Shown: piece after piece, positions 1 to 64,000 of the stretch
Layout of the letters: every line of letters begins with the position of its first letter
Position numbering within the stretch: position 1 is the first letter of the stretch
DNA from: Oscillibacter sp.
Lineage (GTDB): Bacteria > Bacillota > Clostridia > Oscillospirales > Oscillospiraceae
Direction of reading: 5' to 3'
Assembly: GCA_017446225.1 (NCBI GenBank)
Contig: JAFSRH010000018.1
Coordinates: 1 to 64,000 of the forward strand
Length of the DNA stretch: 64,000 bases
Made by a program: the position numbers and the translations under genes
The notes under the pieces: model-generated
What the model was told of the DNA's origin: nothing
What the model saw: only the letters and a program-made list of their open reading frames with translations
Databases searched by the model: none

Positions 1-219
1 GGCGCGGCGCGTATCGACAAAGGCAATGTCGTTCCAGTACGGCGGCCAGAGCTGGCGCAAGCCGTACTGTAACACGTGATTGAGGATCCGCGTCCGTCCG
101 CCCAGCGTCAGGACCATCATCGGGTAACAGGGTCCGGTGTGCGGACCGTTCACCGCCGACTGATTGTCCGCGCGGCGGAGACGGTCCGAAAACTGTCGGG
201 TCAATTCCTGTACAGTCAT
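1..219 (-). CDS. Unidentified protein, N-terminal part (cut by window edge)
   Basis: An open frame runs from an ATG at 219 to the left edge, giving 73 residues with no stop. A GGAGG lies 7 bases upstream of the ATG, which makes this start convincing. The N-terminus begins MTVQELTRQFSDRL and contains VLTLGGRTRILNHVL and the aromatic run LRQLWPPYWND. I do not recognise the family. It begins 19 bases after the stop of the tubulin-like gene on the same strand, so it is very probably translated from the same mRNA and may work with that protein. The truncated end prevents any domain call. Confidence 0.6.
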   Translation of the reverse strand, partial: MTVQELTRQFSDRLRRADNQSAVNGPHTGPCYPMMVLTLGGRTRILNHVLQYGLRQLWPPYWNDIAFVDTRRA

Positions 220-238
220 AAGCAACCTCCGGAAAGGC

Positions 239-3200
239 TCAAATCTCGTTGTCCAGACAGAACATCCGGAAACGCTGGAAGAAGTCCTTTAAAAAGGCCT
301 GAATTTCCGCGCCGTTCTCCCAGTTCCCGGCCAGCTCCATGAGAATGGACTGCCGGTTTTGCGGCATGGACTCTTTAAGGGCCATTCCCGCGGCGCGGAG
401 TTCGGGCGCGTTTTCGCGGTAACGCTTCTGGTACTCCCGGCGAATGCGTCCCTGCGCCTCCGCGCTGAGTTTCCGGTAGTTCAGGAAGGCTTGATAGGGC
501 GGTATGCGCGCGTACGGATATTCCCCGCTGAAGTCGCACAGCGTGACGGGCATACCATCGTTTTCATACGTGACGGCGCGTCCGTTCATCACGAGCACGC
601 CCGTAAAGAGCGCCTCGCAATAGTCGTTCATGATACGCTTCCGGGCTTCGGCCTCCTGCGCCTGCCGTTCGTTCAGACGCTTCATTTCGGCGTCCTTCTC
701 GTCCGTGGCGGTCAGGACGGCCTCGGCCTGTTCCAGCGTGTCCAGCGTCCCGGCGATTCCGGCGTGATAGGCGGGGGACGACACGAAATGGTCCTCCTGT
801 ACGCGTAAAATAATTTCCTCCTCGCTGCGGTCGCCGTCCTGCGGAAGTCCGTCCCCGGTGGGGCGGAGCGGACGCCGGAGCCGTTCCCGGACCGCTTCCG
901 CCGCCGCGTACAGGGCGGGCATGGCGTCCGGGCTGTGCGTCTGGTCCACCAGCGTCCGACAGGATACCGCCGCGTCCCGAAGTCCGTTCACGTCCGGCAC
1001 GGCGTAAAAGTTGCTGTCATTGTCGAGCAGATTCCGCGCGCGGGCGCGTTTCCAGAGGGCGCGGGCGGAGAGAATCGGCTTCTGCAAGTCGGGGGGCAAG
1101 TCCGAACAGCTCTCCGACAGGACGCTTTGCGGCATAATGGAGGGCAGATTCCGCCAGTCGTTGAAGCGCATTCCCGGCACGGGCTTTCCCTCGTACGAGT
1201 GCCGCCCCACCGAACGGGAGGAATAAAACATCTGCTCGTAGTTCTGGCAGTTGTTGTACGCGCTCAGAGGCAGTCCGCACGCGCTGGACATGACGAAAAT
1301 CCGGTCCGTCAGGGCGCTTGTTTTCAGGCCCCAGAGCGAGTCCTCCGCGTTACGCCGCCGCGCCGCCGCCGCAATCGGGGCCGATTCCGCCGGATACGAC
1401 AGGAACGCCAGTTTGGAGGTACCGCTTTCCTGCCAGATGGAATTGTTGAAGTAGAACAGCGGCCGGGCCTTTTCCGTCAACGGACGAATCCAGTCATTGT
1501 AAATACAGTGGGACAGCGCGTCGTCGTCCAGCCGGGAACCCTCCTGCGCCTCGTACTTATCGCGCAAGAAATTGGTAATCGTACGGTTGGCGAAGTTTTC
1601 AAAGGCGGTTTTCAGGAAGAAGTCGGTGACCAGCCGCGTAATTCGTCCCTCGTCCTCCTGTAGCCACTCGTCCGCGCGCTGTAACATCAGCGTCATGAAG
1701 GAGTTGAACATATTGGCGGCGTCCAGACGGCGGATTTCCGCGTCAAGCGCCGGACGGAGTTCCGAGACGCTCATCATCGGCGTGGCGAACCCTTCCAGAT
1801 TCTGATGAATCGCGTGGGAGGCGAGCGCCTGCCGGTTGTCCTCGAAGGTGTCGGTCAGGTTCTGCGTCACCCGGCTGAGGCGGATATAGTAGTTACTGGA
1901 CGCGTCCATGACCTGTTCCCGGAAGTCGTGCAGAACGCGTTTCAGGTGCTGACAGGTGACAAGTTCCAGTTCGTGTTGTTCGTGGGCGCTCAGGTAGTAT
2001 TCGTACGCCTCGAACCGCGCGCGGTTGCCGAACAGCCCCCGCGAACGGCCTTCAAAGTTCATCCGGGCGTTGTCGTAATCCTGCTGACAGGCCGGCGTAC
2101 GCTGGGACGCCTCCTCGTAACGCGCCTCATTGCGGCGGATCCAGCCGTCTATCAGGGTAATGAGGTTGTGCTTCTCCGCCGTGGAGACAATGCCGTAAGC
2201 GTACAGCGGCCCGCGCTTCACGTCCCGTATGACCGGCTCCAGCGCGTTGCGGATACGCTGTATCAGGGAATTCGGGTCGGCATCGTCCGACATATACTTG
2301 GCGTTGGCCTGCAGACGCGCCTTTTTCGCGGCGGTCTGTTTGGCGTAATGGTCCACAAGGTCCTTGTTGCCGTAGTCGCGGACAAACTTCCAGTCGTCCG
2401 TATAGGGAAGGTATTCTTCCGGGGCGGCGTCCTTCTGGACCTCCCGGAACAGCGCGTTATAGACCTCCTCCTCCGTCTCCGCCCCCGGCGCGAGCGCGTG
2501 AAACGACAGCTCCTCCACCTCCGCCTGTTCCGGACGGTTCCGCCGAATCCCCGCGAACCGGTGGAACAGTTCGGAAGCCAGATACGTGTTAATCTCCCGT
2601 AACGGCACGCTTGCGCACGCCGCCCCAATGATACAGTAATCCATACAGGCCCCGGTCAGCTTCTTCTGGTTGGCCTCCCCTATCATGGACTGGAAGTTGG
2701 AAAGGTGCTGTTGCAAGTCAAAGGTAGCGTTGGAGTCGGTGAGGAAGTCCATGAGGTACTCGGCCGTGACGTTCATGGCGTAGTCGTAGGCCTGCGCGAT
2801 GGAGTTGTTGTCCTGATCGGTGGCGCAAATGAGGTGGCACATATCCACGGGGGCCGCCGTCCACGGGACCGGCGGACGGTTCGCCTGATACATCTGGGAA
2901 AATCCGCCGCCGTTGAACTGTAGGTTCATACAGTAGTCGAGTTCCTGCATGGACGCGTAGCCGTTCTTGCAGATGTAGTCCCGGACGCTGGAATTGGCGC
3001 GCGGAACGGGCCATAGATTCACGTCCGGAAGGAAGAAGTAGCCGAAAATCGTGACGGCCCCCAGCCGGTCGGCGATGGACCGGATCAGGTAGCACACGTC
3101 CAGAAAGCACCCGGACCCGGTCCCGCCGCTCAGGCCCGAAAAGACGTGAATGTTCACGCGGGGATTGCTCAGGCCGATTTTCGCCTTTTCAATTTCCTGT

Positions 3201-3724
3201 TCCAATTTGCCGATAAAGTTTCCGGCGCGGTCCATAAACATAAACCGTCCCACTTGCCGGATACCGCCCGCGCCGGCGTCCGTCAGGTCCGGTAGGCGGA
3301 TGGTTTCGTATTCCAGCCACGACAACTCTTTCCGGTGGCGCAAAGCCTGTTTATTCTGAAAGGCGCGTTGCAGTTGGTTGTTGGCGATGGAAAAAAATTC
3401 GCTGTCGGAGAGCGGCATAATCTGTTCGGCGGAGGAACTGTTGTCCGGACGCTTGTTCGGGTCCTGTCGTAAGGCGCCTCTGCGGCTGGCCTCGGCGCTG
3501 TCCACGCCCAAGAAACGGATATGGGAATAAGTGGGGACCGCCGCGCCGGGGATGTCCGGTTTCAGGCGGTCATAGACCTGCGTTTTGATGGTCCGGATAC
3601 AGTGTACGCCGGTACCGCCCAGCCCGATCAGGATGCTGGCGGTATTGCGCGCCTGCTCCGCCTGTTGTCCGGCGGAGATGATACCGCCGCCGGTACTCAA
3701 AAGCAGTCTGGCGTAACTTGACAT
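239..3724 (-). CDS. Tubulin/FtsZ-like domain protein (Tubulin_2-type), 1161 aa
   Basis: This is a very large tubulin-superfamily relative. The N-terminal third carries a Rossmann-like glycine loop, ILIGLGGTG (near residues 31-39), then FLGVDSAE, then the tubulin/FtsZ signature SGLSGGTGSG (near 196-205) followed by CFLDVCYLIR. The last is the classic GTP-phosphate loop. The remaining 900 or so residues are largely helical and charged, with no domain I recognise, and no membrane segment was seen. The ATG at 3724 has GGAGG 7 bases upstream. Family knowledge: giant bacterial tubulin-like proteins near VWA proteins have been predicted to form polymers or remodel membranes, but have little experimental work. 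It follows the VWA gene on the same strand. It is not a cell-division FtsZ, being three times too long and lacking the FtsZ C-terminal layout. Confidence 0.8.
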   Translation of the reverse strand: MSSYARLLLSTGGGIISAGQQAEQARNTASILIGLGGTGVHCIRTIKTQVYDRLKPDIPGAAVPTYSHIRFLGVDSAEASRRGALRQDPNKRPDNSSSAEQIMPLSDSEFFSIANNQLQRAFQNKQALRHRKELSWLEYETIRLPDLTDAGAGGIRQVGRFMFMDRAGNFIGKLEQEIEKAKIGLSNPRVNIHVFSGLSGGTGSGCFLDVCYLIRSIADRLGAVTIFGYFFLPDVNLWPVPRANSSVRDYICKNGYASMQELDYCMNLQFNGGGFSQMYQANRPPVPWTAAPVDMCHLICATDQDNNSIAQAYDYAMNVTAEYLMDFLTDSNATFDLQQHLSNFQSMIGEANQKKLTGACMDYCIIGAACASVPLREINTYLASELFHRFAGIRRNRPEQAEVEELSFHALAPGAETEEEVYNALFREVQKDAAPEEYLPYTDDWKFVRDYGNKDLVDHYAKQTAAKKARLQANAKYMSDDADPNSLIQRIRNALEPVIRDVKRGPLYAYGIVSTAEKHNLITLIDGWIRRNEARYEEASQRTPACQQDYDNARMNFEGRSRGLFGNRARFEAYEYYLSAHEQHELELVTCQHLKRVLHDFREQVMDASSNYYIRLSRVTQNLTDTFEDNRQALASHAIHQNLEGFATPMMSVSELRPALDAEIRRLDAANMFNSFMTLMLQRADEWLQEDEGRITRLVTDFFLKTAFENFANRTITNFLRDKYEAQEGSRLDDDALSHCIYNDWIRPLTEKARPLFYFNNSIWQESGTSKLAFLSYPAESAPIAAAARRRNAEDSLWGLKTSALTDRIFVMSSACGLPLSAYNNCQNYEQMFYSSRSVGRHSYEGKPVPGMRFNDWRNLPSIMPQSVLSESCSDLPPDLQKPILSARALWKRARARNLLDNDSNFYAVPDVNGLRDAAVSCRTLVDQTHSPDAMPALYAAAEAVRERLRRPLRPTGDGLPQDGDRSEEEIILRVQEDHFVSSPAYHAGIAGTLDTLEQAEAVLTATDEKDAEMKRLNERQAQEAEARKRIMNDYCEALFTGVLVMNGRAVTYENDGMPVTLCDFSGEYPYARIPPYQAFLNYRKLSAEAQGRIRREYQKRYRENAPELRAAGMALKESMPQNRQSILMELAGNWENGAEIQAFLKDFFQRFRMFCLDNEI

Positions 3725-3794
3725 GGCAAATCCTCCTGTTATCAAAATATGGCCCGTCCGGTACGGTCGGAGGCCCGGACGGGTTCATAGTCAT

Positions 3795-5990
3795 TTACGG
3801 CCTCGGGGGTTTGGGCGGTTTGGGCACTTTGCGTTTCGGGGGCCGTGGCGGCTTGGGCGGTTTGGGCGGACGCGCCGCGCGGATCGGCGTCTTGCTGGTG
3901 AACTGTATCATGAGCCGGTTTCCGGGGTGGTCGGGGGTCAGGATACTGACTTTCTGCCCGCTCCGGACGGTGACTTTCCGGGTCCCGCCCGCCGGGACGC
4001 CCGGAAGCGCCGCCTGTACGGGCTTGTGAAGGCGCAGAACGACTGCCGATTTCCCGCCCGGATAAAACGTACAGCGTCCGGGAATCAGTCCGAAGCCGCT
4101 TTCCAGATTTTCCACGCCGAAGCGGGAAAGCGGGTACGGCCCTTTTTTCGGGGACTGTACGAATGTACGCGGGGAGATACTCCCGCCGATTTCCGTACTG
4201 ATTTCGATGGTCCCGTGATAGGGGGCGTAAATACGGGCGAATGTAGCCGCGAGACAGAGCGCGGCAAGCAGAAACAGCACAATCAACAGCGGAATCAACG
4301 GGTTCGGACGCTCCGCCCCGGAGACTTCCACGTACAGTTCCACGCTCTGTCCGGCGGCGTCCGTCACGGAGACAATGAAACTGCCCGTTGCAAGGTCGAA
4401 ACGCTCCGCGGAGAGGATTCCGCCCGACAGCGCGGCCTCCACGCCTTCCGGGGTACGCAGCAGGGCATACGAGAGCGTCACGGGGGACTCGTCCTCCACG
4501 TACCGGGTCAAATCCAGTGACAGGGCGTCCCCGCGGTAGAGTTTCAGCGTGACGGGGTCCTCAAGGACGCGCGGGGGATTGTCCACGGGCGGCGGCGCGG
4601 AAAAGGTCCGCTCCACCCAGTCCGACAGAAACTGACAGGGTTCAATCGGGAAGGAGCGTACGTTCCGCGCGTCCTCGGCAACGGTCAGTTCGCCCGGGGC
4701 GGATATCCGTACCGCCAGACGGTAGGTACCCAGTTCGGACGGCTCAAACTCCGCGGCAAAGCCGTTTCCGTCCGGGGACGCCTTCATGGTTTCCCGGTAG
4801 GGTTCCGTGGTCACGGCGTTTTCGGATACGGCCATCAATTCCGCCTGAAAGCCTTCATACTGTTCGGCGCGGTCCGCGGTCCGTCCTCCGGCCGCCAGCG
4901 TGGCGCGGATTTCACACGGGTTCGTGTCCGATACCGACACGAGCACCTGTAAATCGGCGTTGTAGAGCAAACGCAGACGCACGGTGTCGCCTTGACGCCC
5001 TTCCAAGTGCAACACCCAGTTTCCGGGCCGGTCCACGGGCACGTTTAACAGCGCGTCACCGCCGCTCAACAGTTCCGCGCGGGAAAGCGTCAGGCCTTGC
5101 GGACCGTTCAGGCGCACATCGTCCAGTTCGGCGAACGTCCGCCCGACCAGCATAATTTGCACGGAGTCCAGACCGAACCCCGGCACCGTAAAGGGAATGT
5201 CCAGTACGCCGTCACGGAATACCAGCGGCGCGTCGTCCGGCTCCGGAATATAGACCGTGTCCGTGCCCACCGATTCCGTCAGCAGCGCGAAGAGTTCTTC
5301 CGACAGGTAGCGGTTGGAGTTCAGTTCCCGGAAGTAACGCTCATCGGACGCGATCTGCCGCATTTCCGACAGGTCCGCCGCGCCGTTCATGTTCAGGCAG
5401 AGCGTGAGAATGGGAATGTTCCGTTCCCGGGCGGCGCGTATGGCGTCCGCCTTGAGCGTCTCGGAACGCTCCTGCGCGGCGGCGTTGCGGCCCAAATCCG
5501 TAAGACCGTCGCTGACCAGCAGAATGGCCGCGCGCGCGTCCGGCGTACCCCTCCCGGCCAGCCGTACCGCCTCCCAGAGCGCGGCGCCGGTGTTCGTATA
5601 CTGCCCCTTGGCTTTCGCGGACGCCGCTTCCAGCATATCCCGGCTCAGGTCCGAACCGTTCAGGGGTTCGGGGTCGCTGGACGCGTCAATGTCGTTCGAG
5701 AAAATCACGTAGCCGACTTCATAGCGTTCGTGACTTCCGGAAGCGGTATCGCGGCGGAGATAGTCCAAAAACTCCTCAATGGCGTCAAAACGGAACCCGT
5801 CCGGGTCCGTGCCGGGGACACGCTGTCCGGTGCCCCGGTCGGTGTAGCCGGACAGCGAACGGCTCGCGTCCAGAACAAGAATCAGTTTCCGTCCGGCCTT
5901 AAGGTCCGAAGCGGCCCCGGCCCACAGGACCGGTATCCACAACAGGACCAGTAACAGTAACGATAGTTTTCTTGCAAGTCGCCGGATCAT
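3795..5990 (-). CDS. Secreted/membrane VWA-domain protein with proline-rich cytoplasmic tail
   Basis: The protein has 731 residues. A basic, hydrophobic signal peptide (about 1-28) leads into a von Willebrand A domain with a complete MIDAS start, LVLDASRSLSG (DxSxS), and LLVSDGLTDLG. Beta-rich segments follow, including a cadherin-like stretch (VTLKLYRGDALSLDLTRYV). One membrane span (about 566-588, LLIVLFLLAALCLAATF) comes next. The cytoplasmic part of about 140 residues ends in repeated PPKPP/KPPRP units. The ATG at 5990 has GGGAGGG upstream at suitable spacing; an in-frame GTG six bases earlier is possible. It is placed between the glycosylation genes and the tubulin-like gene, in one operon. 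Inference: the ectodomain binds a ligand outside and the tail touches the tubulin-like protein inside. Confidence 0.8.
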   Translation of the reverse strand: MIRRLARKLSLLLLVLLWIPVLWAGAASDLKAGRKLILVLDASRSLSGYTDRGTGQRVPGTDPDGFRFDAIEEFLDYLRRDTASGSHERYEVGYVIFSNDIDASSDPEPLNGSDLSRDMLEAASAKAKGQYTNTGAALWEAVRLAGRGTPDARAAILLVSDGLTDLGRNAAAQERSETLKADAIRAARERNIPILTLCLNMNGAADLSEMRQIASDERYFRELNSNRYLSEELFALLTESVGTDTVYIPEPDDAPLVFRDGVLDIPFTVPGFGLDSVQIMLVGRTFAELDDVRLNGPQGLTLSRAELLSGGDALLNVPVDRPGNWVLHLEGRQGDTVRLRLLYNADLQVLVSVSDTNPCEIRATLAAGGRTADRAEQYEGFQAELMAVSENAVTTEPYRETMKASPDGNGFAAEFEPSELGTYRLAVRISAPGELTVAEDARNVRSFPIEPCQFLSDWVERTFSAPPPVDNPPRVLEDPVTLKLYRGDALSLDLTRYVEDESPVTLSYALLRTPEGVEAALSGGILSAERFDLATGSFIVSVTDAAGQSVELYVEVSGAERPNPLIPLLIVLFLLAALCLAATFARIYAPYHGTIEISTEIGGSISPRTFVQSPKKGPYPLSRFGVENLESGFGLIPGRCTFYPGGKSAVVLRLHKPVQAALPGVPAGGTRKVTVRSGQKVSILTPDHPGNRLMIQFTSKTPIRAARPPKPPKPPRPPKRKVPKPPKPPRP

Positions 5991-6005
5991 AGACACTCCC
6001 TCCCG

Positions 6006-7559
6006 TCATTGGACGCGAAGCCGTAAAAGTTTCGCGCCTTCATCGTAATTGTAAAGCTCCTCTACATCATACCCGGCGGCCCGAAATTCATTCAACATGG
6101 TGCTCAAATCGTCCCCGTTGTGGTCCGAGACAATGTAGAGCGTATCGGGCCAGTCGGCGCCGTAGAGGCTGTCGAAGTAGGCATGGTACGCCTCCCCGCT
6201 CTGTCCCTCGTACCAGTCCATGTACGTGACGCGGTTTTCGGTGTCCGCTGTGTAGCCGGGCGTCATGCGCACGTAGTAGGCGAATCCGCCATTGGCGGCG
6301 TAGTAGACAAGGGTCGTCTCCGCGGGGCCTCCGGCGTCATACCAGCGGTAGACCGCCTCCCGGATATCGTCCTTGATCCAGTTCTTGGACAGGCGCGTCT
6401 CCCACGAGAGCAGACACGAACAGGCGACAAAGCACAGGGCCGCGCCCAGTACGAACGCCGGGACGTTCCGGCGTTCCAACAGCGGCTCCTCGGACAGTAT
6501 CCGTACGCACTCCCAGAGCAGTACGAACGCGTAAGGAATCCACAGCGGCAGGAAGAACAGGTTGTAGCGGTTGCCGAAACCGCCGTAGGACATATCGGCG
6601 TAAATCCCCGCCTTGACCGCGAAGTAGTACAGGAACCACGTCAGGGCGTTGGCGCACACGAACGCCCGCGCCGTGGGCCGTCCCCAAATCAGGACCGCGG
6701 CCGACAACAGCAGGACCAGTCCCAGCAGGATCCGCGCGGACATTCCGGAGTAGTCCGGGCACAGATTCCAGCGGAATACCTCCATAAGACTGCGCAGGGT
6801 GTCGCGGAAAAAACCGTCGTGGAAGGAAATTACGGTCCCGGCGAACTCTCCGCCGCGCTGCATGGGCAGTTGTTTTTTCAGGAAAAGGAACCATAACGGC
6901 AGTCCGGCGCAGACAATCGCGGCCACGTATCCGGCGCACAGTTCCAGCGTCCGGCGCGCGCCGCGCATACGGAACAACGCCGTGAACGCCAGCGCCGCCA
7001 CCGGGAACGCCGCGCCGTACTGGCTGTACGCCGCCACAATGGCCCACACGATAAAGAACGCCATGGCCTTCCGGGACGGCTCCTCCACGAGACGGAACCA
7101 CGCGTACACGGTCCAAAACAGGCTGGCCAAGAGCAGACAGTATTCGGCGGCCTCTTGCCAGTAAAAGGCCATCCGGTACACGAACGCCGCGCCGCACACC
7201 GCCGCCGCGCCCAGCCACGCTTTCCCCGTGTACCGGCGTACGGTCCTGTGCAGTCCGGCCATGCCAACGAGGCCCGCGCAGACGCCGAAGAAGCGGAACC
7301 ACCATTCCGTATCGCTGACGCGCAACCAGAACCAGAGCATGACGTTGTACAGCGGCGGTTGCAGGGTGCTGACAATCCGCTCGTACATATTCGCGGTACG
7401 GGAGAACGGGAGCGGACCGATCAGCACTTTGGAATACCAGTATTCAATCGCTTCATCGAACCACAGGGCCGACATGGTCAGCCGGTGACAGCTCACCAGC
7501 AGGAACAGCGCGAAAGCCGCGCCGGAGAGGAAAAGATTCCTCTGTTTTGACTGTTTCAT
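6006..7559 (-). CDS. GT-C family polyprenyl-sugar dependent membrane glycosyltransferase
   Basis: This is a 517-residue polytopic membrane protein with about ten hydrophobic spans. The first extracytoplasmic loop carries ALWFDEAIEYWYS, matching the acidic loop-1 motif of GT39/GT83 (ArnT/PMT-like) enzymes, and is followed by QPPLYNVMLWFWLR. The C-terminal soluble part ends in a mixed alpha/beta region. Such enzymes move a sugar from polyprenyl phosphate to an acceptor on the outer face of the membrane. It lies 21 bases after gtrA and 15 bases before the VWA gene. A GGAGA is about 10 bases before the ATG. Acceptor unknown; the co-encoded VWA ectodomain is an attractive guess. Confidence 0.75.
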   Translation of the reverse strand: MKQSKQRNLFLSGAAFALFLLVSCHRLTMSALWFDEAIEYWYSKVLIGPLPFSRTANMYERIVSTLQPPLYNVMLWFWLRVSDTEWWFRFFGVCAGLVGMAGLHRTVRRYTGKAWLGAAAVCGAAFVYRMAFYWQEAAEYCLLLASLFWTVYAWFRLVEEPSRKAMAFFIVWAIVAAYSQYGAAFPVAALAFTALFRMRGARRTLELCAGYVAAIVCAGLPLWFLFLKKQLPMQRGGEFAGTVISFHDGFFRDTLRSLMEVFRWNLCPDYSGMSARILLGLVLLLSAAVLIWGRPTARAFVCANALTWFLYYFAVKAGIYADMSYGGFGNRYNLFFLPLWIPYAFVLLWECVRILSEEPLLERRNVPAFVLGAALCFVACSCLLSWETRLSKNWIKDDIREAVYRWYDAGGPAETTLVYYAANGGFAYYVRMTPGYTADTENRVTYMDWYEGQSGEAYHAYFDSLYGADWPDTLYIVSDHNGDDLSTMLNEFRAAGYDVEELYNYDEGAKLLRLRVQ

Positions 7560-7580
7560 GTGTGATATTGTCTCCGTTTT

Positions 7581-8003
7581 TCAAGAATTGCCGCGAAAAA
7601 TCAGAAGTTTGCTTGCGACATAGTTCAGCACCACCACAAGCACGTTGTCCAGCGCTTTGATCAGCAGGTCGTTCCAGCCCAGCACGTCCACGCACAGAAA
7701 CATACAGCCCAAGTCCAGCAGGCCGGTCGCCAGACGGCAGGAGAAAAACGACGCCATTTCCCGCGCGATTTCCGGAGCGGTCCGCGCCGCGCTGTGGAAC
7801 ACCCAACGGCGGTTTGTGACGTACGCGAACAGCACCGCCAGTACCCACGCGATCACCGTGGACGCCGTCACGCTCAATCCCAGCGGATACGCCGCCACCC
7901 AGTAGGACGCCATATTTACCAGCGTGGTACAGACCCCGAAAAACAGATACGGTATGACGTCTTGGTAACGCCTGTAAAGGCCTTTCCATTTCTCGAAGTC
8001 CAC
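7581..8003 (-). CDS. GtrA-family membrane protein (lipid-linked sugar flippase)
   Basis: A 140-residue protein with four predicted membrane spans and the GtrA pattern: FFGVCTTLVNMASYWV near the N-terminus, FAYVTNRRWVF between spans 2 and 3, and VLNYVASKLLIF at the end. GtrA proteins are associated with moving polyprenyl-phosphate-linked sugars across the membrane. A GTG start is used at 8003, with AAAGGA 8 bases upstream; it begins 2 bases after the GT2 stop, so the two are translationally coupled. It forms the middle step between the cytoplasmic GT2 and the GT-C enzyme. Confidence 0.85.
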   Translation of the reverse strand: MDFEKWKGLYRRYQDVIPYLFFGVCTTLVNMASYWVAAYPLGLSVTASTVIAWVLAVLFAYVTNRRWVFHSAARTAPEIAREMASFFSCRLATGLLDLGCMFLCVDVLGWNDLLIKALDNVLVVVLNYVASKLLIFRGNS

Positions 8004-8005
8004 GG

Positions 8006-8731
8006 TCAGCGTCCTTTCCCATCCCGTTTCATTTCCTTACGGAACGCCCGGAAATCTCCCAGCGCCTTCCAGCCGATTTTGACAATTTTCCGGATATTGA
8101 CGGAGTTGGTCCCCGCCCGACGCGGCCGGAACGTGATTTTCCGGAAACGTACCGGCTCGCCGTAGTAGGCGAAAAAGGTGGTCATCATGATGTTCGGCAG
8201 GTTGTAGTCGGGGTCCATGCGGGGCAGGTACTTTGCCACGGTGTCGGCGCGCATAAGGCGGAACGGCGCGTTGGCGTCCGGGACCGAAACCTTGAAGTAC
8301 AGGTTCAGCAACAGACACACCACTTTCTCCACGAACGCCCGGATTTTTCCGTCCCCGCGGTCCTTGCGGAAGCCGAAAATCCCCGCGTACTGGTTCCGCA
8401 ACGTCCAGAACGCTTCAAACTCCGCCGGGTTGGTCTGTCCGTCCGAATCCGTCTGAAAAATGTACGCCGCCCCGTTCCGGATGGCGTAATCGTACAGGGC
8501 AATGACTTTTGGTCCGTGCTGTGTGCCGGTGTCCGGGAGAATTTCCAGTTTCGGGAACTCGGCCCGCAAGGCCTCTAAAATGTCATGGGTGCCGTCCGTG
8601 CTTCCGCTGTCCGCAATCACCATGCGCGATGCCTCGTCCTTGCCGTCCAGTACCGGGTACCAAGCCCGTACGACTTCCTCAATGTTTTCTTCCTCATTAT
8701 AGGCGGGCATAACGAGATATAAACTGTCCAT
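8006..8731 (-). CDS. Family 2 glycosyltransferase, polyprenol-phosphate sugar synthase type
   Basis: The 241 residues have a GT-A fold typical of dolichol-phosphate-mannose synthase relatives. The N-terminal strand is LYLVMPAYNEEENIEEVV, followed by IADSGSTDGT, and the DxD-type motif FQTDSDGQTNP sits near residue 100. The late motif FRLMRADTV and the basic C-terminus (KEMKRDGKGR) also fit. It lacks the C-terminal membrane pair of GtrB, so it probably binds the membrane peripherally. It is the first gene of the operon, behind a good promoter at 8773-8801. It probably charges the polyprenyl phosphate that GtrA flips and the GT-C enzyme uses. Confidence 0.8.
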   Translation of the reverse strand: MDSLYLVMPAYNEEENIEEVVRAWYPVLDGKDEASRMVIADSGSTDGTHDILEALRAEFPKLEILPDTGTQHGPKVIALYDYAIRNGAAYIFQTDSDGQTNPAEFEAFWTLRNQYAGIFGFRKDRGDGKIRAFVEKVVCLLLNLYFKVSVPDANAPFRLMRADTVAKYLPRMDPDYNLPNIMMTTFFAYYGEPVRFRKITFRPRRAGTNSVNIRKIVKIGWKALGDFRAFRKEMKRDGKGR

Positions 8732-8772
8732 CCGCTTTCTTTCCTGCCTTTCTTTCCCATAAGGTGGGAAAC

Positions 8773-8801
8773 ATTATATACGCTCCGCGGGTGTTTTGCA
8801 A
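8773..8801 (-). promoter_or_regulatory. Promoter of the glycosylation/VWA/tubulin-like operon
   Basis: On the minus strand TTGCAA (8801-8796) is separated by exactly 17 bases from a perfect TATAAT (8778-8773). The start codon of the first gene lies about 40 bases downstream. This is the only strong promoter seen for the six-gene operon, whose intergenic gaps are otherwise short. Confidence 0.75.
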
Positions 8802-8831
8802 GCGTCAATTTGCCGGGCCGCCGGACACGGC

Positions 8832-8858
8832 AAAAGCAGTCCCGTATTGAGACTGCTT
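8832..8858 (-). terminator. Rho-independent terminator after the small acidic gene
   Basis: On the minus strand AAGCAGTC, a 9-base loop and GACTGCTT form an 8-bp stem that runs into TTTT. It separates the DUF3990-like pair from the promoter of the downstream operon. The AAAAGC on the other side gives it some symmetry, but no gene on the plus strand needs it. Confidence 0.7.
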
Positions 8859-8866
8859 CGGCGGTT

Positions 8867-9106
8867 TCATCCATTGTTCCGTTTTTCCTCTTCCAGACGG
8901 TTGACGGTTTCCGCCAGTTCCCGCATATCTTCCTCCGCGTCCTCCCGGGAATCATAAACTTCGTCCAGCAGATATTTGTTGCTCAGACGAATGACGTATT
9001 TCCCGGAACCTTCCTCCGATTCCCGGACATACATATTATAGTCAATATCCAGCGCGTTCCGGTATCTGAGTTTCCCCGATTTAATTCCCCTTACGCCAAG
9101 CAACAT
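8867..9106 (-). CDS. Small acidic hypothetical protein, 79 aa
   Basis: This short protein, beginning MLLGVRGIKSGKLRYRN, is charged and strongly acidic in the C-terminal half (SREDAEEDMRELAETV), which looks helical or coiled. The ATG has GGGGG about 8 bases upstream. It starts 14 bases after the stop of the larger DUF3990-like gene and is followed by a terminator, so the two form a closed bicistron. I do not recognise the family. Its size and position suit a neutralising or binding partner for the larger protein, but that is inference. Confidence 0.6.
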   Translation of the reverse strand: MLLGVRGIKSGKLRYRNALDIDYNMYVRESEEGSGKYVIRLSNKYLLDEVYDSREDAEEDMRELAETVNRLEEEKRNNG

Positions 9107-9120
9107 TACAAATTCCCCCT

Positions 9121-10104
9121 TTACTCGCTTTCCGGTTCGTCTGGCTCACTGTCTTTTTCGTCCTCGTCATCCGCTTCGACCGGTTCCTCCGGATCGTCCT
9201 CCTTCTCCTCCTCATCCTCCTTGGACGTACCGAACGGAACAAAGGCGCGGCGTTGTTTTTTCGTTCTTTCGCGTTCCTCTTCCTCCGCTAAAAACGCCTC
9301 CTGAATGGCCTGCCATGTGAATTGTCCGCGGATATCCCCGGACAATTCCTCCGCGATTTCCTCTAAATTATGCGTTGGCTGATCATACAAACAGGCTTCG
9401 GAACCGTGCGCAATGGCTTTCCCTGTCATGGTTTTCATGATTCCGGCTTTGGCTTCCTCCTTGGTATCCCCAGTGATACGGGCATACATCGCCGCCAACA
9501 GGTCGATTCTTTTATCATCAAACACAGGCGCGTCCTCCCTTACCCATCCGCCGTACTTGTATTCCCATTGCCAGCCGCGAGTACGCCGGAGCAGACTTAC
9601 CGCCGCGTCCGAACGGAAACAAAATTGGTCCATGTCCTTTCGGGGTCGAATTTTATCCAAGACCGTCCGGAATCCCACTTTTCCACGCTGATATTTTCCA
9701 AGAAGGTCGGGAAGGGTCTGCTCATTCGGCGTTCTGGGCCTGACCCTGAGACTGTCGGCCAGACCGCCAACGATTACATCATACCGAAATGGTTTGGAAC
9801 GGCTTTTCGGAAAGTTCGGGTCCGGCAGACGGCAGTCCGTAATAAAATTCAGCCACTCCTTGTCATATTCCGGAAACAGCAGGACGGAAATTTCCGGTGA
9901 AGGTTGGAAAGCGTACTCATAGACCCAGTATTTACGCGGCGCCTTTCGCCACACCCAGTCCTGCGCCTGAAACGGAATGGACGTGACATAATATCCCTGT
10001 CCGAAGTCCGTGAAATGTTTTCCTTTGCGGTACGAGGGGTAATTGTGCGGGCGTATCGTCCCGTGATAAAGCAGAATCTTATGGTCCGGTACTTGAAAAG
10101 ACAT
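9121..10104 (-). CDS. Possible ADP-ribosyltransferase-fold protein (DUF3990-like) with acidic tail
   Basis: The protein has 327 residues. The N-terminus carries LLYHGTIRPHNYP, then KHFTDFGQGYYVTS and QAQDWVWRK, the H...Y spacing of the DUF3990 branch of the ADP-ribosyltransferase superfamily. A middle part of unclear fold follows. The C-terminus is a basic patch (RTKKQRRAF) and then about 50 residues almost entirely of Glu, Asp, Ser and Pro. The ATG at 10104 follows a GGGGGTG; an in-frame GTG nine bases earlier is less likely. It is divergently transcribed from parE with only 135 bases between start codons. Substrate and activity are unknown; family assignment is from motif memory, not a search. 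Confidence 0.5.
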   Translation of the reverse strand: MSFQVPDHKILLYHGTIRPHNYPSYRKGKHFTDFGQGYYVTSIPFQAQDWVWRKAPRKYWVYEYAFQPSPEISVLLFPEYDKEWLNFITDCRLPDPNFPKSRSKPFRYDVIVGGLADSLRVRPRTPNEQTLPDLLGKYQRGKVGFRTVLDKIRPRKDMDQFCFRSDAAVSLLRRTRGWQWEYKYGGWVREDAPVFDDKRIDLLAAMYARITGDTKEEAKAGIMKTMTGKAIAHGSEACLYDQPTHNLEEIAEELSGDIRGQFTWQAIQEAFLAEEEERERTKKQRRAFVPFGTSKEDEEEKEDDPEEPVEADDEDEKDSEPDEPESE

Positions 10105-10168
10105 CCCACGCACCCCCGTTTTTTAAATCATATCACATTTCCCGATACCTGTCAAGGAATTGCCGGGG

Positions 10169-10197
10169 TTGCAATCGGCGTGGAAGTGTGCTATACT
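10169..10197 (+). promoter_or_regulatory. Promoter of the parE-TA-parC operon
   Basis: TTGCAA (10169-10174), a 17-base spacer and TATACT (10192-10197). Transcription would begin near 10204, leaving a short leader of about 35 bases before the TTG start of parE at 10240. No other promoter is evident before parC, though the toxin-antitoxin pair may have one inside the end of parE. Confidence 0.75.
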
Positions 10198-10239
10198 GCT
10201 ACCCATTCCGCCCTTTGCGGCGTTTTGGAGGAAGCAGTC

Positions 10240-12240
10240 TTGAAAAAGCAGTCCCTGAAAGCAGATTACGGCAACGACAGCATTTCATCCCTGAAAGGCG
10301 CCGAACGCGTGCGCAAGCGTCCGGGGGTGATTTTCGGCTCCGATGGCCTTGACGGCTGTGAACACGCCGTTTTTGAAATTCTCTCCAACTCCATTGACGA
10401 AGCCCGTGAGGGGCACGGCAGTCTGATTACGGTCCGGCGCTTTCTGGACCATTCCATAGAGGTACGGGACGCCGGACGCGGCTGTCCCGTGGACTGGAAC
10501 GAGAAGGAGGGCCGTTACAACTGGGAACTCGTGTTCTGTGAGCTGTACGCCGGGGGCAAGTACAACAACCTCACAGGCGACAGTTACGAGTATTCGCTGG
10601 GCCTGAACGGTCTGGGCGCGTGCGCCACGCAGTACGCCTCCCGCTACATGGACGTCACCGTCCGGCGGGACGGGTACGAGTATCAGTTGCACTTTGAGCG
10701 CGGGGAAATCGTGGGCGACCTTCAGAAAACGCCTCTTCCGCGTAACCGCGCGCGCGAAACCGGGACCCGTATCCGCTGGCTCCCGGACTTGGACGTGTTT
10801 ACCGATATCGCCATTCCGCCAACGTTCTTTCAGGACGTGATCAAGCGTCAGGCGGTGGTCAACGCCGGAATTTCCTTCCGGTTCGAGAACGAGACCGCAC
10901 CCGGAGAATTTGAAACCACGGATTTTCTCTACCCCAACGGTATCGCCGACTATGTCGGGGAGTTGTCCGGCGATGGCGCCCTGACCGATACGGTATTCTG
11001 GTCCGCCGAACGGCAGGGACGCGACCGGCAGGACAAGGACGAATACAAAGTACGTTTATCGTGCGCGTTCCGCTTCTCCAACCGCGTCCACGTCATTGAG
11101 CATTACCACAACTCCAGCTACCTTGAACACGGCGGAAGTCCGGAAAAAGCGGCGAAATCCGCGTTTGTGTCGGCCTTTGACAAGTACCTCCGCGATCAGG
11201 GGAAGTATCAGAAAAACGAGTCGAAAGTCGCGTGGGAAGATATCGAGGACTGCCTTGTGCTGGTCTCCAACAACTTTTCCACCCAGACTTCCTACGAAAA
11301 CCAGACCAAAAAATCCATCACCAACAAGTTCATCCGGGAGGCCATGACGGAGTTTTTACGCTCCAATCTGGAAGTCTGGTGCATTGAGAACCGGCAGGAC
11401 GCCGACCGCGTGGCCGAACAGATTCTGATCAACAAGCGGAGCCGCGAGAGCGCCGAAAAGGCCCGCCTCAACATCAAACGGAAACTTTCCGGTAATATTG
11501 ATATCGCCAACCGCGTACAGAAGTTCGTGGACTGCCGTTCCCGGGACCCGGCCCGGCGTGAAATCTACATTGTGGAGGGCGATTCCGCGCTCGGAAGCGT
11601 AAAACTCAGCCGGGACGCCGAATATCAGGGCATTATGCCCGTACGCGGAAAAATCCTGAACTGCCTGAAAGCCGACTACTCCCTGATTTTCAAAAGTGAA
11701 ATCATTATGGACCTGATTCGTGTCTTGGGCTGCGGCGTGGAGGCGCAGAACCGTCACGTCAAGGACATGGCGGCCTTTGACCTGAAAAATCTGCGCTGGA
11801 ACAAGGTCGTGATTTGTACGGACGGCGATGTGGACGGCTTCCAGATTCGTACGCTGATTTTAACCATGCTGTACCGCCTGACGCCGACTCTCATTGAACA
11901 GGGTTACGTCTACATTGCGGAGACGCCCCTGTTTGAAATCAACTGCGGGGACAAGACGTGGTTCGCCTACTCGGACGCGGAGAAAAACGACATTTTAAAG
12001 ACGCTGTCCGGCAAAAAAGTCAAAGTGGACCGCTCCAAAGGTCTGGGCGAGAACGACCCCGACATGATGTGGCTGACCACCATGAACCCGGAGACGCGCC
12101 GTCTGATACGCGTCATGCCGGAGGACATGGAGGCGACCGCGCGCGTGTTTGAACTGTTGCTCGGCAACAATCTGCAAGGGCGTAAGGAGCATATCGCCGC
12201 CCACGGCTACGAGTATCTGGAAATGGCCGATATTTCGTGA
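10240..12240 (+). CDS. parE: DNA topoisomerase IV subunit B (ParE-type)
   Basis: This is the ATPase subunit of a type IIA topoisomerase that unlinks replicated chromosomes; 666 residues from a TTG start with GGAGG 8 bases upstream. GHKL ATPase motifs are present: RKRPGVIFGSDG, FEILSNSIDEA, RDAGRGCPVD and the lid LGLNGLGACATQY. Toprim motifs follow: IVEGDSALGSV and CTDGDVDGFQIR. A second GyrB in this window (47048-48964) is more canonical, and the pairing with parC here supports the ParE assignment. The GHKL lid (YSLGLNGLG) differs from the GyrB form (VSGGLHGVG). The gene leads an operon interrupted by a toxin-antitoxin pair. Confidence 0.85.
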   Translation: MKKQSLKADYGNDSISSLKGAERVRKRPGVIFGSDGLDGCEHAVFEILSNSIDEAREGHGSLITVRRFLDHSIEVRDAGRGCPVDWNEKEGRYNWELVFCELYAGGKYNNLTGDSYEYSLGLNGLGACATQYASRYMDVTVRRDGYEYQLHFERGEIVGDLQKTPLPRNRARETGTRIRWLPDLDVFTDIAIPPTFFQDVIKRQAVVNAGISFRFENETAPGEFETTDFLYPNGIADYVGELSGDGALTDTVFWSAERQGRDRQDKDEYKVRLSCAFRFSNRVHVIEHYHNSSYLEHGGSPEKAAKSAFVSAFDKYLRDQGKYQKNESKVAWEDIEDCLVLVSNNFSTQTSYENQTKKSITNKFIREAMTEFLRSNLEVWCIENRQDADRVAEQILINKRSRESAEKARLNIKRKLSGNIDIANRVQKFVDCRSRDPARREIYIVEGDSALGSVKLSRDAEYQGIMPVRGKILNCLKADYSLIFKSEIIMDLIRVLGCGVEAQNRHVKDMAAFDLKNLRWNKVVICTDGDVDGFQIRTLILTMLYRLTPTLIEQGYVYIAETPLFEINCGDKTWFAYSDAEKNDILKTLSGKKVKVDRSKGLGENDPDMMWLTTMNPETRRLIRVMPEDMEATARVFELLLGNNLQGRKEHIAAHGYEYLEMADIS

Positions 12241-12261
12241 AGCGTGAAAGGAGCGTTGACA

Positions 12262-12525
12262 ATGGCACAGGCTACTATGACCGTAAGCGTTGACGAATAC
12301 GAGCGGGACCGTTTTAATGAGTTCTGCGCCGCCGCCGGACTGGACGCTTCCACCGCGTTTCGTATGTTCGTAAAAGCGGTACTGCGGGAAAACCGGATTC
12401 CGTTTGAAATCTCCGGCGACCCGTTTTTTAATCCTGTCAATCAGGCGCGGGCGCTGAAGTCCATGCGGGAAATCCGCGAGGGAAAAGGAACCGCTCATGA
12501 ACTGATTGAGGCAGAGGATGAGTGA
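12262..12525 (+). CDS. RelB/DinJ-type antitoxin
   Basis: An 87-residue protein. The N-terminal MAQATMTVSVDEYERDRFNE fits a ribbon-helix-helix DNA-binding half, followed by AAAGLDASTAFRMFVKAV as in RelB/DinJ proteins. The C-terminal part (KSMREIREGKGTAHELIEAE) is the likely toxin-binding arm. The ATG at 12262 has AAAGGAG 8 bases upstream. It starts 21 bases after parE and overlaps the toxin gene by 8 bases, the usual antitoxin-first order. It probably represses its own transcription together with the toxin; no operator was identified. Confidence 0.85.
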   Translation: MAQATMTVSVDEYERDRFNEFCAAAGLDASTAFRMFVKAVLRENRIPFEISGDPFFNPVNQARALKSMREIREGKGTAHELIEAEDE

Positions 12526-12787
12526 AAAAATCTGGTCTGATGAAGCGTGGGCGGACTACCTTTATTGGCAGTCACAGGACAAAAAGACCCTGAAACGAAT
12601 CAATCAGTTGATTCGGGATATCGAACGAAACGGTTGTCTTACGGGTCTTGGAAAACCGGAAGCATTGCGCGGAAATCTGCAAGGGGAGTACAGCAGACGG
12701 ATTGACGATACCAACCGGCTTGTTTACCATACGGAGGGCGGGAGAATTTATATTCTCTACTGCCGCGGACACTACGGAGACCGTTGA
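12518..12787 (+). CDS. YoeB/Txe-family mRNA interferase toxin
   Basis: An 89-residue RelE-fold toxin of the Txe/YoeB type, which cleaves mRNA at the ribosome. Signature pieces are IWSDEAWADYLYWQSQDKKT at the start, GLGKPEALRGNLQGEYSRRI in the middle and the C-terminal RGHYGDR. These hold the Glu, Arg, His and Tyr positions used by YoeB, so the enzyme looks intact. The start is the ATG inside the antitoxin's last codons. YoeB is usually paired with a YefM antitoxin; here the partner is RelB/DinJ-like. Confidence 0.88.
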   Translation: MSEKIWSDEAWADYLYWQSQDKKTLKRINQLIRDIERNGCLTGLGKPEALRGNLQGEYSRRIDDTNRLVYHTEGGRIYILYCRGHYGDR

Positions 12788-12805
12788 AGGGGGATGTAAA
12801 GAACT

Positions 12806-13291
12806 ATGTCTATTGAAATGATTACGGCTCTTTCGTCCATTGTAGTCTCTTTGCTCACACTGGTATATACTATCATATCCAATGATAAGCAGTCTGTTTT
12901 ACAGAGCGTTACCGCAAATCGAATGGACTGGATTCAACAGGTACGCTCGTTGCTGGGTGATTTTGCGCATGCTTACCGGACGCATAATACGGAAAATATG
13001 GCGGATATTGAGGCGCGATTAGAGTTGTTTATGAGGCGCGATGTAAAAGAATATCAGTATGTGCTGAATCACTTGAAACATTGTATTAAACATGAATACA
13101 ATGAAAACGATTACGAAAAATTACTGTCTCTTTCCTCATATACGCTTTCCCGCGCATGGCAAAGAATCAAAGTTGACGCCAGAAAATACCATATCACGGA
13201 TAAAACCGCAGATCAGATTGTCACTAAGCAAGTACAACCGTTGCTTGACATTGTCAAATCTTACGATACAAAGCAAAAAAAACAAGCGTAA
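12806..13291 (+). CDS. AT-rich hypothetical membrane protein, 161 aa
   Basis: I do not recognise this family. One N-terminal hydrophobic segment (ITALSSIVVSLLTLVYTII) is followed by a helical cytoplasmic part with ANRMDWIQQVRSLLGDFAHA and a basic tail (SYDTKQKKQA). The gene is clearly richer in A/T than its neighbours. It lies 18 bases after the toxin and 11 bases before parC, so it is transcribed with both. Base composition and position suggest it came in with the toxin-antitoxin pair. The ATG at 12806 has GGGGG about 12 bases upstream, a rather long spacing. Confidence 0.7.
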   Translation: MSIEMITALSSIVVSLLTLVYTIISNDKQSVLQSVTANRMDWIQQVRSLLGDFAHAYRTHNTENMADIEARLELFMRRDVKEYQYVLNHLKHCIKHEYNENDYEKLLSLSSYTLSRAWQRIKVDARKYHITDKTADQIVTKQVQPLLDIVKSYDTKQKKQA

Positions 13292-13302
13292 AGGAACGTG
13301 TT

Positions 13303-15540
13303 ATGCCAAGGAAGAAAGTAACCGGCGAAACCGGCCATAAAAACAACCCGAATGTCATGGGACTTCGCGCCGCTATCGTGGAGGAACCCATTACCCGTAC
13401 GCTGGAGACCAATTATATGCCCTACGCCATGAGCGTGATTGTCTCCCGCGCGATTCCGGAAATTGACGGCTTTAAGCCCTCCCACCGGAAACTGTTGTAC
13501 ACGATGTACAAAATGGGCCTTTTGGGCGGAGCGCGTACCAAGTCCGCCAACATTGTCGGGCAGACCATGCGCCTGAATCCCCACGGGGACGCCGCCATCT
13601 ACGACACCATGGTCCGCCTTTCCAGCGGATACGGCGCGTTGCTGACGCCCTTTGTCGACTCCAAGGGCAATTTCGGCAAGGCGTATTCCCGCGATATGTC
13701 CTGTGCCGCCCCGCGCTACACGGAAGCCCGTTTGACCCCGATCTGTCACGAACTGTTCCGCGATATCGACTCCGATACCGTGGACTTTGTCGACAACTAC
13801 GACAATACCATGCGGGAGCCGTCCCTGTTGCCGACCACGTTTCCGAACATTCTGGTGTCGGCCAACAGCGGAATCGCCGTGGGCATGGCCTCACAGTTCT
13901 GCGGCTTCAACCTGAAGGAAGTCTGCGACACCGCCGCCGCCTACCTGAAACGCCCCGACTGTGACCTGTCCGCCACGCTCCCCGCCCCCGACTTCCCCAC
14001 CGGCGGCGAACTCCTCTGGGACCCTGCCGCCATCCGCGACATTTACGAAACCGGACGCGGAAGTGTCCGGGTCCGCGCGAAGTACCGCTATGTCAAGGCG
14101 GAAAACCTGATCGAAATTTACGAAATTCCCTATTCCACCACGTCCGAAGCGATTCTGGACAAAGTCGAAAAGCTGATTAAGGAAGGGAAAGTCCGGGAAA
14201 TTTCCGATATGCGGGACGAAACGGACCTTTCCGGACTCAAACTCACCATCGACCTGAAACGCGGCGCGGACCCTGACAAACTCATGTCCCGTCTCTTCCG
14301 GCAAACCCCGCTGGAAGATTCCTTTGCCTGTAATTTCAACGTTCTGATTCACGGCGTGCCGAAAGTGCTGGGCGTACGGCAGATTTTAGCGGAGTGGAGC
14401 GCGTGGCGTACGGAATCCGTACGGCGGCGGGTGTCGTTCGTGTTACAGCGCCGGGAGGAACGTTTGCACCTTCTGCGCGGCCTACAGAAAATTCTCCTCG
14501 ACATCGGCCGCGCCGTGGACATCATCCGGAATACGGAAGAGGAATCCGAAGTCGTGCCGAATCTCATGATAGGGTTCGGCATTGACCGGACACAGGCGGA
14601 ATATGTCGCGGAAATCAAGCTCCGGAACCTGAACCGGACCTATCTGTTGAACCGTACGGAGGAAATCACGGGGCTGGAATCGGAAATCACGGACTTGCGC
14701 GCCACGCTGGACGACCCGAAACGCGTCCGGAAAATCATCACGGACGAACTCAAAGCCGCCGCGAAAAAGTACGGTCAGCCCCGCCGTACCACGATTCTGT
14801 ACGAGTACGCGTCCGCCGCCGACACGGAGGACGCCGCCCCGGCGGAGTATCCCGTGCACGTCTTTCTGTCCAAGGAAGGCTACTTTAAGAAAATCACGCC
14901 GCTGTCCCTCCGTATGGGCGGGGAACAGAAGTTCAAAGAGGGGGACGCCCTGCGGCAGACGTATCAGACCACGTCCGGCGCGGAAATCATGTTCTTTACG
15001 GACCGCTGTCAGGTCTACAAGACGCGTCTGAGCGAGTTTGACGACACCAAGGCCAGCGTACTGGGCGAATACCTCCCGGCAAAATTAGGCATGGACCCCG
15101 GCGAAAACGTGCTTTACGCCGTCCTGCCCGGCGACTACTCCGGCTTCCTGCTCTTCTTCTACGAGAACGGCAAGGCGGCCCGTGTCCCGCTGTCCTCTTA
15201 CGCGACCACGTCCAACCGCCGCCGCCTCACCGGGGCCTACTCCGACAAATCGCCGCTGGCCGCCATGCTCTGCCTCACCGAAGAAACGGAAATCGCGCTC
15301 TACTCCACGGAGCCGCGCTGTCTGCTCTTCCACACCTCCGCCCTGACCCCAAAGGCGACCCGTACCACACAGGGCGCCGCCGTCATGACGCTGAAAGGCG
15401 CGCATACCGTGGCAAACGCGCTTCCGGTATCGGAGACGCCTGTCAGCAATCCGGCGCGGTACCGGGCGCGTACCCTGCCTTCCGCCGGCGCGTTACTGCG
15501 TCAGGACGACACCGAAGAAAAGCAGTTGAGCATAATTTGA
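13303..15540 (+). CDS. parC: DNA topoisomerase IV subunit A (ParC-type)
   Basis: This is the DNA-cleaving subunit that pairs with ParE; 745 residues. The start MPRKKVTGETGHKN is preceded by AAAGGA at 7 bases. Motifs: YAMSVIVSRAIPEIDGFKPS, NPHGDAAIYDTMVRLSS in the quinolone-determining region, and AAPRYTEARL with the catalytic tyrosine. The C-terminal half includes a coiled region and beta-pinwheel-like blades. The quinolone-contact serine position is alanine (GDAA). It ends next to a NUDIX gene on the same strand. Confidence 0.87.
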   Translation: MPRKKVTGETGHKNNPNVMGLRAAIVEEPITRTLETNYMPYAMSVIVSRAIPEIDGFKPSHRKLLYTMYKMGLLGGARTKSANIVGQTMRLNPHGDAAIYDTMVRLSSGYGALLTPFVDSKGNFGKAYSRDMSCAAPRYTEARLTPICHELFRDIDSDTVDFVDNYDNTMREPSLLPTTFPNILVSANSGIAVGMASQFCGFNLKEVCDTAAAYLKRPDCDLSATLPAPDFPTGGELLWDPAAIRDIYETGRGSVRVRAKYRYVKAENLIEIYEIPYSTTSEAILDKVEKLIKEGKVREISDMRDETDLSGLKLTIDLKRGADPDKLMSRLFRQTPLEDSFACNFNVLIHGVPKVLGVRQILAEWSAWRTESVRRRVSFVLQRREERLHLLRGLQKILLDIGRAVDIIRNTEEESEVVPNLMIGFGIDRTQAEYVAEIKLRNLNRTYLLNRTEEITGLESEITDLRATLDDPKRVRKIITDELKAAAKKYGQPRRTTILYEYASAADTEDAAPAEYPVHVFLSKEGYFKKITPLSLRMGGEQKFKEGDALRQTYQTTSGAEIMFFTDRCQVYKTRLSEFDDTKASVLGEYLPAKLGMDPGENVLYAVLPGDYSGFLLFFYENGKAARVPLSSYATTSNRRRLTGAYSDKSPLAAMLCLTEETEIALYSTEPRCLLFHTSALTPKATRTTQGAAVMTLKGAHTVANALPVSETPVSNPARYRARTLPSAGALLRQDDTEEKQLSII

Positions 15541-15554
15541 CGGGAGGCGATACC

Positions 15555-16178
15555 GTGAACCGTAACGAACCTTGGCTTTCATGGGCCGTGGAACTGCAAA
15601 GTCTGGCGCAAGCGGGCCTTCACTACTCCAAGGACCCCTTTGACGTGGAACGCTTCCAGCGGATCCGGGAAATCGCCGCGGAAATGATTCACACGGGTTC
15701 GGACCTTCCTTTGGAGAAGGTCCGGGAACTGTTCTGTTCCGAGACCGGCTACCAGACGCCGAAATTAGATACCCGCGCCGCCATCTTCCGGGACGATAAA
15801 ATTCTGCTGGTCCGGGAACGCCGCACCGGGAACTGGTCCCTTCCGGGCGGCTGGGTGGACGTGAATTTGTCCGTAATCGAAAGCGCGGTCAAGGAAGTGC
15901 GGGAAGAGGCCGGACTGGACGTCAGCGTAGATTTGGTGATTGCCGTACAGGACAGGGAAAAGCACAATCAGCCGGTGTACGCGTGGAAAGTGTGTCATGT
16001 GTTCGTACTCTGTAACGTCCGCGGCGGACAGTTCGCGGAGAACTGGGAGACCACGGAAAGCGGTTATTTTCCGCTGGACGCCCTGCCGCCGCTGTCCATG
16101 GAGAAGAACACCCCCGAACAGATTGCCATGTGCTTTGACGCTCACCGCGCCGAACATTGGAAAACACGCTTTGACTGA
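15555..16178 (+). CDS. NUDIX hydrolase with N-terminal NUDIX-associated domain
   Basis: A 207-residue protein. The first 65 or so residues (WLSWAVELQSLAQAGLHYSK) match the small helical domain found in front of some ADP-ribose pyrophosphatases. The NUDIX box follows: GGWVDVNLSVIESAVKEVRE then EAGL. It would hydrolyse a nucleoside diphosphate linked to another group, ADP-ribose being the usual substrate of this architecture. The GTG at 15555 is preferred because GGGAGG lies 7 bases upstream; the in-frame ATG-like start at 15537 overlaps the parC stop. It is co-transcribed with topoisomerase IV. Confidence 0.82.
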   Translation: MNRNEPWLSWAVELQSLAQAGLHYSKDPFDVERFQRIREIAAEMIHTGSDLPLEKVRELFCSETGYQTPKLDTRAAIFRDDKILLVRERRTGNWSLPGGWVDVNLSVIESAVKEVREEAGLDVSVDLVIAVQDREKHNQPVYAWKVCHVFVLCNVRGGQFAENWETTESGYFPLDALPPLSMEKNTPEQIAMCFDAHRAEHWKTRFD

Positions 16179-16219
16179 AAAGACTGCGTTTTTTCCGTTT
16201 GTCACGCATATGCTGATTT

Positions 16220-16241
16220 GCCGGAGTTTGAAAACTCCGGC
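16220..16241 (+). terminator. Hairpin after the topoisomerase IV operon
   Basis: GCCGGAGTTT and AAACTCCGGC form a 9-10 bp stem with a very small AT-rich loop, followed by CGTGTTTCTG. The T-tract is weak, so termination is likely but not certain. Confidence 0.55.
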
Positions 16242-16286
16242 CGTGTTTCTGTAGTGACGGCGGAAAGCGGAAAGGAGCGATACCAA

Positions 16287-16358
16287 ATGGAGAAGAAACC
16301 TTATGTCAGTCCGGAAATGGAAGTCATTCTTTATGACGCCGACCGGCGGCGCGGTTGA
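16287..16358 (+). CDS. 23-residue peptide, KPYVSPEMEVI type
   Basis: A short frame encodes MEKKPYVSPEMEVILYDADR plus three more residues and a TGA stop. AAAGGAG lies 9 bases before the ATG, as strong as any gene here. The opening K-x-Y-x-x-P-x-[ML]-E-V-I resembles the N-terminus of small Firmicutes peptides annotated as hypothetical or as precursors of modified peptides, which generally have a longer C-terminal core. No modification enzyme is nearby. It sits between a terminator-like hairpin and mntP. Function unknown. Confidence 0.5.
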   Translation: MEKKPYVSPEMEVILYDADRRRG

Positions 16359-16412
16359 CATAGCCCGCCGCCGCGCCGAATAAGCTGTAGCAGTTCGGGC
16401 GGGGGGTGCGCT

Positions 16413-16976
16413 GTGGACAGGACGTTTTTACTCAACAGCTTTCTACTGGGCGCGGGCCTGTCCATGGACGCCTTTACCGTATCGCTGGCCAACGGGCTGA
16501 ACGAGCCGGAAATGTCACGGCGGCGGATGTGCGTTGTGGCCGGGGCGTACGGGACGTTCCAAGCCCTCATGCCCATGGCCGGACGCGGTCTGGTACGCGT
16601 TGCCGCCGCCCGCTTTCGGTGGTTCCAACGCCGTATTCCGTGGATTGGGGCCGCACTGCTGTTCGTCATCGGCGGCAACATGATTCGGGAGGCGTTCCGG
16701 CGTCCGGAGGCGCGGCCCCTGAACGGCGGGACCCTGTTCGTACAGGCCTTGGCAACGTCCATGGACGCCCTTTCCGTTGGTTTCGCCATCGCCGCCTATG
16801 AACTGCTTCCCGCGCTGGCAACGTCCGGCATAATCGCCGCCGTCACGTTCTGCGACTGTCTGGCCGGACTGGCAATCGGCAGACGCTTCGGCCTGCTGTT
16901 CGCAAGTCACGCTTCCGTCTCCGGCGGGTGCGTGCTGATTGGAATCGGCGCGGAGATGATGTTACGCGCCCTGTAA
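16413..16976 (+). CDS. mntP: MntP-like manganese efflux pump
   Basis: A 187-residue polytopic protein with six hydrophobic spans in two related halves: GAGLSMDAFTVSLANGL in the first and ALATSMDALSVGFAIAAYEL in the second. The paired SMDA motifs supply the membrane aspartates typical of the MntP exporter family. The loop between halves is unusually Arg-rich (RREAFRRPEARP-like). The start follows GGGGGGTGCGCTG. The family exports Mn2+; specificity for this member is inferred. No yybP-ykoY manganese riboswitch was recognised upstream. Confidence 0.75.
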   Translation: MDRTFLLNSFLLGAGLSMDAFTVSLANGLNEPEMSRRRMCVVAGAYGTFQALMPMAGRGLVRVAAARFRWFQRRIPWIGAALLFVIGGNMIREAFRRPEARPLNGGTLFVQALATSMDALSVGFAIAAYELLPALATSGIIAAVTFCDCLAGLAIGRRFGLLFASHASVSGGCVLIGIGAEMMLRAL

Positions 16977-16995
16977 AAATCCTCCTGTATAAACT

Positions 16996-17049
16996 CCTCC
17001 CCGCGTGTAATCCTGAACAGGACCAACACGCGGGGAGGGGTATTCTTTT
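16996..17049 (+). terminator. Long hairpin after mntP whose right arm holds the next gene's ribosome site
   Basis: CCTCCCCGCGTGT (16996-17008) pairs perfectly over 13 bp with ACACGCGGGGAGG (17026-17038). The inner TCCT/AGGA can extend the structure. It is followed by TATTCTTTT. This has the form of an intrinsic terminator, but the right arm contains GGGGAGGGG, the Shine-Dalgarno of the TTG-started gene at 17048, so it may also gate translation. Confidence 0.65.
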
Positions 17050-17581
17050 GGACTGGTTCTGGTTCTTTACGCTCTACAGCGTCATCGGCTGTCTGCTTGA
17101 AATCGTGTTCGCGCGGGCCACGGGGTCCCGGCCCGACAGAAAACGGTTGCTTTTTCTGCCGCTGTGTCCGGTGTACGGGCTGGGCGCGTGTCTGTGCCTG
17201 CTGGTGGCCCCGCTGACGCGCCACAATCCCGGCCTGCTGTTCCTGACGGGCGCGGTACTCTGTACCGCCACGGAATACCTCATGGCCCTGTGGTATGAGC
17301 GCGCCCTGAGCGTCACGTTCTGGGACTACACCGGACAGCGCGGGAACCTCTGGGGACGCGTCTGTGTCCCGTTTTCGGCCGTCTGGGGCGTACTTGTCCT
17401 GTGCCTCGTCTACTGGATACACCCCGCCGTATCGGCGTTCGTCCGCGCGATTCCGGACGCTTTCACGTGGCTGGCCGTGCCCGCGGTCCTCGCCGACCTC
17501 ATTGTCTCCGGCGTCATGCTCCGCCGTACGCGTGACCGGGCCTGTCTGCGCTGGTACGACCGCTTTCTCCCGGACTCCTGA
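17048..17581 (+). CDS. CmpB-like putative ABC-transporter permease-type membrane protein
   Basis: The 177 residues run from a TTG (MDWFWFFTLYSVIGCLLEIV), chosen because GGGGAGGGG lies 7 bases upstream and the protein then begins at the first membrane helix. Four to five spans follow, with FLPLCPVYGLGACLCL, WDYTGQRGNLWGRVC and FSAVWGV. These are typical of the Firmicutes family labelled ABC_trans_CmpB or YMR, whose function is not established despite the name. The last residues are basic. It converges on recG, with 3 bases between stops. Confidence 0.7.
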   Translation: MDWFWFFTLYSVIGCLLEIVFARATGSRPDRKRLLFLPLCPVYGLGACLCLLVAPLTRHNPGLLFLTGAVLCTATEYLMALWYERALSVTFWDYTGQRGNLWGRVCVPFSAVWGVLVLCLVYWIHPAVSAFVRAIPDAFTWLAVPAVLADLIVSGVMLRRTRDRACLRWYDRFLPDS

Positions 17582-17584
17582 CCG

Positions 17585-19606
17585 TCACGCCGTCCCGCTC
17601 TTTGAAAACAGTTCGGCGGCGCGCCGTACCGTAAGCGGGTAACGTTCCGGCGACAGCTCCGCGGCGGCCGTTTGCGCTTGGCGTAACAATTCGCTGTCCG
17701 CCAGATTCGCGATTTTCAGCGGCGGCAACCCGTGCTGACGTTCCCCGAAAAAGTCCCCCGGCCCGCGGAGCCGTAAATCCTCCTCCGCGACCCGGAACCC
17801 ATCGGACGTTGTCACCATCACGCGCAAACGCCGACGCGTTTCCTCGCTTCGGCTGTCCGAAATCAGGATACAGTACGACTGATGTTTTCCGCGTCCCACG
17901 CGGCCGCGCAACTGGTGCAACTGCGAAAGGCCGAACCGTTCCGCGTTTTCGACCACCATCACGGACGCGTTGGGAACGTCAATGCCGACTTCAATGACCG
18001 TTGTCGAAATCAGGACTTCGCCGTCCCCCGCCGCGAACGCCGACATGACCGCTTCCTTGTCTTTCGGCTTCATGCGTCCGTGCACGGACAGAACGCGGCG
18101 GTTCGGGAACACGTTTTGTAACTCGTACGCGTATTCCGTCACGGCTTTCCGGTCGTCCGATGCCTCCGCGCCTTCCTCCACCATGGGACAGACAATGTAA
18201 ATCTGTCTGCCCTCCGCCATCTGTTTTTCGAGGAAGCGGTAGACGCGCGGACGGTAGTCCCCGGAGACGGCGTAAGTCTGAATTTTCCGGCGTCCGGGCG
18301 GGAGTTCGTCCAGAAACGACACGTCCAAGTCTCCGTACACGCTCAGGGCCAGCGTACGGGGAATGGGCGTCGCGGACATGACCAGTATATGGGGATACTG
18401 TCCTTTCGCGGCCAGCGCGCCGCGCTGGGCCACGCCAAAACGGTGCTGTTCATCCGTCACGACAAGCCCGAGACGCGCGAACTCCACGCCGTCCGAAATC
18501 AAAGCGTGTGTGCCAATGACAAAGTCAAGGTCCTGTTCGCCGGTACGCCGCCGGATTGCGCGCTTCTCCTTCGCGCTGACGGAACCCGTCAACAGCGCAA
18601 CGCGTACCCCCAGCGGAGACAGCAACGCGGAGAGGCCTTCGTAATGCTGACGGGCCAACAGTTCCGTTGGGGCCATGAGCGCGGCCTGACGCCCGTTCCG
18701 GACGCAGTGGTACACGCACGCCGCCGCGACCATGGTCTTTCCGGAGCCTACGTCCCCCTGACAAAGCCGGTTCATCGGGACGCCGGAGCGCATATCCGAC
18801 AACGCCTCCGCGATACACCGCCGTTGCGCGTCCGTGAGCGTAAAGGGCAGGGCGTCATAGAACGGGGACATATCCACGTCCCGGAACGCCTCCACGGGGT
18901 GGGCTTCCCGCTGTCCGCGGAAGCCCCGCAGGCCCACCGCCAAAAGAAACAACTCCTCAAAGGCCAGACGCCGCCGCGCGTCCGCCAACGCGGCTTCGTT
19001 CTCCGGGAAATGGATGTTCTCATAGGCAAAGCCGGCCGCGCACAGTCCGTAAGAACGCCGGACTTCTTCCGGGATAACGTCCGGCAAAGTCGTGGCGCAC
19101 TCCCGGAGCGCCGCCCGGACGCCCTGACACAACATCCGCCGGGACACCCCCGCGCTCAGAGAGTATACCGGCCAAATACGTCCGGTTTCCTCCTGACGGT
19201 CCGCGCGCTCGGCGACCGGGTTCGACATTGCGGAGCCAAAGAGATTCCGTTCCGCTTTGCCGTAAAAAACGTACGCCGTCCCGGGGGCCAACGTGTTTTT
19301 TATCCAGAGCCGGTTAAAGAACGTCACGCGCATGACGCCGCTATGGTCCGTAACGGGGAACTGTAACAGGTCCAGCCCGTCCCGGACGCGCGTCACAACC
19401 GGCGGGGCCGCCACGAACCCGCGTACGCATACGCTTTCCCCGTCCACTAAATCGGCGATCGCCTTCACGGCGCGCCGGTCCTCGTAGCGGCGAGGAAACC
19501 ACGTAAGCAGGTCGTTGACCGTTGTAATGCCCATCTTCTGGAAGGCCCGCGCCCGCCGGACGCCGATTCCGCGCAGGGTCTGTAAATTCGCGAATAAGTC
19601 TGTCAT
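17585..19606 (-). CDS. recG: ATP-dependent DNA helicase RecG
   Basis: A 673-residue branch-migration helicase for stalled replication forks and recombination intermediates. The N-terminus has an OB-type wedge domain (VCVRGFVAAPPVVTRVRDG). The helicase core shows Walker A GDVGSGKTMVAA, DEQH at VTDEQHRFGVAQR, SATPIPRT, and VIEVGIDVPNA with QLHQLRGRVGRG. The C-terminal FFGERQHGLPPLKIANL is also typical. Length is normal. The ATG at 19606 follows the VWA-FHA gene by 40 bases on the same strand. Confidence 0.95.
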   Translation of the reverse strand: MTDLFANLQTLRGIGVRRARAFQKMGITTVNDLLTWFPRRYEDRRAVKAIADLVDGESVCVRGFVAAPPVVTRVRDGLDLLQFPVTDHSGVMRVTFFNRLWIKNTLAPGTAYVFYGKAERNLFGSAMSNPVAERADRQEETGRIWPVYSLSAGVSRRMLCQGVRAALRECATTLPDVIPEEVRRSYGLCAAGFAYENIHFPENEAALADARRRLAFEELFLLAVGLRGFRGQREAHPVEAFRDVDMSPFYDALPFTLTDAQRRCIAEALSDMRSGVPMNRLCQGDVGSGKTMVAAACVYHCVRNGRQAALMAPTELLARQHYEGLSALLSPLGVRVALLTGSVSAKEKRAIRRRTGEQDLDFVIGTHALISDGVEFARLGLVVTDEQHRFGVAQRGALAAKGQYPHILVMSATPIPRTLALSVYGDLDVSFLDELPPGRRKIQTYAVSGDYRPRVYRFLEKQMAEGRQIYIVCPMVEEGAEASDDRKAVTEYAYELQNVFPNRRVLSVHGRMKPKDKEAVMSAFAAGDGEVLISTTVIEVGIDVPNASVMVVENAERFGLSQLHQLRGRVGRGKHQSYCILISDSRSEETRRRLRVMVTTSDGFRVAEEDLRLRGPGDFFGERQHGLPPLKIANLADSELLRQAQTAAAELSPERYPLTVRRAAELFSKSGTA

Positions 19607-19646
19607 ATCACACTTTCAAACGCTAATCGAACTTTATCGCACGGCT

Positions 19647-21017
19647 TCAACCGTCCGCGGGCTGAAGCTCTACTTTGTAACGGACGTGGCCCAAGCGGAT
19701 TTCGGCCCCGTTGGAAAATTTCATGGTGTCCGTAACGCGCGTATTTTCCACGTAAGTTCCGCCGCTGGAATTGCAATCGTGAATCCAGAGTTCGGAATTG
19801 AGAAGGTATATTTCACAATGCGTTCTGGAAACGGACTTGTCGTAATCCAGCACGATGACATTGTCCGCGCTCCGCCCGATGGTCACGCGCTTGCGCAGGG
19901 GCGCGCGGAAACGCCGTTCCGGATGTTCCGCGTCTTGCAGACAAAGCGTCATGGAACTGTCCTCCCCGGCGGGGACGTACGCGGAAGCCGGACGCGGAGC
20001 GTCCGCCGTTTTATGCTTCCGGAACCGAAAGACGACCGCGCCGATGAGGCCGAGCGATAACATGAGCGACAGGGCAAGCAGACGCGCGGAAAGCGTGTCC
20101 GGACTTTCCGCCGCTTCCGTCACGGGGCTGACTTCTTCCGTCACGGGGCCGACAGAACCGGACACCGAAACACGCGCGGAAGTACCGTCAGAGAACGTCA
20201 CCTCAATGTCGCGGAGAGGCACGCCGGAAAGTTCCTCCGGGACGCTCAGGGATACCCGGACCGGGATTTCCTCCCAGTGCATAATATTCGCGATATCCGC
20301 GGCCCCGGCCTGACGGATGTCCCATGAACGGGCGTGCGTCCGTACGGAGAGGGCGTACATCCACGACAGAATGTCGGCGTTCGACTCCGTGGCGCAGCCG
20401 ACTGTGTAGATAGGGACGTTATGCTCCCGCAGACGGTCCCGCAATGTTTGCGTATCCTTGTCGGCGGGAACGCCGTCACCCCCGGCGGAGATGACGAGAA
20501 TCCGGACAAATTCCGTCCCGGCGCGGGACGCCTCTTCCGTCAGAATCTCACGGAGCGCGCCCATGAGGTCCGCTTTCGCGCCGCTGTACTCCAACGTGTC
20601 TATCTGCTGTTTCAGGTCCGTAAAACTGCCGCTGTCGCGGACTTTCACGGCAAGCCGGTCGGAGAACGTACAAAAGTTATGCGTTTCGGCGCGTCCCTTT
20701 TCGCCCAACAGCGTCAGGAGAAGGTCCAACGCCTTGGCGCGGAGTTCCTCCGGCATGGACTCGGACGTGTCGAACAACAGCCACGTCACTAAACGCGTTT
20801 CGCTGGCGTCTTTTGCAATCGCCGCGTTCTCGACCTCTGTCCCGTTGATCCGTACGCCTTGTACCTCCGCCCCGCTGCCGTGCCGGACGTACAAAGTCCA
20901 TTGTCGGGTGTCCGGGTCCAGCGTCTGTTGCAGAATCTGCGGAGTCGAGGCCGCCCGCGCCGCGAGCGTAAGGACGAATACGGAGAGCAGGAGAAAAAAC
21001 AATCGCTTGTATTTCAT
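19647..21017 (-). CDS. VWA ectodomain, transmembrane helix and cytoplasmic FHA domain protein
   Basis: The 456 residues run from an ATG with GGAGG 8 bases upstream. A signal peptide (1-23) is followed by a beta strand segment and a VWA domain (about 73-240) with MIDAS LLFDTSESM. Next come a Ser/Thr/Val-rich linker, one membrane span (about 311-330) and a C-terminal FHA domain (about 377-452). The FHA domain carries TIGRSADNVIVL, SVSRTHCEIYL and CNSSGGTYVEN, the phosphothreonine-binding residues. So an extracellular ligand-binding domain is tied to an intracellular phosphopeptide reader. No Ser/Thr kinase is encoded in the window. The topology mirrors the VWA protein at 3795-5990. Confidence 0.88.
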   Translation of the reverse strand: MKYKRLFFLLLSVFVLTLAARAASTPQILQQTLDPDTRQWTLYVRHGSGAEVQGVRINGTEVENAAIAKDASETRLVTWLLFDTSESMPEELRAKALDLLLTLLGEKGRAETHNFCTFSDRLAVKVRDSGSFTDLKQQIDTLEYSGAKADLMGALREILTEEASRAGTEFVRILVISAGGDGVPADKDTQTLRDRLREHNVPIYTVGCATESNADILSWMYALSVRTHARSWDIRQAGAADIANIMHWEEIPVRVSLSVPEELSGVPLRDIEVTFSDGTSARVSVSGSVGPVTEEVSPVTEAAESPDTLSARLLALSLMLSLGLIGAVVFRFRKHKTADAPRPASAYVPAGEDSSMTLCLQDAEHPERRFRAPLRKRVTIGRSADNVIVLDYDKSVSRTHCEIYLLNSELWIHDCNSSGGTYVENTRVTDTMKFSNGAEIRLGHVRYKVELQPADG

Positions 21018-21116
21018 TGGAAATCCTCCTTGGTTTCCGGCCCGGAGTTTTGCCCGGGACGATGGGACATGGTCCCATGATACCCGATATCCGCGAAAAA
21101 AGCAAGAAATTCCGTA

Positions 21117-21152
21117 AAAAAACAGCCGCGGACCGCCTGAAAGACGGCCCGC
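21117..21152 (-). terminator. Rho-independent terminator after the PstS-like operon
   Basis: On the minus strand GCGGGCCGTCT, loop TTC and AGGCGGTCCGC form an 11-bp stem (two G-T pairs), followed by GGCTGTTTTTTT. It lies just beyond the stop of the gene at 21168 and before the VWA-FHA start. Confidence 0.8.
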
Positions 21153-21167
21153 GAACACGTCGCGGCT

Positions 21168-21776
21168 TCAGCCGGAGACGTGAGAGATGTCTATGGACAC
21201 CAGAATGTTCCGTTCAAAGAGAAAGCAAATACGGGAGACGCCGGAAGAAGCGTTGTCCGTGGCGCTGGAATATGTATACCGGTAAGCGCCCGCCCGACGG
21301 TGCGCGTCATATTCCGCTTCCGCTTCCGGATAGAGGAAGAGCGTATCCCCCATGGGCATTCCCACGCCCACGCCGCGCAAGGTATGCCATTCCGGATTTT
21401 CGGTATGAATGCTGAGCAGGAGTCCGTTTGAAGTATCCGCGGTCCCGGCGCGGCGTACGCCCCCGAACACACTGCCGTCCTCCCCGGTGATTTCAAAGAA
21501 GTCCTGACCGTTGGCGCGCCAGAAATTCACGCCTTTCGTGGCAAGGTTGGTCCCCCACGGAAACGCGCCTTCCTGTACGCCCAGCCGTACGCCGGTACTG
21601 TCCCGGGTCAGGGAGAACTCTTCGGACCACGGGCCGACCTGTACGATGCTTTGAGGGGCGGTATTCCGGCGGCTCTGGGCCTGTCCCATCAGAACGAGCA
21701 TGAACAGGCCCACCACCACGGCAATACCGGTCTTTCTGACCATGCGCTCCATATACTCCATCACGTGATATCCCAT
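21168..21776 (-). CDS. Secreted or membrane-anchored hypothetical protein
   Basis: The 202 residues include one hydrophobic N-terminal segment (TGIAVVVGLFMLVLMG) after a basic start, fitting a signal anchor. A soluble beta-rich domain follows, with VGPWSEEFSLTRDS, NGQDFFEITGEDGSVFGG and LHTENPEWHTLRG-like motifs. No family is recognised. AAGGAGG lies 8 bases before the ATG. It is 130 bases downstream of the WG-repeat-like lipoprotein on the same strand, with an inverted repeat between. Export and position suggest a role in sensing or binding at the cell surface, but no more can be said. Confidence 0.65.
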   Translation of the reverse strand: MGYHVMEYMERMVRKTGIAVVVGLFMLVLMGQAQSRRNTAPQSIVQVGPWSEEFSLTRDSTGVRLGVQEGAFPWGTNLATKGVNFWRANGQDFFEITGEDGSVFGGVRRAGTADTSNGLLLSIHTENPEWHTLRGVGVGMPMGDTLFLYPEAEAEYDAHRRAGAYRYTYSSATDNASSGVSRICFLFERNILVSIDISHVSG

Positions 21777-21807
21777 GACAATGACCTCCTTGTCCTGATG
21801 GAAATCG

Positions 21808-21833
21808 TTGTAAGTTTAGTAAATTTCTTACAA
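21808..21833 (-). promoter_or_regulatory. Inverted repeat upstream of the 21168-21776 gene
   Basis: TTGTAAG (21808-21814) and CTTACAA (21827-21833) are perfect inverted copies 12 bases apart in an A/T-rich stretch. They lie 32 to 57 bases before the start codon at 21776. They could be an operator or a weak hairpin. No T-tract follows and no clear -35/-10 pair was found. Confidence 0.4.
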
Positions 21834-21906
21834 TTCATTTTTTTGCTACACATCCGCGCGGAATCAAGCCCTGTTCCGGTGGATGATGCCGTATTTGCGC
21901 CGCCGG

Positions 21907-23037
21907 TTAATCGGAGTTGGTGCGGAGGGGGTAGCGGAACACTACGTTCCCGGTCTCAATGTTCGTGTAGCTGAACGCGCCGTCCTTCACGGCCCCCAGC
22001 ATACCGTCCGCCACGAAGGGCCGCCACTGGAGTTCGGAAGAGGTCAGGCAATGTTCGACCAGTAACGTGCCTTCCTCGTCCAGCAGGTCAAGGGTCCAGT
22101 CATTGTCACGTTCTGCGCTGTCCGGATACGCGGCGTAATAGAGCGTGCCGTTGGTCAGGTCCTCAATTTCTTCCGGGTAGCAGTAGCCGAAGATTTCCGG
22201 GGGGTTCTCGTAATTCCAGTCCATATCGGGGGACCAGCGCGCGGGCGGGGTTCCGGACACGGTACCGTTATCCGGGTTCATGAAACACTCGTAACGCCAG
22301 TAATTGCCCCATGGGGACGTCTCATCGTAAAACGCCGCGGTCAGGTATCCGCGCTCGTAACTCAGGGCACAGCCTTCAATGTAGCCAATCATAGGGTCGC
22401 CCCAGCGGTACGTATCGCCGAGGAAGGGGGCCAGCGCGTCACGGGAGAAGCGCGCCGTGACGTTGCCGTCCGCGTCCAGCACCTGTACGGAGCCGTCCGC
22501 GTGGGAGACCGCCAGACGGTTGTCGAACGGGATAAACTCGCGCCAGTCTCCGGCGTCCCGTACCCATGTTCCGTCCCGCGCGGCAATGGTTACGCGGGCG
22601 CGGCTGTCCGTATCGTCCGCGGCGCGGTAGAGGAGGAGGAACGGGCCGTAAGTAGTCAGGATTTCCGTATAGACAGGGGCGGTGACGATTTGTCCGTCCG
22701 TGGTAACGAGTCCGTAGAGGGGGATAGCGTCCATGACGTAGCCGGAAAGGGACATTTCCGCGCCGATATACGGCAGAAGCGGCCCATAGTGGTTTCCGGG
22801 CAGAAGGTCCGCCTTCCCGCTGTAGGGGGAGAAATAACGGTACGCGGTTTTCTCCGCGACATAGGGCGTCAGCACGGACCAGTCCGCGCGGACAGTGTCC
22901 TTGTGAATCGACCGTGTAGACGATTGCAACGCCGGGAAAAAGTCCGCCGCCCCGCCGGCGGACAGACATCCGCTCAAGAGCACCCCGGCGGCCACAATCG
23001 CCAACACCGTCAGCATACCCGCCAAAATACGTTTCAT
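21907..23037 (-). CDS. Lipoprotein with WG-repeat-like segments
   Basis: A 376-residue protein. The signal sequence ends in a lipobox, GVLLSGC, so the mature protein is lipid-anchored. The body has repeats of the WG type, such as PLYGLVTTDGQIVTAPVYTE and DGTWVRDAGDWREFIPF. Its start overlaps the stop of the PstS-like gene by 4 bases (ATGA), so the two are translationally coupled. It probably acts outside the membrane. A role alongside phosphate binding is suggested by the coupling only. Confidence 0.75.
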   Translation of the reverse strand: MKRILAGMLTVLAIVAAGVLLSGCLSAGGAADFFPALQSSTRSIHKDTVRADWSVLTPYVAEKTAYRYFSPYSGKADLLPGNHYGPLLPYIGAEMSLSGYVMDAIPLYGLVTTDGQIVTAPVYTEILTTYGPFLLLYRAADDTDSRARVTIAARDGTWVRDAGDWREFIPFDNRLAVSHADGSVQVLDADGNVTARFSRDALAPFLGDTYRWGDPMIGYIEGCALSYERGYLTAAFYDETSPWGNYWRYECFMNPDNGTVSGTPPARWSPDMDWNYENPPEIFGYCYPEEIEDLTNGTLYYAAYPDSAERDNDWTLDLLDEEGTLLVEHCLTSSELQWRPFVADGMLGAVKDGAFSYTNIETGNVVFRYPLRTNSD

Positions 23038-24011
23038 GCTGTGCCACCTCCCGTATCCGGCACGGGGACGTATCCCTCGTGCTCAATCAGACGCCGTCCG
23101 TCCTCGCTGAGAATCCAGTCGTACAGCAGTTTTGCGGGGTCGTCCGCCGAGCGTCCCGCGTCTGTCACTACATAATAGCTGTTCAGGAACGGGTAGGAGC
23201 CGTTCCGTATAGTTTCCGCGTCCGGGGCCACGCCGTCCACGGACAGGATTTTCAAACCGTCCGCCATGTTCATATTGTGGGCGTAATAGTACATAGTGTA
23301 TCCAATCGCGGCGGGGGTATCGTCAAAGGCCGCGACCGCCGTCACAAGGTCGCCCATTTCGCCGGTCACCAGTTCCGTGGGGGCGTCCGTCATGGGTTCG
23401 CCCATCATGACCAGATTCATCATCGCGGTTTGGCTTCCGGCCTCCTCGTCACGCTGGAAGGGGACAATGTCCAGATCTTCTCCGCCGACTTCCGCCCAAT
23501 TCGTAATCGTGCCGCTGTAAATCCCGCGCAACTGGTCACGGGTCAGGCTCTCCACGGGGTTCGCGGCGTTCACCACGAACACGAGCGCGTCCACGGCGAA
23601 CGGGGCCATATCCCAGTCATAGCCGCCGTCATCCTTTTCGGCCCACACCACCGGCGCGGGTTCGGCGGCAAGCAGTACGTCCGCCTCACCGTTCATGAGG
23701 GCGCGGTAGGAACGGGCGGTTTTTGAGAAGCGGATAAAGTCCGAAACCTTTGCGCGCGGCTCCCCGAGCAGGACACTGGCCACGGCCTGTCCAAGCGGAA
23801 GGGTGGAGGTAGAGCCGTCCAGACGCGGGAAATTGTCCCGGGTAAACACGAACTGATTTTCTCCGACAGGGGCCGCGGGGGCTTCGGCGGTTTCGGTCTC
23901 CGCCGGGGGCGGATTGTCGGAATCCGGATGTACGTCCTTTTCACCGCAGCCGGTCAACAGGCACAGGACGGCGAGAATCGCTAAAACGGACAGGATGGCG
24001 CTTCGGTTCAT
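23034..24011 (-). CDS. PstS-like phosphate-binding lipoprotein
   Basis: The 325 residues run from the ATG at 24011, with AAGGAG 8 bases upstream. The lipobox is LCLLTGC and the linker after it is acidic and proline-rich. The body follows the phosphate-binding fold of PstS: FPRLDGSTSTLPLGQAVAS near the N-terminus (the SGTxT-like anion loop) and NPVESLTRDQLRGIYSGTITNW, the hallmark of PstS-like proteins. No pstCAB transporter genes follow. It may therefore serve as a sensor or scavenging protein. A four-unit Pho box lies 182 bases upstream. Confidence 0.82.
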   Translation of the reverse strand: MNRSAILSVLAILAVLCLLTGCGEKDVHPDSDNPPPAETETAEAPAAPVGENQFVFTRDNFPRLDGSTSTLPLGQAVASVLLGEPRAKVSDFIRFSKTARSYRALMNGEADVLLAAEPAPVVWAEKDDGGYDWDMAPFAVDALVFVVNAANPVESLTRDQLRGIYSGTITNWAEVGGEDLDIVPFQRDEEAGSQTAMMNLVMMGEPMTDAPTELVTGEMGDLVTAVAAFDDTPAAIGYTMYYYAHNMNMADGLKILSVDGVAPDAETIRNGSYPFLNSYYVVTDAGRSADDPAKLLYDWILSEDGRRLIEHEGYVPVPDTGGGTA

Positions 24012-24192
24012 GTCAGGTACTCCTTTCCGAACGGGACACAGCCCGCCGTGAACGTATCTCGGTTCCCCGCGCTTTGCATGGCGTCCTTCGCAACGTTCAC
24101 CCGTATTGTAAAACAAATTTTTGGGAATTTCTTCTCAAATCAAAGAAAAAAGAAAGACAATCCCGTAACAATTTTGAGGGTCCGTAACATTC

Positions 24193-24232
24193 TTTACAGC
24201 CATTTTACGGGTATTTTACAGCCTTTTTACAG
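24193..24232 (-). promoter_or_regulatory. Pho box: four direct repeats at 11-bp spacing
   Basis: Read on the minus strand the sequence has CTGTAAA, CTGTAAA, CCGTAAA and CTGTAAA at exact 11-base steps (plus-strand starts at 24193, 24204, 24215, 24226). This matches the 7+4 spacing of PhoB/PhoP operators. It points at the PstS-like gene, the expected target for control by phosphate starvation. The matching response regulator is not in the window. Confidence 0.75.
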
Positions 24233-24513
24233 AAAATGGATTTCCGCGCGGCGGACATTTTTTCCGCTTCCGCTCTTTTTTTCCACGCAATTCTGCCGAT
24301 ATAAAGACAGATAGGTGTAAATTTGCCCTGCGCGCCGCGATTACGGACGGAGCCGGGGCAAAGCGCCGGAAAAATACCCGTATTGATAATACCATATAAC
24401 GCGTTGCAATTCAAGTCCAAAAGTCCGTCAAAACGTACTTTTTTACGGGAAAAGTTCGTCAAAATCACGAATCCGGCCCTAAAAGGCGGGGATTCGCATG
24501 GAAAAATTTGGAG

Positions 24514-24542
24514 TTTACTTTTCCCGCGCCGTATGGTATGAT
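24514..24542 (+). promoter_or_regulatory. Promoter of the phosphodiester-glycosidase/SLH gene
   Basis: TTTACT (24514-24519), a 17-base spacer and TATGAT (24537-24542), with TG one base before the -10 (extended -10). The start codon is 62 bases further on. Confidence 0.65.
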
Positions 24543-24603
24543 TTCCGGCAGTGATTCCGCCATATTTCCGGCCACCGCGTGGCCGTAACGGAGGCTTTTA
24601 ACA

Positions 24604-27600
24604 ATGAAGAATATCCGCTCGTGTCTGGCGCTTTTTCTTGTCCTGACGGCCCTGTTGTCTCTCGCGTCCCCGGCCGCGGCCGACTCTGAGGCCCTCGGCG
24701 CGGAGGTCCGACAGACTGATACCGTCATTCATCAGGACACCCGCCTGTCCAGCAACGTCTTTTGGAGTTCCTATTACTCCAACTTCCGCACCGAAAATTT
24801 CGTCACGTACAAGCCCAATGGCAATGTCAAGCCCATTGTTACATACGGCGATGCGCTGACGGACGTCAGCGCCATGTCGCGCGCGGTAAACTATCTGGAA
24901 TCCAACGGCTACCGGGTGGTATGCGGTATCAACGGGGACTTTTTCAATACGAAAAACGGCCTGCCCGTGGGGCTGGTCGTCACGGACGGCAAACTCCGCA
25001 CTTCGGACGCCGGATATTACGCCATTGGTTTCCGCGCGGACGGGAGCGCCATTCTGGGCAAACCCGCCTTGAAAATCCACGCCGATTTCGGTTACAAAAT
25101 CTACGAGGAAAGCGGCTACGGCACACAGGTCGTACGGGATATCGCGGCGGTCAACAAAGCGCGTGTTTCCACGGGCGGCATTTACCTGTTCACCCGCGAC
25201 TTCAACGCCAGTCACACCACCGGCAACACGGAAGCGGGACTTGACGCCGTTTGTACGATTACGTCCGGGTCCCTGTCCATTGGCGGCACGGTCAAAATGC
25301 GCGTGGAAAAGGTGCTGGAAACATCCAAGGCCACGCCGGTCGGAAACAACCAGATTGTCTTATCGGTCAATCTGAAATCGAACGAATACTGGCAGAAAGC
25401 CTTCCGGTTCCTGCCCGTTGGCTCCGAAATCACGCTGACCGTCACGGCGGACAACGAACAGTGGAACACCGTACAACAGGGCATAGGCGCGCTCTACCTT
25501 TTGGCGGAGAACGGGCGGATTGTCAATAAAACGCAGACGTCCCAAGGCCCGCGGACCGCCGTCGGGCAGAAACCGGACGGTACCTTAATTTTCTATACCA
25601 TTGATGGCCGAATCAGCGGGCACTCTATCGGGGCCACGCTCTATCAGACCGCCGAACGCCTCCTTGAGCTGGGCTGTACCACGGTTCTGGGACTGGACGG
25701 CGGCGGCTCCACCACGATTTCCGTCACCATGCCGGATTCCAAGAAGTCCGTAACGATTAACAAGCCGTCCGAGGGGACGGAACGCGCGGTTTCCAATAAG
25801 ATTTTCCTTGTCTCCACGCAGAAGGCCACCGGCGTTCTGGACCATTTCTATCTTGTCCCGGACCACGCCGTTGTGCTGGCCGGAAGCAAGGTACGCCTGA
25901 ACGTCACCGGCGTGGACAGCGCCTATTTCCCCATGGAGGCGGCGTGCAATCTGTCCGCGTCCGCCGGGACTTTAAACGGACAGGTCCTGACCACGCCGCA
26001 GAGCGGCGGAAAAGTAACCGTCACCGCGTCCGCGAAACAGAAAACCGGCAGTACGGTCATTGAGGCGGTCACAACGCCCGACTCTATCACCGTGCGCAAC
26101 GCCGCCGGAACCGCCATTACGGAACTGAAACTTTCTCCCGGCGCTTCCGCCCAGCTTTCCGCAAGCGCCGCCTACAAACATCTGAAACTTTACGCCGAGG
26201 ACAGCGCGTTCAAATGGTCCAGCGCCACCCGTTCCGGACAAATCACGGAAACCGGCCTGTATACCGCGCAGACGCCGGGAGAGGATACGATCACGGTACA
26301 GTGCGGCGGACGCAGCACCACGGTACGCGTCACGGTCTCCAAGGTCCCGCTCAAGGAGCTGGAGGACTTCGAGGACACGCCGTCCGGCACAGGAAACGGC
26401 GCGGCGCTTGTCAACGTGGTTGGCGGCGAGTTCGCGCGTTACGGGCGCGGCGCGGGCGAGTTCCACTACGACCTGAGCGGACAGACGCCCGTTGTCACGC
26501 CGGACAATTCCACCCGCATGACGCCCGACCAGATTGCCGAACTTTCCGGCGTGGACCTGATTCCGGAAGAGGGCGTTCCGACTTCTTGGGAGGCCGCTTC
26601 CGATGTTTACGATGAGGACACCAGCGTGCTTCCGTGGGACTTTGACGACATTCCCGCACAGGAAAACGGTCTGCCGGACGAAAGCGGACCGGTTACGAAA
26701 GACGTGGAATCGGAGACGCAGGAAGGTTCGAGCATGGAAAGCTGGGAGATTCGGAATCCGGAAGCAAACAGCGTATACCGTGTTTCGGATGAGGAAGCGT
26801 ACCAGTACGGCGGCTTGGAATGGGAGAACGCCTTCCGGCAGTCGGACGCGTTCGCGGCCGCTGACGATACGGATGAAACTTTGTACGGCACCGTATCCGG
26901 CGCGGACAGCGGCGAAACGACCGCGCCTGTGTCCGGCGCGGACAGCGGCGAAACGACCGCGCCTGTGTCCGGTACGGACAGCGGCGAAACGACCGCCCCC
27001 GTGTCCGGTACGGACAGCGGCGAAACGACCGCCCCCGTGTCCGGTACGGACAGCGGCGAAACGACCGCGCCCGTGTCCGGTACGGACAGCGGCGAAACGA
27101 CCGCGCCCGTGTCCGGTACGGACAACGGCGAAACGACCGCGCCCGTGTCCGGTACGGACAACGGCGAAACGACCGCCCCCGTGTCCGGTACGGACAACGG
27201 CGAAACGACCGCCCCCGTGTCCGGTACGGACAACGGCGAAACGACCGCCCCCGTGTCCGGTACGGACAGCGGAGAAACGATTCCTCCCGTAACCGGTACG
27301 GGCGGCGGCAAGACAGTCGCTCCCGTCTCTGACAACGGCGCACAGTGGCGTTACACGCGCCCGTTGACTATGCCCGGCGTGCCCTATGACACCGTGTCCA
27401 TCTGGGTCAAGGGTGACGGTTCCGGAAACCGCCTTTCCCTGCTCTGCCGTGACAGAGACGGCGCCGAACACCGGATTCCCGTTACCGCGCTGGACTTTAC
27501 CGACTGGCGGCGGACCCTTGTCCCGCTGGGCAGTACCGCTTACTCCGTTGCCGGTTACGCCGTCAACGCGCCTACCGGCACCTCCGACGACCAAGTGTTT

Positions 27601-28488
27601 GAGGAAACGCCGCGCGCCGGGGTCATTTACCTTGACCAGATGGTTGCCACCTACAACGGCATTGAAGACGAACTTCCGCCTACCGTGGCCATATCGCGCA
27701 ACAATAACGTGATAAAAGCCACGGTCACGGACAGCGCGGACGGCATTCTCCCCCGTGACTTCGTGCGCGCCACCGTCAACGGCGTAACGTCCGCCGCTTC
27801 CTACGATACGGCCACCGGCGTTATCAGCGTAACGTTGCCCAAGGCCGGGGCAACACAGGAACCAACCCGCGTCACCGTGACCGCCCATGACGCTTCCGGC
27901 AATATCGGCCGCGCCTCCGTCAACGTGGAGCCGTATAACGTCGCCAATAAGTTTAACGATATTGAAGGCTGCTGGGCGAAGGATTATATTAACTTCCTTT
28001 ATAACCGGAACATTGCCGAGCCGTACGCGGACGGTTCCTACCGGCCCTATGAGGTGATTACCCGCGCCGAGTTCGCCGTCATGCTCGCCCGGGCGATCGG
28101 TCTGGACGGCCGCGCCTATGCCGATGTCCAACTGCCGTACGCCGACCTTGCGCAAATCCCCGCCAACGCGCTCCCGGCCCTCAAGGCCCTGTACGCCGAG
28201 AACATCATGCGCGGCGCGGAACAGCCGGACGGAAAAACGTACCTTATGCCAAACAGCGGCCTGACCCGTGCCCACGCTTCCGCGATGATTGGCCGCAGTC
28301 AGAAAGCGGGATACGGTTCCGCGGCCCTGACGTTCCCGGACGCCGGCTCCATCCCCGCCTATGCCGTGCCGCACATCCGGACCATGGTCTTCCGCGGGAT
28401 TCTGGAAGGCTACTCCGACGGCTATTTCCGCTCCGGCAACAACATTTCCCGCGGACAAATGGCGAAAATCCTCTATTTTCTCGCCTGA
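24604..28488 (+). CDS. Phosphodiester glycosidase (NAGPA-like) surface protein with repeat linker and SLH domains
   Basis: A secreted 1294-residue protein. A signal peptide (1-26, ending SPAAADS) leads to a NAGPA-type phosphodiester glycosidase domain (about 60-400) with VVCGINGDFFNTKNGLPVGL and TTVLGLDGGGSTTIS. The family removes GlcNAc from phosphodiester-linked sugars. Bacterial Ig-like segments follow, then an acidic region, then 12 tandem 12-residue repeats (SGTDSGETTAPV type, about 765-908), a carbohydrate-binding-like domain, and three SLH domains (from about residue 1118) ending GQMAKILYFLA. The SLH modules would hold it to the cell wall polymer. GGAGG precedes the ATG at 24604. Start of a plus-strand block after a promoter. 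Confidence 0.85.
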   Translation: MKNIRSCLALFLVLTALLSLASPAAADSEALGAEVRQTDTVIHQDTRLSSNVFWSSYYSNFRTENFVTYKPNGNVKPIVTYGDALTDVSAMSRAVNYLESNGYRVVCGINGDFFNTKNGLPVGLVVTDGKLRTSDAGYYAIGFRADGSAILGKPALKIHADFGYKIYEESGYGTQVVRDIAAVNKARVSTGGIYLFTRDFNASHTTGNTEAGLDAVCTITSGSLSIGGTVKMRVEKVLETSKATPVGNNQIVLSVNLKSNEYWQKAFRFLPVGSEITLTVTADNEQWNTVQQGIGALYLLAENGRIVNKTQTSQGPRTAVGQKPDGTLIFYTIDGRISGHSIGATLYQTAERLLELGCTTVLGLDGGGSTTISVTMPDSKKSVTINKPSEGTERAVSNKIFLVSTQKATGVLDHFYLVPDHAVVLAGSKVRLNVTGVDSAYFPMEAACNLSASAGTLNGQVLTTPQSGGKVTVTASAKQKTGSTVIEAVTTPDSITVRNAAGTAITELKLSPGASAQLSASAAYKHLKLYAEDSAFKWSSATRSGQITETGLYTAQTPGEDTITVQCGGRSTTVRVTVSKVPLKELEDFEDTPSGTGNGAALVNVVGGEFARYGRGAGEFHYDLSGQTPVVTPDNSTRMTPDQIAELSGVDLIPEEGVPTSWEAASDVYDEDTSVLPWDFDDIPAQENGLPDESGPVTKDVESETQEGSSMESWEIRNPEANSVYRVSDEEAYQYGGLEWENAFRQSDAFAAADDTDETLYGTVSGADSGETTAPVSGADSGETTAPVSGTDSGETTAPVSGTDSGETTAPVSGTDSGETTAPVSGTDSGETTAPVSGTDNGETTAPVSGTDNGETTAPVSGTDNGETTAPVSGTDNGETTAPVSGTDSGETIPPVTGTGGGKTVAPVSDNGAQWRYTRPLTMPGVPYDTVSIWVKGDGSGNRLSLLCRDRDGAEHRIPVTALDFTDWRRTLVPLGSTAYSVAGYAVNAPTGTSDDQVFEETPRAGVIYLDQMVATYNGIEDELPPTVAISRNNNVIKATVTDSADGILPRDFVRATVNGVTSAASYDTATGVISVTLPKAGATQEPTRVTVTAHDASGNIGRASVNVEPYNVANKFNDIEGCWAKDYINFLYNRNIAEPYADGSYRPYEVITRAEFAVMLARAIGLDGRAYADVQLPYADLAQIPANALPALKALYAENIMRGAEQPDGKTYLMPNSGLTRAHASAMIGRSQKAGYGSAALTFPDAGSIPAYAVPHIRTMVFRGILEGYSDGYFRSGNNISRGQMAKILYFLA
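26896..27327 (+). repeat. Twelve tandem 36-bp units (SGTDSGETTAPV)
   Basis: In-frame units of 12 codons: two of SGADSGETTAPV, four of SGTDSGETTAPV, four of SGTDNGETTAPV, one of SGTDSGETIPPV and one degenerate TGTGGGKTVAPV. Units of the same variant are adjacent and nearly identical at base level, pointing to recent slippage or unequal crossing over. They form a flexible Thr/Ser-rich linker, a good candidate for O-glycosylation. Confidence 0.95.
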
Positions 28489-28537
28489 CGGTCCGCCGCC
28501 GCTCTATCAATTCGTCCACGCGGAAGGAGTAAGCGCT

Positions 28538-29173
28538 ATGAAACACTGTATCATCACCATCAGCCGGGAGTACGGCGCGGGCGGACACTCTATCGGGGAA
28601 CGGGTCGCCGAAGCGCTTGGCATTCCCTTCTATGACCGCGACATTGTCAAGCAGACCGCGCAGGCCAGCGGCTATTCTTCGGAACTCGTGGAAATCGAGG
28701 GGGAGGACATTTCCCGTACCGACTCCATCATCCGGGGCATTGTGGCGTCCAGCGTGTTCTACAGCGACAGTCAGGACGTCATACACGATGTCCAGCAGGC
28801 CATTATCTTACGTTTCGCGCAGAAGGGGCCGTGCGTCATTCTGGGCCGTTGCGCCGATGAGGTGATCCGGAAGGCCGGTATCGAGGGACTGCACGTCTTT
28901 ATTTACGCCGATGAGGTGCACCGCGCCATCCGGGTCAGCGAAATGCTCGGACGCTCCAACGCAACGGAAATTCAACGCCTGATGTCCCGCAAGGACGCCA
29001 GCCGCCACGCCTATTACAACCGTTACACCGGCAAAAAGTGGGGGGACGGCCGGAATTATCATATGACGCTGGACAGCGGCGTACTGGGTTACGACCTGTG
29101 CGTGAAACTCATTGTGGACGCGGCCAAGGCCTTGGACGAGTCGGCCGCCGTACCCGCGAAAAAGGCGAAGTGA
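28538..29173 (+). CDS. Cytidylate-kinase-like family protein
   Basis: The 211 residues run from the ATG at 28538 (AAGGAG 7 bases before). The P-loop region is ITISREYGAGGHSIGERVAE, the form seen in the Firmicutes cytidylate-kinase-like family, where AGGHSIG replaces a classic GxxGxGK. It continues with YDRDIVKQTAQASG and CVILGRCADEVIR. The family has a nucleoside monophosphate kinase fold but its substrate is not established. It leads a coupled set with the DUF2461 gene (1 base gap) and the HD gene. Confidence 0.8.
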   Translation: MKHCIITISREYGAGGHSIGERVAEALGIPFYDRDIVKQTAQASGYSSELVEIEGEDISRTDSIIRGIVASSVFYSDSQDVIHDVQQAIILRFAQKGPCVILGRCADEVIRKAGIEGLHVFIYADEVHRAIRVSEMLGRSNATEIQRLMSRKDASRHAYYNRYTGKKWGDGRNYHMTLDSGVLGYDLCVKLIVDAAKALDESAAVPAKKAK

Positions 29174-29174
29174 G

Positions 29175-29882
29175 ATGTTCAACGGCTTTTCGCAGGCGGC
29201 CGTGGATTTCATGTGGGGGATACGCTTCAACAACAACCGGGAATGGTTTCAGGCGCATAAGCCGGAGTATCTGACGTCCTTCTACCAGCCCATGACCGAA
29301 CTTGCCGATGAACTGCTGGAATTTTTAAGCGGCAGGCGTCCGGATGACGCCCTGATCCGGAAAGTGACGCGCATTTACCGGGACGCCCGCCGCCTGTTCG
29401 GACGCGGTCCGTATAAGGACCATTTATGGTTTACGGTGGAGCGTCCCGCGGGAACGGAGGAAACGCGGACAGGAAAACCGTGTTTCTGGTTTGAGCTGAC
29501 CCCGGAGGAATGGAGTTACGGCCTTGGTTACTGGATGCCGAAACCTGTCACCATGGCCAAACTCCGCGCGCGTATCGACCGCGACCCGGAACCCGCGGAA
29601 CGTCTGACGCGGCGGCTGAACCGGAGTCCGGAGTTTACGCTGTCCCTTGAGGAGTACCGCCGGCCGCGTTCGGAAGCACCGTCCAAGATTCTGGCACCGT
29701 GGTACCGGGCCAAGTCCTTTGCCATCACCCACGCGGAGCCGCTGTCGGAGGAACTCTACGGCCGCGCGATTGTCGAACATCTCAAAACGGGCTGTGCGTT
29801 CCTGTTGCCCTATTACGACTGGTTACAGGCCGTGGACGCGGACCCGGAACCGGATTTATACGAAAGGAAGCGGAAGCCATGA
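29175..29882 (+). CDS. DUF2461-family protein
   Basis: A 235-residue protein beginning MFNGFSQAAVDFMWGIRFNN, then NREWFQAHKPEYL. These fit the DUF2461 (TIGR02453) family, found across bacteria and of unknown function. Internal landmarks are RIYRDARRLFGRGPYKDHLW and FWFELTPEEWSYGLGYW. The start is 1 base after the kinase-like stop, so translation is coupled. No transmembrane or signal segment was seen, so it is cytoplasmic. Confidence 0.8.
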   Translation: MFNGFSQAAVDFMWGIRFNNNREWFQAHKPEYLTSFYQPMTELADELLEFLSGRRPDDALIRKVTRIYRDARRLFGRGPYKDHLWFTVERPAGTEETRTGKPCFWFELTPEEWSYGLGYWMPKPVTMAKLRARIDRDPEPAERLTRRLNRSPEFTLSLEEYRRPRSEAPSKILAPWYRAKSFAITHAEPLSEELYGRAIVEHLKTGCAFLLPYYDWLQAVDADPEPDLYERKRKP

Positions 29883-30469
29883 AAGAGTACCCCAACCGGG
29901 AAACGGCGTTGTCACTGCTGAAAAAGTACAACAGCGAACCCTTCCACATCCGCCACGCGCTGACGGTCGAAGGCGTCATGCGCTGGTACGCCAACGAACT
30001 CGGTTATGCCGATGACGCCGACTTCTGGGCTACGGCCGGACTGCTGCATGACGTGGACTTTGAACGCTGGCCGGACGAACATTGTCAGAAGGCCCCGGAA
30101 CTGCTGGCGGAAATTGACTGTTCCCCGGAACTGGTCCACGCCGTATGCAGTCACGGTTACGGCATTTGTTCCGATGTGGAGCCAACGGAGCAAATGGAAA
30201 AAGTCCTGTTTGCGGCGGACGAGCTGACGGGTTTGATTTTCGCGGCGGCGAAAATGCGTCCGAGCCACAGCGTACAGGACATGGAAGTGAAGTCTTTGAA
30301 CAAGAAGTTCAAGGACAAGCGTTTCGCGGCGGGGTGTTCGCGGGACGTCATCCGGACGGGCGCGGAGCGTCTGGGCTGGGAACTGCCGGAACTGATGGAA
30401 AAGATGATACTGGCCATGCGTTCGTGTGAGGACGCGGTCAACGCCGCGATGGCCCCGCTGGAAAGCTGA
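29879..30469 (+). CDS. HD-domain protein (putative phosphohydrolase)
   Basis: The 196 residues start at an ATG overlapping the DUF2461 stop (ATGA), with GGAAGC just upstream. HD-superfamily metal ligands are visible: FHIRHALTVEG, GLLHDVDFERWPDEH and HAVCSHGYG. It resembles the TIGR00277-type HDIG family seen in Firmicutes. The substrate is unknown; a nucleotide is usual for the superfamily. Confidence 0.82.
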   Translation: MKEYPNRETALSLLKKYNSEPFHIRHALTVEGVMRWYANELGYADDADFWATAGLLHDVDFERWPDEHCQKAPELLAEIDCSPELVHAVCSHGYGICSDVEPTEQMEKVLFAADELTGLIFAAAKMRPSHSVQDMEVKSLNKKFKDKRFAAGCSRDVIRTGAERLGWELPELMEKMILAMRSCEDAVNAAMAPLES

Positions 30470-30470
30470 T

Positions 30471-31103
30471 ATGGCGGGAAAATACAAGCAAACCCCCGGA
30501 GGCATATTTGTTCCGGAAAAACAGCAAATTTATAAATCCAGCGAACTATTTCTTTCCATGATACAGGCAGAGTATCAGAACGAAAAAGAAACGGCGACCG
30601 CTATTGATTCCAAAATCGCGCTTTCCCTTCCGGTCGTTTCCGCTTACTTCTTCTTGTTGGTACAGGATGAAAATATTCGGCAATTATGGCTCTCTATCAC
30701 AAAAGCGCGCGCCACAGGGTCCCTCGAAGCCATGTTATCGGGATTTTTTGTTGTTGCCATAGTTACGGCGCTTATGTCGCTTATATTCATGATTCACTCT
30801 ACTTGGACTCATGATTTCAAGGGAGTTGACATAACACAGTCTTATAATGAGAAAAGTATGTCAATGTCCAAAGAACGGTTTTCAGCAGATATGGCCAAAG
30901 TCTATTTAGAGAACGTCAAGCAATATCGAGAGGAAAACAGCGCAAGGGCAAAAGAATATCAGTTCGCCTGGTTATTTGGCATTGCCTCATTATGTTTTTT
31001 CTTGCTATACACACTCGGTATGCAGTCATGGGATGAACCCTTTACTGATAAGGACTATACGGTAAACTTGCTATACACACTCGGTATGCAGTTACGGAGG
31101 TAG
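30471..31103 (+). CDS. Hypothetical two-span membrane protein with duplicated C-terminus
   Basis: The 210 residues are A/T-richer than the neighbours. Hydrophobic segments are IALSLPVVSAYFFLLVQ (about 44-60) and MLSGFFVVAIVTALMSLIFMI (about 85-105), with a third near the end (FAWLFGIASLCFFLLYTLGM). I do not recognise the family. The last segment repeats LLYTLGMQ because of a 66-base duplication. It begins 1 base after the HD gene and leads on to the TPR gene, 6 bases beyond its stop. A weak GGAAAG is the only ribosome site seen. Composition suggests acquisition. Confidence 0.65.
   Translation: MAGKYKQTPGGIFVPEKQQIYKSSELFLSMIQAEYQNEKETATAIDSKIALSLPVVSAYFFLLVQDENIRQLWLSITKARATGSLEAMLSGFFVVAIVTALMSLIFMIHSTWTHDFKGVDITQSYNEKSMSMSKERFSADMAKVYLENVKQYREENSARAKEYQFAWLFGIASLCFFLLYTLGMQSWDEPFTDKDYTVNLLYTLGMQLRR
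31001..31092 (+). repeat. 26-bp direct repeat with 66-bp period inside the membrane protein gene
   Basis: CTTGCTATACACACTCGGTA followed by TGCAGT occurs at 31001-31026 and again at 31067-31092. The 66-base step keeps the frame, so the protein carries LLYTLGMQ twice. It looks like a recent in-frame slippage or an insertion that was resealed. Confidence 0.9.
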
Positions 31104-31109
31104 ACAGTC

Positions 31110-32099
31110 ATGGATAACATGGACGGGATGGATGATATTTTTGAAGAGCTGGAAAACGGGGGGAATCCTGTAAAAACCTCTCTGCAACAGGAGAAAGCGC
31201 GTGACGAGGAAACCGCCGCCAAATTTCGTAAGATTGCCCGAATAGGAGCCGGACTTGGAGCGGGAGCCATTGCGGCAGGTGCCATAGGCTTTCCAGTCAT
31301 GGGGGCGATTCTTGGCGGCGCGTTGCTTTCAGGCTCCGCGGGCGCATGGGCCGCAAGTTCCGTGTACAAATTGCGGGCCGATCAAAAACACCCGGAAGAT
31401 GTAGAAGATCCCTTCTTTCAAACCATCCCTGAAACGGATACTCTCCCGTCACGCGTGGAACTGGGGCGGCTGTTGGCCAAACAAGGACGCTTGAAGGAAG
31501 CGGAGGTTTCTTTTCGTGAAGCCATAGCGCTCGATCCGGCGGATATCCCGTCACGTACGGAACTGGGGCGGCTGTTGGCCAAACAGAGGGGACGCGAATC
31601 GGAAGCGGAGGCCATTTTCCAAGAAACCCTGAAAATTGACCCCAAAAATCTCCCATCACGCATTGAACTGGGGCGGTTGTTGGTCAGACAAGGACGCTTG
31701 GAGGAAGCGGAAACTCTTTTCCGAAAAGCCCTGAAAATTGACCCGCAGAATCTCCCATCACGCGTGGAACTGGGGCGGCTGTCGGCCAGACAAGGACGCT
31801 TGGAGGAAGCGGAGGACATTTTCCGTCAAGCCTTGAAAATTGCCCCGCAAAATCTCCCATCACGCGTGGAACTGGGGCGGCTGTCGGCCAAACAAGGACG
31901 CTTGAAGGAAGCGGAGGCCATTTTCCGTCAAACTCTGAAAATCGACCCAAAGAATCGCCCGGCACTTTTTGAACTGGGGCGGTTACTGGACCGACAAGGA
32001 CACTCGGAGGAAGCGGAGGTCCTTTTCCGTCAAGCTCTGGAAATTAATACGAGAGTTTTCCCTTCAAGTGTTGAATCGGACGATTCTGAATATAACTAA
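31110..32099 (+). CDS. TPR-repeat protein with glycine-rich membrane segment
   Basis: The 329 residues include an acidic, Met-rich N-terminus (MDNMDGMDDIFEELENG), then a Gly/Ala segment (about 46-83, GAGLGAGAIAAGAIGFPVMG) that could insert in a membrane. Six tetratricopeptide units follow (about residues 112-316), each like SRVELGRLLAKQGRLKEAEA, with canonical Leu, Gly, Ala and Pro positions. TPR arrays bind other proteins. It directly follows the small membrane protein and has a good AGGTAGACAGTC upstream with GGAGG at 12 bases. Confidence 0.8.
   Translation: MDNMDGMDDIFEELENGGNPVKTSLQQEKARDEETAAKFRKIARIGAGLGAGAIAAGAIGFPVMGAILGGALLSGSAGAWAASSVYKLRADQKHPEDVEDPFFQTIPETDTLPSRVELGRLLAKQGRLKEAEVSFREAIALDPADIPSRTELGRLLAKQRGRESEAEAIFQETLKIDPKNLPSRIELGRLLVRQGRLEEAETLFRKALKIDPQNLPSRVELGRLSARQGRLEEAEDIFRQALKIAPQNLPSRVELGRLSAKQGRLKEAEAIFRQTLKIDPKNRPALFELGRLLDRQGHSEEAEVLFRQALEINTRVFPSSVESDDSEYN
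31443..32057 (+). repeat. Six near-identical TPR units (about 102 bp each)
   Basis: Units of 34 codons (one of 35) share long stretches such as TCACGCGTGGAACTGGGGCG and CGGCTGTTGGCCAAACAAGG. Base-level identity is higher than TPRs need, suggesting recent amplification. Confidence 0.85.
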
Positions 32100-32129
32100 A
32101 GATGATGTGTCCGGGAGGAATAAGAAACC

Positions 32130-33242
32130 ATGTACGATTACCTGATAGTAGGCGCGGGCCTGTACGGCGCGGTATTCGCGCGCGAAGCCGTTGACCATGG
32201 GAAAAGCGTCCTTGTCATTGACAAGCGGCCCCATATCGCCGGGAACGTCTACACGGAACAGGTCGAGGGTATCCACGTCCACAAGTACGGCGCGCACATC
32301 TTCCATACCAACGACAAAACCGTGTGGGATTACGTCAACCGTTACGCCGTGTTCAACCGCTTCACAAACTCCCCCGTGGCCAATTACAAGGGGAAACTGT
32401 ACTCGTTGCCCTTCAATATGTACACGTTCAATCAGATGTGGGGCGTCACAACGCCCGCCGAGGCCGCCGCGAAAATTGAGGAACAGCGGCGTGAAATCAC
32501 CGGCGAGCCGCGGAATTTAGAGGAACAGGCCATTTCCCTTGTCGGCCGCGACATTTACGAAACCCTTGTCCGGGGATATACCGAAAAGCAGTGGGGGCGT
32601 GACTGCAAGGACTTACCCGCGTTCATTATCCGGCGTCTGCCGGTCCGCCTGACGTTCGACAACAATTACTTTAACGCTCTGTATCAGGGGATCCCCATTG
32701 GCGGCTATACGAAACTGGCGGCGAATCTGCTGGCGGGTATCGAAGTCCGCCTGAACACGGACTACTTCATCAACCGCGGGGAACTGTCCGGACTGGCGCG
32801 GAAAACCGTCTATACGGGTCCGATTGACGCCTATTTCGACTATTTCGCGGGCTGTCTGGAATACCGCTCCGTCCGGTTCGAGACGGAACTTCTGGACGTC
32901 CCGAATTTTCAGGGCAACGCCGCCGTCAACTACACCGACCGCGAAACGCCGTGGACGCGTATCATTGAACACAAGTGGTTTGAGTTCGGGCGCGATGAGA
33001 ACGGAAACGAACTTCCAAAGACGGTCATCAGCCGGGAATACTCCTCAGAATGGAAACCGGGAGATGAACCCTATTACCCCGTCAATGACGCGAAGAACGG
33101 CGCGCTGTACGCGCAGTACAAGGAACTGGCCGACAAGGAACGCAACGTCCTGTTCGGCGGACGGCTGGGCGAGTACAAATATTACGACATGGACCAAGTG
33201 ATTGGCGCGGCGCTGGAACGCGCCCGCGCGGAACTGGCCTGA
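32130..33242 (+). CDS. glf: UDP-galactopyranose mutase
   Basis: A 370-residue FAD-dependent enzyme converting UDP-galactopyranose to UDP-galactofuranose for cell-surface glycans. The N-terminal FAD site is YDYLIVGAGLYGAVFAREA, with IDKRPHIAGNVY and HKYGAHIFHTNDKTVWDY; the C-terminal segment ends ISREYSSEWKPGDEPYYPVN, as in bacterial Glf. Length is normal. It starts after GGGAGG at a good distance. No galactofuranosyltransferase is adjacent. It is the last gene of the plus block. Confidence 0.93.
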   Translation: MYDYLIVGAGLYGAVFAREAVDHGKSVLVIDKRPHIAGNVYTEQVEGIHVHKYGAHIFHTNDKTVWDYVNRYAVFNRFTNSPVANYKGKLYSLPFNMYTFNQMWGVTTPAEAAAKIEEQRREITGEPRNLEEQAISLVGRDIYETLVRGYTEKQWGRDCKDLPAFIIRRLPVRLTFDNNYFNALYQGIPIGGYTKLAANLLAGIEVRLNTDYFINRGELSGLARKTVYTGPIDAYFDYFAGCLEYRSVRFETELLDVPNFQGNAAVNYTDRETPWTRIIEHKWFEFGRDENGNELPKTVISREYSSEWKPGDEPYYPVNDAKNGALYAQYKELADKERNVLFGGRLGEYKYYDMDQVIGAALERARAELA

Positions 33243-33245
33243 CAG

Positions 33246-33282
33246 AACGCGTCCCCGGCGGAACTTCCGCCGGGGACGCGTG
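33246..33282. terminator. Perfect GC-rich hairpin between convergent genes
   Basis: ACGCGTCCCCGGCGG (33247-33261) pairs fully with its complement at 33267-33281 around a 5-base loop. It lies between the stops of glf (plus) and the metallo-hydrolase (minus). No T-tract follows on either strand, so termination would rest on the stem alone. Confidence 0.6.
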
Positions 33283-33288
33283 ACGTGA

Positions 33289-33900
33289 TCAGCCGTCAAA
33301 GCGCGGGACATAGACGCCCGACAAATCCGTTGTGAGGTCCAACACGGGGCCGTCCAGTCTGTGGACGGACGTCTTGGGCCAGAGTTTCAGGAAAGCGTCA
33401 AGGTCGCCGATATTGGGCAGGCCGTAGGGGGCGTGGCGGTAGTGCATGGGCACGACACAGCGGGGACGCAGCGCCATACAGGCGGATTTCGCGCCTATGG
33501 CGTCAATCGTGTAAACGCCGCCCACGGGAACGAGCATAACCGTCAGCGGGCCGATGGCCTCAATCTGTTCCAGCGTCAGATGGTGGCCCAAGTCTCCCAT
33601 ATGGGCAACCGTGATGTCATTGGCGCTGAAAATATGGATGATGTTTCCGCCGCGTTCGGCCCCTTCCTGTTCGTCATGGAACGTCCGGACCTCCCGGACC
33701 TTGAACGGATTCTTGCGCGGGGGCAGACGCGTTACCAGTTCAATGGCGTGATGGTCGGCGTGCGTGTGGCTACAGTAGACCTCATTGGCCTGTACTTTCA
33801 GGGTCGGGTAGCCCGGCACGCCCTTGTAGGGGTCCATGACGATGCGGTAGTCGTCATGTTCCAGCACAAAGCACGAATGCCCCAGCCATGTCAGTTTCAT
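33289..33900 (-). CDS. Metallo-beta-lactamase-fold hydrolase
   Basis: A 203-residue protein of the UPF0173-type metal-dependent hydrolases. The motifs are MKLTWLGHSCFVLEHDDYRI, then CSHTHADHHAIELV (HxHxDH), DITVAHMGDLGHHLT and MHYRHAPYG. Two metal ions would be bound by these His/Asp residues. The cytoplasmic substrate is unknown. It follows the DUF4349 gene on the minus strand and ends at the convergent hairpin. Confidence 0.85.
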   Translation of the reverse strand: MKLTWLGHSCFVLEHDDYRIVMDPYKGVPGYPTLKVQANEVYCSHTHADHHAIELVTRLPPRKNPFKVREVRTFHDEQEGAERGGNIIHIFSANDITVAHMGDLGHHLTLEQIEAIGPLTVMLVPVGGVYTIDAIGAKSACMALRPRCVVPMHYRHAPYGLPNIGDLDAFLKLWPKTSVHRLDGPVLDLTTDLSGVYVPRFDG

Positions 33901-33937
33901 GATACATCCCTTCCTCTACCTGTTCCCCGGCGGAAAA

Positions 33938-34963
33938 TTATTCCTGTTTCGGGGGTTCTTTCTCCGTTGGAGCCTTGGAAGGCTCCGTTACGGTCTCCTT
34001 CTTCTCCTTTTTCAGAACCGCGCCGATATGGGGCAGGCGCGGCGCATTGCCGCCGGCCCGCTGTTGTTGCCGCCGCCGGTTGAGTTTCACCACGGCGAAG
34101 GCGATCAGCGCAATCAGCGCCAGCCACGGCCAACTGTAGGCGAGCGACACCGTGATATCCTCCAGCCACTCGGCGAAGTCGCGCAGACCGTCCGCGAACG
34201 CGGAGCCTAACAGGCTTGGGTAACTTTTGGGCGTCTCCGGGACGTTGGAAAAGCGGTAGACTTCCTCCAAAGACAGCGTAATGGTAGAATAGTCCACCTG
34301 ATTGTCGTAATGGCGGAGCGTGCCGGAGAGGTCGTCAATGGCCTGTTCGGTCTCGGAAATGGCGGACTGTATGGTAATAATGTCCTCCATATTGGCGGCT
34401 TTTTCCAGAAGGGCTTGCAGACGCTGTAACTTGATATTCTGCGTTTTGAGCCTTCCGGCGGTGTCGTAGTAGCGTTCGCTGATGTCCTGCTGGCTGATAT
34501 GGTGGCGGGTTTCGTGACAAAGCTGGCTGGCCTGATCAAGAAACGTCTGGAAATTGTTGACGGGTATCCGGATCGTGTAATTGGCCCAGCGGCCGCTTCC
34601 GCCGCGTTCGCCGGAGGTACTGTCCGCGAAATAGCCGCCCAGACGGTCGGTCAGGTCCGCCAGCGCGGCGGCGGTCTCCTCAAAAGTGGTGGTCTCCATG
34701 GACAGTTCCGCCGTACGGATGAGCTTTTGGGGACGCGCTTCCGCTTCCGCGGACGGCGATGGCGCGGGTATGGATTGCGGCGCGGCGGCCGCTTTCGAGG
34801 AATTGTAACTGTCTCCGCCGTAGTAGCCCTCCTCACTGTCCATTTCCATCATGGGCGCTTCCGTTGCCATATTGTAGTCACGGGAAGAGCCTCCGCCCCC
34901 GCCGCCGCAGGCCGTCAGCAGAAGCAGGACCGCCGCGACCAGCGCGCCGAACTTCCGTTTCAT
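33938..34963 (-). CDS. DUF4349-family lipoprotein
   Basis: The 341 residues begin with a lipoprotein signal, LLLLTACGGGGGGSS, giving a lipid-anchored protein. The middle has RKLIRTAELSMETTTFEET-type beta segments, a coiled-coil region (RLKTQNIKLQRLQALLEKAA), YRFSNVPETPKSYPSL, and a C-terminal membrane span (SLAYSWPWLALIALIAFAVV). This layout is that of DUF4349 proteins. The C-terminus is basic and would be cytoplasmic. Function unknown. GGGG precedes the ATG. Confidence 0.85.
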   Translation of the reverse strand: MKRKFGALVAAVLLLLTACGGGGGGSSRDYNMATEAPMMEMDSEEGYYGGDSYNSSKAAAAPQSIPAPSPSAEAEARPQKLIRTAELSMETTTFEETAAALADLTDRLGGYFADSTSGERGGSGRWANYTIRIPVNNFQTFLDQASQLCHETRHHISQQDISERYYDTAGRLKTQNIKLQRLQALLEKAANMEDIITIQSAISETEQAIDDLSGTLRHYDNQVDYSTITLSLEEVYRFSNVPETPKSYPSLLGSAFADGLRDFAEWLEDITVSLAYSWPWLALIALIAFAVVKLNRRRQQQRAGGNAPRLPHIGAVLKKEKKETVTEPSKAPTEKEPPKQE

Positions 34964-35052
34964 TGCAAAATCCCCCTTTTCCCGGTCCGCACGCCTGAGA
35001 CGTGCGCCGTACTTTATCTGTTAGACGGATTTTTTTCCGGAAAAGTTCCCCT

Positions 35053-35081
35053 GCGGAAACCTTCTCGTCACGAGTTTCCGC
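35053..35081 (-). terminator. Hairpin at the end of engB
   Basis: GCGGAAAC (35081-35074 on the minus strand) pairs with GTTTCCGC (35060-35053), with an inner CTCGT/ACGAG. The engB stop lies inside the loop side. A short CTTTT follows. A plausible end of the lon-engB transcript. Confidence 0.5.
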
Positions 35082-35664
35082 CGCGACAGTCCAGCAGATA
35101 CGCGGTCAAGGCCTCTTTTCCGTGGCCCTTCTCGGCGGAAAAGGAGATCAACGGGTCCGAGGGGCGCAACCGCAACGTTTCCCGGATGAGGGTCAAGGCG
35201 GGTTCGATTTCCCGCTTTTTGAGTTTGTCCAACTTGTTTGCCGCCACCGCCACCGGACAGCCGCTGTCACGGAACCACTGGTACATTGTCACATCGTCCG
35301 CGGTGGGCCGGTGCCGGATGTCCACAATCAGGACGCCGCCGGAAATACGCGGCCCCTCCGTTTTGAAAAACTGTTCCATCAGATTGGCCCAGCGCGCTTT
35401 CTCTTCTTTGGGGACTTTCGCGTATCCGTACCCCGGCAAATCCACCAAATACAGGCTGTTATCGACCAGAAAATAATGAATCTGCCGGGTTTTCCCGGGA
35501 GAGGCCCCCACACGCGCCAGATTTTTACGTCCGGTCAGTCGGTTGATGACGGACGATTTTCCCACGTTGGACCGACCCGCGAACACCATTTTGGGGAACG
35601 GGTCCCGTAAAAACTGTTCCGGGGTCCCGGCGGAACGGACATATTCCGCTGACTGAAATTGCAT
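35068..35664 (-). CDS. engB: Ribosome biogenesis GTPase EngB/YsxC
   Basis: The 198 residues show the GTPase motifs in order: G1 FAGRSNVGKSSVINRLT, switch region ASPGKTRQIHYF, G3 DLPGYGYAKV and G4 ANKLDKLKK. EngB acts in assembly of the large ribosomal subunit. It follows lon with 15 bases between them, a classic Firmicutes arrangement, and AAGGA is upstream of the ATG. Confidence 0.95.
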   Translation of the reverse strand: MQFQSAEYVRSAGTPEQFLRDPFPKMVFAGRSNVGKSSVINRLTGRKNLARVGASPGKTRQIHYFLVDNSLYLVDLPGYGYAKVPKEEKARWANLMEQFFKTEGPRISGGVLIVDIRHRPTADDVTMYQWFRDSGCPVAVAANKLDKLKKREIEPALTLIRETLRLRPSDPLISFSAEKGHGKEALTAYLLDCRGGNS

Positions 35665-35679
35665 AACCGCATCCTTTCT

Positions 35680-38112
35680 TCAGGTCTGCCGGGGCAGTTT
35701 CAGGGCGTCAGGCTCCAAGGGGACGCCCGACAGAGACTCCATATCGGGCGTGACCGTCTCCCGCAGAGGCTCCGAGGCCGGACAGAGCGCCGCGCCAAAC
35801 ACTTCATCGACCGTTTCCACGGGTATGAACCGCAACGCCGCGCGGACCGTCTGGTCAATCTCTTCCAGATCGCGCACGTTGTCTTTCGGAATCAGGACCG
35901 TATGAATCCCACAGCGTTTCGCGGCCATGGTCTTTTCTTTCAGCCCGCCGATAGGCAGGACCCGTCCGCGCAGGGTGACTTCTCCGGTCATGGCGATTCC
36001 GGCGCGGATTCTCTGTCCGGTCAGCGCGGAAAGCATGGCGGTCGTGACGGCGATTCCGGCGGACGGTCCGTCCTTGGGCACGGCGCCTTCGGGGAAGTGT
36101 ACGTGGATGTCCTTGGTCTTGTAGAATTCGGCCTCTATGCCCAGCATGGCCGCGCGGCTCCGCAGGCAACTGAGCGCGGCGGACGCGGATTCCTTCATCA
36201 CGTCCCCCAGATTTCCGGTCAGTTCGAGTTTTCCGGAGCCTTCCATCACGTTTACTTCCACTTCGAGGATTTCCCCGCCGGTTTCGGTCCATGCCAGCCC
36301 GTTCACTACGCCGACTTCCTCCCGTTGGGTGCGCAGTGCGGGCGGGTACGGCTGACAGTCCAAGAGTTTGGGCAAGGCGTCCTCTGTCACGACAAAACGC
36401 TTGACGTCCCCCTCCAACAGGCGCATATCGGCCTTGCGGCAGAGGGAAGCAAGACGGCGTTCCAACTGCCGGACGCCGGATTCCCGCGTGTAGTCGCGTA
36501 TCACGGCGCGGAGCGTGTCGTCACTGACGCGCAGCATACTTTTTTTCAAGCCGTGTTCGGCAAGCTGTTTGGGGAGCAGGTGCAGGCGGGCAATCTGTAA
36601 CTTTTCCTCGTCCGTGTAACTGGACAGACGGATGACTTCCATACGGTCCAGCAGGGGCGGCGGGATGGTCTCCGTAGTGTTGGCGGTGGTAATGAACATC
36701 ACGCGGCTGAGGTCCACGGGAATTTCCAGAAAGTGGTCGCGGAACGCGTGATTCTGTTCGCTGTCCAGCGCTTCCAAGAGGGCGGAAGCGGGGTCTCCGT
36801 GGTAATCGTTGCCCAGTTTGTCGATTTCGTCCAGCAGAAGCAGGGGGTTCATAGACCCGCCGCGGGTGATGGCCTCGATGATACGTCCGGGCATGGCCCC
36901 TATGTAGGTTTTCCGATGTCCCCGGATGTCGGCCTCGTCCCGCACGCCGCCCAGTGACAGACGCGCTAATTTCCGGTTCAGCGCTTTGGCCACGGAAATG
37001 GCAATCGAAGTCTTTCCCACGCCCGGAGGCCCCACCAGACAAAGAATCTGGCCTTTCCCGGCGGGGTTCATCTGGCGTACGGCGATGGTCTCTAAAATAC
37101 GTTCCTTGACTTTTGTCAGGCCGAAGTGGTCGCGGTCCAGCGTTTTCCGGGCGATCTCCACGCTGACGCGCTCTCTGGTTTCCGTGTTCCAAGGCAGGTC
37201 CAGACAGGTATCCAGATAGTTATGAATGACGGACGCCTCCGCGCTCCCATAGGACTGGCGGGAAAGTTTCTGCAATTCCTTCAGCAGATGCGTTTCCGAT
37301 TCCTCATCCAGTCCGAGCGCGAGAATTCTTTCGCGGTAGTTTTCGAGTTCCTCTTCCTCGTCCCCGCCCTCTCCAAGCTCATGCTGTAAAACGCGGATTT
37401 GGGTCCGGAGAATCTGGTCACGGTGGTTCTGGGCCAGATTCTCCCTGACCTTCCGCTCCATTTCCCTTTCAAAGTTCAGCACGTTGCACTCCCGCGCAAG
37501 GATGGTATTCAGGCGGCGCAGACGCGGATACGGCGACATCTCCTCTAAAATAGACTGCTTGTCGGAATGGCGCATAGCGATATTCTGGGCGATGAAGTCG
37601 GCCAGATAGCCGGGGTCCTTACAGTCCAGAACGGTGTTGGCAACTTCCTCCGGGATGTTGCCGGAGAGTTCCGCGTACTCCCCGAACAGGACCATGGTCT
37701 GACGAAGCAGCGCTTCCGTACGCGGACTTTGCCGGAAGGCCTCCGTCAGGGACGGTTCCGGCAATTCCTCCACGTTGGCCTGTAAAAACGGGTCCGTCTG
37801 CCAGAGCCGGCGCAGGCGCGCCCGACACCGGCCCTGTATCATCACCCGTACGGCCGCCGGAGACAGGCGCAGAACCTGACTGACGTGGGCCAGCGTACCG
37901 ATTTCGTAGAGTTCCTTTTCCCCGGGCGTTTCCACGCCGATTTCCCGTTGGGTGACAAGAAAGATGGTCTGGTCGGTTTCCATGGCGCGTTCGAGAGCGG
38001 CCACGGAAATACGGCGTTCCATGTCAAACGTCAGGTTCATGTGAGGGAATACTGTAAGGCCGCGCATGGCCAGAACCGGGACATTCCATGTGGTCGATTC
38101 TACTGCATCCAT
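35680..38112 (-). CDS. lon: ATP-dependent protease Lon
   Basis: An 810-residue AAA+ protease that degrades damaged and regulatory proteins. The N-terminal substrate domain begins VPVLAMRGLTVFPHMNLTF. The ATPase part has GPPGVGKTSIAISVAKALNR and LLLDEIDKLGNDY. The protease domain has the catalytic serine in KDGPSAGIAVTTAML and the lysine region PIGGLKEKTMAAKRCGI. Length is normal. The ATG at 38112 is preferred (GAGGTG upstream) over a GTG 27 bases earlier. It lies 48 bases after clpX. Confidence 0.95.
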   Translation of the reverse strand: MDAVESTTWNVPVLAMRGLTVFPHMNLTFDMERRISVAALERAMETDQTIFLVTQREIGVETPGEKELYEIGTLAHVSQVLRLSPAAVRVMIQGRCRARLRRLWQTDPFLQANVEELPEPSLTEAFRQSPRTEALLRQTMVLFGEYAELSGNIPEEVANTVLDCKDPGYLADFIAQNIAMRHSDKQSILEEMSPYPRLRRLNTILARECNVLNFEREMERKVRENLAQNHRDQILRTQIRVLQHELGEGGDEEEELENYRERILALGLDEESETHLLKELQKLSRQSYGSAEASVIHNYLDTCLDLPWNTETRERVSVEIARKTLDRDHFGLTKVKERILETIAVRQMNPAGKGQILCLVGPPGVGKTSIAISVAKALNRKLARLSLGGVRDEADIRGHRKTYIGAMPGRIIEAITRGGSMNPLLLLDEIDKLGNDYHGDPASALLEALDSEQNHAFRDHFLEIPVDLSRVMFITTANTTETIPPPLLDRMEVIRLSSYTDEEKLQIARLHLLPKQLAEHGLKKSMLRVSDDTLRAVIRDYTRESGVRQLERRLASLCRKADMRLLEGDVKRFVVTEDALPKLLDCQPYPPALRTQREEVGVVNGLAWTETGGEILEVEVNVMEGSGKLELTGNLGDVMKESASAALSCLRSRAAMLGIEAEFYKTKDIHVHFPEGAVPKDGPSAGIAVTTAMLSALTGQRIRAGIAMTGEVTLRGRVLPIGGLKEKTMAAKRCGIHTVLIPKDNVRDLEEIDQTVRAALRFIPVETVDEVFGAALCPASEPLRETVTPDMESLSGVPLEPDALKLPRQT

Positions 38113-38160
38113 AAACTCACCTCTAATCCTTTCCGCCACTCCCGAACCTTGCGCCCCGGC

Positions 38161-39471
38161 TCAGGAAGCCGGAAGGGACGCCGCCTGATCTCGCTCCGCG
38201 CTTCCGGGAGTGACTTTCAGCGTGTATCTGGGCTTATTAGGGTCATAGGTCAGCGCGGGCGTCTCCGTGCCCTCGACCGCCGCTTTGGTAATATGCACTT
38301 CCGAAATCGTGGGGTCGGAAGGGATTTCATACATCAGGTTATTGAGAAGCGATTCCATGACGGCCCGAAGCCCTCGCGCGCCGATGTTCCGTTCAATGGC
38401 GCGGTCCGCGACCGCTTCCAACGCTTCCGCGTCAAAGGTCAGCTTCACGTTGTCGTAGCTGAGCAGTTTCTGATACTGCTTGACAAGGGCGTTTTTGGGT
38501 TCCTGAAGAATCCGTACCAGTTCCTCGCGGCCGAGCGCGTCCAGCGCGGTAATAACGGGAAGGCGGCCGATCAATTCCGGAATCAGGCCGTACTTCAGGA
38601 TATCATGGGGCTGTACCTCGTGGGTAATGCGGCTTTCGGCCTGTTCGCGTCTGCCCTTGACATTGGCCCCGAAGCCGATGTTTTTCTGGTCAAGGCGGCG
38701 TTCAATGATTTTGTCGAGACCCTCAAAGGCCCCGCCGCAGATGAACAGGACGTTTTTCGTGTCCATCTGAATAAATTCCTGATGGGGATGTTTGCGTCCG
38801 CCCTGCGGCGGGACGTTGGCGACCGTGCCCTCCACCAGTTTCAACAGGGACTGTTGGACGCCCTCCCCGGAGACGTCCCGCGTAATGGAGACGTTTTCGC
38901 TCTTCCGGGCGATTTTGTCGATTTCATCCACGTAAATAATCCCGCGCTGTGCCCGTTCCACGTCAAAGTCCGCCGCCTGCAACAGACGCGTCAGGATGTT
39001 TTCCACGTCATCTCCAACGTAACCGGCTTCCGTCAGGGTGGTGGCGTCCGCGATCGCGAACGGGACTTCAAGAATCCGGGCCAGCGTCTGGGCGAACAGG
39101 GTTTTGCCGGACCCGGTCGGGCCGAGCAGCAGAATGTTGCTCTTCTGAAGCTCCACGTCCTCCCCGCCGCCGAAGAAGATACGCTTATAGTGATTGTAGA
39201 CGGCCACGGACAGCGTAATTTTGGCCTCTTCCTGTCCGATGATATACTGGTCCAAATACGCCTTGATTTCTTTGGGTACGGGCAGTTTTTCGGGCATATC
39301 GTTTGTCGCCGGGGGGTCCGGCTCACGGTAGTTGTCGTCCAGAAGGCCCATACACAAATGCACGCACTCATTACAAATCCGCACGCCCGGCCCCTGTATC
39401 ATGCGGTACACCTGATGTTCCGTTTTCCCGCAGAAAGAACAGCGGTTCAATTTTCTGCCATTGTCGCTCAT
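38161..39471 (-). CDS. clpX: ClpX ATPase subunit of the ClpXP protease
   Basis: A 436-residue AAA+ unfoldase. The N-terminal zinc-binding domain has [15 protein letters not shown] and CNECVHLC. Walker A is [18 protein letters not shown] and Walker [17 protein letters not shown]; sensor and substrate loops ([13 protein letters not shown]) follow. It is directly downstream of clpP, the normal order tig-clpP-clpX-lon. A hairpin-forming spacer of 67 bases lies between clpP and clpX. Confidence 0.96.
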
Positions 39472-39498
39472 AGTCAGGACCTCAATCCATGTTAATCA

Positions 39499-39528
39499 GG
39501 GAACCGCGGAAACGTCTCCACGGTTCCC
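39499..39528 (-). other. Inverted repeat in the clpP-clpX spacer
   Basis: GGGAACCG and CGGTTCCC face each other 14 bases apart, with overlapping CCGCGG alternatives. No T-tract follows. It may stabilise or process the clpP mRNA end, or attenuate clpX. Confidence 0.4.
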
Positions 39529-39538
39529 GCGGTTGCGC

Positions 39539-40147
39539 TTAATCCTGCGCGGACGGCTCGAGCTTCTTCTTGTTGGCAATGATTTTGTCAATCAGGCCGA
39601 ATTGCATGGCCTCTTCCGCGCTCATAAAGTTGTCGCGTTCACAGGCTTCTGTCACTTCTTCCAGAGACTTGCCCGTGTTCTCCGCCAGAATCTGGTTCAT
39701 ACGCTTCTTGATGGTTTCCAGCCGCTTCAGGTGGATGGCCATGTCGGTAATCTGTCCCTGCGTGCCGGCGGAGGGCTGATGAATCATGATTTCCGCGTTG
39801 GGAAGGGCGATACGCTTTCCCTTGGTCCCGGCGGAGAGCAGAAACGCGCCCATACTGGCGGCGAGTCCCACGCAAATGGTCGACACATCGCACTTGACAT
39901 ACTGCATGGTGTCGTAAATGGCCATGCCGTCCGTCACGGACCCGCCGGGACTGTTGATATAAAGCTGGATGTCCTTGTCGGGGTCCTGCGCCTCCAGATA
40001 CAGGAGCTGCGCCACCACCAGACTTGCGGTCGTGGCGTTGACTTCCTCCCCGAGGAAAATAATCCGGTCGTTCAGCAACCGGGAGAAGATGTCATAGGAA
40101 CGTTCTCCGCGGTTGGTCTGTTCCACTACATAGGGTACCAAGCTCAA
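39539..40147 (-). CDS. clpP: ATP-dependent Clp protease proteolytic subunit ClpP
   Basis: A 202-residue serine protease forming the tetradecameric barrel used by ClpX. It begins [20 protein letters not shown]; the nucleophile is in [16 protein letters not shown], the His in [12 protein letters not shown] and the Asp region is [18 protein letters not shown]. Length is standard. AGGAGG-type site (GGAGGTTATT) before the ATG. It follows tig on the minus strand. Confidence 0.97.
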
Positions 40148-40173
40148 AACAATAACCTCCGTTCATATACGCG

Positions 40174-41481
40174 TCAGGTTTCCGCCGGAGTTTCGGCGGG
40201 GGCGGGTTCGGTGGCCGTGGCGCTGTCCTTGACAATGGCAATGGCCTTCTGCGTCAGGACTTGGTTGGTCATCTGCTCATCGGTGAAATACTTCTTGATG
40301 GACTTCTTGTCCATGCCGGACTGTTCGGCGAGTTTGTCGTACTCCGCTTCCCGGTCCTCGTCCGTGGCTTCCAGATGTTCCTGCTCGATAATGGCGGTGA
40401 CGGCCAGATCCATGCGGACCTGCCGGAGCGCGGGTTCCTGCGCGTCCTGCAACAGCTTTTCCTCACTGCCGCCCGTCATTTTCAGGTACTGCTCATACGT
40501 GAACCCCTGTTGATAGACCTGCCGCTTGAGGTTCTCGACAAACTGCCGGGCCTGCCGTTCAACCAGCACGTCCGGAATCTCCGCCGTGATTCCGTCCGCG
40601 ACCTGATTCATCAGCTCATCCTCAAATTCCCGGTCGGCGGCGGCCTGCTGTTCCTCGGTAATCTGGCGGCGAAGGTCGGCGCGGAGTTCCTCCATGGTGT
40701 CGAACTCCGAAACGTCCTTGGCAAACTCATCGTCAATTTCGGGGACGTCCTTTTCCTTGACCTCGTGGACGGTGACTTTAAAGACCACGTCCTTTCCGGC
40801 CAGTTCGGGGGCGTAATTTTCCGGGAATGTAATGTTCAGTTCGCGCTCTTCGCCGGCTTTGGCGCCGACAAGCTGGGCCTCAAAACCGGGTACGAAGCTG
40901 TCGGAACCGAGTTCCAGACTGTGGTTTTCGCCCTTGCCGCCCTCGAACGGTTCGCCGTTCAGGAAGCCCTCGAAGTCAATCACGACCGTGTCGCCGTTCT
41001 GGGCCTCCCGCTCCACGCTCACCAGACGCGTGTTCCGTTCGGCCAGACGCTGTACGCGCGCCTCAACGTCGGCGTCCGTCACGTTGACGGGCATTTTCGG
41101 CGCGGAGAGGCCCTTGTACTGGCCCAGCGTCACTTCCGGGTAGACGGGCACCGTGGCCTTGAACGTAAAGCCCGCCGGAGAGGGAATACCGTCCAGTTCC
41201 ACGGAAGGCATATCCAGCGTTTTCAGTTCCTGCGCCTTGACCGCTTCCTCATAGGCGTTCGGGAACGCCTCGTTGATGGCCTCATCGTAAAAGACTTCCC
41301 GGCCGTACACCGCCTCTATCATTTTACGGGTGGCCTTCCCTGGGCGGAACCCGTCCACGCGGTACTTCCGGCGATTTTTCTTGTACGCCTTCTCTATTGC
41401 GGCGTCAAACTCGTCCGGCCCCACTTCAATGGTCAACAGTACCTGACTTTTTTCCTGTTTCTCACAGCTTTTGACATTCAT
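40174..41481 (-). CDS. tig: Trigger factor (ribosome-associated chaperone)
   Basis: A 435-residue peptidyl-prolyl isomerase/chaperone that meets nascent chains at the ribosome exit. The N-terminal ribosome-binding domain has KKNRRKYRVDGFRPGKATRK. The FKBP-like domain has GDTVVIDFEGFLNGEPFEG, and a long helical C-terminal domain follows. The acidic Ala/Pro/Glu tail (ATATEPAPAETPAET) is slightly longer than average. AAGGAG precedes the ATG. First gene of the tig-clpP-clpX-lon block. Confidence 0.95.
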   Translation of the reverse strand: MNVKSCEKQEKSQVLLTIEVGPDEFDAAIEKAYKKNRRKYRVDGFRPGKATRKMIEAVYGREVFYDEAINEAFPNAYEEAVKAQELKTLDMPSVELDGIPSPAGFTFKATVPVYPEVTLGQYKGLSAPKMPVNVTDADVEARVQRLAERNTRLVSVEREAQNGDTVVIDFEGFLNGEPFEGGKGENHSLELGSDSFVPGFEAQLVGAKAGEERELNITFPENYAPELAGKDVVFKVTVHEVKEKDVPEIDDEFAKDVSEFDTMEELRADLRRQITEEQQAAADREFEDELMNQVADGITAEIPDVLVERQARQFVENLKRQVYQQGFTYEQYLKMTGGSEEKLLQDAQEPALRQVRMDLAVTAIIEQEHLEATDEDREAEYDKLAEQSGMDKKSIKKYFTDEQMTNQVLTQKAIAIVKDSATATEPAPAETPAET

Positions 41482-41542
41482 CGTGAAAAACTCCTTTCTA
41501 TGTTTGCGTGAGGATTTTCCCCGGTCTCCGGGTCCGGGGGCT

Positions 41543-41551
41543 ATTCTACCA
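41543..41551 (-). promoter_or_regulatory. Probable extended -10 promoter of tig-clpP-clpX-lon
   Basis: On the minus strand TGGTAGAAT (TG, one base, TAGAAT) lies about 60 bases before the tig start. The -35 region 17 bases upstream (GGTAAT) is poor, so recognition would depend on the extended -10. Confidence 0.45.
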
Positions 41552-41611
41552 GACCGGCGAACAAATTACCAGTCTTTTTTGCGCGACACACAGATTTTTT
41601 CTATGAGACGC

Positions 41612-42298
41612 TCAGTCGGCGCACTTCACGGGCGCAAAGCCGAGGTAATCGGCGGAAATCAGGGAGAATTCGGCGCCGCCGCGCTGTCCCTCAATGCGCC
41701 GCCGGATGGCGTGGCCGTGCAGATGTCCGTAACAGCACCGCCGCACGCGGTAGCGTTCCAGCAGGTTCAGAATCTCCGGGCACTCGTAGCCTGTGTAGAG
41801 CGGCGGATAGTGCAGGAAGCACAGAATCGGGCGTTCCCCCGCGGCCTTGAGGGACGTTTCCAGCCGCAGAGCCTCCCGGCGGAGCATTTTTTCATTGTGC
41901 GGCTGCCGCTCCTCCTCAAAGAACCAGCCCCGCGTGCCGCACAGCGCGCTGTCCCCGTACGGGACGGAATTGTTATGGATAAAATCCAGCGTTGTGATAC
42001 CTTTTTCGGCGAAGAAGCGGCGCATTTTCGAGACCGTGCCCCACCAGTAGTCATGATTGCCCTTGACCAGCAGTTTCCGGCCCGGGAAGCGGTCCAGAAA
42101 CCGGAAATCGGCTTCCGCCTCTTCCAGCGTCATTCCCCAAGAGGTGTCTCCGTCCAGCACAAGGGTATCCTCCGGGCGGAGACAGGACAGGCCTTCCTCA
42201 ATCCGTTCCACGTAACGGCTCCACGCCGGACCGAAAATTTCCATGGATTTGTTGACGCTCAGGGAAAGGTGCAGGTCCCCTATCGCGTACAGAGCCAT
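41612..42298 (-). CDS. Calcineurin-like metallophosphoesterase
   Basis: A 228-residue protein with metallophosphoesterase motifs in order: YAIGDLHLSL, LDGDTSWG, VKGNHDYWWG, FLHYPPLY and YGHLHGHAIRR. Dimetal-dependent hydrolysis of a phosphoester is expected. The Firmicutes subgroup with GNHDYWW is uncharacterised. It lies between thrC and tig on the same strand, 25 bases after thrC. Confidence 0.85.
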   Translation of the reverse strand: MALYAIGDLHLSLSVNKSMEIFGPAWSRYVERIEEGLSCLRPEDTLVLDGDTSWGMTLEEAEADFRFLDRFPGRKLLVKGNHDYWWGTVSKMRRFFAEKGITTLDFIHNNSVPYGDSALCGTRGWFFEEERQPHNEKMLRREALRLETSLKAAGERPILCFLHYPPLYTGYECPEILNLLERYRVRRCCYGHLHGHAIRRRIEGQRGGAEFSLISADYLGFAPVKCAD

Positions 42299-42323
42299 AA
42301 CGCCCCTCCTCTCTCCGGAAGGC

Positions 42324-43811
42324 TTACTTCAGAAAATCGAGTACCACGCGGTCCATCTCCGTCTTTTCGGCGGAGAGGTCAAAGCGGCGGGGTTTCTCCT
42401 TCAGGGCGGCCAGCCGTACGGGAACGGGCGTGCCCGTGGCCTCGTGGAGCCGGTCCAGTAAGGCGGTACCCGTAGCGGCGGACGGCTGTCCGATCGCTTC
42501 CAGAACGTGGTCACAGAATTTGTACGGGGAGGCGGTGGAGGCGAACACGGACACGGTACGGTCCCCGGTGGCGGCGCGGTACTGTTCCAGCACGTCCGCG
42601 GCTACCGCGGTATGGGTGTCAATGAGGTAACGGTACTCGCGCCAGTAACGGCCGATGGTATCGGACGTGCCGCGCTCATCGCAGAATCCGCCCCAGTATA
42701 ACCCGTTCAGGGCCGTTTTGATACGGTCCGAGACTTCATATTTTCCGTCCCGCGACAACGCCTCCATGTAGCCCCGGATCTCCGCGTCATTTTCCCCGGA
42801 GAGGTCATAGAGGAGCCGTTCCAGATTGGACGACACCAGAATGTCCATGGACGGACTCATGGTCATATAGAACTTCCGGTTCCGGTCATAGACGCCGGTC
42901 CGGAGGAAGTCCGTGAGGATATTGTTCCGGTTGGAGGCGCAAATCAGCTTCCCGACCGGCAGGCCCATGCGTTTGGCGTAGTAGGCGGCCAGAATGTCGC
43001 CGAAGTTCCCGGTGGGAACGCAGAAGTTCACGGGGTCCCCCATGGAAAGTACGCCGTCCCGGAGCAGGTCGCAGTACGCGGAGACATAGTAGACGATTTG
43101 GGGGAGAATGCGTCCCCAGTTGATGGAGTTGGCGGAGGAGAGAAAGACGCCGCGTTTGGAGAGCGCATCGCGGATGGACGCATCGGAAAAAATCCGCTTG
43201 ACGCCCGCCTGCGCGTCGTCAAAATTCCCGGCCACGGCGCAGACGCCGACATTGGCGCCTTCCTGTGTGACCATTTGCGCCTCCTGAATCTCCGATACGC
43301 CGTCCTTGGGGTAAAAGACCATAATGGACGTCCGCGGGACGTCCGCGAAGCCTTCCATAGCGGCCTTCCCGGTGTCGCCGGACGTGGCGACTAAAATGCA
43401 GGCGTTTTTTTCCTCGCCGGTCTTGACCAGCGCGGCCGACAGTAACCGGGGCAGCATTTGAAGGGCCATGTCCTTAAAGGCGGACGTGGGACCGTGCCAG
43501 AGTTCGAGACAGTACGTGGCGTCACGGACTTTCCGCAGAGGGGCGGCGGCGGGGGTGTCGAAGCGGTCGGGTCCGTACGCGCTTTCGGCAAAGGAAAGCA
43601 GTTCCGTTTCCGGGTAGTCGTCCAGATACAGGGCCATGACTTTCGCCGCCCGTACCGGGTACGGAGCCGGAATCAGGTCCCGTAAAAAGGCCTCGTTCAT
43701 CAGAGGTATCGTTTCGGGGGTGAGCAGTCCGCCGTCACGGGAGAGGCCCATTTGAATGGCTTGCGCCGCGCTCAGGCGGACGTTTTTGTCCCGTGTGCTC
43801 AAATATTTCAT
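42324..43811 (-). CDS. thrC: Threonine synthase
   Basis: A 495-residue PLP enzyme making threonine from O-phosphohomoserine. The N-terminal YLSTRDKNVRLSAAQAIQMG is typical; the PLP lysine lies in HGPTSAFKDMALQML. ATSGDTGKAAMEGFAD and VPTGNFGDILAAYYAKRMG bind the phosphate of the cofactor and substrate. The length fits the long (fungal/E. coli-like) class. GGAGG precedes the ATG. Follows yraN by 27 bases. Confidence 0.95.
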   Translation of the reverse strand: MKYLSTRDKNVRLSAAQAIQMGLSRDGGLLTPETIPLMNEAFLRDLIPAPYPVRAAKVMALYLDDYPETELLSFAESAYGPDRFDTPAAAPLRKVRDATYCLELWHGPTSAFKDMALQMLPRLLSAALVKTGEEKNACILVATSGDTGKAAMEGFADVPRTSIMVFYPKDGVSEIQEAQMVTQEGANVGVCAVAGNFDDAQAGVKRIFSDASIRDALSKRGVFLSSANSINWGRILPQIVYYVSAYCDLLRDGVLSMGDPVNFCVPTGNFGDILAAYYAKRMGLPVGKLICASNRNNILTDFLRTGVYDRNRKFYMTMSPSMDILVSSNLERLLYDLSGENDAEIRGYMEALSRDGKYEVSDRIKTALNGLYWGGFCDERGTSDTIGRYWREYRYLIDTHTAVAADVLEQYRAATGDRTVSVFASTASPYKFCDHVLEAIGQPSAATGTALLDRLHEATGTPVPVRLAALKEKPRRFDLSAEKTEMDRVVLDFLK

Positions 43812-43838
43812 GTTCTACGCCTCCTGTATCGGATTGGA

Positions 43839-44201
43839 TTATGTGAACGCGTCCGGGAGATAGTCCAGCCGGAAAAGGCCGTCCGGGTCGGCGCGGATTT
43901 CGGCCACGTCAAAGCGCGCGGGGGCGTCAAGGTTGTGTTCGCTCAGCCAGCAGGCGGCCGCTTTCCGTAGACGTTCCCGTTTCCGCGCGTCCACGGCCTC
44001 GCGTCCGGACATCAGGGCGTTGCGTTTCCGGAGCTTCACTTCCACGAAACAGATCACCCCGGACGGGTCCCGCGCGGTCAAATCCAGTTCCCCGTAGCGG
44101 CAACGCCACTGACGGGACAGGATGGCGTAACCGCGTTCGGACAGGTACCGCGCGGCAATGGTTTCGCCGGTATCGCCCCGGGCCTTTGGCGTGTCAGGCA
44201 T
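43839..44201 (-). CDS. yraN: YraN-family (UPF0102) endonuclease-like protein
   Basis: A 120-residue protein with the restriction-endonuclease-like motifs of UPF0102: GETIAARYLSERGYAILSRQ, YGELDLTARDPSGVICFVEV and a final RFDVAEI. The E...D...ExK pattern reads as GELD...FVEVK, so the catalytic core appears intact. Function is not well established. It overlaps rnhB by 8 bases, the standard neighbour. Confidence 0.9.
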   Translation of the reverse strand: MPDTPKARGDTGETIAARYLSERGYAILSRQWRCRYGELDLTARDPSGVICFVEVKLRKRNALMSGREAVDARKRERLRKAAACWLSEHNLDAPARFDVAEIRADPDGLFRLDYLPDAFT

Positions 44202-44820
44202 GGCGCAAGGCCTCCCACTTTTTCAGGTAACTTTTCCGGTGTTCGGGACAGGGTCCGTACCTGTCCAGCATGGCGTAATGGAGTTTCGTTCCGTAACCCT
44301 TATGCTTGGCGAAGCCGTAGAGCGGGTAACGCCGGTCCAGTTCCGTGACAACGTACCGGTCCCGGCTGACTTTCGCCAGTACGGACGCCGCCGCGATGGA
44401 CGCGCTTTTGGAGTCCCCGCCCACAATCAGCGCGTGGGGCGTACGGATGGACGCGGACCGTCCGCGGTCCCGGTTGCCGTCCACAAGGGCGATATCCGGC
44501 CGGAGCGGCAGGGCGTCAATGGCCGTCTGCATGGCCTTCATACGCGCGCTGAGAATATCCGTGGCGTCAATCTCGGCGGCCTCCACGCGCGCCACGCTCC
44601 ACGCCGCCGCCGTACGGACAATGACGTCATAGAGCGCTTCCCGGCGTTTTTCGGAAAGTTTTTTGGAATCGTTCAGGCCGGGGATGTCCGCGCCGAACGG
44701 CAGAACGATGGCGGCGGCGTACACGGGACCGGCCAGCGGTCCGGCCCCCGCCTCATCGCACCCGCACACAGTCTCATAACCCGCCGCCCGCTGTTCCTGT
44801 TCGTATGCCCACCAGTTCAT
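44194..44820 (-). CDS. rnhB: Ribonuclease HII
   Basis: A 208-residue enzyme removing ribonucleotides from DNA. Active-site motif GCDEAGAGPLAGPVYAAAIV holds the paired acidic residues; LNDSKKLSEKRREAL, DIALVDGNRD and ASIAAASVLAKVSRDRY complete it. N-terminal WWAYEQEQRAAG is usual. Placed between rbgA and yraN as in many Firmicutes. Confidence 0.95.
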   Translation of the reverse strand: MNWWAYEQEQRAAGYETVCGCDEAGAGPLAGPVYAAAIVLPFGADIPGLNDSKKLSEKRREALYDVIVRTAAAWSVARVEAAEIDATDILSARMKAMQTAIDALPLRPDIALVDGNRDRGRSASIRTPHALIVGGDSKSASIAAASVLAKVSRDRYVVTELDRRYPLYGFAKHKGYGTKLHYAMLDRYGPCPEHRKSYLKKWEALRHA

Positions 44821-44830
44821 ATTGCAAGCC

Positions 44831-45703
44831 TCATTCCGGAGAGTCCAGCGTCAGACGGCCCAGCTTGCCGGCGCGGTACTCGTCCAGCAAAATGCGGGCC
44901 ATACGTTCCGTGTCGATTTCCCCGCCGGGGAGCAGAAAGCCGCGTTTCCGTCCGGCGGCTTCCAGCAGACGGAAGCCGTACCCGACTTCGGTTTCCGCGG
45001 CGTCCCGGGGCGGGACGTCCGGGAGTTTGTAGGCCTCCCGCAGACGTTCCGGCGCGGCCGCGGCCAGATACGCCATAAAGTGACAGCCTAACGTTTCCGT
45101 GTCCAGAATTTCGTCTTTGACGGCCCCTGTAAAGGCCAGACGCATTCCAACGGCTTCGTCTCCGAATTTGGGCCACAGGATTCCGGGCGTGTCCAGCAGT
45201 TCCAGCCGCCTGTCGACCGGGACCCACTGTCCGGCGCGGGTCACGCCGGGGCGGTCCTCCGCCTTGGCCACGTTCCGCCCCGCAACGCGGTTAATAAACG
45301 TGGACTTGCCGACATTCGGAATCCCCAGTACCATGACGCGCGCCACGCGCCCGGACTGTCCCTTTTCCGCGTACGCTCTTAACTTGTCGGCGAGCAATTC
45401 CCGCACGGCGGCGGCGAATTTCCCGGCGCCGCGTCCGCTTTTGGCGTCCGTGACCAGCACGGCGTAACCGGCGGCGCGGAAGAAGTCGCCCCAGCGCGCG
45501 GTAGCGTCCGGGTCGGCCTGATCGGCACGGTTCAGAATGATGAGGCGCGGCTTCCCCGCCGTCAGACCGGCCACGTCCGGGTTACGGCTCGATGCCGGAA
45601 TCCGCGCGTCTAAAATTTCACAGACGGCGTCCACCTGCCGGAGACGTTCCGCAATCAGGCGGCGGGTCTTGGCCATGTGGCCCGGGTACCATTGTACGTT
45701 CAT
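44831..45703 (-). CDS. rbgA: Ribosome biogenesis GTPase RbgA/YlqF
   Basis: The 290 residues have circularly permuted GTPase motifs: G4 IILNRADQADP first, then G1 VLGIPNVGKSTFINRVAG, RPGVTRAGQW and G3 LLDTPGILWPKFG. The start MNVQWYPGHMAKTRRLI is diagnostic, so the ATG at 45703 is chosen although no strong ribosome site precedes it; it starts 7 bases after lepB and is probably coupled. It acts in assembly of the 50S subunit. Confidence 0.94.
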   Translation of the reverse strand: MNVQWYPGHMAKTRRLIAERLRQVDAVCEILDARIPASSRNPDVAGLTAGKPRLIILNRADQADPDATARWGDFFRAAGYAVLVTDAKSGRGAGKFAAAVRELLADKLRAYAEKGQSGRVARVMVLGIPNVGKSTFINRVAGRNVAKAEDRPGVTRAGQWVPVDRRLELLDTPGILWPKFGDEAVGMRLAFTGAVKDEILDTETLGCHFMAYLAAAAPERLREAYKLPDVPPRDAAETEVGYGFRLLEAAGRKRGFLLPGGEIDTERMARILLDEYRAGKLGRLTLDSPE

Positions 45704-45710
45704 ACGCGGT

Positions 45711-46313
45711 TCAGGCCAGAACGCCGATACGGGAAAACTCCCGCGCTTCGGTCTCGGAGTCGGGTCCGGGGAAGAGCAGGAACACCGCGCGGCCGATGAC
45801 ATAGCGCGTGTCCACGGTGCCCAGACGGCTGTGGCGGCTGTCGCTGGAATGGTTGCGGTTGTCGCCCATGACAAAAATACTGCCCTTCGGGACCGTCAGG
45901 GGGAACGCGGTCCCCTCCTCTTCGTACGTCAGTTCGTTGACGTACGGCTCGTCCAGCGCGAGGCCGTCCACGTAGACGATACCGGCGCGGAAATCGATGT
46001 CGACCGTCTGCCCCTCCGTGGCGATCACGCGTTTGACGATGGGCTTTTCGTCAAACGTTTCCTTGCGCAGAATGACAATGTCCTTGTAACTGTAGTCGTG
46101 GTACAGCAGGGAACTGAGCACAAGGAGCCGGTCCCCGTGCTGAAGCGTGGGGAGCATGGAATGCCCGTCCACGCCGATCAGGCGCACCACGAACGTAAAG
46201 AGCAGGACCACCAGCAGTACGGAGGACACCAGAGCCTGTATCCACTCGAACAAGTCCCGCACGGGGTCCTTTTTGACGGTTTCCTCTCCGCGGCCGGATT
46301 CCTCCATCATCAT
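45711..46313 (-). CDS. lepB: Signal peptidase I
   Basis: A 200-residue membrane peptidase that removes signal peptides. One membrane span (LVSSVLLVVLLFTFVVRLI) precedes the catalytic serine in DGHSMLPTLQHGD; the lysine is in IVKRVIATEGQTVD and the C-terminal motif is FVMGDNRNHSSDSR. The ATG at 46313 has GGAGG 10 bases upstream; two further in-frame ATGs follow. It sits between rplS and rbgA. Confidence 0.94.
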   Translation of the reverse strand: MMMEESGRGEETVKKDPVRDLFEWIQALVSSVLLVVLLFTFVVRLIGVDGHSMLPTLQHGDRLLVLSSLLYHDYSYKDIVILRKETFDEKPIVKRVIATEGQTVDIDFRAGIVYVDGLALDEPYVNELTYEEEGTAFPLTVPKGSIFVMGDNRNHSSDSRHSRLGTVDTRYVIGRAVFLLFPGPDSETEAREFSRIGVLA

Positions 46314-46373
46314 GACGTCATTTCCTCCCTCACTTTCAAGAAAGAGAGAGGCGTCCGCCTCTCTCCCGCGCAA

Positions 46374-46715
46374 TCAGAGCTTCTCCTTGATTTTGGCCCG
46401 TTTGCCCACGCGTCCGCGCAGGTAGTAGAGCTTGGCGCGGCGGACCACGCCGCGGCGGACCACCTGAATGGTGTCGATAGACGGGGAGTGGAGCGGGAAC
46501 ACCTTTTCCACGCCCACGCCGTAGGAAATACGCCGTACGGTGATGGTTTCGCCGATTCCGCCGTGTTTCCGGGCGATGACAATGCCCTCGAACACCTGAA
46601 TTCGTTCGCGGGAACCCTCTTTGACTTTGACGTGCACGCGCACGGTGTCGCCCACGGCGACCTTGGGAAGCTCTTTTTCGAGCGCCTCCCGGTTCAGTTC
46701 AGCAATCAGGTCCAT
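46374..46715 (-). CDS. rplS: 50S ribosomal protein L19
   Basis: A 113-residue protein, full length. Motifs: [55 protein letters not shown] and [20 protein letters not shown]19 lies at the interface of the two subunits. A GGAGG precedes the ATG. First gene of a long minus-strand run, with its own promoter at 46790-46818. Confidence 0.97.
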
Positions 46716-46789
46716 GGTTATCCTCCTTGGTTATAGGCGTTCGTGCGCCGCAACGCGCAGAGGACCGCCCTTTTTCAAAAAGCCCCCAC

Positions 46790-46818
46790 AGCGTACCACA
46801 GTTTGACCCAAATTGCAA
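46790..46818 (-). promoter_or_regulatory. Promoter of the rplS operon
   Basis: On the minus strand TTGCAA (46818-46813), 17 bases, then TACGCT (46795-46790) with TGG directly before it (extended -10). About 75 bases before the rplS start. Confidence 0.65.
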
Positions 46819-47004
46819 GCGTTATTTTTCGATTTTTTCGTGTAGGCGGCGAATTTGCGAATTCCGTAGACTTGGTGAAATACGCCGCGCCCTTTTGGCG
46901 TCTCCGTGACATTGCACAGGAACGCGGGGAGGGCGTCGGGCGGCGGGGCGGCAAAAAAAATTGTGCCAAAATCGCAAAAGACGCTTTTGTTTTCGCGGAA
47001 AGTG

Positions 47005-47013
47005 TGGTACAAT
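47005..47013 (+). promoter_or_regulatory. Extended -10 promoter of gyrB
   Basis: TGGTACAAT: TG, one base, TACAAT (47008-47013). The -35 region is only TTTTGT at 17 bases. Start codon 34 bases downstream, with AAAGGA before it. Confidence 0.5.
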
Positions 47014-47047
47014 GGAGGGACAACAACAGGGAAAGGAACGCCCCGCA

Positions 47048-48964
47048 ATGGAAGTCACAAACGCCTATGACGCCTCTGAAATTCAGGTCCTTGAGGGTCT
47101 CGAAGCCGTCCGGAAACGCCCGGGTATGTACATCGGCTCCACCTCTTCCAGCGGCCTGCACCATCTGGTCTATGAAATCGTGGATAACTGCGTAGACGAA
47201 GCCCTTGCCGGATTCTGTACCGAAATCCTCGTCCAAATCAATGACGGCGACACCGTGACCGTCACCGACAACGGCCGCGGAATCCCGGTCGATATTCAGG
47301 CCCAGACCGGCCGCCCCGCGCTGGAAGTCGTGTACACCGTCCTGCACGCCGGGGGCAAGTTCGGCGGCGGCGGCTACAAGGTCTCCGGCGGTCTCCACGG
47401 CGTGGGCGCGTCCGTGGTCAACGCCCTGTCCGAGTGGCTCACCGTTCAGGTGCACCGGGACGGCAACATCTATGAAATGAAGTTCGCGCGCGGGGAAGTC
47501 GTGGAGCCGCTGACCGTGGTCGGCGCGACCGACCGCACCGGAACCACCGTCACGTTTAAGCCCGACCCGCAAATTTTTGAGGAAACCCGCTACGATTACG
47601 ACATCCTCCGCACCCGTATGCGGGAAGAGGCCTTTCTGACCGCCGGCCTCCATATCCGCACCGTGGACGCCCGTCCCGGACAGGAACAGGAACATTCCAT
47701 GTGCTACCGCGGCGGAATCCGCGAGTTCGTCACGTGGCTGAACAAGAACCGTGAGCCGCTCCATCCGGAAGTCATCTACATGACCGCGCAGCGCGGGGAT
47801 TCCGTGGCCGAAATCGCCATGCAGTACCATGACGGTTACAACGAGACCATCTTCTCTTTTGCCAACAACGTCCACACCCCCGAAGGCGGTATGCACGAAG
47901 AGGGCTTTAAACGCGCTTTGACGTCCGTCCTCAACGCCTACGGGCATAAAATGAAGTTGCTTAAGGACGATGAAAAAGTCTCCGGGGAGGACTGCCGCGA
48001 AGGCCTGACCTGTGTCATCTCCGTAAAGCTCACCGAAGCCCAGTTCGAGGGACAGACCAAGGCCAAACTCGGAAACTCCGAAATTCGGACCCTTGTCAAC
48101 GCTATGGTCTCCGACAAACTGGAAACGTTCCTTGAGGAAAGCCCCCGGACCGCCCGCGCCATCATTGACAAGGCCATGACCGCGAGCCGCGCCCGGGAGG
48201 CGGCCAAAAAGGCCCGGGAATCCATCCGGCGGAAAACCGGGCTGGAGTCCGGACAAATGCCCGACAAGTTACAGGACTGCAACGAGCGGGACCCGTCCCT
48301 GTGCGAAATCTACATTGTGGAGGGCGATTCCGCCGCCGGTTCGGCCATTCAGGGCCGGGACTCCCGCTTTCAGGCGATACTCTCCATGTGGGGCAAAATG
48401 CTGAACGTGGAAAAGGCCCGCGCCGATAAGATTTACGGCAACGACAAACTCTATCCCATGATTGTCGCCCTTGGGGCCGGAATCGGCAACGAGTTCAACA
48501 TTGACAAGCTCCGCTATCACAAAATCATCATCATGGCGGACGCCGATGTGGACGGCGCCCATATTCGTACCTTGCTTCTGACGTTCTTCTTCCGCTATAT
48601 GCGCCCCCTGATTGAGCGCGGCTACGTCTACTCCGCCGTCCCGCCGCTCTACAAACTCACGCGCGGGAAAACGGTCCGCGTGGCCTACTCGGATGCCGAA
48701 CGCGACCGCGTCAGCGCCGAACTGCGCGCCGGAAACCCGAATGTCAAGGTTGACATCAACCGCTTCAAGGGCCTCGGCGAAATGGACCCCCACGAGCTTT
48801 GGGAAACCACCATGGACCCCGAACGCCGTTCCTTACGCCGTATCACGCTGGATGACGCCGTCCGCGCCGATGAGGTCTTTACGATCCTGATGGGCGAACA
48901 GGTCGAACCGCGGAAGGAATGGATTGAACGGAACGCCATGTACGCCGTCAATATCGACATCTGA
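47048..48964 (+). CDS. gyrB: DNA gyrase subunit B
   Basis: A 638-residue ATPase subunit of gyrase. GHKL motifs: [45 protein letters not shown] and [20 protein letters not shown]. Toprim: [20 protein letters not shown] and [18 protein letters not shown]. The ATG at 47048 begins [20 protein letters not shown]. Length fits Firmicutes GyrB, without the large insert of proteobacteria. Two small membrane protein genes separate it from gyrA. Confidence 0.95.
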
Positions 48965-49016
48965 CACGCTTTCCGCGTACAACGCGGTGCGAATAATTTT
49001 ACAGGAGGTCTTTTCC

Positions 49017-49331
49017 ATGACCATTTCACTGACCAGTATCCTTTGCGGCGTGTTCGGCTTTCTGCTCGGAAGCGCGGGCGTAGCGCAGGGGACCCGTAAG
49101 CGCAACCCGCTTTTGTTTTTGCTGGGCCTCTGCTTTTTCCTTGCCGGGGCCGTCTCGTGCTTCCTGACGCTGGTGGACCGCGCGGTAGAGGAAGTCAAAG
49201 AGGAAGAGGAGGCGGAGGAAGCGGAACAAGTGGCCGAAGAAACGGAAACCGCCGCCCCCGCCGAAGAATCCGCTCCCGTAAAGCAACCCGCCCCCGAAGA
49301 ATCCGCCCCCTCACAGGAGGACGCCGAATGA
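49017..49331 (+). CDS. Small membrane protein with acidic tail (between gyrB and gyrA)
   Basis: The 104 residues include two membrane spans (LTSILCGVFGFLLGSAGVAQ and PLLFLLGLCFFLAGAVSCFL), a 45-residue cytoplasmic tail of Glu, Ala and Pro (VKEEEEAEEAEQVAEETE), and no recognised family. The ATG at 49017 has AGGAGG 8 bases upstream. It overlaps the next gene by 4 bases (ATGA). It lies 52 bases after gyrB; a small CCGCG/CGCGG hairpin stands in the gap. Function unknown. Confidence 0.7.
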   Translation: MTISLTSILCGVFGFLLGSAGVAQGTRKRNPLLFLLGLCFFLAGAVSCFLTLVDRAVEEVKEEEEAEEAEQVAEETETAAPAEESAPVKQPAPEESAPSQEDAE

Positions 49332-49630
49332 ACCTGTTGAAAACGCCTCTGAAAGCCTCCAAGGATTTCATGGGACGGCTGTTTCACTCCGCCGTGAAGG
49401 CCGAACGTCAACGCGCCGAAATCGAGTTTTCACGCCGTGTCCGTCCGGCGCTGGCGTTCAGCGTGGCGGAAGGCGTGCTGGGCCTGTTCACGCTCTGCTC
49501 GGCGGCGTCCCGCAAGAGCTGGTTTTCCTACGCTATGGGAACCATGCTTCTGTGCGTCTGCTGTGGACACGCCTTCCTTGATATCCGGGACCAGAAGGTG
49601 CTGGACCTGCTTTCGGAGAAACTGTCCTGA
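49328..49630 (+). CDS. Small hypothetical membrane protein (between gyrB and gyrA)
   Basis: The 100 residues start at an ATG overlapping the previous stop. A basic amphipathic N-terminus (KTPLKASKDFMGRLFHSAVKAERQ) precedes two hydrophobic stretches (LAFSVAEGVLGLFTLCSAAS and SYAMGTMLLCVCCGHAFL). No family recognised. It is followed by gyrA 29 bases on. Coupling to the previous gene suggests the two proteins act together. Confidence 0.7.
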   Translation: MNLLKTPLKASKDFMGRLFHSAVKAERQRAEIEFSRRVRPALAFSVAEGVLGLFTLCSAASRKSWFSYAMGTMLLCVCCGHAFLDIRDQKVLDLLSEKLS

Positions 49631-49659
49631 TACCCTAAACCATGCAAGGAGATTTTACA

Positions 49660-52161
49660 ATGGCGCATAACAGAGACTATCAACCACAGGACATTTCGTT
49701 TCCCGATCAGGTCATCACGGAATCCCGGCTCGTGGACGAAATGGAAAAATCTTACATTGAGTATGCCATGAGCGTCATTGTGGGCCGCGCCCTGCCGGAC
49801 GTCCGGGACGGTCTGAAGCCCGTACACCGCCGCATTCTGTACGCAATGTATGAGGACGGGCTGACGTCTGACAAACCGTTCCGCAAGTCGGCCACGACCG
49901 TGGGCGAAGTGCTCGGTAAGTACCATCCCCACGGGGACGCGTCCGTGTATGACGCCATGGTCCGGCTCGCGCAGGATTTTTCCATGAGATACACGCTCGT
50001 GGACGGCCACGGAAACTTTGGCTCCGTGGACGGCGACCCGCCCGCCGCCTATCGTTATACCGAAGCGCGGCTTTCCAAAATCTCCAACGAAATGCTCCGC
50101 GATATCGACCGCAATACCGTGGACTGGGACCCGAACTTTGACGAAAACCGCAAAGAGCCTCGCGTACTTCCGGCCCGGTTTCCGAATCTGCTGGTGAACG
50201 GATCTTCCGGTATCGCCGTGGGCATGGCAACCAATATCCCGCCGCACAACCTGCGGGAAGTGATCGGGGCGTGTATTTGCGTACTCGACAACCCGGACGC
50301 CACGTTATCCGACCTCATGCAGCACATCAAAGGCCCCGACTTCCCCACGCGCGGGATTATCATGGGCCGGAGCGGCATTCGCGCCGCCTACGCCACCGGA
50401 CGCGGCAGAATCCTGATCCGCGCGCGGCACGAGTTTGAGGAATTCGGCCGCGACCGGACCCGTATTGTCATTACCGAACTGCCCTATCAGGTCAACAAGC
50501 GGCAGTTGATACGCAACATCGCCGAACAGGTCAAGGACAAGCGTCTGGAGGGCATTTCCGACCTGCGGGACGAGACCGACCGCAACGGTATGCGGATTGT
50601 CATCGAACTGAAAAAGGACGCCAATCCGCAAGTCGTGCTCAATCGCCTGTTCGCCCAGACGGCGTTACAGTCCAGTTTCGCGGTCATTCTGCTGGCGCTG
50701 GTCGATAACCAGAAACAGCCCCGTATTCTCTCTCTGCGCCACATCCTTGACGAGTACCTGACGTTTCAGGAGGAAGTCATCACCCGCCGGACCCGGTACG
50801 ACCTGAACAAGGCGCAGGAACGCGCGCATTTGCTCGAAGGCCTGCTTGTCGCCCAAAGCAACATTGACGAAGTCATCCGGATCATCCGGAGCAGTTACGA
50901 CAACGCCCGGGAAAACCTCATGGAACGCTTCCGGCTGGACGAAATTCAGGCGCAGGCGATTTGTGATATGCGCCTGATCGCCCTGCAAGGCCTCAACCGC
51001 GAAAAGCTCGAAACCGAGTACCGGGAACTGGAAGAACAGATTGCCTATTTCCAACGGGTTTTGGCGGATCCCGCCCTTGTCCGGCGGATTCTCAAAGAAG
51101 AACTGATTGCCATTTCCGGCCGGTTCGGGGACGAGCGCATGACCGAAATACAGGACGTGGAAGATGACCTCGATATTGAGGACTTAATCGAAGAGGAAGA
51201 ATGCGTCTTTACGCTCACAGAGGCCGGATATATCAAACGGACGCCCGTAAGCGAATACGCCGGACAGTCACGCGGCGGCATGGGGCGGCGCGGAATCACC
51301 ACCCGCGAAGAGGACGTTGTCACGGACGTGTTCACCGCCTCCACCCATGACTATATCTTTTTCTTCACCGACACCGGAAAAGTCTACCGCAAGAAGGGCT
51401 ATCAGATTCCGGAATCGGGCAAGGCGGCCAAAGGCGCGGCCGTGGTGAACATTCTGCCCGTGGAACCCGGCGAACGCGTCCAGACCATCATCCACACGAA
51501 AACCATAGACGACCCGCAATGCCGTTTTCTGGCCATGGTCACGCGGAACGGTACCGTAAAGCGTCTGCCCGTGGAGACCCTGCGCAACGTACGGAACCAC
51601 GGCATTCGCGCCCTGACTCTGGACGATGGCGACCGCCTCATTGCCGTGCGCGAAACGGACGGCAATCAGAATCTGCTGATAGCCTCCCATAACGGACAGG
51701 CCGTATGTTTCCCGGAATCGGAAATCCGTCCCATGGGGCGTACGGCCGCGGGGGTGCGCGGTATCCGGCTTCGGGACGGGGACTTTGTAGTCGGCGCGGA
51801 CCGCGCCGCCCCGGGAATGACCGTGCTGTCCGTCACGGAAAACGGCTTCGGGAAGCGTTCGCCGGTGGAGGACTACCGCCTGACCGCGCGCGGCGGCTAC
51901 GGCGTGCGCAATTATACCGTCACCGAAAAAACGGGCAAAATTGTCGGGGTGCGTGTCGTGGACGGATCGGAGGACGTCCTGCTGATGTCCCGGAACGGAA
52001 ACCTGCTCCGAACCGCGGTACAGCGTATCAAGACCGCCGGACGCGCCACACAGGGCGTCATTGTCATGCGCTTCCGGGAGGACGGCGACCAGTTGATTTC
52101 CATGGCCCTTGCCTCGTCCGAACTGGACCCCCCGGAGGAACTCCCGCCCGTTTCCGTGTAA
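49660..52161 (+). CDS. gyrA: DNA gyrase subunit A
   Basis: An 833-residue DNA-cleaving subunit. Motifs: [54 protein letters not shown] with the catalytic tyrosine, and the C-terminal beta-pinwheel including [13 protein letters not shown] (GyrA box, which distinguishes GyrA from ParC). The ATG at 49660 has AAGGAG 8 bases upstream; an ATG 18 bases before is less good. The quinolone-contact serine (Ser83 in E. coli) is alanine here (GDAS). Confidence 0.95.
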
Positions 52162-52218
52162 CACAGGACCCTTTCCGCGTACTCCGCGGGGGGCGTCCGC
52201 TCCATGGAGGAACCGTTC

Positions 52219-53232
52219 ATGAAATTGAAACAGTTTGCCGCTGTCATAGTGGCAACCGTCCTGTTTGCCGCCACGGGCTACCTCGGCGTGCAATCCGCTT
52301 CCACGCTCAACGAATCCCTCGTTACGGGCATGGAGTCGGTCAGCGGCCTGTCCGCGTTCTTCGGCGCCGAGACCGATTTCAGCGACCTTCCCGCCGAACC
52401 GTTTCTTGCCCGCCTTGACATTACCGGTACCATTCAACCCTCTTCCGGGGACCCGTTCGCCGTTACGGACGGCTGGTACGACCACGACCTCTATATGGAC
52501 CTCGTGGACGCGCTCATAGACGACCCCGACAACCGCGGAATCCTGCTCTATATCGACAGCCCCGGCGGCACTGTCTACGAAAGCGATGAACTTTACCTGA
52601 AACTCATGGAGTACCGCGAACAGACTGCCCGGCCCGTTTACGCCTATTTCGCCTCACAGGCCTGTTCCGGCGGCTACTATATCGCTATGGCGGCCGATGA
52701 GATCTACGCCAACCGCAACGCGTGGACCGGCTCCATAGGCGTGATCATTTCGCTGATGAATTACGAAGGCCTGTCCGAAAAAATCGGCGTCACGGAAGTG
52801 GACATTACCTCGGGGCGTAACAAGTCCATGGGTTCGGCGTGGGAGAGCCTCACGGACGAACAGCGCGGCATTTTCCAGTCTCTGGTCGATGAGGCCTACG
52901 GGCAGTTCGTGGACATTGTCGCCGCCGGACGCAAACTCGACCGCCAGCGCGTAACCGAACTTGCGGACGGGCGCATTTACTCCGCCCAGCAGGCCCTTGA
53001 TCAGGGCTTGGTCGACCATATCGCCGGGGAGGCGGACGCGTTCGCCGCAATCTTGGAAAAGGCCGGTCTCGAACCGGACGCGGAAATTTACATCCCGGCG
53101 CATACGGCCTCGGGCTGGCTGAATCTCCTGTTCTCCCGCGCCGCCGCGCTCCGGCCGAAAACCGAACTCGAACTCTTTCGTGAACTGACTGCCGACAAAA
53201 GAAATGGGGCGTTGCTGTATTATGCGGGATAA
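52219..53232 (+). CDS. sppA: Signal peptide peptidase SppA (S49 family)
   Basis: The 337 residues include one N-terminal membrane segment (FAAVIVATVLFAATGYLGV), then the S49 fold: GILLYIDSPGGTVYESDELY, catalytic serine in SQACSGGYYIAMAADEIYA, NAWTGSIGVIISLMNY, and lysine in SGRNKSMGSAWESL. It degrades leftover signal peptides in the membrane. GGAGG lies 7 bases before the ATG at 52219, preferred over the ATG at 52204. It overlaps the RDD gene at its end. Confidence 0.9.
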   Translation: MKLKQFAAVIVATVLFAATGYLGVQSASTLNESLVTGMESVSGLSAFFGAETDFSDLPAEPFLARLDITGTIQPSSGDPFAVTDGWYDHDLYMDLVDALIDDPDNRGILLYIDSPGGTVYESDELYLKLMEYREQTARPVYAYFASQACSGGYYIAMAADEIYANRNAWTGSIGVIISLMNYEGLSEKIGVTEVDITSGRNKSMGSAWESLTDEQRGIFQSLVDEAYGQFVDIVAAGRKLDRQRVTELADGRIYSAQQALDQGLVDHIAGEADAFAAILEKAGLEPDAEIYIPAHTASGWLNLLFSRAAALRPKTELELFRELTADKRNGALLYYAG

Positions 53233-53719
53233 TGTCTGTTACGCCGGGTTTGCGGTCCGGTTCGCCGCGTGGCTCGCGGATATGCTGATCATGGCTCTGC
53301 CCATGTCGATTCTGTCCGTATTCCGTTTCGCGCTCCGCGGCTCCGCGCGGGCGGTGCTGTTCCGCTACTCCGCCCTCGATATCGCCGCCTACGCCCTCCC
53401 CACCCTCTACTTTATCGCCATGACGTGGACACAGGGCGCGACCCTTGGAAAAATGCTCTTCAAACTGGAAGTCGTCAGCGCCGAACGCGGACACCTCACC
53501 CTCTGGCAAACCGTGCTCCGGGAAGTGTTCGGACGCTACCTTTCCTCCGCCGTGCTTTTCATTGGCTACTTTACGATAGTTCCCGACCCCCAAAAGCGCG
53601 CCCTTCATGACATGATTTCCGACACCCGCGTCATTTACGCCTGTCAGGGACAGCCCGTGACCCGGCCGGAAACCGTACGCGTACGCGAAACGCCCGATGC
53701 CGGGGACACGCCGTCATGA
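53222..53719 (+). CDS. RDD-family membrane protein
   Basis: A 165-residue protein with three hydrophobic spans. The RDD domain signature is FAVRFAAWLADMLIMALPMS in the first helix, then MTWTQGATLGKMLFKLEVVS and LHDMISDTRVIYACQGQP at the end. Its start overlaps the last codons of sppA by 11 bases. Some RDD proteins act in ion homeostasis, but the role here is unknown. Stop overlaps rnhA start (ATGA). Confidence 0.85.
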   Translation: MRDNVCYAGFAVRFAAWLADMLIMALPMSILSVFRFALRGSARAVLFRYSALDIAAYALPTLYFIAMTWTQGATLGKMLFKLEVVSAERGHLTLWQTVLREVFGRYLSSAVLFIGYFTIVPDPQKRALHDMISDTRVIYACQGQPVTRPETVRVRETPDAGDTPS

Positions 53720-54153
53720 AAACGGTCACGGTCTACACGGACGGAGCCTGTTCCGGAAATCCCGGTCCGGGCGGCTGGGCGGCGTTGCTGATGTACGGCG
53801 GCCACCGGCGCGAACTCTCCGGCGGCGAACCGTCCACCACGAACAACCGCATGGAAATGACCGCGATCATCTCCGCGCTTTCGGCCCTCAAGGAACCTTG
53901 TACCGTGGAACTGTACTCGGACAGCCGCTATGTGCTGGACGCCATAGAAAAGGGCTGGGCGGCGCGCTGGCGGCGGAACGGCTGGAAGCGCAACAAGTCC
54001 GACCCCGCGCTCAATCCGGACCTCTGGGAAACGCTCCTGAATCTCTTGGAACGCCATGACGTACGCTGTCACTGGGTGCGCGGCCACGCCGGGAACGAGT
54101 ATAACAGCCGCTGTGACGAACTGGCCGTGGCGGAGAGCCGGAAATTCCATTAA
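53716..54153 (+). CDS. rnhA: Ribonuclease HI
   Basis: A 145-residue RNase H that degrades RNA in RNA-DNA hybrids. Catalytic acids: YTDGACSGNPGPGGWAAL, TNNRMEMTAII, LYSDSRYVLDAIEKGW and NSRCDELAVAE. The handle region GWKRNKSDPALNPDLW is present. Length is usual. Coupled to the RDD gene. The window also encodes RNase HII (44194-44820). Confidence 0.94.
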   Translation: MKTVTVYTDGACSGNPGPGGWAALLMYGGHRRELSGGEPSTTNNRMEMTAIISALSALKEPCTVELYSDSRYVLDAIEKGWAARWRRNGWKRNKSDPALNPDLWETLLNLLERHDVRCHWVRGHAGNEYNSRCDELAVAESRKFH

Positions 54154-54300
54154 TTTACAGTATATTCACAAATTTCCGGCGAAATTTACGAATTGTTCAT
54201 AGGTCCGTCATACTTTCGCAAAATTTGCGCGCTATACTTTCCACCATGCAGAGGGTCACTCCCAGCCCGATGCGTTTTCTCCCTCCTTCTACAATACAGG
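54154..54300. other. Spacer after rnhA with several palindromes
   Basis: A/T-rich stretch with AAATTTC/GAAATTT (54170-54187, 4-base loop) and CGCAAAATTTGCG (54217-54229). A TATACT at 54233-54238 lacks a usable -35. No convincing gene. It ends in the terminator at 54301-54336. Confidence 0.4.
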
Positions 54301-54336
54301 CAGGCGGAGTCCCGATCCGGACTCCGCCTGTCGCTT
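54301..54336 (+). terminator. Strong rho-independent terminator upstream of spoIIM-like gene
   Basis: CAGGCGGAGTC (54301-54311) pairs over 11 bp with GACTCCGCCTG (54320-54330) and is followed by TCGCTTTTTC. It ends the gyrB-rnhA transcript or a short RNA from 54154-54300. Confidence 0.8.
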
Positions 54337-54410
54337 TTTCTTCGCATCGCAAAGGACGTTGTACATAAACGGCCTGTCCGGAACATAGAATTCCGGAGAG
54401 GTGATCGCCG

Positions 54411-55013
54411 TTGGACAGAAGAAATCATACCGGAACCATTCTTGTACCGGTCCTGTGCCTCTCGCTCTGCTTCCTCATTGGCGCGGGCGCGGGACAGGCC
54501 CTTGCTTTCGCCTCCCCGGACGCCGCCGCCCCGGAATTGCGGCGTTCCCTCACGGACTATTACCGCAACCGGGAACAGTCACAAATCGGCCTGTCTTTGG
54601 CGCTCTCCACGCTCGGAACATGGTTCCGCGCGCCGGCGCTCGTATTCCTCTGGGGCTTTACTTCGCTGGGCGTGCCGCTGGTATGCCTGAGCGCGGCCGC
54701 GTTCGGGTTTCTTCTCTCGTTTTCGGTGGGGTGTTTCGCGGCGGCGTTCGGCTGGGAAGGGGTACTGCTGAGCGCCTCCGCAATGGGCCTCCGCGCCGTG
54801 GTGACGCTTCCGTGTTTCTTTCTTCTCGCGCTCTCGTCCATGGAGCGCGCCGGATGGCTCTTCCGGCTCTCTATTGGACGCGCCGCCGCGCGTCCGGACC
54901 GGCGCGTATGCGTGGCGGTCTGTTCGGCGGCGCTTTTAGCGGGCGCGGCGCTGGATTTGTACGCCACCCCGCGCCTGTTGCGGCTGGCCCTTGAGTGGGT
55001 CGCGAACCATTAA
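54411..55013 (+). CDS. SpoIIM-like (stage II sporulation protein M family) membrane protein
   Basis: The 200 residues run from a TTG with GGAGAGGTGA about 7 bases upstream. The profile fits SpoIIM: an N-terminal membrane span (TILVPVLCLSLCFLIGAGAG), an outer loop (LRRSLTDYYRNREQ), then four more spans including FLWGFTSLGVPLVCLSAAAF and the late LLALSSMERAG. In sporulators SpoIIM works in engulfment with SpoIID/P; other members act as membrane proteins of unknown role. Its stop overlaps the DUF3783 stop on the other strand. Confidence 0.7.
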   Translation: MDRRNHTGTILVPVLCLSLCFLIGAGAGQALAFASPDAAAPELRRSLTDYYRNREQSQIGLSLALSTLGTWFRAPALVFLWGFTSLGVPLVCLSAAAFGFLLSFSVGCFAAAFGWEGVLLSASAMGLRAVVTLPCFFLLALSSMERAGWLFRLSIGRAAARPDRRVCVAVCSAALLAGAALDLYATPRLLRLALEWVANH

Positions 55014-55402
55014 CGCAGGGCCTCCCGTTCGCGGGAGAGTTCCATATACAGCCTTGTCGCGCTCCAAGCGCGGTTATGCCGGGTCAGCACCGCCTTCAGG
55101 CACCCCTTCCCCGCGCCCGCCTCCGACAGGGCCGGAAGCAACGCGTCCAACTCCTCATCCAGCCCGCACAGGACGGCCATCCGTCCGGGAATGGACCCGC
55201 CAACGGGCGGGGCGTCATGATCCGGGGGCGGTTCCTCTTCCAGTCCCGCTAAAACGGATAGGGTCTTTCCGTAATCTGTTTTGGCAACGGGAATCAGTTC
55301 CGCGCCGAACGGCTCCAGCGCGCCTTGAACCGCTAAAATGCTCCGCAGGTCCTCAAACCCGAACAGCAGTACCTTTTTTTCGGCGCTCTCCGCTTTTTCC
55401 AT
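55010..55402 (-). CDS. DUF3783-like protein
   Basis: The 130 residues include no membrane segment. KVLLFGFEDLRSILAVQGAL near the start and GRMAVLCGLDEELDALLPAL, KGCLKAVLTRHNRAWSATRL near the end are the pieces I associate with DUF3783. Function unknown. It ends convergently with the SpoIIM-like gene and follows the NUDIX gene by 9 bases on the minus strand. Confidence 0.7.
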   Translation of the reverse strand: MEKAESAEKKVLLFGFEDLRSILAVQGALEPFGAELIPVAKTDYGKTLSVLAGLEEEPPPDHDAPPVGGSIPGRMAVLCGLDEELDALLPALSEAGAGKGCLKAVLTRHNRAWSATRLYMELSREREALR

Positions 55403-55411
55403 ATGCTTTCC

Positions 55412-55906
55412 TCAATTCTTTTTCCGTTCTTCCGGCCCCAAACGCAACGGCGTTCCGTTCAGGGCCGCGTAGGCCAGCCGCTCTCCCTCGTAGCGCAGTT
55501 TCAGGGAGAAAAACGGGGCGTTTTCCTCCAAGAGACGCAGAAACAGCGCGTCCCCGGCCCACATGGGAAGGGCGGACAGGTCTTTCTTTGCAATCCATTC
55601 CAGATCTCCTTCGTCACAGGCGTGCGGGACGCCCGTCCAGCCGGTGGCCGTGAACAGGTGCATAAGCTCCGCGGGCCAGCGGTCAGAGACAAAGGTCACG
55701 ATTCCACGGTAACGGTATTCCGTCAGCGTCAGGCCGGTTTCCTCGAAAGTCTCCCGTAAAAGACACTCTTCCGGGCTTTCGCCGTCCTGAAACTTGCCGC
55801 CCACGCCGACCCATTTGTCATGATTTACGTCACGCTCTTTTTTCACGCGGTGGAGCATGAGATATTCGTCCCCGCGTTCCAGATAACAAAGGGTGGTGTT
55901 CAGCAT
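55412..55906 (-). CDS. NUDIX hydrolase, 8-oxo-dGTP diphosphatase type
   Basis: The 164 residues run from an ATG with GGAGG 7 bases upstream. NUDIX box: GGKFQDGESPEECLLRETFE then ETGLTL. N-terminal TTLCYLERGDEYLMLHRVKK and WVGVGGKF are typical of the MutT/MTH1-like group that hydrolyses oxidised dGTP. The start overlaps the tmk stop by 7 bases, joining it to nucleotide metabolism. Confidence 0.85.
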   Translation of the reverse strand: MLNTTLCYLERGDEYLMLHRVKKERDVNHDKWVGVGGKFQDGESPEECLLRETFEETGLTLTEYRYRGIVTFVSDRWPAELMHLFTATGWTGVPHACDEGDLEWIAKKDLSALPMWAGDALFLRLLEENAPFFSLKLRYEGERLAYAALNGTPLRLGPEERKKN

Positions 55907-56556
55907 GACAACGCCTCCGTGGCGCGGCGCAGGACTTCCCCGTGAATGTCCTGTACGGAACGGGGCTGTCCGGCGCGGACGCATTCAATGACGGACCAGC
56001 GCAGACGCCCGGCGCAATAGTCGGCGGCCTCACGGGAGCGCGCCTGATATTCCCGGTCGCGTTCGTGGATATCGTCCGCCGCGCCGCGCTCCTTCAGCCA
56101 GCGGAGACTGACCGCGGGGTCGAGCCGCAGGTACAGCACGGCGTCCGGGGCCGGAAGCCCCAGAAGGTCGTATTCGTACGAAAACAGCCAGTCCAAAAAC
56201 GCGTCCCAGCGTTCGCGGGGCAGTTTGGAACACTGGTGCACGGCGTTGGAAGTGGAATAGCGGTCCGCGATAACGGTTCCGCCCTCGTGATAGAACGCGC
56301 CCCAGTCGCGGCGGTAACTGGCGTAACGGTCCACGGCGTAGAAACTCGAAGCGGCGTAGGCGTTCACGTCCCCGGGACGCGTCCCGAACGCGCCCGAAAG
56401 GTACATCCGCACCAGCGCGGAAGAATCGCTCCCGTAATCGGGGAACGATACCCGGCGGACCGGCGTCCCGCGCGCTTGCAGGGCTTGCGCGAGTAAATCG
56501 GATTGCGTGGCCTTGCCGCTTCCGTCCAGCCCCTCCAAAACAAGCAGACGTCCCAT
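55900..56556 (-). CDS. tmk: Thymidylate kinase
   Basis: A 218-residue kinase making dTDP from dTMP. The P-loop is LLVLEGLDGSGKATQSDLLA, the DR(Y/H) motif is VIADRYSTSNAVHQ, and PDAVLYLRLDP precedes the lid. The short Arg-poor P-loop (GSGKAT) and the Arg-containing lid follow the type I/II patterns loosely. GGAGG lies 7 bases before the ATG at 56556, which shares one base with the O-antigen-ligase-like stop. Confidence 0.9.
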   Translation of the reverse strand: MGRLLVLEGLDGSGKATQSDLLAQALQARGTPVRRVSFPDYGSDSSALVRMYLSGAFGTRPGDVNAYAASSFYAVDRYASYRRDWGAFYHEGGTVIADRYSTSNAVHQCSKLPRERWDAFLDWLFSYEYDLLGLPAPDAVLYLRLDPAVSLRWLKERGAADDIHERDREYQARSREAADYCAGRLRWSVIECVRAGQPRSVQDIHGEVLRRATEALSC

Positions 56557-58064
56557 CACGCGGCCTCCGTGCGGCACACCTTCACGCCCGCAAGCGTCAT
56601 GGCGAACAGGAACCAGAACACAACCTGTATGCGCGGGTAATGCCACGGATAATCGGCCATGCCGCAGAGGGCGATTCCGCAGAGGCCGGACGCCGCCGCG
56701 CACGTGATGATTCTTGCCGGACCGGCGGGGGCATTGCGCGCCGTACGCAACCCCCGCTTGACCGTGGCGAAAATGGACGCCACAAACGCCGCCAAGCCGA
56801 TCACGCCGGTTTCGATACAGACCTGTAAATAGAGATTATGGGCGTGGACGAAGGGCGCGGAGCCGTGATAGAGGAGGAAGTCTTTAATGTACTTCCGGAC
56901 CACATCGGAACCCAGTCCGGCCCCGTCCAGCGGGGCGCGGCGGATGAGTTCCAGCGCGGCCTCATAGAGCGGGAAGCGGCTGGACGTGGTGGTGTCGTTA
57001 AAGTTGGTGATGGTCAGGATACGCGTCCAGACGGCGGACGGGAGGAACGGAATTGCCGCCACGCAAAGCGCAATCAGCGCGGGAAGCAACGCCGGACGCA
57101 GACACAGAACCATCAGCCCCACGGAGAGCGCGAAGCCGACCCATCCGGCGCGGGAGTACGTCATGAGCAGGGCCGCCACGCCGACAAAAAACGCCCCGGC
57201 GGCGGCTATTTTGCCGCTTTTACGCTCCGAACAGAGCGCGAGAGCCAGAGTCAGGGGCAGAAGCATGACCAGAAACTCCCCGAAGGTATTGGGGTTGTCG
57301 AAATAGGACTGTACGCGTCCGGGCATATCGGGGTTGAGTTTTGCGTCCACGTAGGCGATATTGACCTTGACGCCCTGAATCCGCTGTAAGACGCCGTAGC
57401 ACGAGGAGACGGCCACGCAGAACGTACCGCCGGCGCACAGGCGTTTCAGGTCCGAGACGTTCCGCACCGCGCTGAGCGTCACGAGCAGACACACCGCCGC
57501 CGCCAGATGATAGCCCAGAAACCGCCACGAGAGTTCCGGCGCGTACGAGAGCGGCGCGGACAGGACCATCAGAAAGCAGAACGCCACGGGATAAACGCCG
57601 ATGTCGGGGATGTCCAAGCGGAACGTCTTTTTCCGCATGGCCCCCGCGTGGAAGAGCAGTAACAGGAAGGCGAATACGAGTAAACTCCAAGCGTTGTTCC
57701 AGTAGATGAAGGGAATCACCCACAGAAGCATGATGACCCAGCTTTCAAGGATTGCGGTCCCCTCGCCGAGTTCAAAGACGAAGCGGGCAAACAGACTGTC
57801 GTCAAATGTCGCCTGCCACGCCTCATACCAGCGGTGAAGCAAATCGCCCGGAAACGTGGCGGCGGCCGTCAGAATCCGACAGAGGCGGCTTTCCTCCCAG
57901 CCGCGGCCCTCCCGGGACAGTACGGACACTATCCGGCTTCCGGACGCCTGACGCGCGCACCATCCGCCGAACGCGTACAGAATCCGCCGCGCCGCGCTCT
58001 GTTCGTACGCCGCCAGTACGGTTACGTAAAGGCTGTATAACAGGCTCTCTTTCCAAAGCGTCAT
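56556..58064 (-). CDS. O-antigen ligase-like membrane protein
   Basis: A 502-residue polytopic protein with about ten spans. The Wzy_C/O-antigen-ligase region includes GRVQSYFDNPNTFGEFLVML, LLMTYSRAGWVGFALSVG and HAHNLYLQVCIETGVIGLAA. This family ligates or polymerises lipid-linked glycans on the outer face of the membrane. AAGGAG lies 8 bases before the ATG at 58064. It follows a GT2 gene and precedes tmk; acceptor in a Gram-positive cell would be a wall or capsular polymer. Confidence 0.87.
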   Translation of the reverse strand: MTLWKESLLYSLYVTVLAAYEQSAARRILYAFGGWCARQASGSRIVSVLSREGRGWEESRLCRILTAAATFPGDLLHRWYEAWQATFDDSLFARFVFELGEGTAILESWVIMLLWVIPFIYWNNAWSLLVFAFLLLLFHAGAMRKKTFRLDIPDIGVYPVAFCFLMVLSAPLSYAPELSWRFLGYHLAAAVCLLVTLSAVRNVSDLKRLCAGGTFCVAVSSCYGVLQRIQGVKVNIAYVDAKLNPDMPGRVQSYFDNPNTFGEFLVMLLPLTLALALCSERKSGKIAAAGAFFVGVAALLMTYSRAGWVGFALSVGLMVLCLRPALLPALIALCVAAIPFLPSAVWTRILTITNFNDTTTSSRFPLYEAALELIRRAPLDGAGLGSDVVRKYIKDFLLYHGSAPFVHAHNLYLQVCIETGVIGLAAFVASIFATVKRGLRTARNAPAGPARIITCAAASGLCGIALCGMADYPWHYPRIQVVFWFLFAMTLAGVKVCRTEAA

Positions 58065-58089
58065 AAGCAACTCTCCTTTGTACGTCACG

Positions 58090-59106
58090 TCACATCCTGT
58101 TCTTGAACCGGTACAACAGCGTCAAAAGCCGGAACATCCGGCGGCGGACCAGAAACGCCACCATTGCCTTGTTCCGTCCCATACCCGCGGGCTTGTACCC
58201 CCGGATGGCCTCCGCCATGTCCGGACGGCGGCAAATGGCCTCCACGGTTTCCCGGCGTTCCCGGAACGGCTTCTCAATCCCCGGCGCGTACTCGTTGCCA
58301 ATGGCAATCAACAGGTTTGCCCAGCGCGTATTGTCGCGCCAGTCCGGACACTCTGCGGAAAAGCGATGGGTCCGGTCCAGTTCCTCCTTGACTTCCATAT
58401 AGCGGTCCATGACGTTCATCAGGTCTTTCATATAGTGGCGGGTCGCGGAAGCGGGGTTTTGCAGGTAACGGTAGAGGGGCGTTTCCGTGACGGCAAGGCG
58501 GCTTTCCGCGCCGAAATATTCCAGCAGAAACAGCTCGTCCTCCAGATACGGTCCCTCGAAACGCGCGCCGCTCCGCCGAATGCGGTCCTTCCGGAACAGG
58601 AAGCGCCAGATGTAACCGTTCGTCAGCGGCGCGCGCAGACGTTCGCCGAACAGCGGTACCAGAAACCGCTTCCGGATTTCGTGCGCGTCATACGCCCCGG
58701 CGGGCAGAAGCGTTTCCACGCTTTCCCGGCCTTCCGGCGTCACGTTCCAGTGCGCGCAACCGGCACTGTCCGCGCCGTTGCGTTCGCACAGGTCCCGGAG
58801 CGTTTCCAGCGTTTCCGGAACGTAGCGGTCATCGGCGTCCAGAAAGGCGATATATTCTCCGCGCGCCTCTTGCAGTCCGCGGTTACGCGCCTGACTTACG
58901 CCCAGATTCCGGGGTTGTGAAAACGTACGCACGCGCGGGTCTTGGGCGGCGTAACGTTCGCACAGGGCGCGGGAAGCGTCCGCGGAGGCATCGTCAATCA
59001 GGAGCAGTTCCCAGTCGGAGACGGTCTGCCTTCGCACACTCTCCACGCACCCCGGCAACAGGGCTTCCCCCTGATAGACGGGCACAATCACAGAAATTAG
59101 CGCCAT
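58090..59106 (-). CDS. Family 2 glycosyltransferase
   Basis: The 338 residues begin ALISVIVPVYQGEALLPGCV, followed by ELLLIDDASADASRALCERY, SQARNRGLQEARGEYIAFLD and ADDRYVPET; the DxD pair is at LDADDRY. The C-terminal part is helical and basic (LVRRRMFRLLTLLYRFKNRM). AAGGTGG precedes the ATG at 59106. It would add a sugar to a lipid-linked glycan on the cytoplasmic side. Same operon as the epimerase and ligase. Confidence 0.88.
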   Translation of the reverse strand: MALISVIVPVYQGEALLPGCVESVRRQTVSDWELLLIDDASADASRALCERYAAQDPRVRTFSQPRNLGVSQARNRGLQEARGEYIAFLDADDRYVPETLETLRDLCERNGADSAGCAHWNVTPEGRESVETLLPAGAYDAHEIRKRFLVPLFGERLRAPLTNGYIWRFLFRKDRIRRSGARFEGPYLEDELFLLEYFGAESRLAVTETPLYRYLQNPASATRHYMKDLMNVMDRYMEVKEELDRTHRFSAECPDWRDNTRWANLLIAIGNEYAPGIEKPFRERRETVEAICRRPDMAEAIRGYKPAGMGRNKAMVAFLVRRRMFRLLTLLYRFKNRM

Positions 59107-59168
59107 AATGCCACCTTCTTTCTTTACGTAAAAAGTCGGCGGCCCACAGCGCGGGTCGCCGGACGGAA

Positions 59169-61217
59169 TCACGGCCGCCTGTCCGGCTGCTCGTCCCGCG
59201 CCGGATGGTACGTTGAAACGATTTCCATAAGCATACGCCGGAGTTCCACGCCGTCCACGTTCTGATAAGCCGCGTCCATGAGGGTTTGCAACTGCCGGAA
59301 AAAGCTGTCCATCTCGAACTGAATAGGGTGGCTGATAAAGATCAGGTTATTCTGCGTCTTTTGCAAGCCCTCTTCCGCCATAAGCATTTCTTCATAGAGC
59401 TTCTCGCCGGGGCGAAGGCCGGTGTACTCGATACGGATATCCACATCGGGCCTGTAGCCGGATAGGCGAATCAGGTTCCGCGCCAGCGTGTCGATTTTGA
59501 CGGGACTGCCCAAGTCAAGCACGAAAATTTCTCCGCCCTTGGCGTATGTACCCGCCAGAAGAACCAGACTCACCGCTTCCGGGATGGTCATAAAGTACCG
59601 GATGATGTCCGGATGGGTCACGGTGACGGGTCCGCCCTTTTCGATTTGTTCCTTGAAAATCGGGATGACGGAGCCGTTACTGCCCAGCACGTTTCCGAAC
59701 CGTACCGCCACGTATTCCGTATGCGCGTGGCGTAAGGCCTCTGTGATGTCGGGCAAGGCATAATCGGCCGTGTCGGTGGCCGGGTCATGCGTAAAGAGCT
59801 GGGGAAGGTCCTCCGCCGCTCCGGCTTTGATTTTGGCATCAAAACTCTGAATGATCATCTCACACAGGCGCTTACTGGCTCCCATGACGTTCGTGGGGTT
59901 GACGGCCTTGTCGGTGGAAATGAGAACGAAGCGCTCACAGCCGTAAAGCATGGCCGCGTACGCGGTCTTATACGTGCCGATGGTGTTGTTTTTAATGGCC
60001 TCACAGGGGCTGTCCTCCATGAGCGGGACATGCTTGTGCGCCGCCGCGTGATAGACCACGTCCGGATGGTATTCGGAAAAGAGCGCGCAGAGTTTCCGGC
60101 TGTCCCGTACGGAGCCAATGAGCACCACCAAATCGAGGTCCGGATATTTTTCCAGAAGTTCCAGTTGCAAGGCGTAGGCGTTGTTCTCGTAGATGTCGAA
60201 GATAATCAGCTTTCCGGGCTGGTGGCCCGCAATCTGCCGGCAAAGCTCGCTTCCAATGGACCCCCCGCCGCCCGTAACCAGAATGGTCTTACCGCGCAGA
60301 AAACGAAACACGTTGTCAAGGTCCACCCGGATGGGCGGACGCCCCAGAAGGTCCTCCATAGAGATGTCCTGCATGGCGCTTACGGTCACGTTTTCCTGCA
60401 CCATCTGATAAATCCCCGGCAGTTGCTTGACCTGACAGCCGGTCTCCATACAGATATCCAGAATTTCTTTTTTCTGGGCCACGGACGCGCTGGGAATTGC
60501 AATGAAAATTTTCCGGATTCCGTACTTGACCACATTGTCCGGAATGGCGTCCCGGCCTCCCGCCACCGGGACGCCCTCGATAAAACGTCCCCACGTGTTG
60601 GGATCATCGTCAATGATACACATCACGCGGCTGACCGACCCTTCTGTTTTTGGGAGGCCATCCCCGCCGTACTCGTTCTGGTTGATATCGCGGAGTATCA
60701 TCTGTCCGGCCTTCCCGGCGCCGACCAGCATAATCGGCTCATAGTGCGCCGCATTCTTTTTTAACCGGCTCCGTTCCATGTTCAGGAAGCGGTATCCGAA
60801 ACGGATTCCCAGCGTAAAGATCAACTGAAATGTCGCGCCCCAGACGTAGTAAGACAGCGGCATTGTGACGCTGAAAATGAGCATGGTCCAGCCGAGCTGT
60901 ACCAACAGCAGAATCCCGGAGGCAAGGAATACCTGCACCAATTCCACATAACTGGCGAAGCGCCAAATACTGCTGTAAAGTTTCAAGGCCCGGAACACGG
61001 CCACGCAACACAGGGCGTAGGGAAAGATGGAGTAAAGCCACGTGTCCAGATACCGTACCGGAATCTGGGCAATGTTCATATCGAACCGTAGCAGAAGCGC
61101 AAGAAAGTAGGCGATACAGACCGCGACAAAATCATACCCCATCAACAGGACGGCAACGCTCTGCCAGTGCTTCCATGGCCAGCGCTTCCGCCCGCCAGTG
61201 TCCTCCGGATATTTCAT
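59169..61217 (-). CDS. CapD/PglF-type nucleotide-sugar epimerase/dehydratase, membrane-bound
   Basis: A 682-residue protein. Four N-terminal membrane spans (VAVLLMGYDFVAVCIAYFLA, then WTMLIFSVTMPLSYYVWGA) precede a Rossmann-like CoA-binding part (MLVGAGKAGQMILRDINQ). The SDR catalytic domain has VTGGGGSIGSELCRQIAGHQ, AAHKHVPLMEDSPCEAIKNN and FVLISTDKAVNPTNVMGASK. This group makes 4-keto sugars from UDP-GlcNAc, early in bacillosamine-like pathways or polysaccharides. First gene of its operon, behind the promoter at 61345-61373. Confidence 0.92.
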   Translation of the reverse strand: MKYPEDTGGRKRWPWKHWQSVAVLLMGYDFVAVCIAYFLALLLRFDMNIAQIPVRYLDTWLYSIFPYALCCVAVFRALKLYSSIWRFASYVELVQVFLASGILLLVQLGWTMLIFSVTMPLSYYVWGATFQLIFTLGIRFGYRFLNMERSRLKKNAAHYEPIMLVGAGKAGQMILRDINQNEYGGDGLPKTEGSVSRVMCIIDDDPNTWGRFIEGVPVAGGRDAIPDNVVKYGIRKIFIAIPSASVAQKKEILDICMETGCQVKQLPGIYQMVQENVTVSAMQDISMEDLLGRPPIRVDLDNVFRFLRGKTILVTGGGGSIGSELCRQIAGHQPGKLIIFDIYENNAYALQLELLEKYPDLDLVVLIGSVRDSRKLCALFSEYHPDVVYHAAAHKHVPLMEDSPCEAIKNNTIGTYKTAYAAMLYGCERFVLISTDKAVNPTNVMGASKRLCEMIIQSFDAKIKAGAAEDLPQLFTHDPATDTADYALPDITEALRHAHTEYVAVRFGNVLGSNGSVIPIFKEQIEKGGPVTVTHPDIIRYFMTIPEAVSLVLLAGTYAKGGEIFVLDLGSPVKIDTLARNLIRLSGYRPDVDIRIEYTGLRPGEKLYEEMLMAEEGLQKTQNNLIFISHPIQFEMDSFFRQLQTLMDAAYQNVDGVELRRMLMEIVSTYHPARDEQPDRRP

Positions 61218-61344
61218 AGTAGGTTCATTCCTTTATATAACGATTTATCCCAAGATTGCGCGGCGTTGACAGGAGCGGCTCTTCCGTCCGCCGCGTAAAG
61301 CAACCCGAAAAGGAAAAATGATTCCTTTTTTAAAAGATGGATTC

Positions 61345-61373
61345 AGTATATCACCGATTGTCCGGAAATGCAA
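61345..61373 (-). promoter_or_regulatory. Promoter of the polysaccharide operon
   Basis: On the minus strand TTGCAT (61373-61368), 17 bases, TATACT (61350-61345). The leader is about 130 bases and holds a GCGGC/GCCGC hairpin but no open frame of note. Confidence 0.75.
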
Positions 61374-61424
61374 GCCTGAATATCGAAAAGAGACGTCAAG
61401 GAATCATTGGAAACCGGAACAAAT

Positions 61425-61451
61425 CTCCCCGCCACAGAGTACGGCGGGGAG
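61425..61451 (-). terminator. Terminator of thrS
   Basis: CTCCCCGCC, a 9-base loop and GGCGGGGAG on the minus strand (61451-61425), followed by ATTTGTTCC. The T-tract is moderate. Confidence 0.6.
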
Positions 61452-61466
61452 GCAAGGCGGGAGAAG

Positions 61467-63221
61467 TCAAATTTTCGCGGCGTCCCGGAGCAAGGCCGCG
61501 AACTGGTCAAAGGACATTGCGCCCAAATCGCCGTCCGTGCGGTGGCGCGGGGAAACGGTACTGTTTTCTATGTCGCGGTCGCCCACGATTACCATATAGG
61601 GCACCTTTTCCATCTGGGCGTCCCGGATTTTGCGGCCGATTTTCTCGTTCCGTTCGTCCACCTCCGCGCGGAAGTCCAAGGCCTCCAGACGCGCGCGGAT
61701 CGTTTCGGCGTACTCCTGCGCGCGGTCCGTGACGGGCAGAATTTTTACCTGTACGGGGGAGATCCAGACCGGGAACGCCCCGGCGAAATGTTCCGTCAGA
61801 ATCCCAAGGAAACGCTCAATGGAACCGAACCCCGCCCGGTGGATCATGACCGGACAATGTTTTTCTCCGTCCGCGCCGGTATACTCAAGGTTGAAGCGTC
61901 CGGGGAGCTGGTAGTCAAGCTGAATGGTGCCGCACTGCCAGACCCGGCCGAGGCAGTCTTCCAGATAGAAGTCGAGTTTCGGACCGTAAAACGCGCCGTC
62001 CCCTTCGTTCAAGGCGTAATCCTTGCCAACGCTCTTGATCGCGTCCGCCAGCGCGGAGACCGCACGGTCCCACGTTTCCACCATGCCAATGTGGTCCTCC
62101 GGCATGGTGGACAGCGCGATTTTATAGGACAGGCCGAACGTATTGTAAAGCTCGTCATACAACCGGGCAATCCGCGCCACTTCGTCCTGAATCTGGTCTT
62201 CCGTCAGGAAGATGTGGGCATCGTCCTGCGTGAAGCAGCGGACGCGGAACATCCCGTGGAGCGCACCGGAAAGCTCGTGGCGGTGGACAAGGCCGAGTTC
62301 GGCGTAACGGAGCGGCAAGTCCCGATAGGAATGCGCGTCCTGTTCGTAGACCAGAATGCTACCCGGGCAGTTCATCGGTTTGATGGCGTAGTCCTCTTCG
62401 TCAATGACCGTGGTGTACATATTGTCTTTGTAATGTTCCCAGTGTCCGGAAGTCTCCCAGAGGGTACGGCGCATAATCTGCGGCGTGGAGATTTCATCGT
62501 AGCCGTAACGGCGGTGGACTTTACGCCAGTAGTCAATGAGGGTGTTCCGCATAATCATGCCCTTCGGCAGATAGAACGGGAAGCCCGGGGCCTCATCCCG
62601 GAACATGAACAGCCCCAGCTCCCGGCCCAGTTTCCGGTGGTCACGGCGTTTGGCCTCTTCCAGCCGTTCCAGATAGGCGTCCAGCTCGTCCTTTTTCGGG
62701 AAGGCGATTCCGTAAATACGCTGTAAAGTGGCCTTACTGGAATCCCCGCGCCAGTAGGCGGCGTTACAGGCGGTCAATTTGATGGCGTTGCCCTTAATGC
62801 GCCCGGTGGAATCGAGGTGCGGGCCGGCGCACAGGTCCGTAAACTCCCCCTGACGGTAAAAACTGATAGGCTCCCCTTCCGGCAAGTCCTGAATCAGTTC
62901 GACCTTGTACGGCTCGTTCCGTTCGGCCATAAACTTCAAGGCTTCCTCACGGGGCAGTTCAAAGCGTTCGAGTTTGAGCTTCTCCTTGCAGATTTTGCGC
63001 ATTTCGGCCTCAATTTTTTCCATAATCTCCGGCGTGATGGCAAACGGGGAATCGAGGTCATAATAGAAGCCGTTCTCAATGGCCGGGCCGATGGCAAGTT
63101 TCACTTCGGGATAGAGGCGTTTTACGGCCTGCGCCAGCACATGGGAACAAGTGTGCCAATACGTATGGCGGTAGTCGGGGTTCTCAAAGGAGAACGCGTT
63201 TTTGGTTTCTTCACTCATCAT
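61467..63221 (-). CDS. thrS: Threonine-tRNA ligase lacking the N-terminal TGS domain
   Basis: The 584 residues run from MMSEETKNAFSFENPDYRHT. The protein begins at the editing-domain region HTCSHVLAQAVKRLYPEVKL and continues with the class II core: QIMRRTLWETSGHWEHYKDN, FKMKPMNCPGS-type motif as IKPMNCPGSILVYEQ, and the anticodon-binding domain (VWISPVQVKILPV). The usual N-terminal TGS/N1 domain of about 60 residues is absent. The start follows GGAGG and a T-box leader, and no stop-free extension upstream encodes TGS. Charges tRNA-Thr. Confidence 0.93.
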   Translation of the reverse strand: MMSEETKNAFSFENPDYRHTYWHTCSHVLAQAVKRLYPEVKLAIGPAIENGFYYDLDSPFAITPEIMEKIEAEMRKICKEKLKLERFELPREEALKFMAERNEPYKVELIQDLPEGEPISFYRQGEFTDLCAGPHLDSTGRIKGNAIKLTACNAAYWRGDSSKATLQRIYGIAFPKKDELDAYLERLEEAKRRDHRKLGRELGLFMFRDEAPGFPFYLPKGMIMRNTLIDYWRKVHRRYGYDEISTPQIMRRTLWETSGHWEHYKDNMYTTVIDEEDYAIKPMNCPGSILVYEQDAHSYRDLPLRYAELGLVHRHELSGALHGMFRVRCFTQDDAHIFLTEDQIQDEVARIARLYDELYNTFGLSYKIALSTMPEDHIGMVETWDRAVSALADAIKSVGKDYALNEGDGAFYGPKLDFYLEDCLGRVWQCGTIQLDYQLPGRFNLEYTGADGEKHCPVMIHRAGFGSIERFLGILTEHFAGAFPVWISPVQVKILPVTDRAQEYAETIRARLEALDFRAEVDERNEKIGRKIRDAQMEKVPYMVIVGDRDIENSTVSPRHRTDGDLGAMSFDQFAALLRDAAKI

Positions 63222-63240
63222 AATAACCTCCCCGGGGCGG

Positions 63241-63482
63241 AAAAAATCCCACCCCCGAACTGTTCAGGGGTGAGACAAAATCCCACGGTTCCACCCTGCT
63301 TGCGGACGTGTGAGACAGTCCGCCGCTTGCGTCCCCTGTAACGGGAGGACCCGGCCCGTTTGCGTTCGCGGGCGGCTCGGGAGTGGTACAGCCGCCGCGT
63401 ACCGTGGGACACTCACAGCGCTGTGTCCCTCTCTGAAACGTCGCGTTCGCGGGTTCTTCTCCGTCAAGGCCGTTTTATTGAG
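63241..63482 (-). promoter_or_regulatory. T-box riboswitch of thrS (threonine specifier ACC)
   Basis: The leader has a Stem I arm with GGGACAC/GTGTCCC around AGCGCTGTGA, and a specifier region GTACCACTCCCGAGC in which ACC (63387-63385) is a threonine codon. The conserved T-box AGGGTGGAACCGTGGG lies at 63297-63282. The terminator CACCCC-loop-GGGGTG followed by TTTTTT is at 63272-63241. Uncharged tRNA-Thr would favour the antiterminator and allow thrS expression. Confidence 0.9.
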
Positions 63483-63486
63483 GGAC

Positions 63487-63515
63487 AGTGTAGCACTCCG
63501 GACGCGCTTTGTCAA
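63487..63515 (-). promoter_or_regulatory. Promoter of the thrS T-box
   Basis: Perfect -35 TTGACA (63515-63510), 17 bases, -10 TACACT (63492-63487) on the minus strand. The -35 box contains the TGA stop of the upstream gene. Confidence 0.8.
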
Positions 63516-64000
63516 GCGGCAATGTGGCGCGCGTGTCGGCCGTGAAGCCGCGCGCGAGAACTTCGTACTGCCGTACTTCTGCGGCAGTATTTCGCCCGCA
63601 GATGCAACAGGGGAAGGAACAGATAAGCGGTACAGAACAGGGCCAGCAAATTGACCAAAGCCCACGCGCGCCCTCCATAGGAGATACCACGGGGCTGAAA
63701 CCGGTTGGCGAACCGGGCCAAGGGCGTGGCGTCATCTTCGATTTCTGTCAGTTCCAGCGGTATCCACGGATTTCCGCCGCCGCGTTCCAACGTCTCTTCG
63801 TCCAGTATATATACGCCGCCGTTTCCCGGGATACCGTTGCCCGGTCTGTCCGGCGTACCCGGTTCTATACTGTCCGGCGTATCCGGTACAGGTTTTTCCG
63901 GTTCGCCGGGTGTCCGTTTTGCGGGGGCGTACCTCAAAACCGCTTCACGACATTTGTTCCGCCTCAGAATAGCTGCTAATACGTCCCCTTGTGATGTGCC
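63512..64000 (-). CDS. C-terminal part of a probable surface protein (cut by window edge)
   Basis: An open frame of 162 residues runs to a TGA at 63514-63512 with no stop at the right edge, so this is the 3' end of a longer gene. It reads TSQGDVLAAILRRNKCREAV, then a Pro/Thr/Gly linker (PGEPEKPVPDTPDSIEPGTP), then LDEETLERGG, LELTEIEDDATPLARF, and a membrane span (WALVNLLALFCTAYLFLPLL). The tail after it is unusually long and Arg-rich (LRAKYCRRSTAVRSSRARLH). No LPxTG motif. Resembles C-termini of Clostridia surface proteins. Confidence 0.6.
   Translation of the reverse strand, partial: GTSQGDVLAAILRRNKCREAVLRYAPAKRTPGEPEKPVPDTPDSIEPGTPDRPGNGIPGNGGVYILDEETLERGGGNPWIPLELTEIEDDATPLARFANRFQPRGISYGGRAWALVNLLALFCTAYLFLPLLHLRAKYCRRSTAVRSSRARLHGRHARHIAA

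Follow-up and report, generated by a model that had tools for sequence, protein, structure and literature searches.

A predicted transmembrane glycosylation cassette at the head of a GAP1-N2/tubulin-like/vWA operon in one species group of rumen-associated Oscillospiraceae

The window analysed here, a 64,000-nucleotide stretch of Oscillibacter sp. DNA, begins at the first base of its contig (G000:C56) and carries the front of a probable operon, with six minus-strand genes: GT2, GtrA, a PMT_2 GT-C, a membrane VWA gene, Tubulin_2 and a sixth gene, B2, which is cut at base 1. The features are listed below; the first three genes are referred to as the cassette.

1..218, minus strand: 5' part of gene B2; 86-89% identity to the L013/L014/L015 proteins and a 141-bp overlap with L019
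239..3724, minus strand: tubulin-like protein (Tubulin_2, FtsZl1 family), 1161 aa; PF13809, E 1.2e-56, 192.9 bits
3795..5996, minus strand: VWA protein; PF00092, 27.7 bits (cut-off 23.8), membrane spans and motif by script
6006..7559, minus strand: GT-C glycosyltransferase, PMT_2 type; PF13231, 37.7 bits (cut-off 26.1)
7581..8003, minus strand: GtrA family membrane protein (flippase or GT2 membrane partner); PF04138, 89.7 bits (cut-off 26.1)
8006..8731, minus strand: GT2, a GT-A glycosyltransferase, predicted ArnC/GtrB-like polyprenyl-phosphate sugar synthase; PF00535, 41.1 bits
8773..8802, minus strand: promoter-like element CTTGCAAAAC-N8-AGCGTATATAAT before GT2; kept in 6/6 cassette loci

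Counted from GT2, the genes are separated by 2, 21, 9, 70 and 20 bp. The sequence-only reading had taken them for one operon, and the open reading frames with their Pfam matches, the short gaps and the promoter-like element ahead of GT2 all agree with this. Co-transcription of the six genes is probable, and the 70-bp gap between the VWA and tubulin genes may hold an extra promoter. A consensus promoter scan by itself performed at chance level (3 found versus 2.9 expected); TTGCAA-17-TATAAT at 8801-8773 falls within the conserved element, which is present as a single copy in the window (0.00 expected from shuffles). The element was found in 15 of 117 fetched loci, all 15 of them cassette loci, and the DNA farther upstream varies between sites.

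The operon carries on in another contig of the same genome, C41 (L019), whose end shares 141 identical bp with the start of the window. There, two genes of unknown type (B2 and B3), a double-GTPase, a GAP1-N2 protein and a secreted protein complete the gene set. The GAP1-N2 protein (L019:4421-7120) matched PF20013 at 30.4 bits (cut-off 24); the DO-GTPase orthologue in genome G008 matched PF19993 at 41.8 bits (cut-off 27), and the copy in the present genome is 92% identical to it. B2 is a conserved gene (645 aa in G008). By eye it had been considered a second, degenerate tubulin, a candidate that found no support: the hhalign probability was 0.3%, in a comparison that is weak because the tubulin profile held five sequences, and the best PDB match had E 0.16.

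The sequence-only reading had also pointed to a tubulin signature, SGGTGSG, in the 1161-residue protein, and the motif is indeed there. The PF13809 match spans residues 38-396 of the 1168-aa frame, followed by a long C-terminal part, and G200, G201, T202, G203 and G205 are invariant in all seven aligned proteins; GTP binding is predicted. In the VWA protein the N terminus is signal-like and the C-terminal end rich in Pro, Lys and Arg; the protein also has a DASRS MIDAS motif and crosses the membrane in one further span. Judging from the signal peptide and the span, the VWA domain is probably extracellular and the tail cytoplasmic. A basic C terminus is general among these VWA proteins (17/18), and the very Pro-rich tail is strongest in the cassette clade.

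On the basis of the full operon content, including the genes on C41, the core is a system known from earlier work, GAP1-N2/tubulin/vWA (Kaur et al. 2020; FtsZl1/vWA, Makarova and Koonin 2010), an identity invisible from the window since half of the operon sits on the other contig. With the GAP1-N2/DO-GTPase tubulin theme of Kaur et al. (PMC7159879) it shares GAP1-N2, DO-GTPase2, a tubulin with a long C terminus and a membrane vWA protein with an extracellular vWA domain, all of which we found here, the orientation of the vWA protein being as predicted above. It differs from that system, as set out in the available part of the paper, in having one tubulin, no second vWA-YtkA gene that we could see and no FNIII repeats that we could find; GT2-GtrA-GT-C at the head of the operon and the secreted protein at its 3' end are additions. 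Only one PF13809 match was detected in the genome (96% complete), so that the second tubulin gene of the Firmicutes version was not found; it is a variable feature, and two or more tubulin-like ORFs are visible at five loci (L047, L050, L051, L054 and L067). FNIII repeats are described as rapidly evolving (PMC7159879); Pfam scans of B2, B3 and the secreted protein gave no match. The FtsZl1-vWA operons predicted to act in membrane remodelling (PMC2875224) likewise place a Tubulin_2/FtsZl1 gene beside vWA, together with a GTPase; no glycosylation genes are named for them in the accessible text, and OmpA, a feature there, was not seen here.

The secreted protein at the 3' end is not strictly linked to the operon. 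It is present in 8 of 86 genus genomes, lying on another contig in G070 and in other places in G029 and G083, where a single TAA interrupts each match. G018, in which the contig stops within GAP1, yielded no copy. Its candidacy by eye as a cell-wall hydrolase found no support, with no Pfam match up to E 5 and a best PDB match (E 0.21) that looked unrelated.

The earlier suggestion that GT2, GtrA and GT-C form a full set for making a lipid-linked sugar and transferring it was upheld by the Pfam matches and by PDB sequence matches of GT2 to ArnC and GtrB sll0501 (E 2.8e-5 to 7.4e-5). All three genes of a multi-component transmembrane glycosylation system (GT-A, GtrA and GT-C) are therefore present, and their products probably have the corresponding activities. 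For GT-C, a PDB sequence search up to E 1 gave no match; it carries a WFDE motif close to its N terminus that is kept in 7/7 among the homologues listed. None of the three proteins reaches any NCBIfam equivalog cut-off. Synonymous divergence of the three genes is comparable to that of their neighbours: between the present genome and G018, dS was 0.66-1.04 for the cassette genes, resembling VWA (0.93) and tubulin (0.76), and dN/dS of 0.061-0.190 in 12 comparisons reveals purifying selection. In G071, GtrA and GT-C stand 819 bp apart, with an additional gene for a HAD phosphatase in between.

GtrA might serve as the membrane anchor of GT2 while another protein flips the lipid-sugar, an alternative to which we give well under even odds. 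GT2-GtrA fusions occur among archaeal dolichyl-phosphate mannose synthases, and a GtrA anchor would make the separate GT2 and GtrA a split form. GT2 itself has no span at a hydropathy threshold of 1.8, by a script that undercounts (only one GtrA span was found at 1.8), and one weak stretch at 1.3 (best 19-residue mean 1.54). The Pfam name of PF04138, GtrA/DPMS, and the pairs of a glycosyltransferase with a separate membrane protein noted in a review (PMC8035078) also favour an anchor; however, in comparable systems of Gram-positives the GtrA proteins are regarded as flippases (PMC8035078).

What is new here is the GT2-GtrA-GT-C cassette ahead of a known core, in one rumen-associated Oscillospiraceae species group. 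The sequence-only reading knew of no tubulin/VWA pair with a dedicated glycosylation module, and in the literature searched here no tubulin/vWA system was described as having a module of this type. In the main text of Kaur et al. 2020, neither GtrA nor polyprenyl occurs; glycosyltransferase domains are named there as effectors of related MoxR-vWA systems (PMC7159879).

The cassette was identified in six genomes of this species group, linked to VWA-tubulin in five and lying on a cut contig in the sixth, and was not found at any of 30 further tubulin loci for which 6 kb or more of upstream sequence was visible. At E 1e-10, GT-C occurred in 7 of 86 genus genomes (adjoining the tubulin gene in five, having other neighbours in one and lying on a cut contig in one), and at E 1e-15 in 1 of 394 sampled order genomes, the present one. 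A GtrA gene no more than 10 kb from Tubulin_2 was present in 5 of 41 genus and order genomes (43 positives less G152 and G460, with weak or partial matches) and in 0 of 9 phylum genomes (12 new positives less G524, G724 and G828, below the cut-off), all five in the one species group. Among the 41 are genomes whose tubulin gene is near a contig end (G317, G328 and G399, for instance), and in these an absent neighbour means little. On these counts, we rejected the idea that tubulin-like proteins and glycosylation genes are generally coupled. In the genomes searched, the proposed coupling, and the co-occurrence of GT2, GtrA and GT-C beside the tubulin gene, held within the species group and failed outside it, where most relatives have the core without glycosylation genes; the coupling is therefore clade-specific.

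In an RpoB tree of 20 genomes (24 tried, 21 matched; no match in G026, G003 and G086; the partial G001 left out), the present genome, G018, G070, G071, G068 and G008 grouped at 100/100. G008 (95% complete) has the core only and yielded no GT-C; because the VWA gene is cut there by the end of the contig, either a gap or a loss of the cassette is possible. A single gain of the cassette in the clade ancestor seems probable. The operon starts with GT2 at each of three places in the chromosome: beside a gyrB-like gene, after ATP synthase-like genes (by eye) and adenylosuccinate lyase, and near a class I tRNA synthetase gene.

Which molecule receives the sugar is the point on which the readings diverge. 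The trio resembles the CsbB/GtcA/YfhO, GtlA/GtcA/GtlB and GtsABC systems, which also combine a GT-A, a GtrA and a PMT-2 GT-C (PMC8035078), and differs from them in heading a tubulin/vWA operon and in a GT2 without a clear membrane span. PMT-2 GT-Cs of Gram-positives act on wall polymers, and the acceptors tabulated in that review are LTA, WTA and secondary wall polymers (PMC8035078). Because of this table, and because a WecG/TagA gene is found one gene away from the nearest cassette-free GT-C, that of G025, we lean, at slightly less than even odds, towards an envelope glycopolymer near the complex. The VWA protein or another operon-encoded surface protein is a somewhat less likely acceptor. 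In the latter case, the cassette would modify the VWA ectodomain or the secreted protein and alter its stability or binding. The shared gene run with a surface-protein gene speaks for this, as does Streptococcus mutans Pgf, in which a GT-A and a PMT-2 membrane protein are co-transcribed with the acceptor gene cnm and act on proteins (an adhesin and WapA); Pgf differs in having an epimerase and a second membrane protein, with no GtrA named in the available text (PMC5856776). GT2 is weakly like PgfS (28 bits, cut-off 500), and at 12 positions where six clade members keep Ser/Thr, none of 9 cassette-less VWAs has either residue. On the other hand, composition gave no support to the earlier idea that the VWA ectodomain is the glycosylated partner. 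Ser/Thr share (0.118-0.151) and NXS/T counts (1-3) of five cassette VWAs are not above those of 13 cassette-less ones (0.128-0.207 and 1-8), and Ser/Thr residues are invariant within the clade at 30/72, no better than other polar residues (Asp/Glu 39/85, Asn/Gln 14/30, Lys/Arg 17/50) and below all residues (282/531). Moreover, most relatives have this type of VWA protein but lack the cassette.

It is also conceivable, but unlikely, that the cassette is a passenger: a common set for glycosylating wall polymers that ended up ahead of the VWA gene, sharing only a promoter with it and functionally unlinked to the tubulin system. The clade restriction of the cassette, its absence from the 30 other tubulin loci, and the other neighbours of the nearest GT-C relative, near a wall gene, would fit this; however, the cassette remains first in the operon, with the promoter-like element, at all three sites, and G025 and G068 (the latter with a cut contig) are the only genomes of the genus in which GT-C was found without VWA-tubulin. 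We consider it the best explanation (probability about 0.6) that a membrane-attached, GTPase-controlled tubulin-like system of the GAP1-N2/DO-GTPase2 type gained a transmembrane glycosylation cassette in the species-group ancestor. Counted against this explanation are the lack of the cassette in most relatives that share the core, the extra HAD phosphatase gene in G071, the failure to find GT-C in G008, and the missing NCBIfam equivalog and GT-C PDB matches noted above.

In such a system, GT2 would charge polyprenyl phosphate with a sugar on the cytoplasmic side, GtrA would move the lipid-linked sugar across the membrane or anchor GT2, and GT-C would pass the sugar to an acceptor outside the cell. 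The VWA ectodomain may use metal-dependent binding to sense or hold an external target, the basic tail of the protein might meet the tubulin-like protein, and the double-GTPase and GAP1 would set the assembly of the latter. A quite improbable extension is that tubulin-like assembly is coupled via the vWA receptor to local glycosylation outside as one regulated machine, the glycan setting vWA binding or scaffold position.

The functions proposed for tubulin-like/vWA GTPase systems are predictions rather than the outcome of tests in the accessible literature (PMC7159879, PMC2875224). The cassette alone does not show what the core does. Its chemistry is predictable, a lipid-carried sugar and its transfer outside, and it therefore provides a testable handle on a known but little-understood system; it points to the outer membrane face and the cell wall as the site of action, with an acceptor that would be readable by mass spectrometry.

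The analysis confirmed that this operon joins a known core (VWA, Tubulin_2 protein, double-GTPase and GAP1-N2) with a new, clade-specific addition, that is, a cassette of GT2, GtrA and PMT_2 GT-C genes predicted to make, flip and transfer a lipid-linked sugar. The six-gene run described in the sequence-only reading was recovered by ORFs and Pfam matches, with intergenic gaps of 2, 21, 9, 70 and 20 bp. Window base 1 is the first base of contig G000:C56, and the cut gene continues on C41, a second contig of the same genome; 141 identical bases are common to both contig ends. The genes in and around the operon are as follows:

8731 downward, minus strand: GT2, GtrA, PMT_2-type GT-C, membrane VWA protein, 1161-residue Tubulin_2 protein, cut gene
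Contig C41: B2 and B3 (the two genes after the tubulin gene, B2 being the cut one), double-GTPase, GAP1-N2 protein, secreted protein, then SpoVAD and RNase Y genes
9121-10113, minus strand: gene for a DUF3990 protein whose C terminus is rich in Glu/Asp; it separates the operon from the gyrB-like gene
9904-15540, plus strand: genes for gyrase/topoisomerase IV-like B and A subunits, separated by a RelB antitoxin/YoeB toxin pair (12244-12787)

An unbroken version of this order was found in genome G026 (locus L041) and, from VWA onward, in G008 (L043).

The genes outside the window, on C41, place the operon in a named class, the GAP1-N2 tubulin theme, which includes GAP1-N2 (PF20013), DO-GTPase2 (PF19993), Tubulin_2 (PF13809) and a vWA protein with an outside vWA (Kaur et al., 2020, PMC7159879). 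FtsZl1/vWA operons had been described as predicted membrane-remodelling systems (Makarova and Koonin, 2010, PMC2875224), and the earlier statement that tubulin-like/VWA pairs were already known is right. In contrast with the Firmicutes version of the theme, only one tubulin was found here, and neither a vWA-YtkA gene nor a recognisable FNIII protein was found in this gene run. Other layouts were also observed. In the order, a second tubulin-vWA layout (L069-L088, L010, L011) comprised VWA, the tubulin-like protein, a ∼650-aa two-span protein and a multi-span protein of ∼1400 aa; of the 20 loci L069-L088, 14 had this last protein and 3 had DO-GTPase matches. Cassette-less DO-GTPase2 operons (L045, L047, L054, L058, L061 and L062) carried at their 3' end a conserved ∼360-aa protein, kinase-like by eye and with no Pfam match above the cut-off, followed by membrane proteins; our genome had the secreted protein and then SpoVAD in its place. 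Homologues of the secreted protein in G029 and G083 (L095, L096; one TAA within the match) were located away from the tubulin operon or in a genome without one.

Fifty-one tubulin loci were examined, 46 with at least 2 kb and 34 with at least 6 kb upstream. A VWA match upstream of tubulin was detected by script in 41 of the 46, some of these being true by construction because several VWA queries were drawn from these very loci; L047, overlooked because it holds two tubulin genes, raised the count to 42, and the script found no VWA upstream in L063, L064 and L065 (G029) and L017. With the window's own proteins as queries, all three cassette genes were matched at E 1e-5 in four of the 34 loci (G018, G026, G070 and G071), and none of the three in the remaining 30. 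By Pfam, GtrA lay within 10 kb of Tubulin_2 in our genome and the same four among 41 genus and order genomes and in none of nine phylum genomes, although it was present somewhere in 39 of 41 and 8 of 9, respectively. All five belong to one species group, and the coupling to tubulin is clade-specific in the genomes searched. G068 carried GT2-GtrA-GT-C on a 3.9-kb contig ending within GT-C, with a VWA-tubulin fragment on a separate contig; in G008 the core was present (tubulin-like protein 95% identical) and GT-C was not found, the contig breaking off in VWA. Relatives of our GT-C occurred in 7 of 86 genus genomes at E 1e-10 and, at E 1e-15, in one of 394 sampled order genomes, namely our own.

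In an RpoB tree of 20 genomes, our genome, G018, G070, G071, G068 and G008 formed one clade (support 100/100); G026 had no RpoB match. Values of dS between our genome and G018 were 0.76 (GT2), 1.04 (GtrA), 0.66 (GT-C), 0.93 (VWA) and 0.76 (tubulin), and the three cassette genes had dN/dS values of 0.061-0.190 (12 comparisons). The operon occupied three sites: beside a gyrB-like gene (our genome, G071 and G068), after genes resembling ATP synthase (by eye) and an adenylosuccinate lyase gene (G070, by Pfam; G026, by ORF likeness), and close to a gene for a class I tRNA synthetase (G018). In all six cassette loci GT2 was the first gene behind CTTGCAAAAC-N8-AGCGTATATAAT, and the sequence farther upstream of it differed between sites. 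These findings would be expected of a cassette that truly belongs to the operon, as opposed to one that lies beside it by chance.

GT2 showed PDB likeness to ArnC and GtrB. The GT2 of G068 (L039:799-2052) also had a ∼180-residue tail rich in acidic repeats, partly encoded by degenerate 39-bp repeats; the GT2 of G071 had a shorter tail. A WFDE motif close to the N terminus of the PMT_2 GT-C was present in 7 of 7 homologues; acidic motifs of this kind are catalytic in GT-C enzymes. A DxD or modified DxD motif is mentioned for GT-C in a review that tabulates LTA, WTA and secondary wall polymers as acceptors for PMT-2 GT-Cs (PMC8035078); protein acceptors have been reported for the Pgf system of Streptococcus mutans (PMC5856776). 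G071 has one more gene between GtrA and GT-C, for a HAD-family phosphatase (PF08282), in line with sugar chemistry. The closest cassette-free GT-C (G025, 48-51% identity) was one gene away from a WecG/TagA gene. In L011 (12330-19985, G055), membrane and glycosyltransferase-like genes (by eye) were divergent from a VWA-tubulin operon there, on the opposite strand.

The VWA ectodomain had been proposed as the acceptor. Composition lends this no support: the five cassette VWAs showed no excess of Ser/Thr (0.118-0.151, versus 0.128-0.207 in 13 others) or of NXS/T (1-3 versus 1-8). A comparison of six members of the clade showed 30 of 72 ectodomain Ser/Thr to be invariant, against 39/85 Asp/Glu, 14/30 Asn/Gln, 17/50 Lys/Arg and 282/531 of all residues. 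Since all nine cassette-less VWAs compared lacked Ser/Thr at 12 positions where the clade conserves it, a few clade-specific acceptor sites may exist. The VWA C terminus was basic in general (positive net charge over the last 40 residues in 17 of 18), and 14-15 prolines in these residues were found only in the five cassette VWAs (0-10 in others); contact of this tail with the tubulin-like protein, as suggested earlier, could plausibly occur.

Glycosyltransferase domains are named among the effectors of related MoxR-vWA systems (PMC7159879), which makes it less surprising to find sugar-transfer genes next to a vWA gene. A tubulin/vWA system joined with GtrA-type genes was not found among the titles and abstracts listed in the literature searched (mostly outside subscription journals), nor reported in the parts of PMC5898192 and PMC9871819 consulted. 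The operon is valuable chiefly as a starting point for experiments on this class of systems, for which functions have so far only been predicted.
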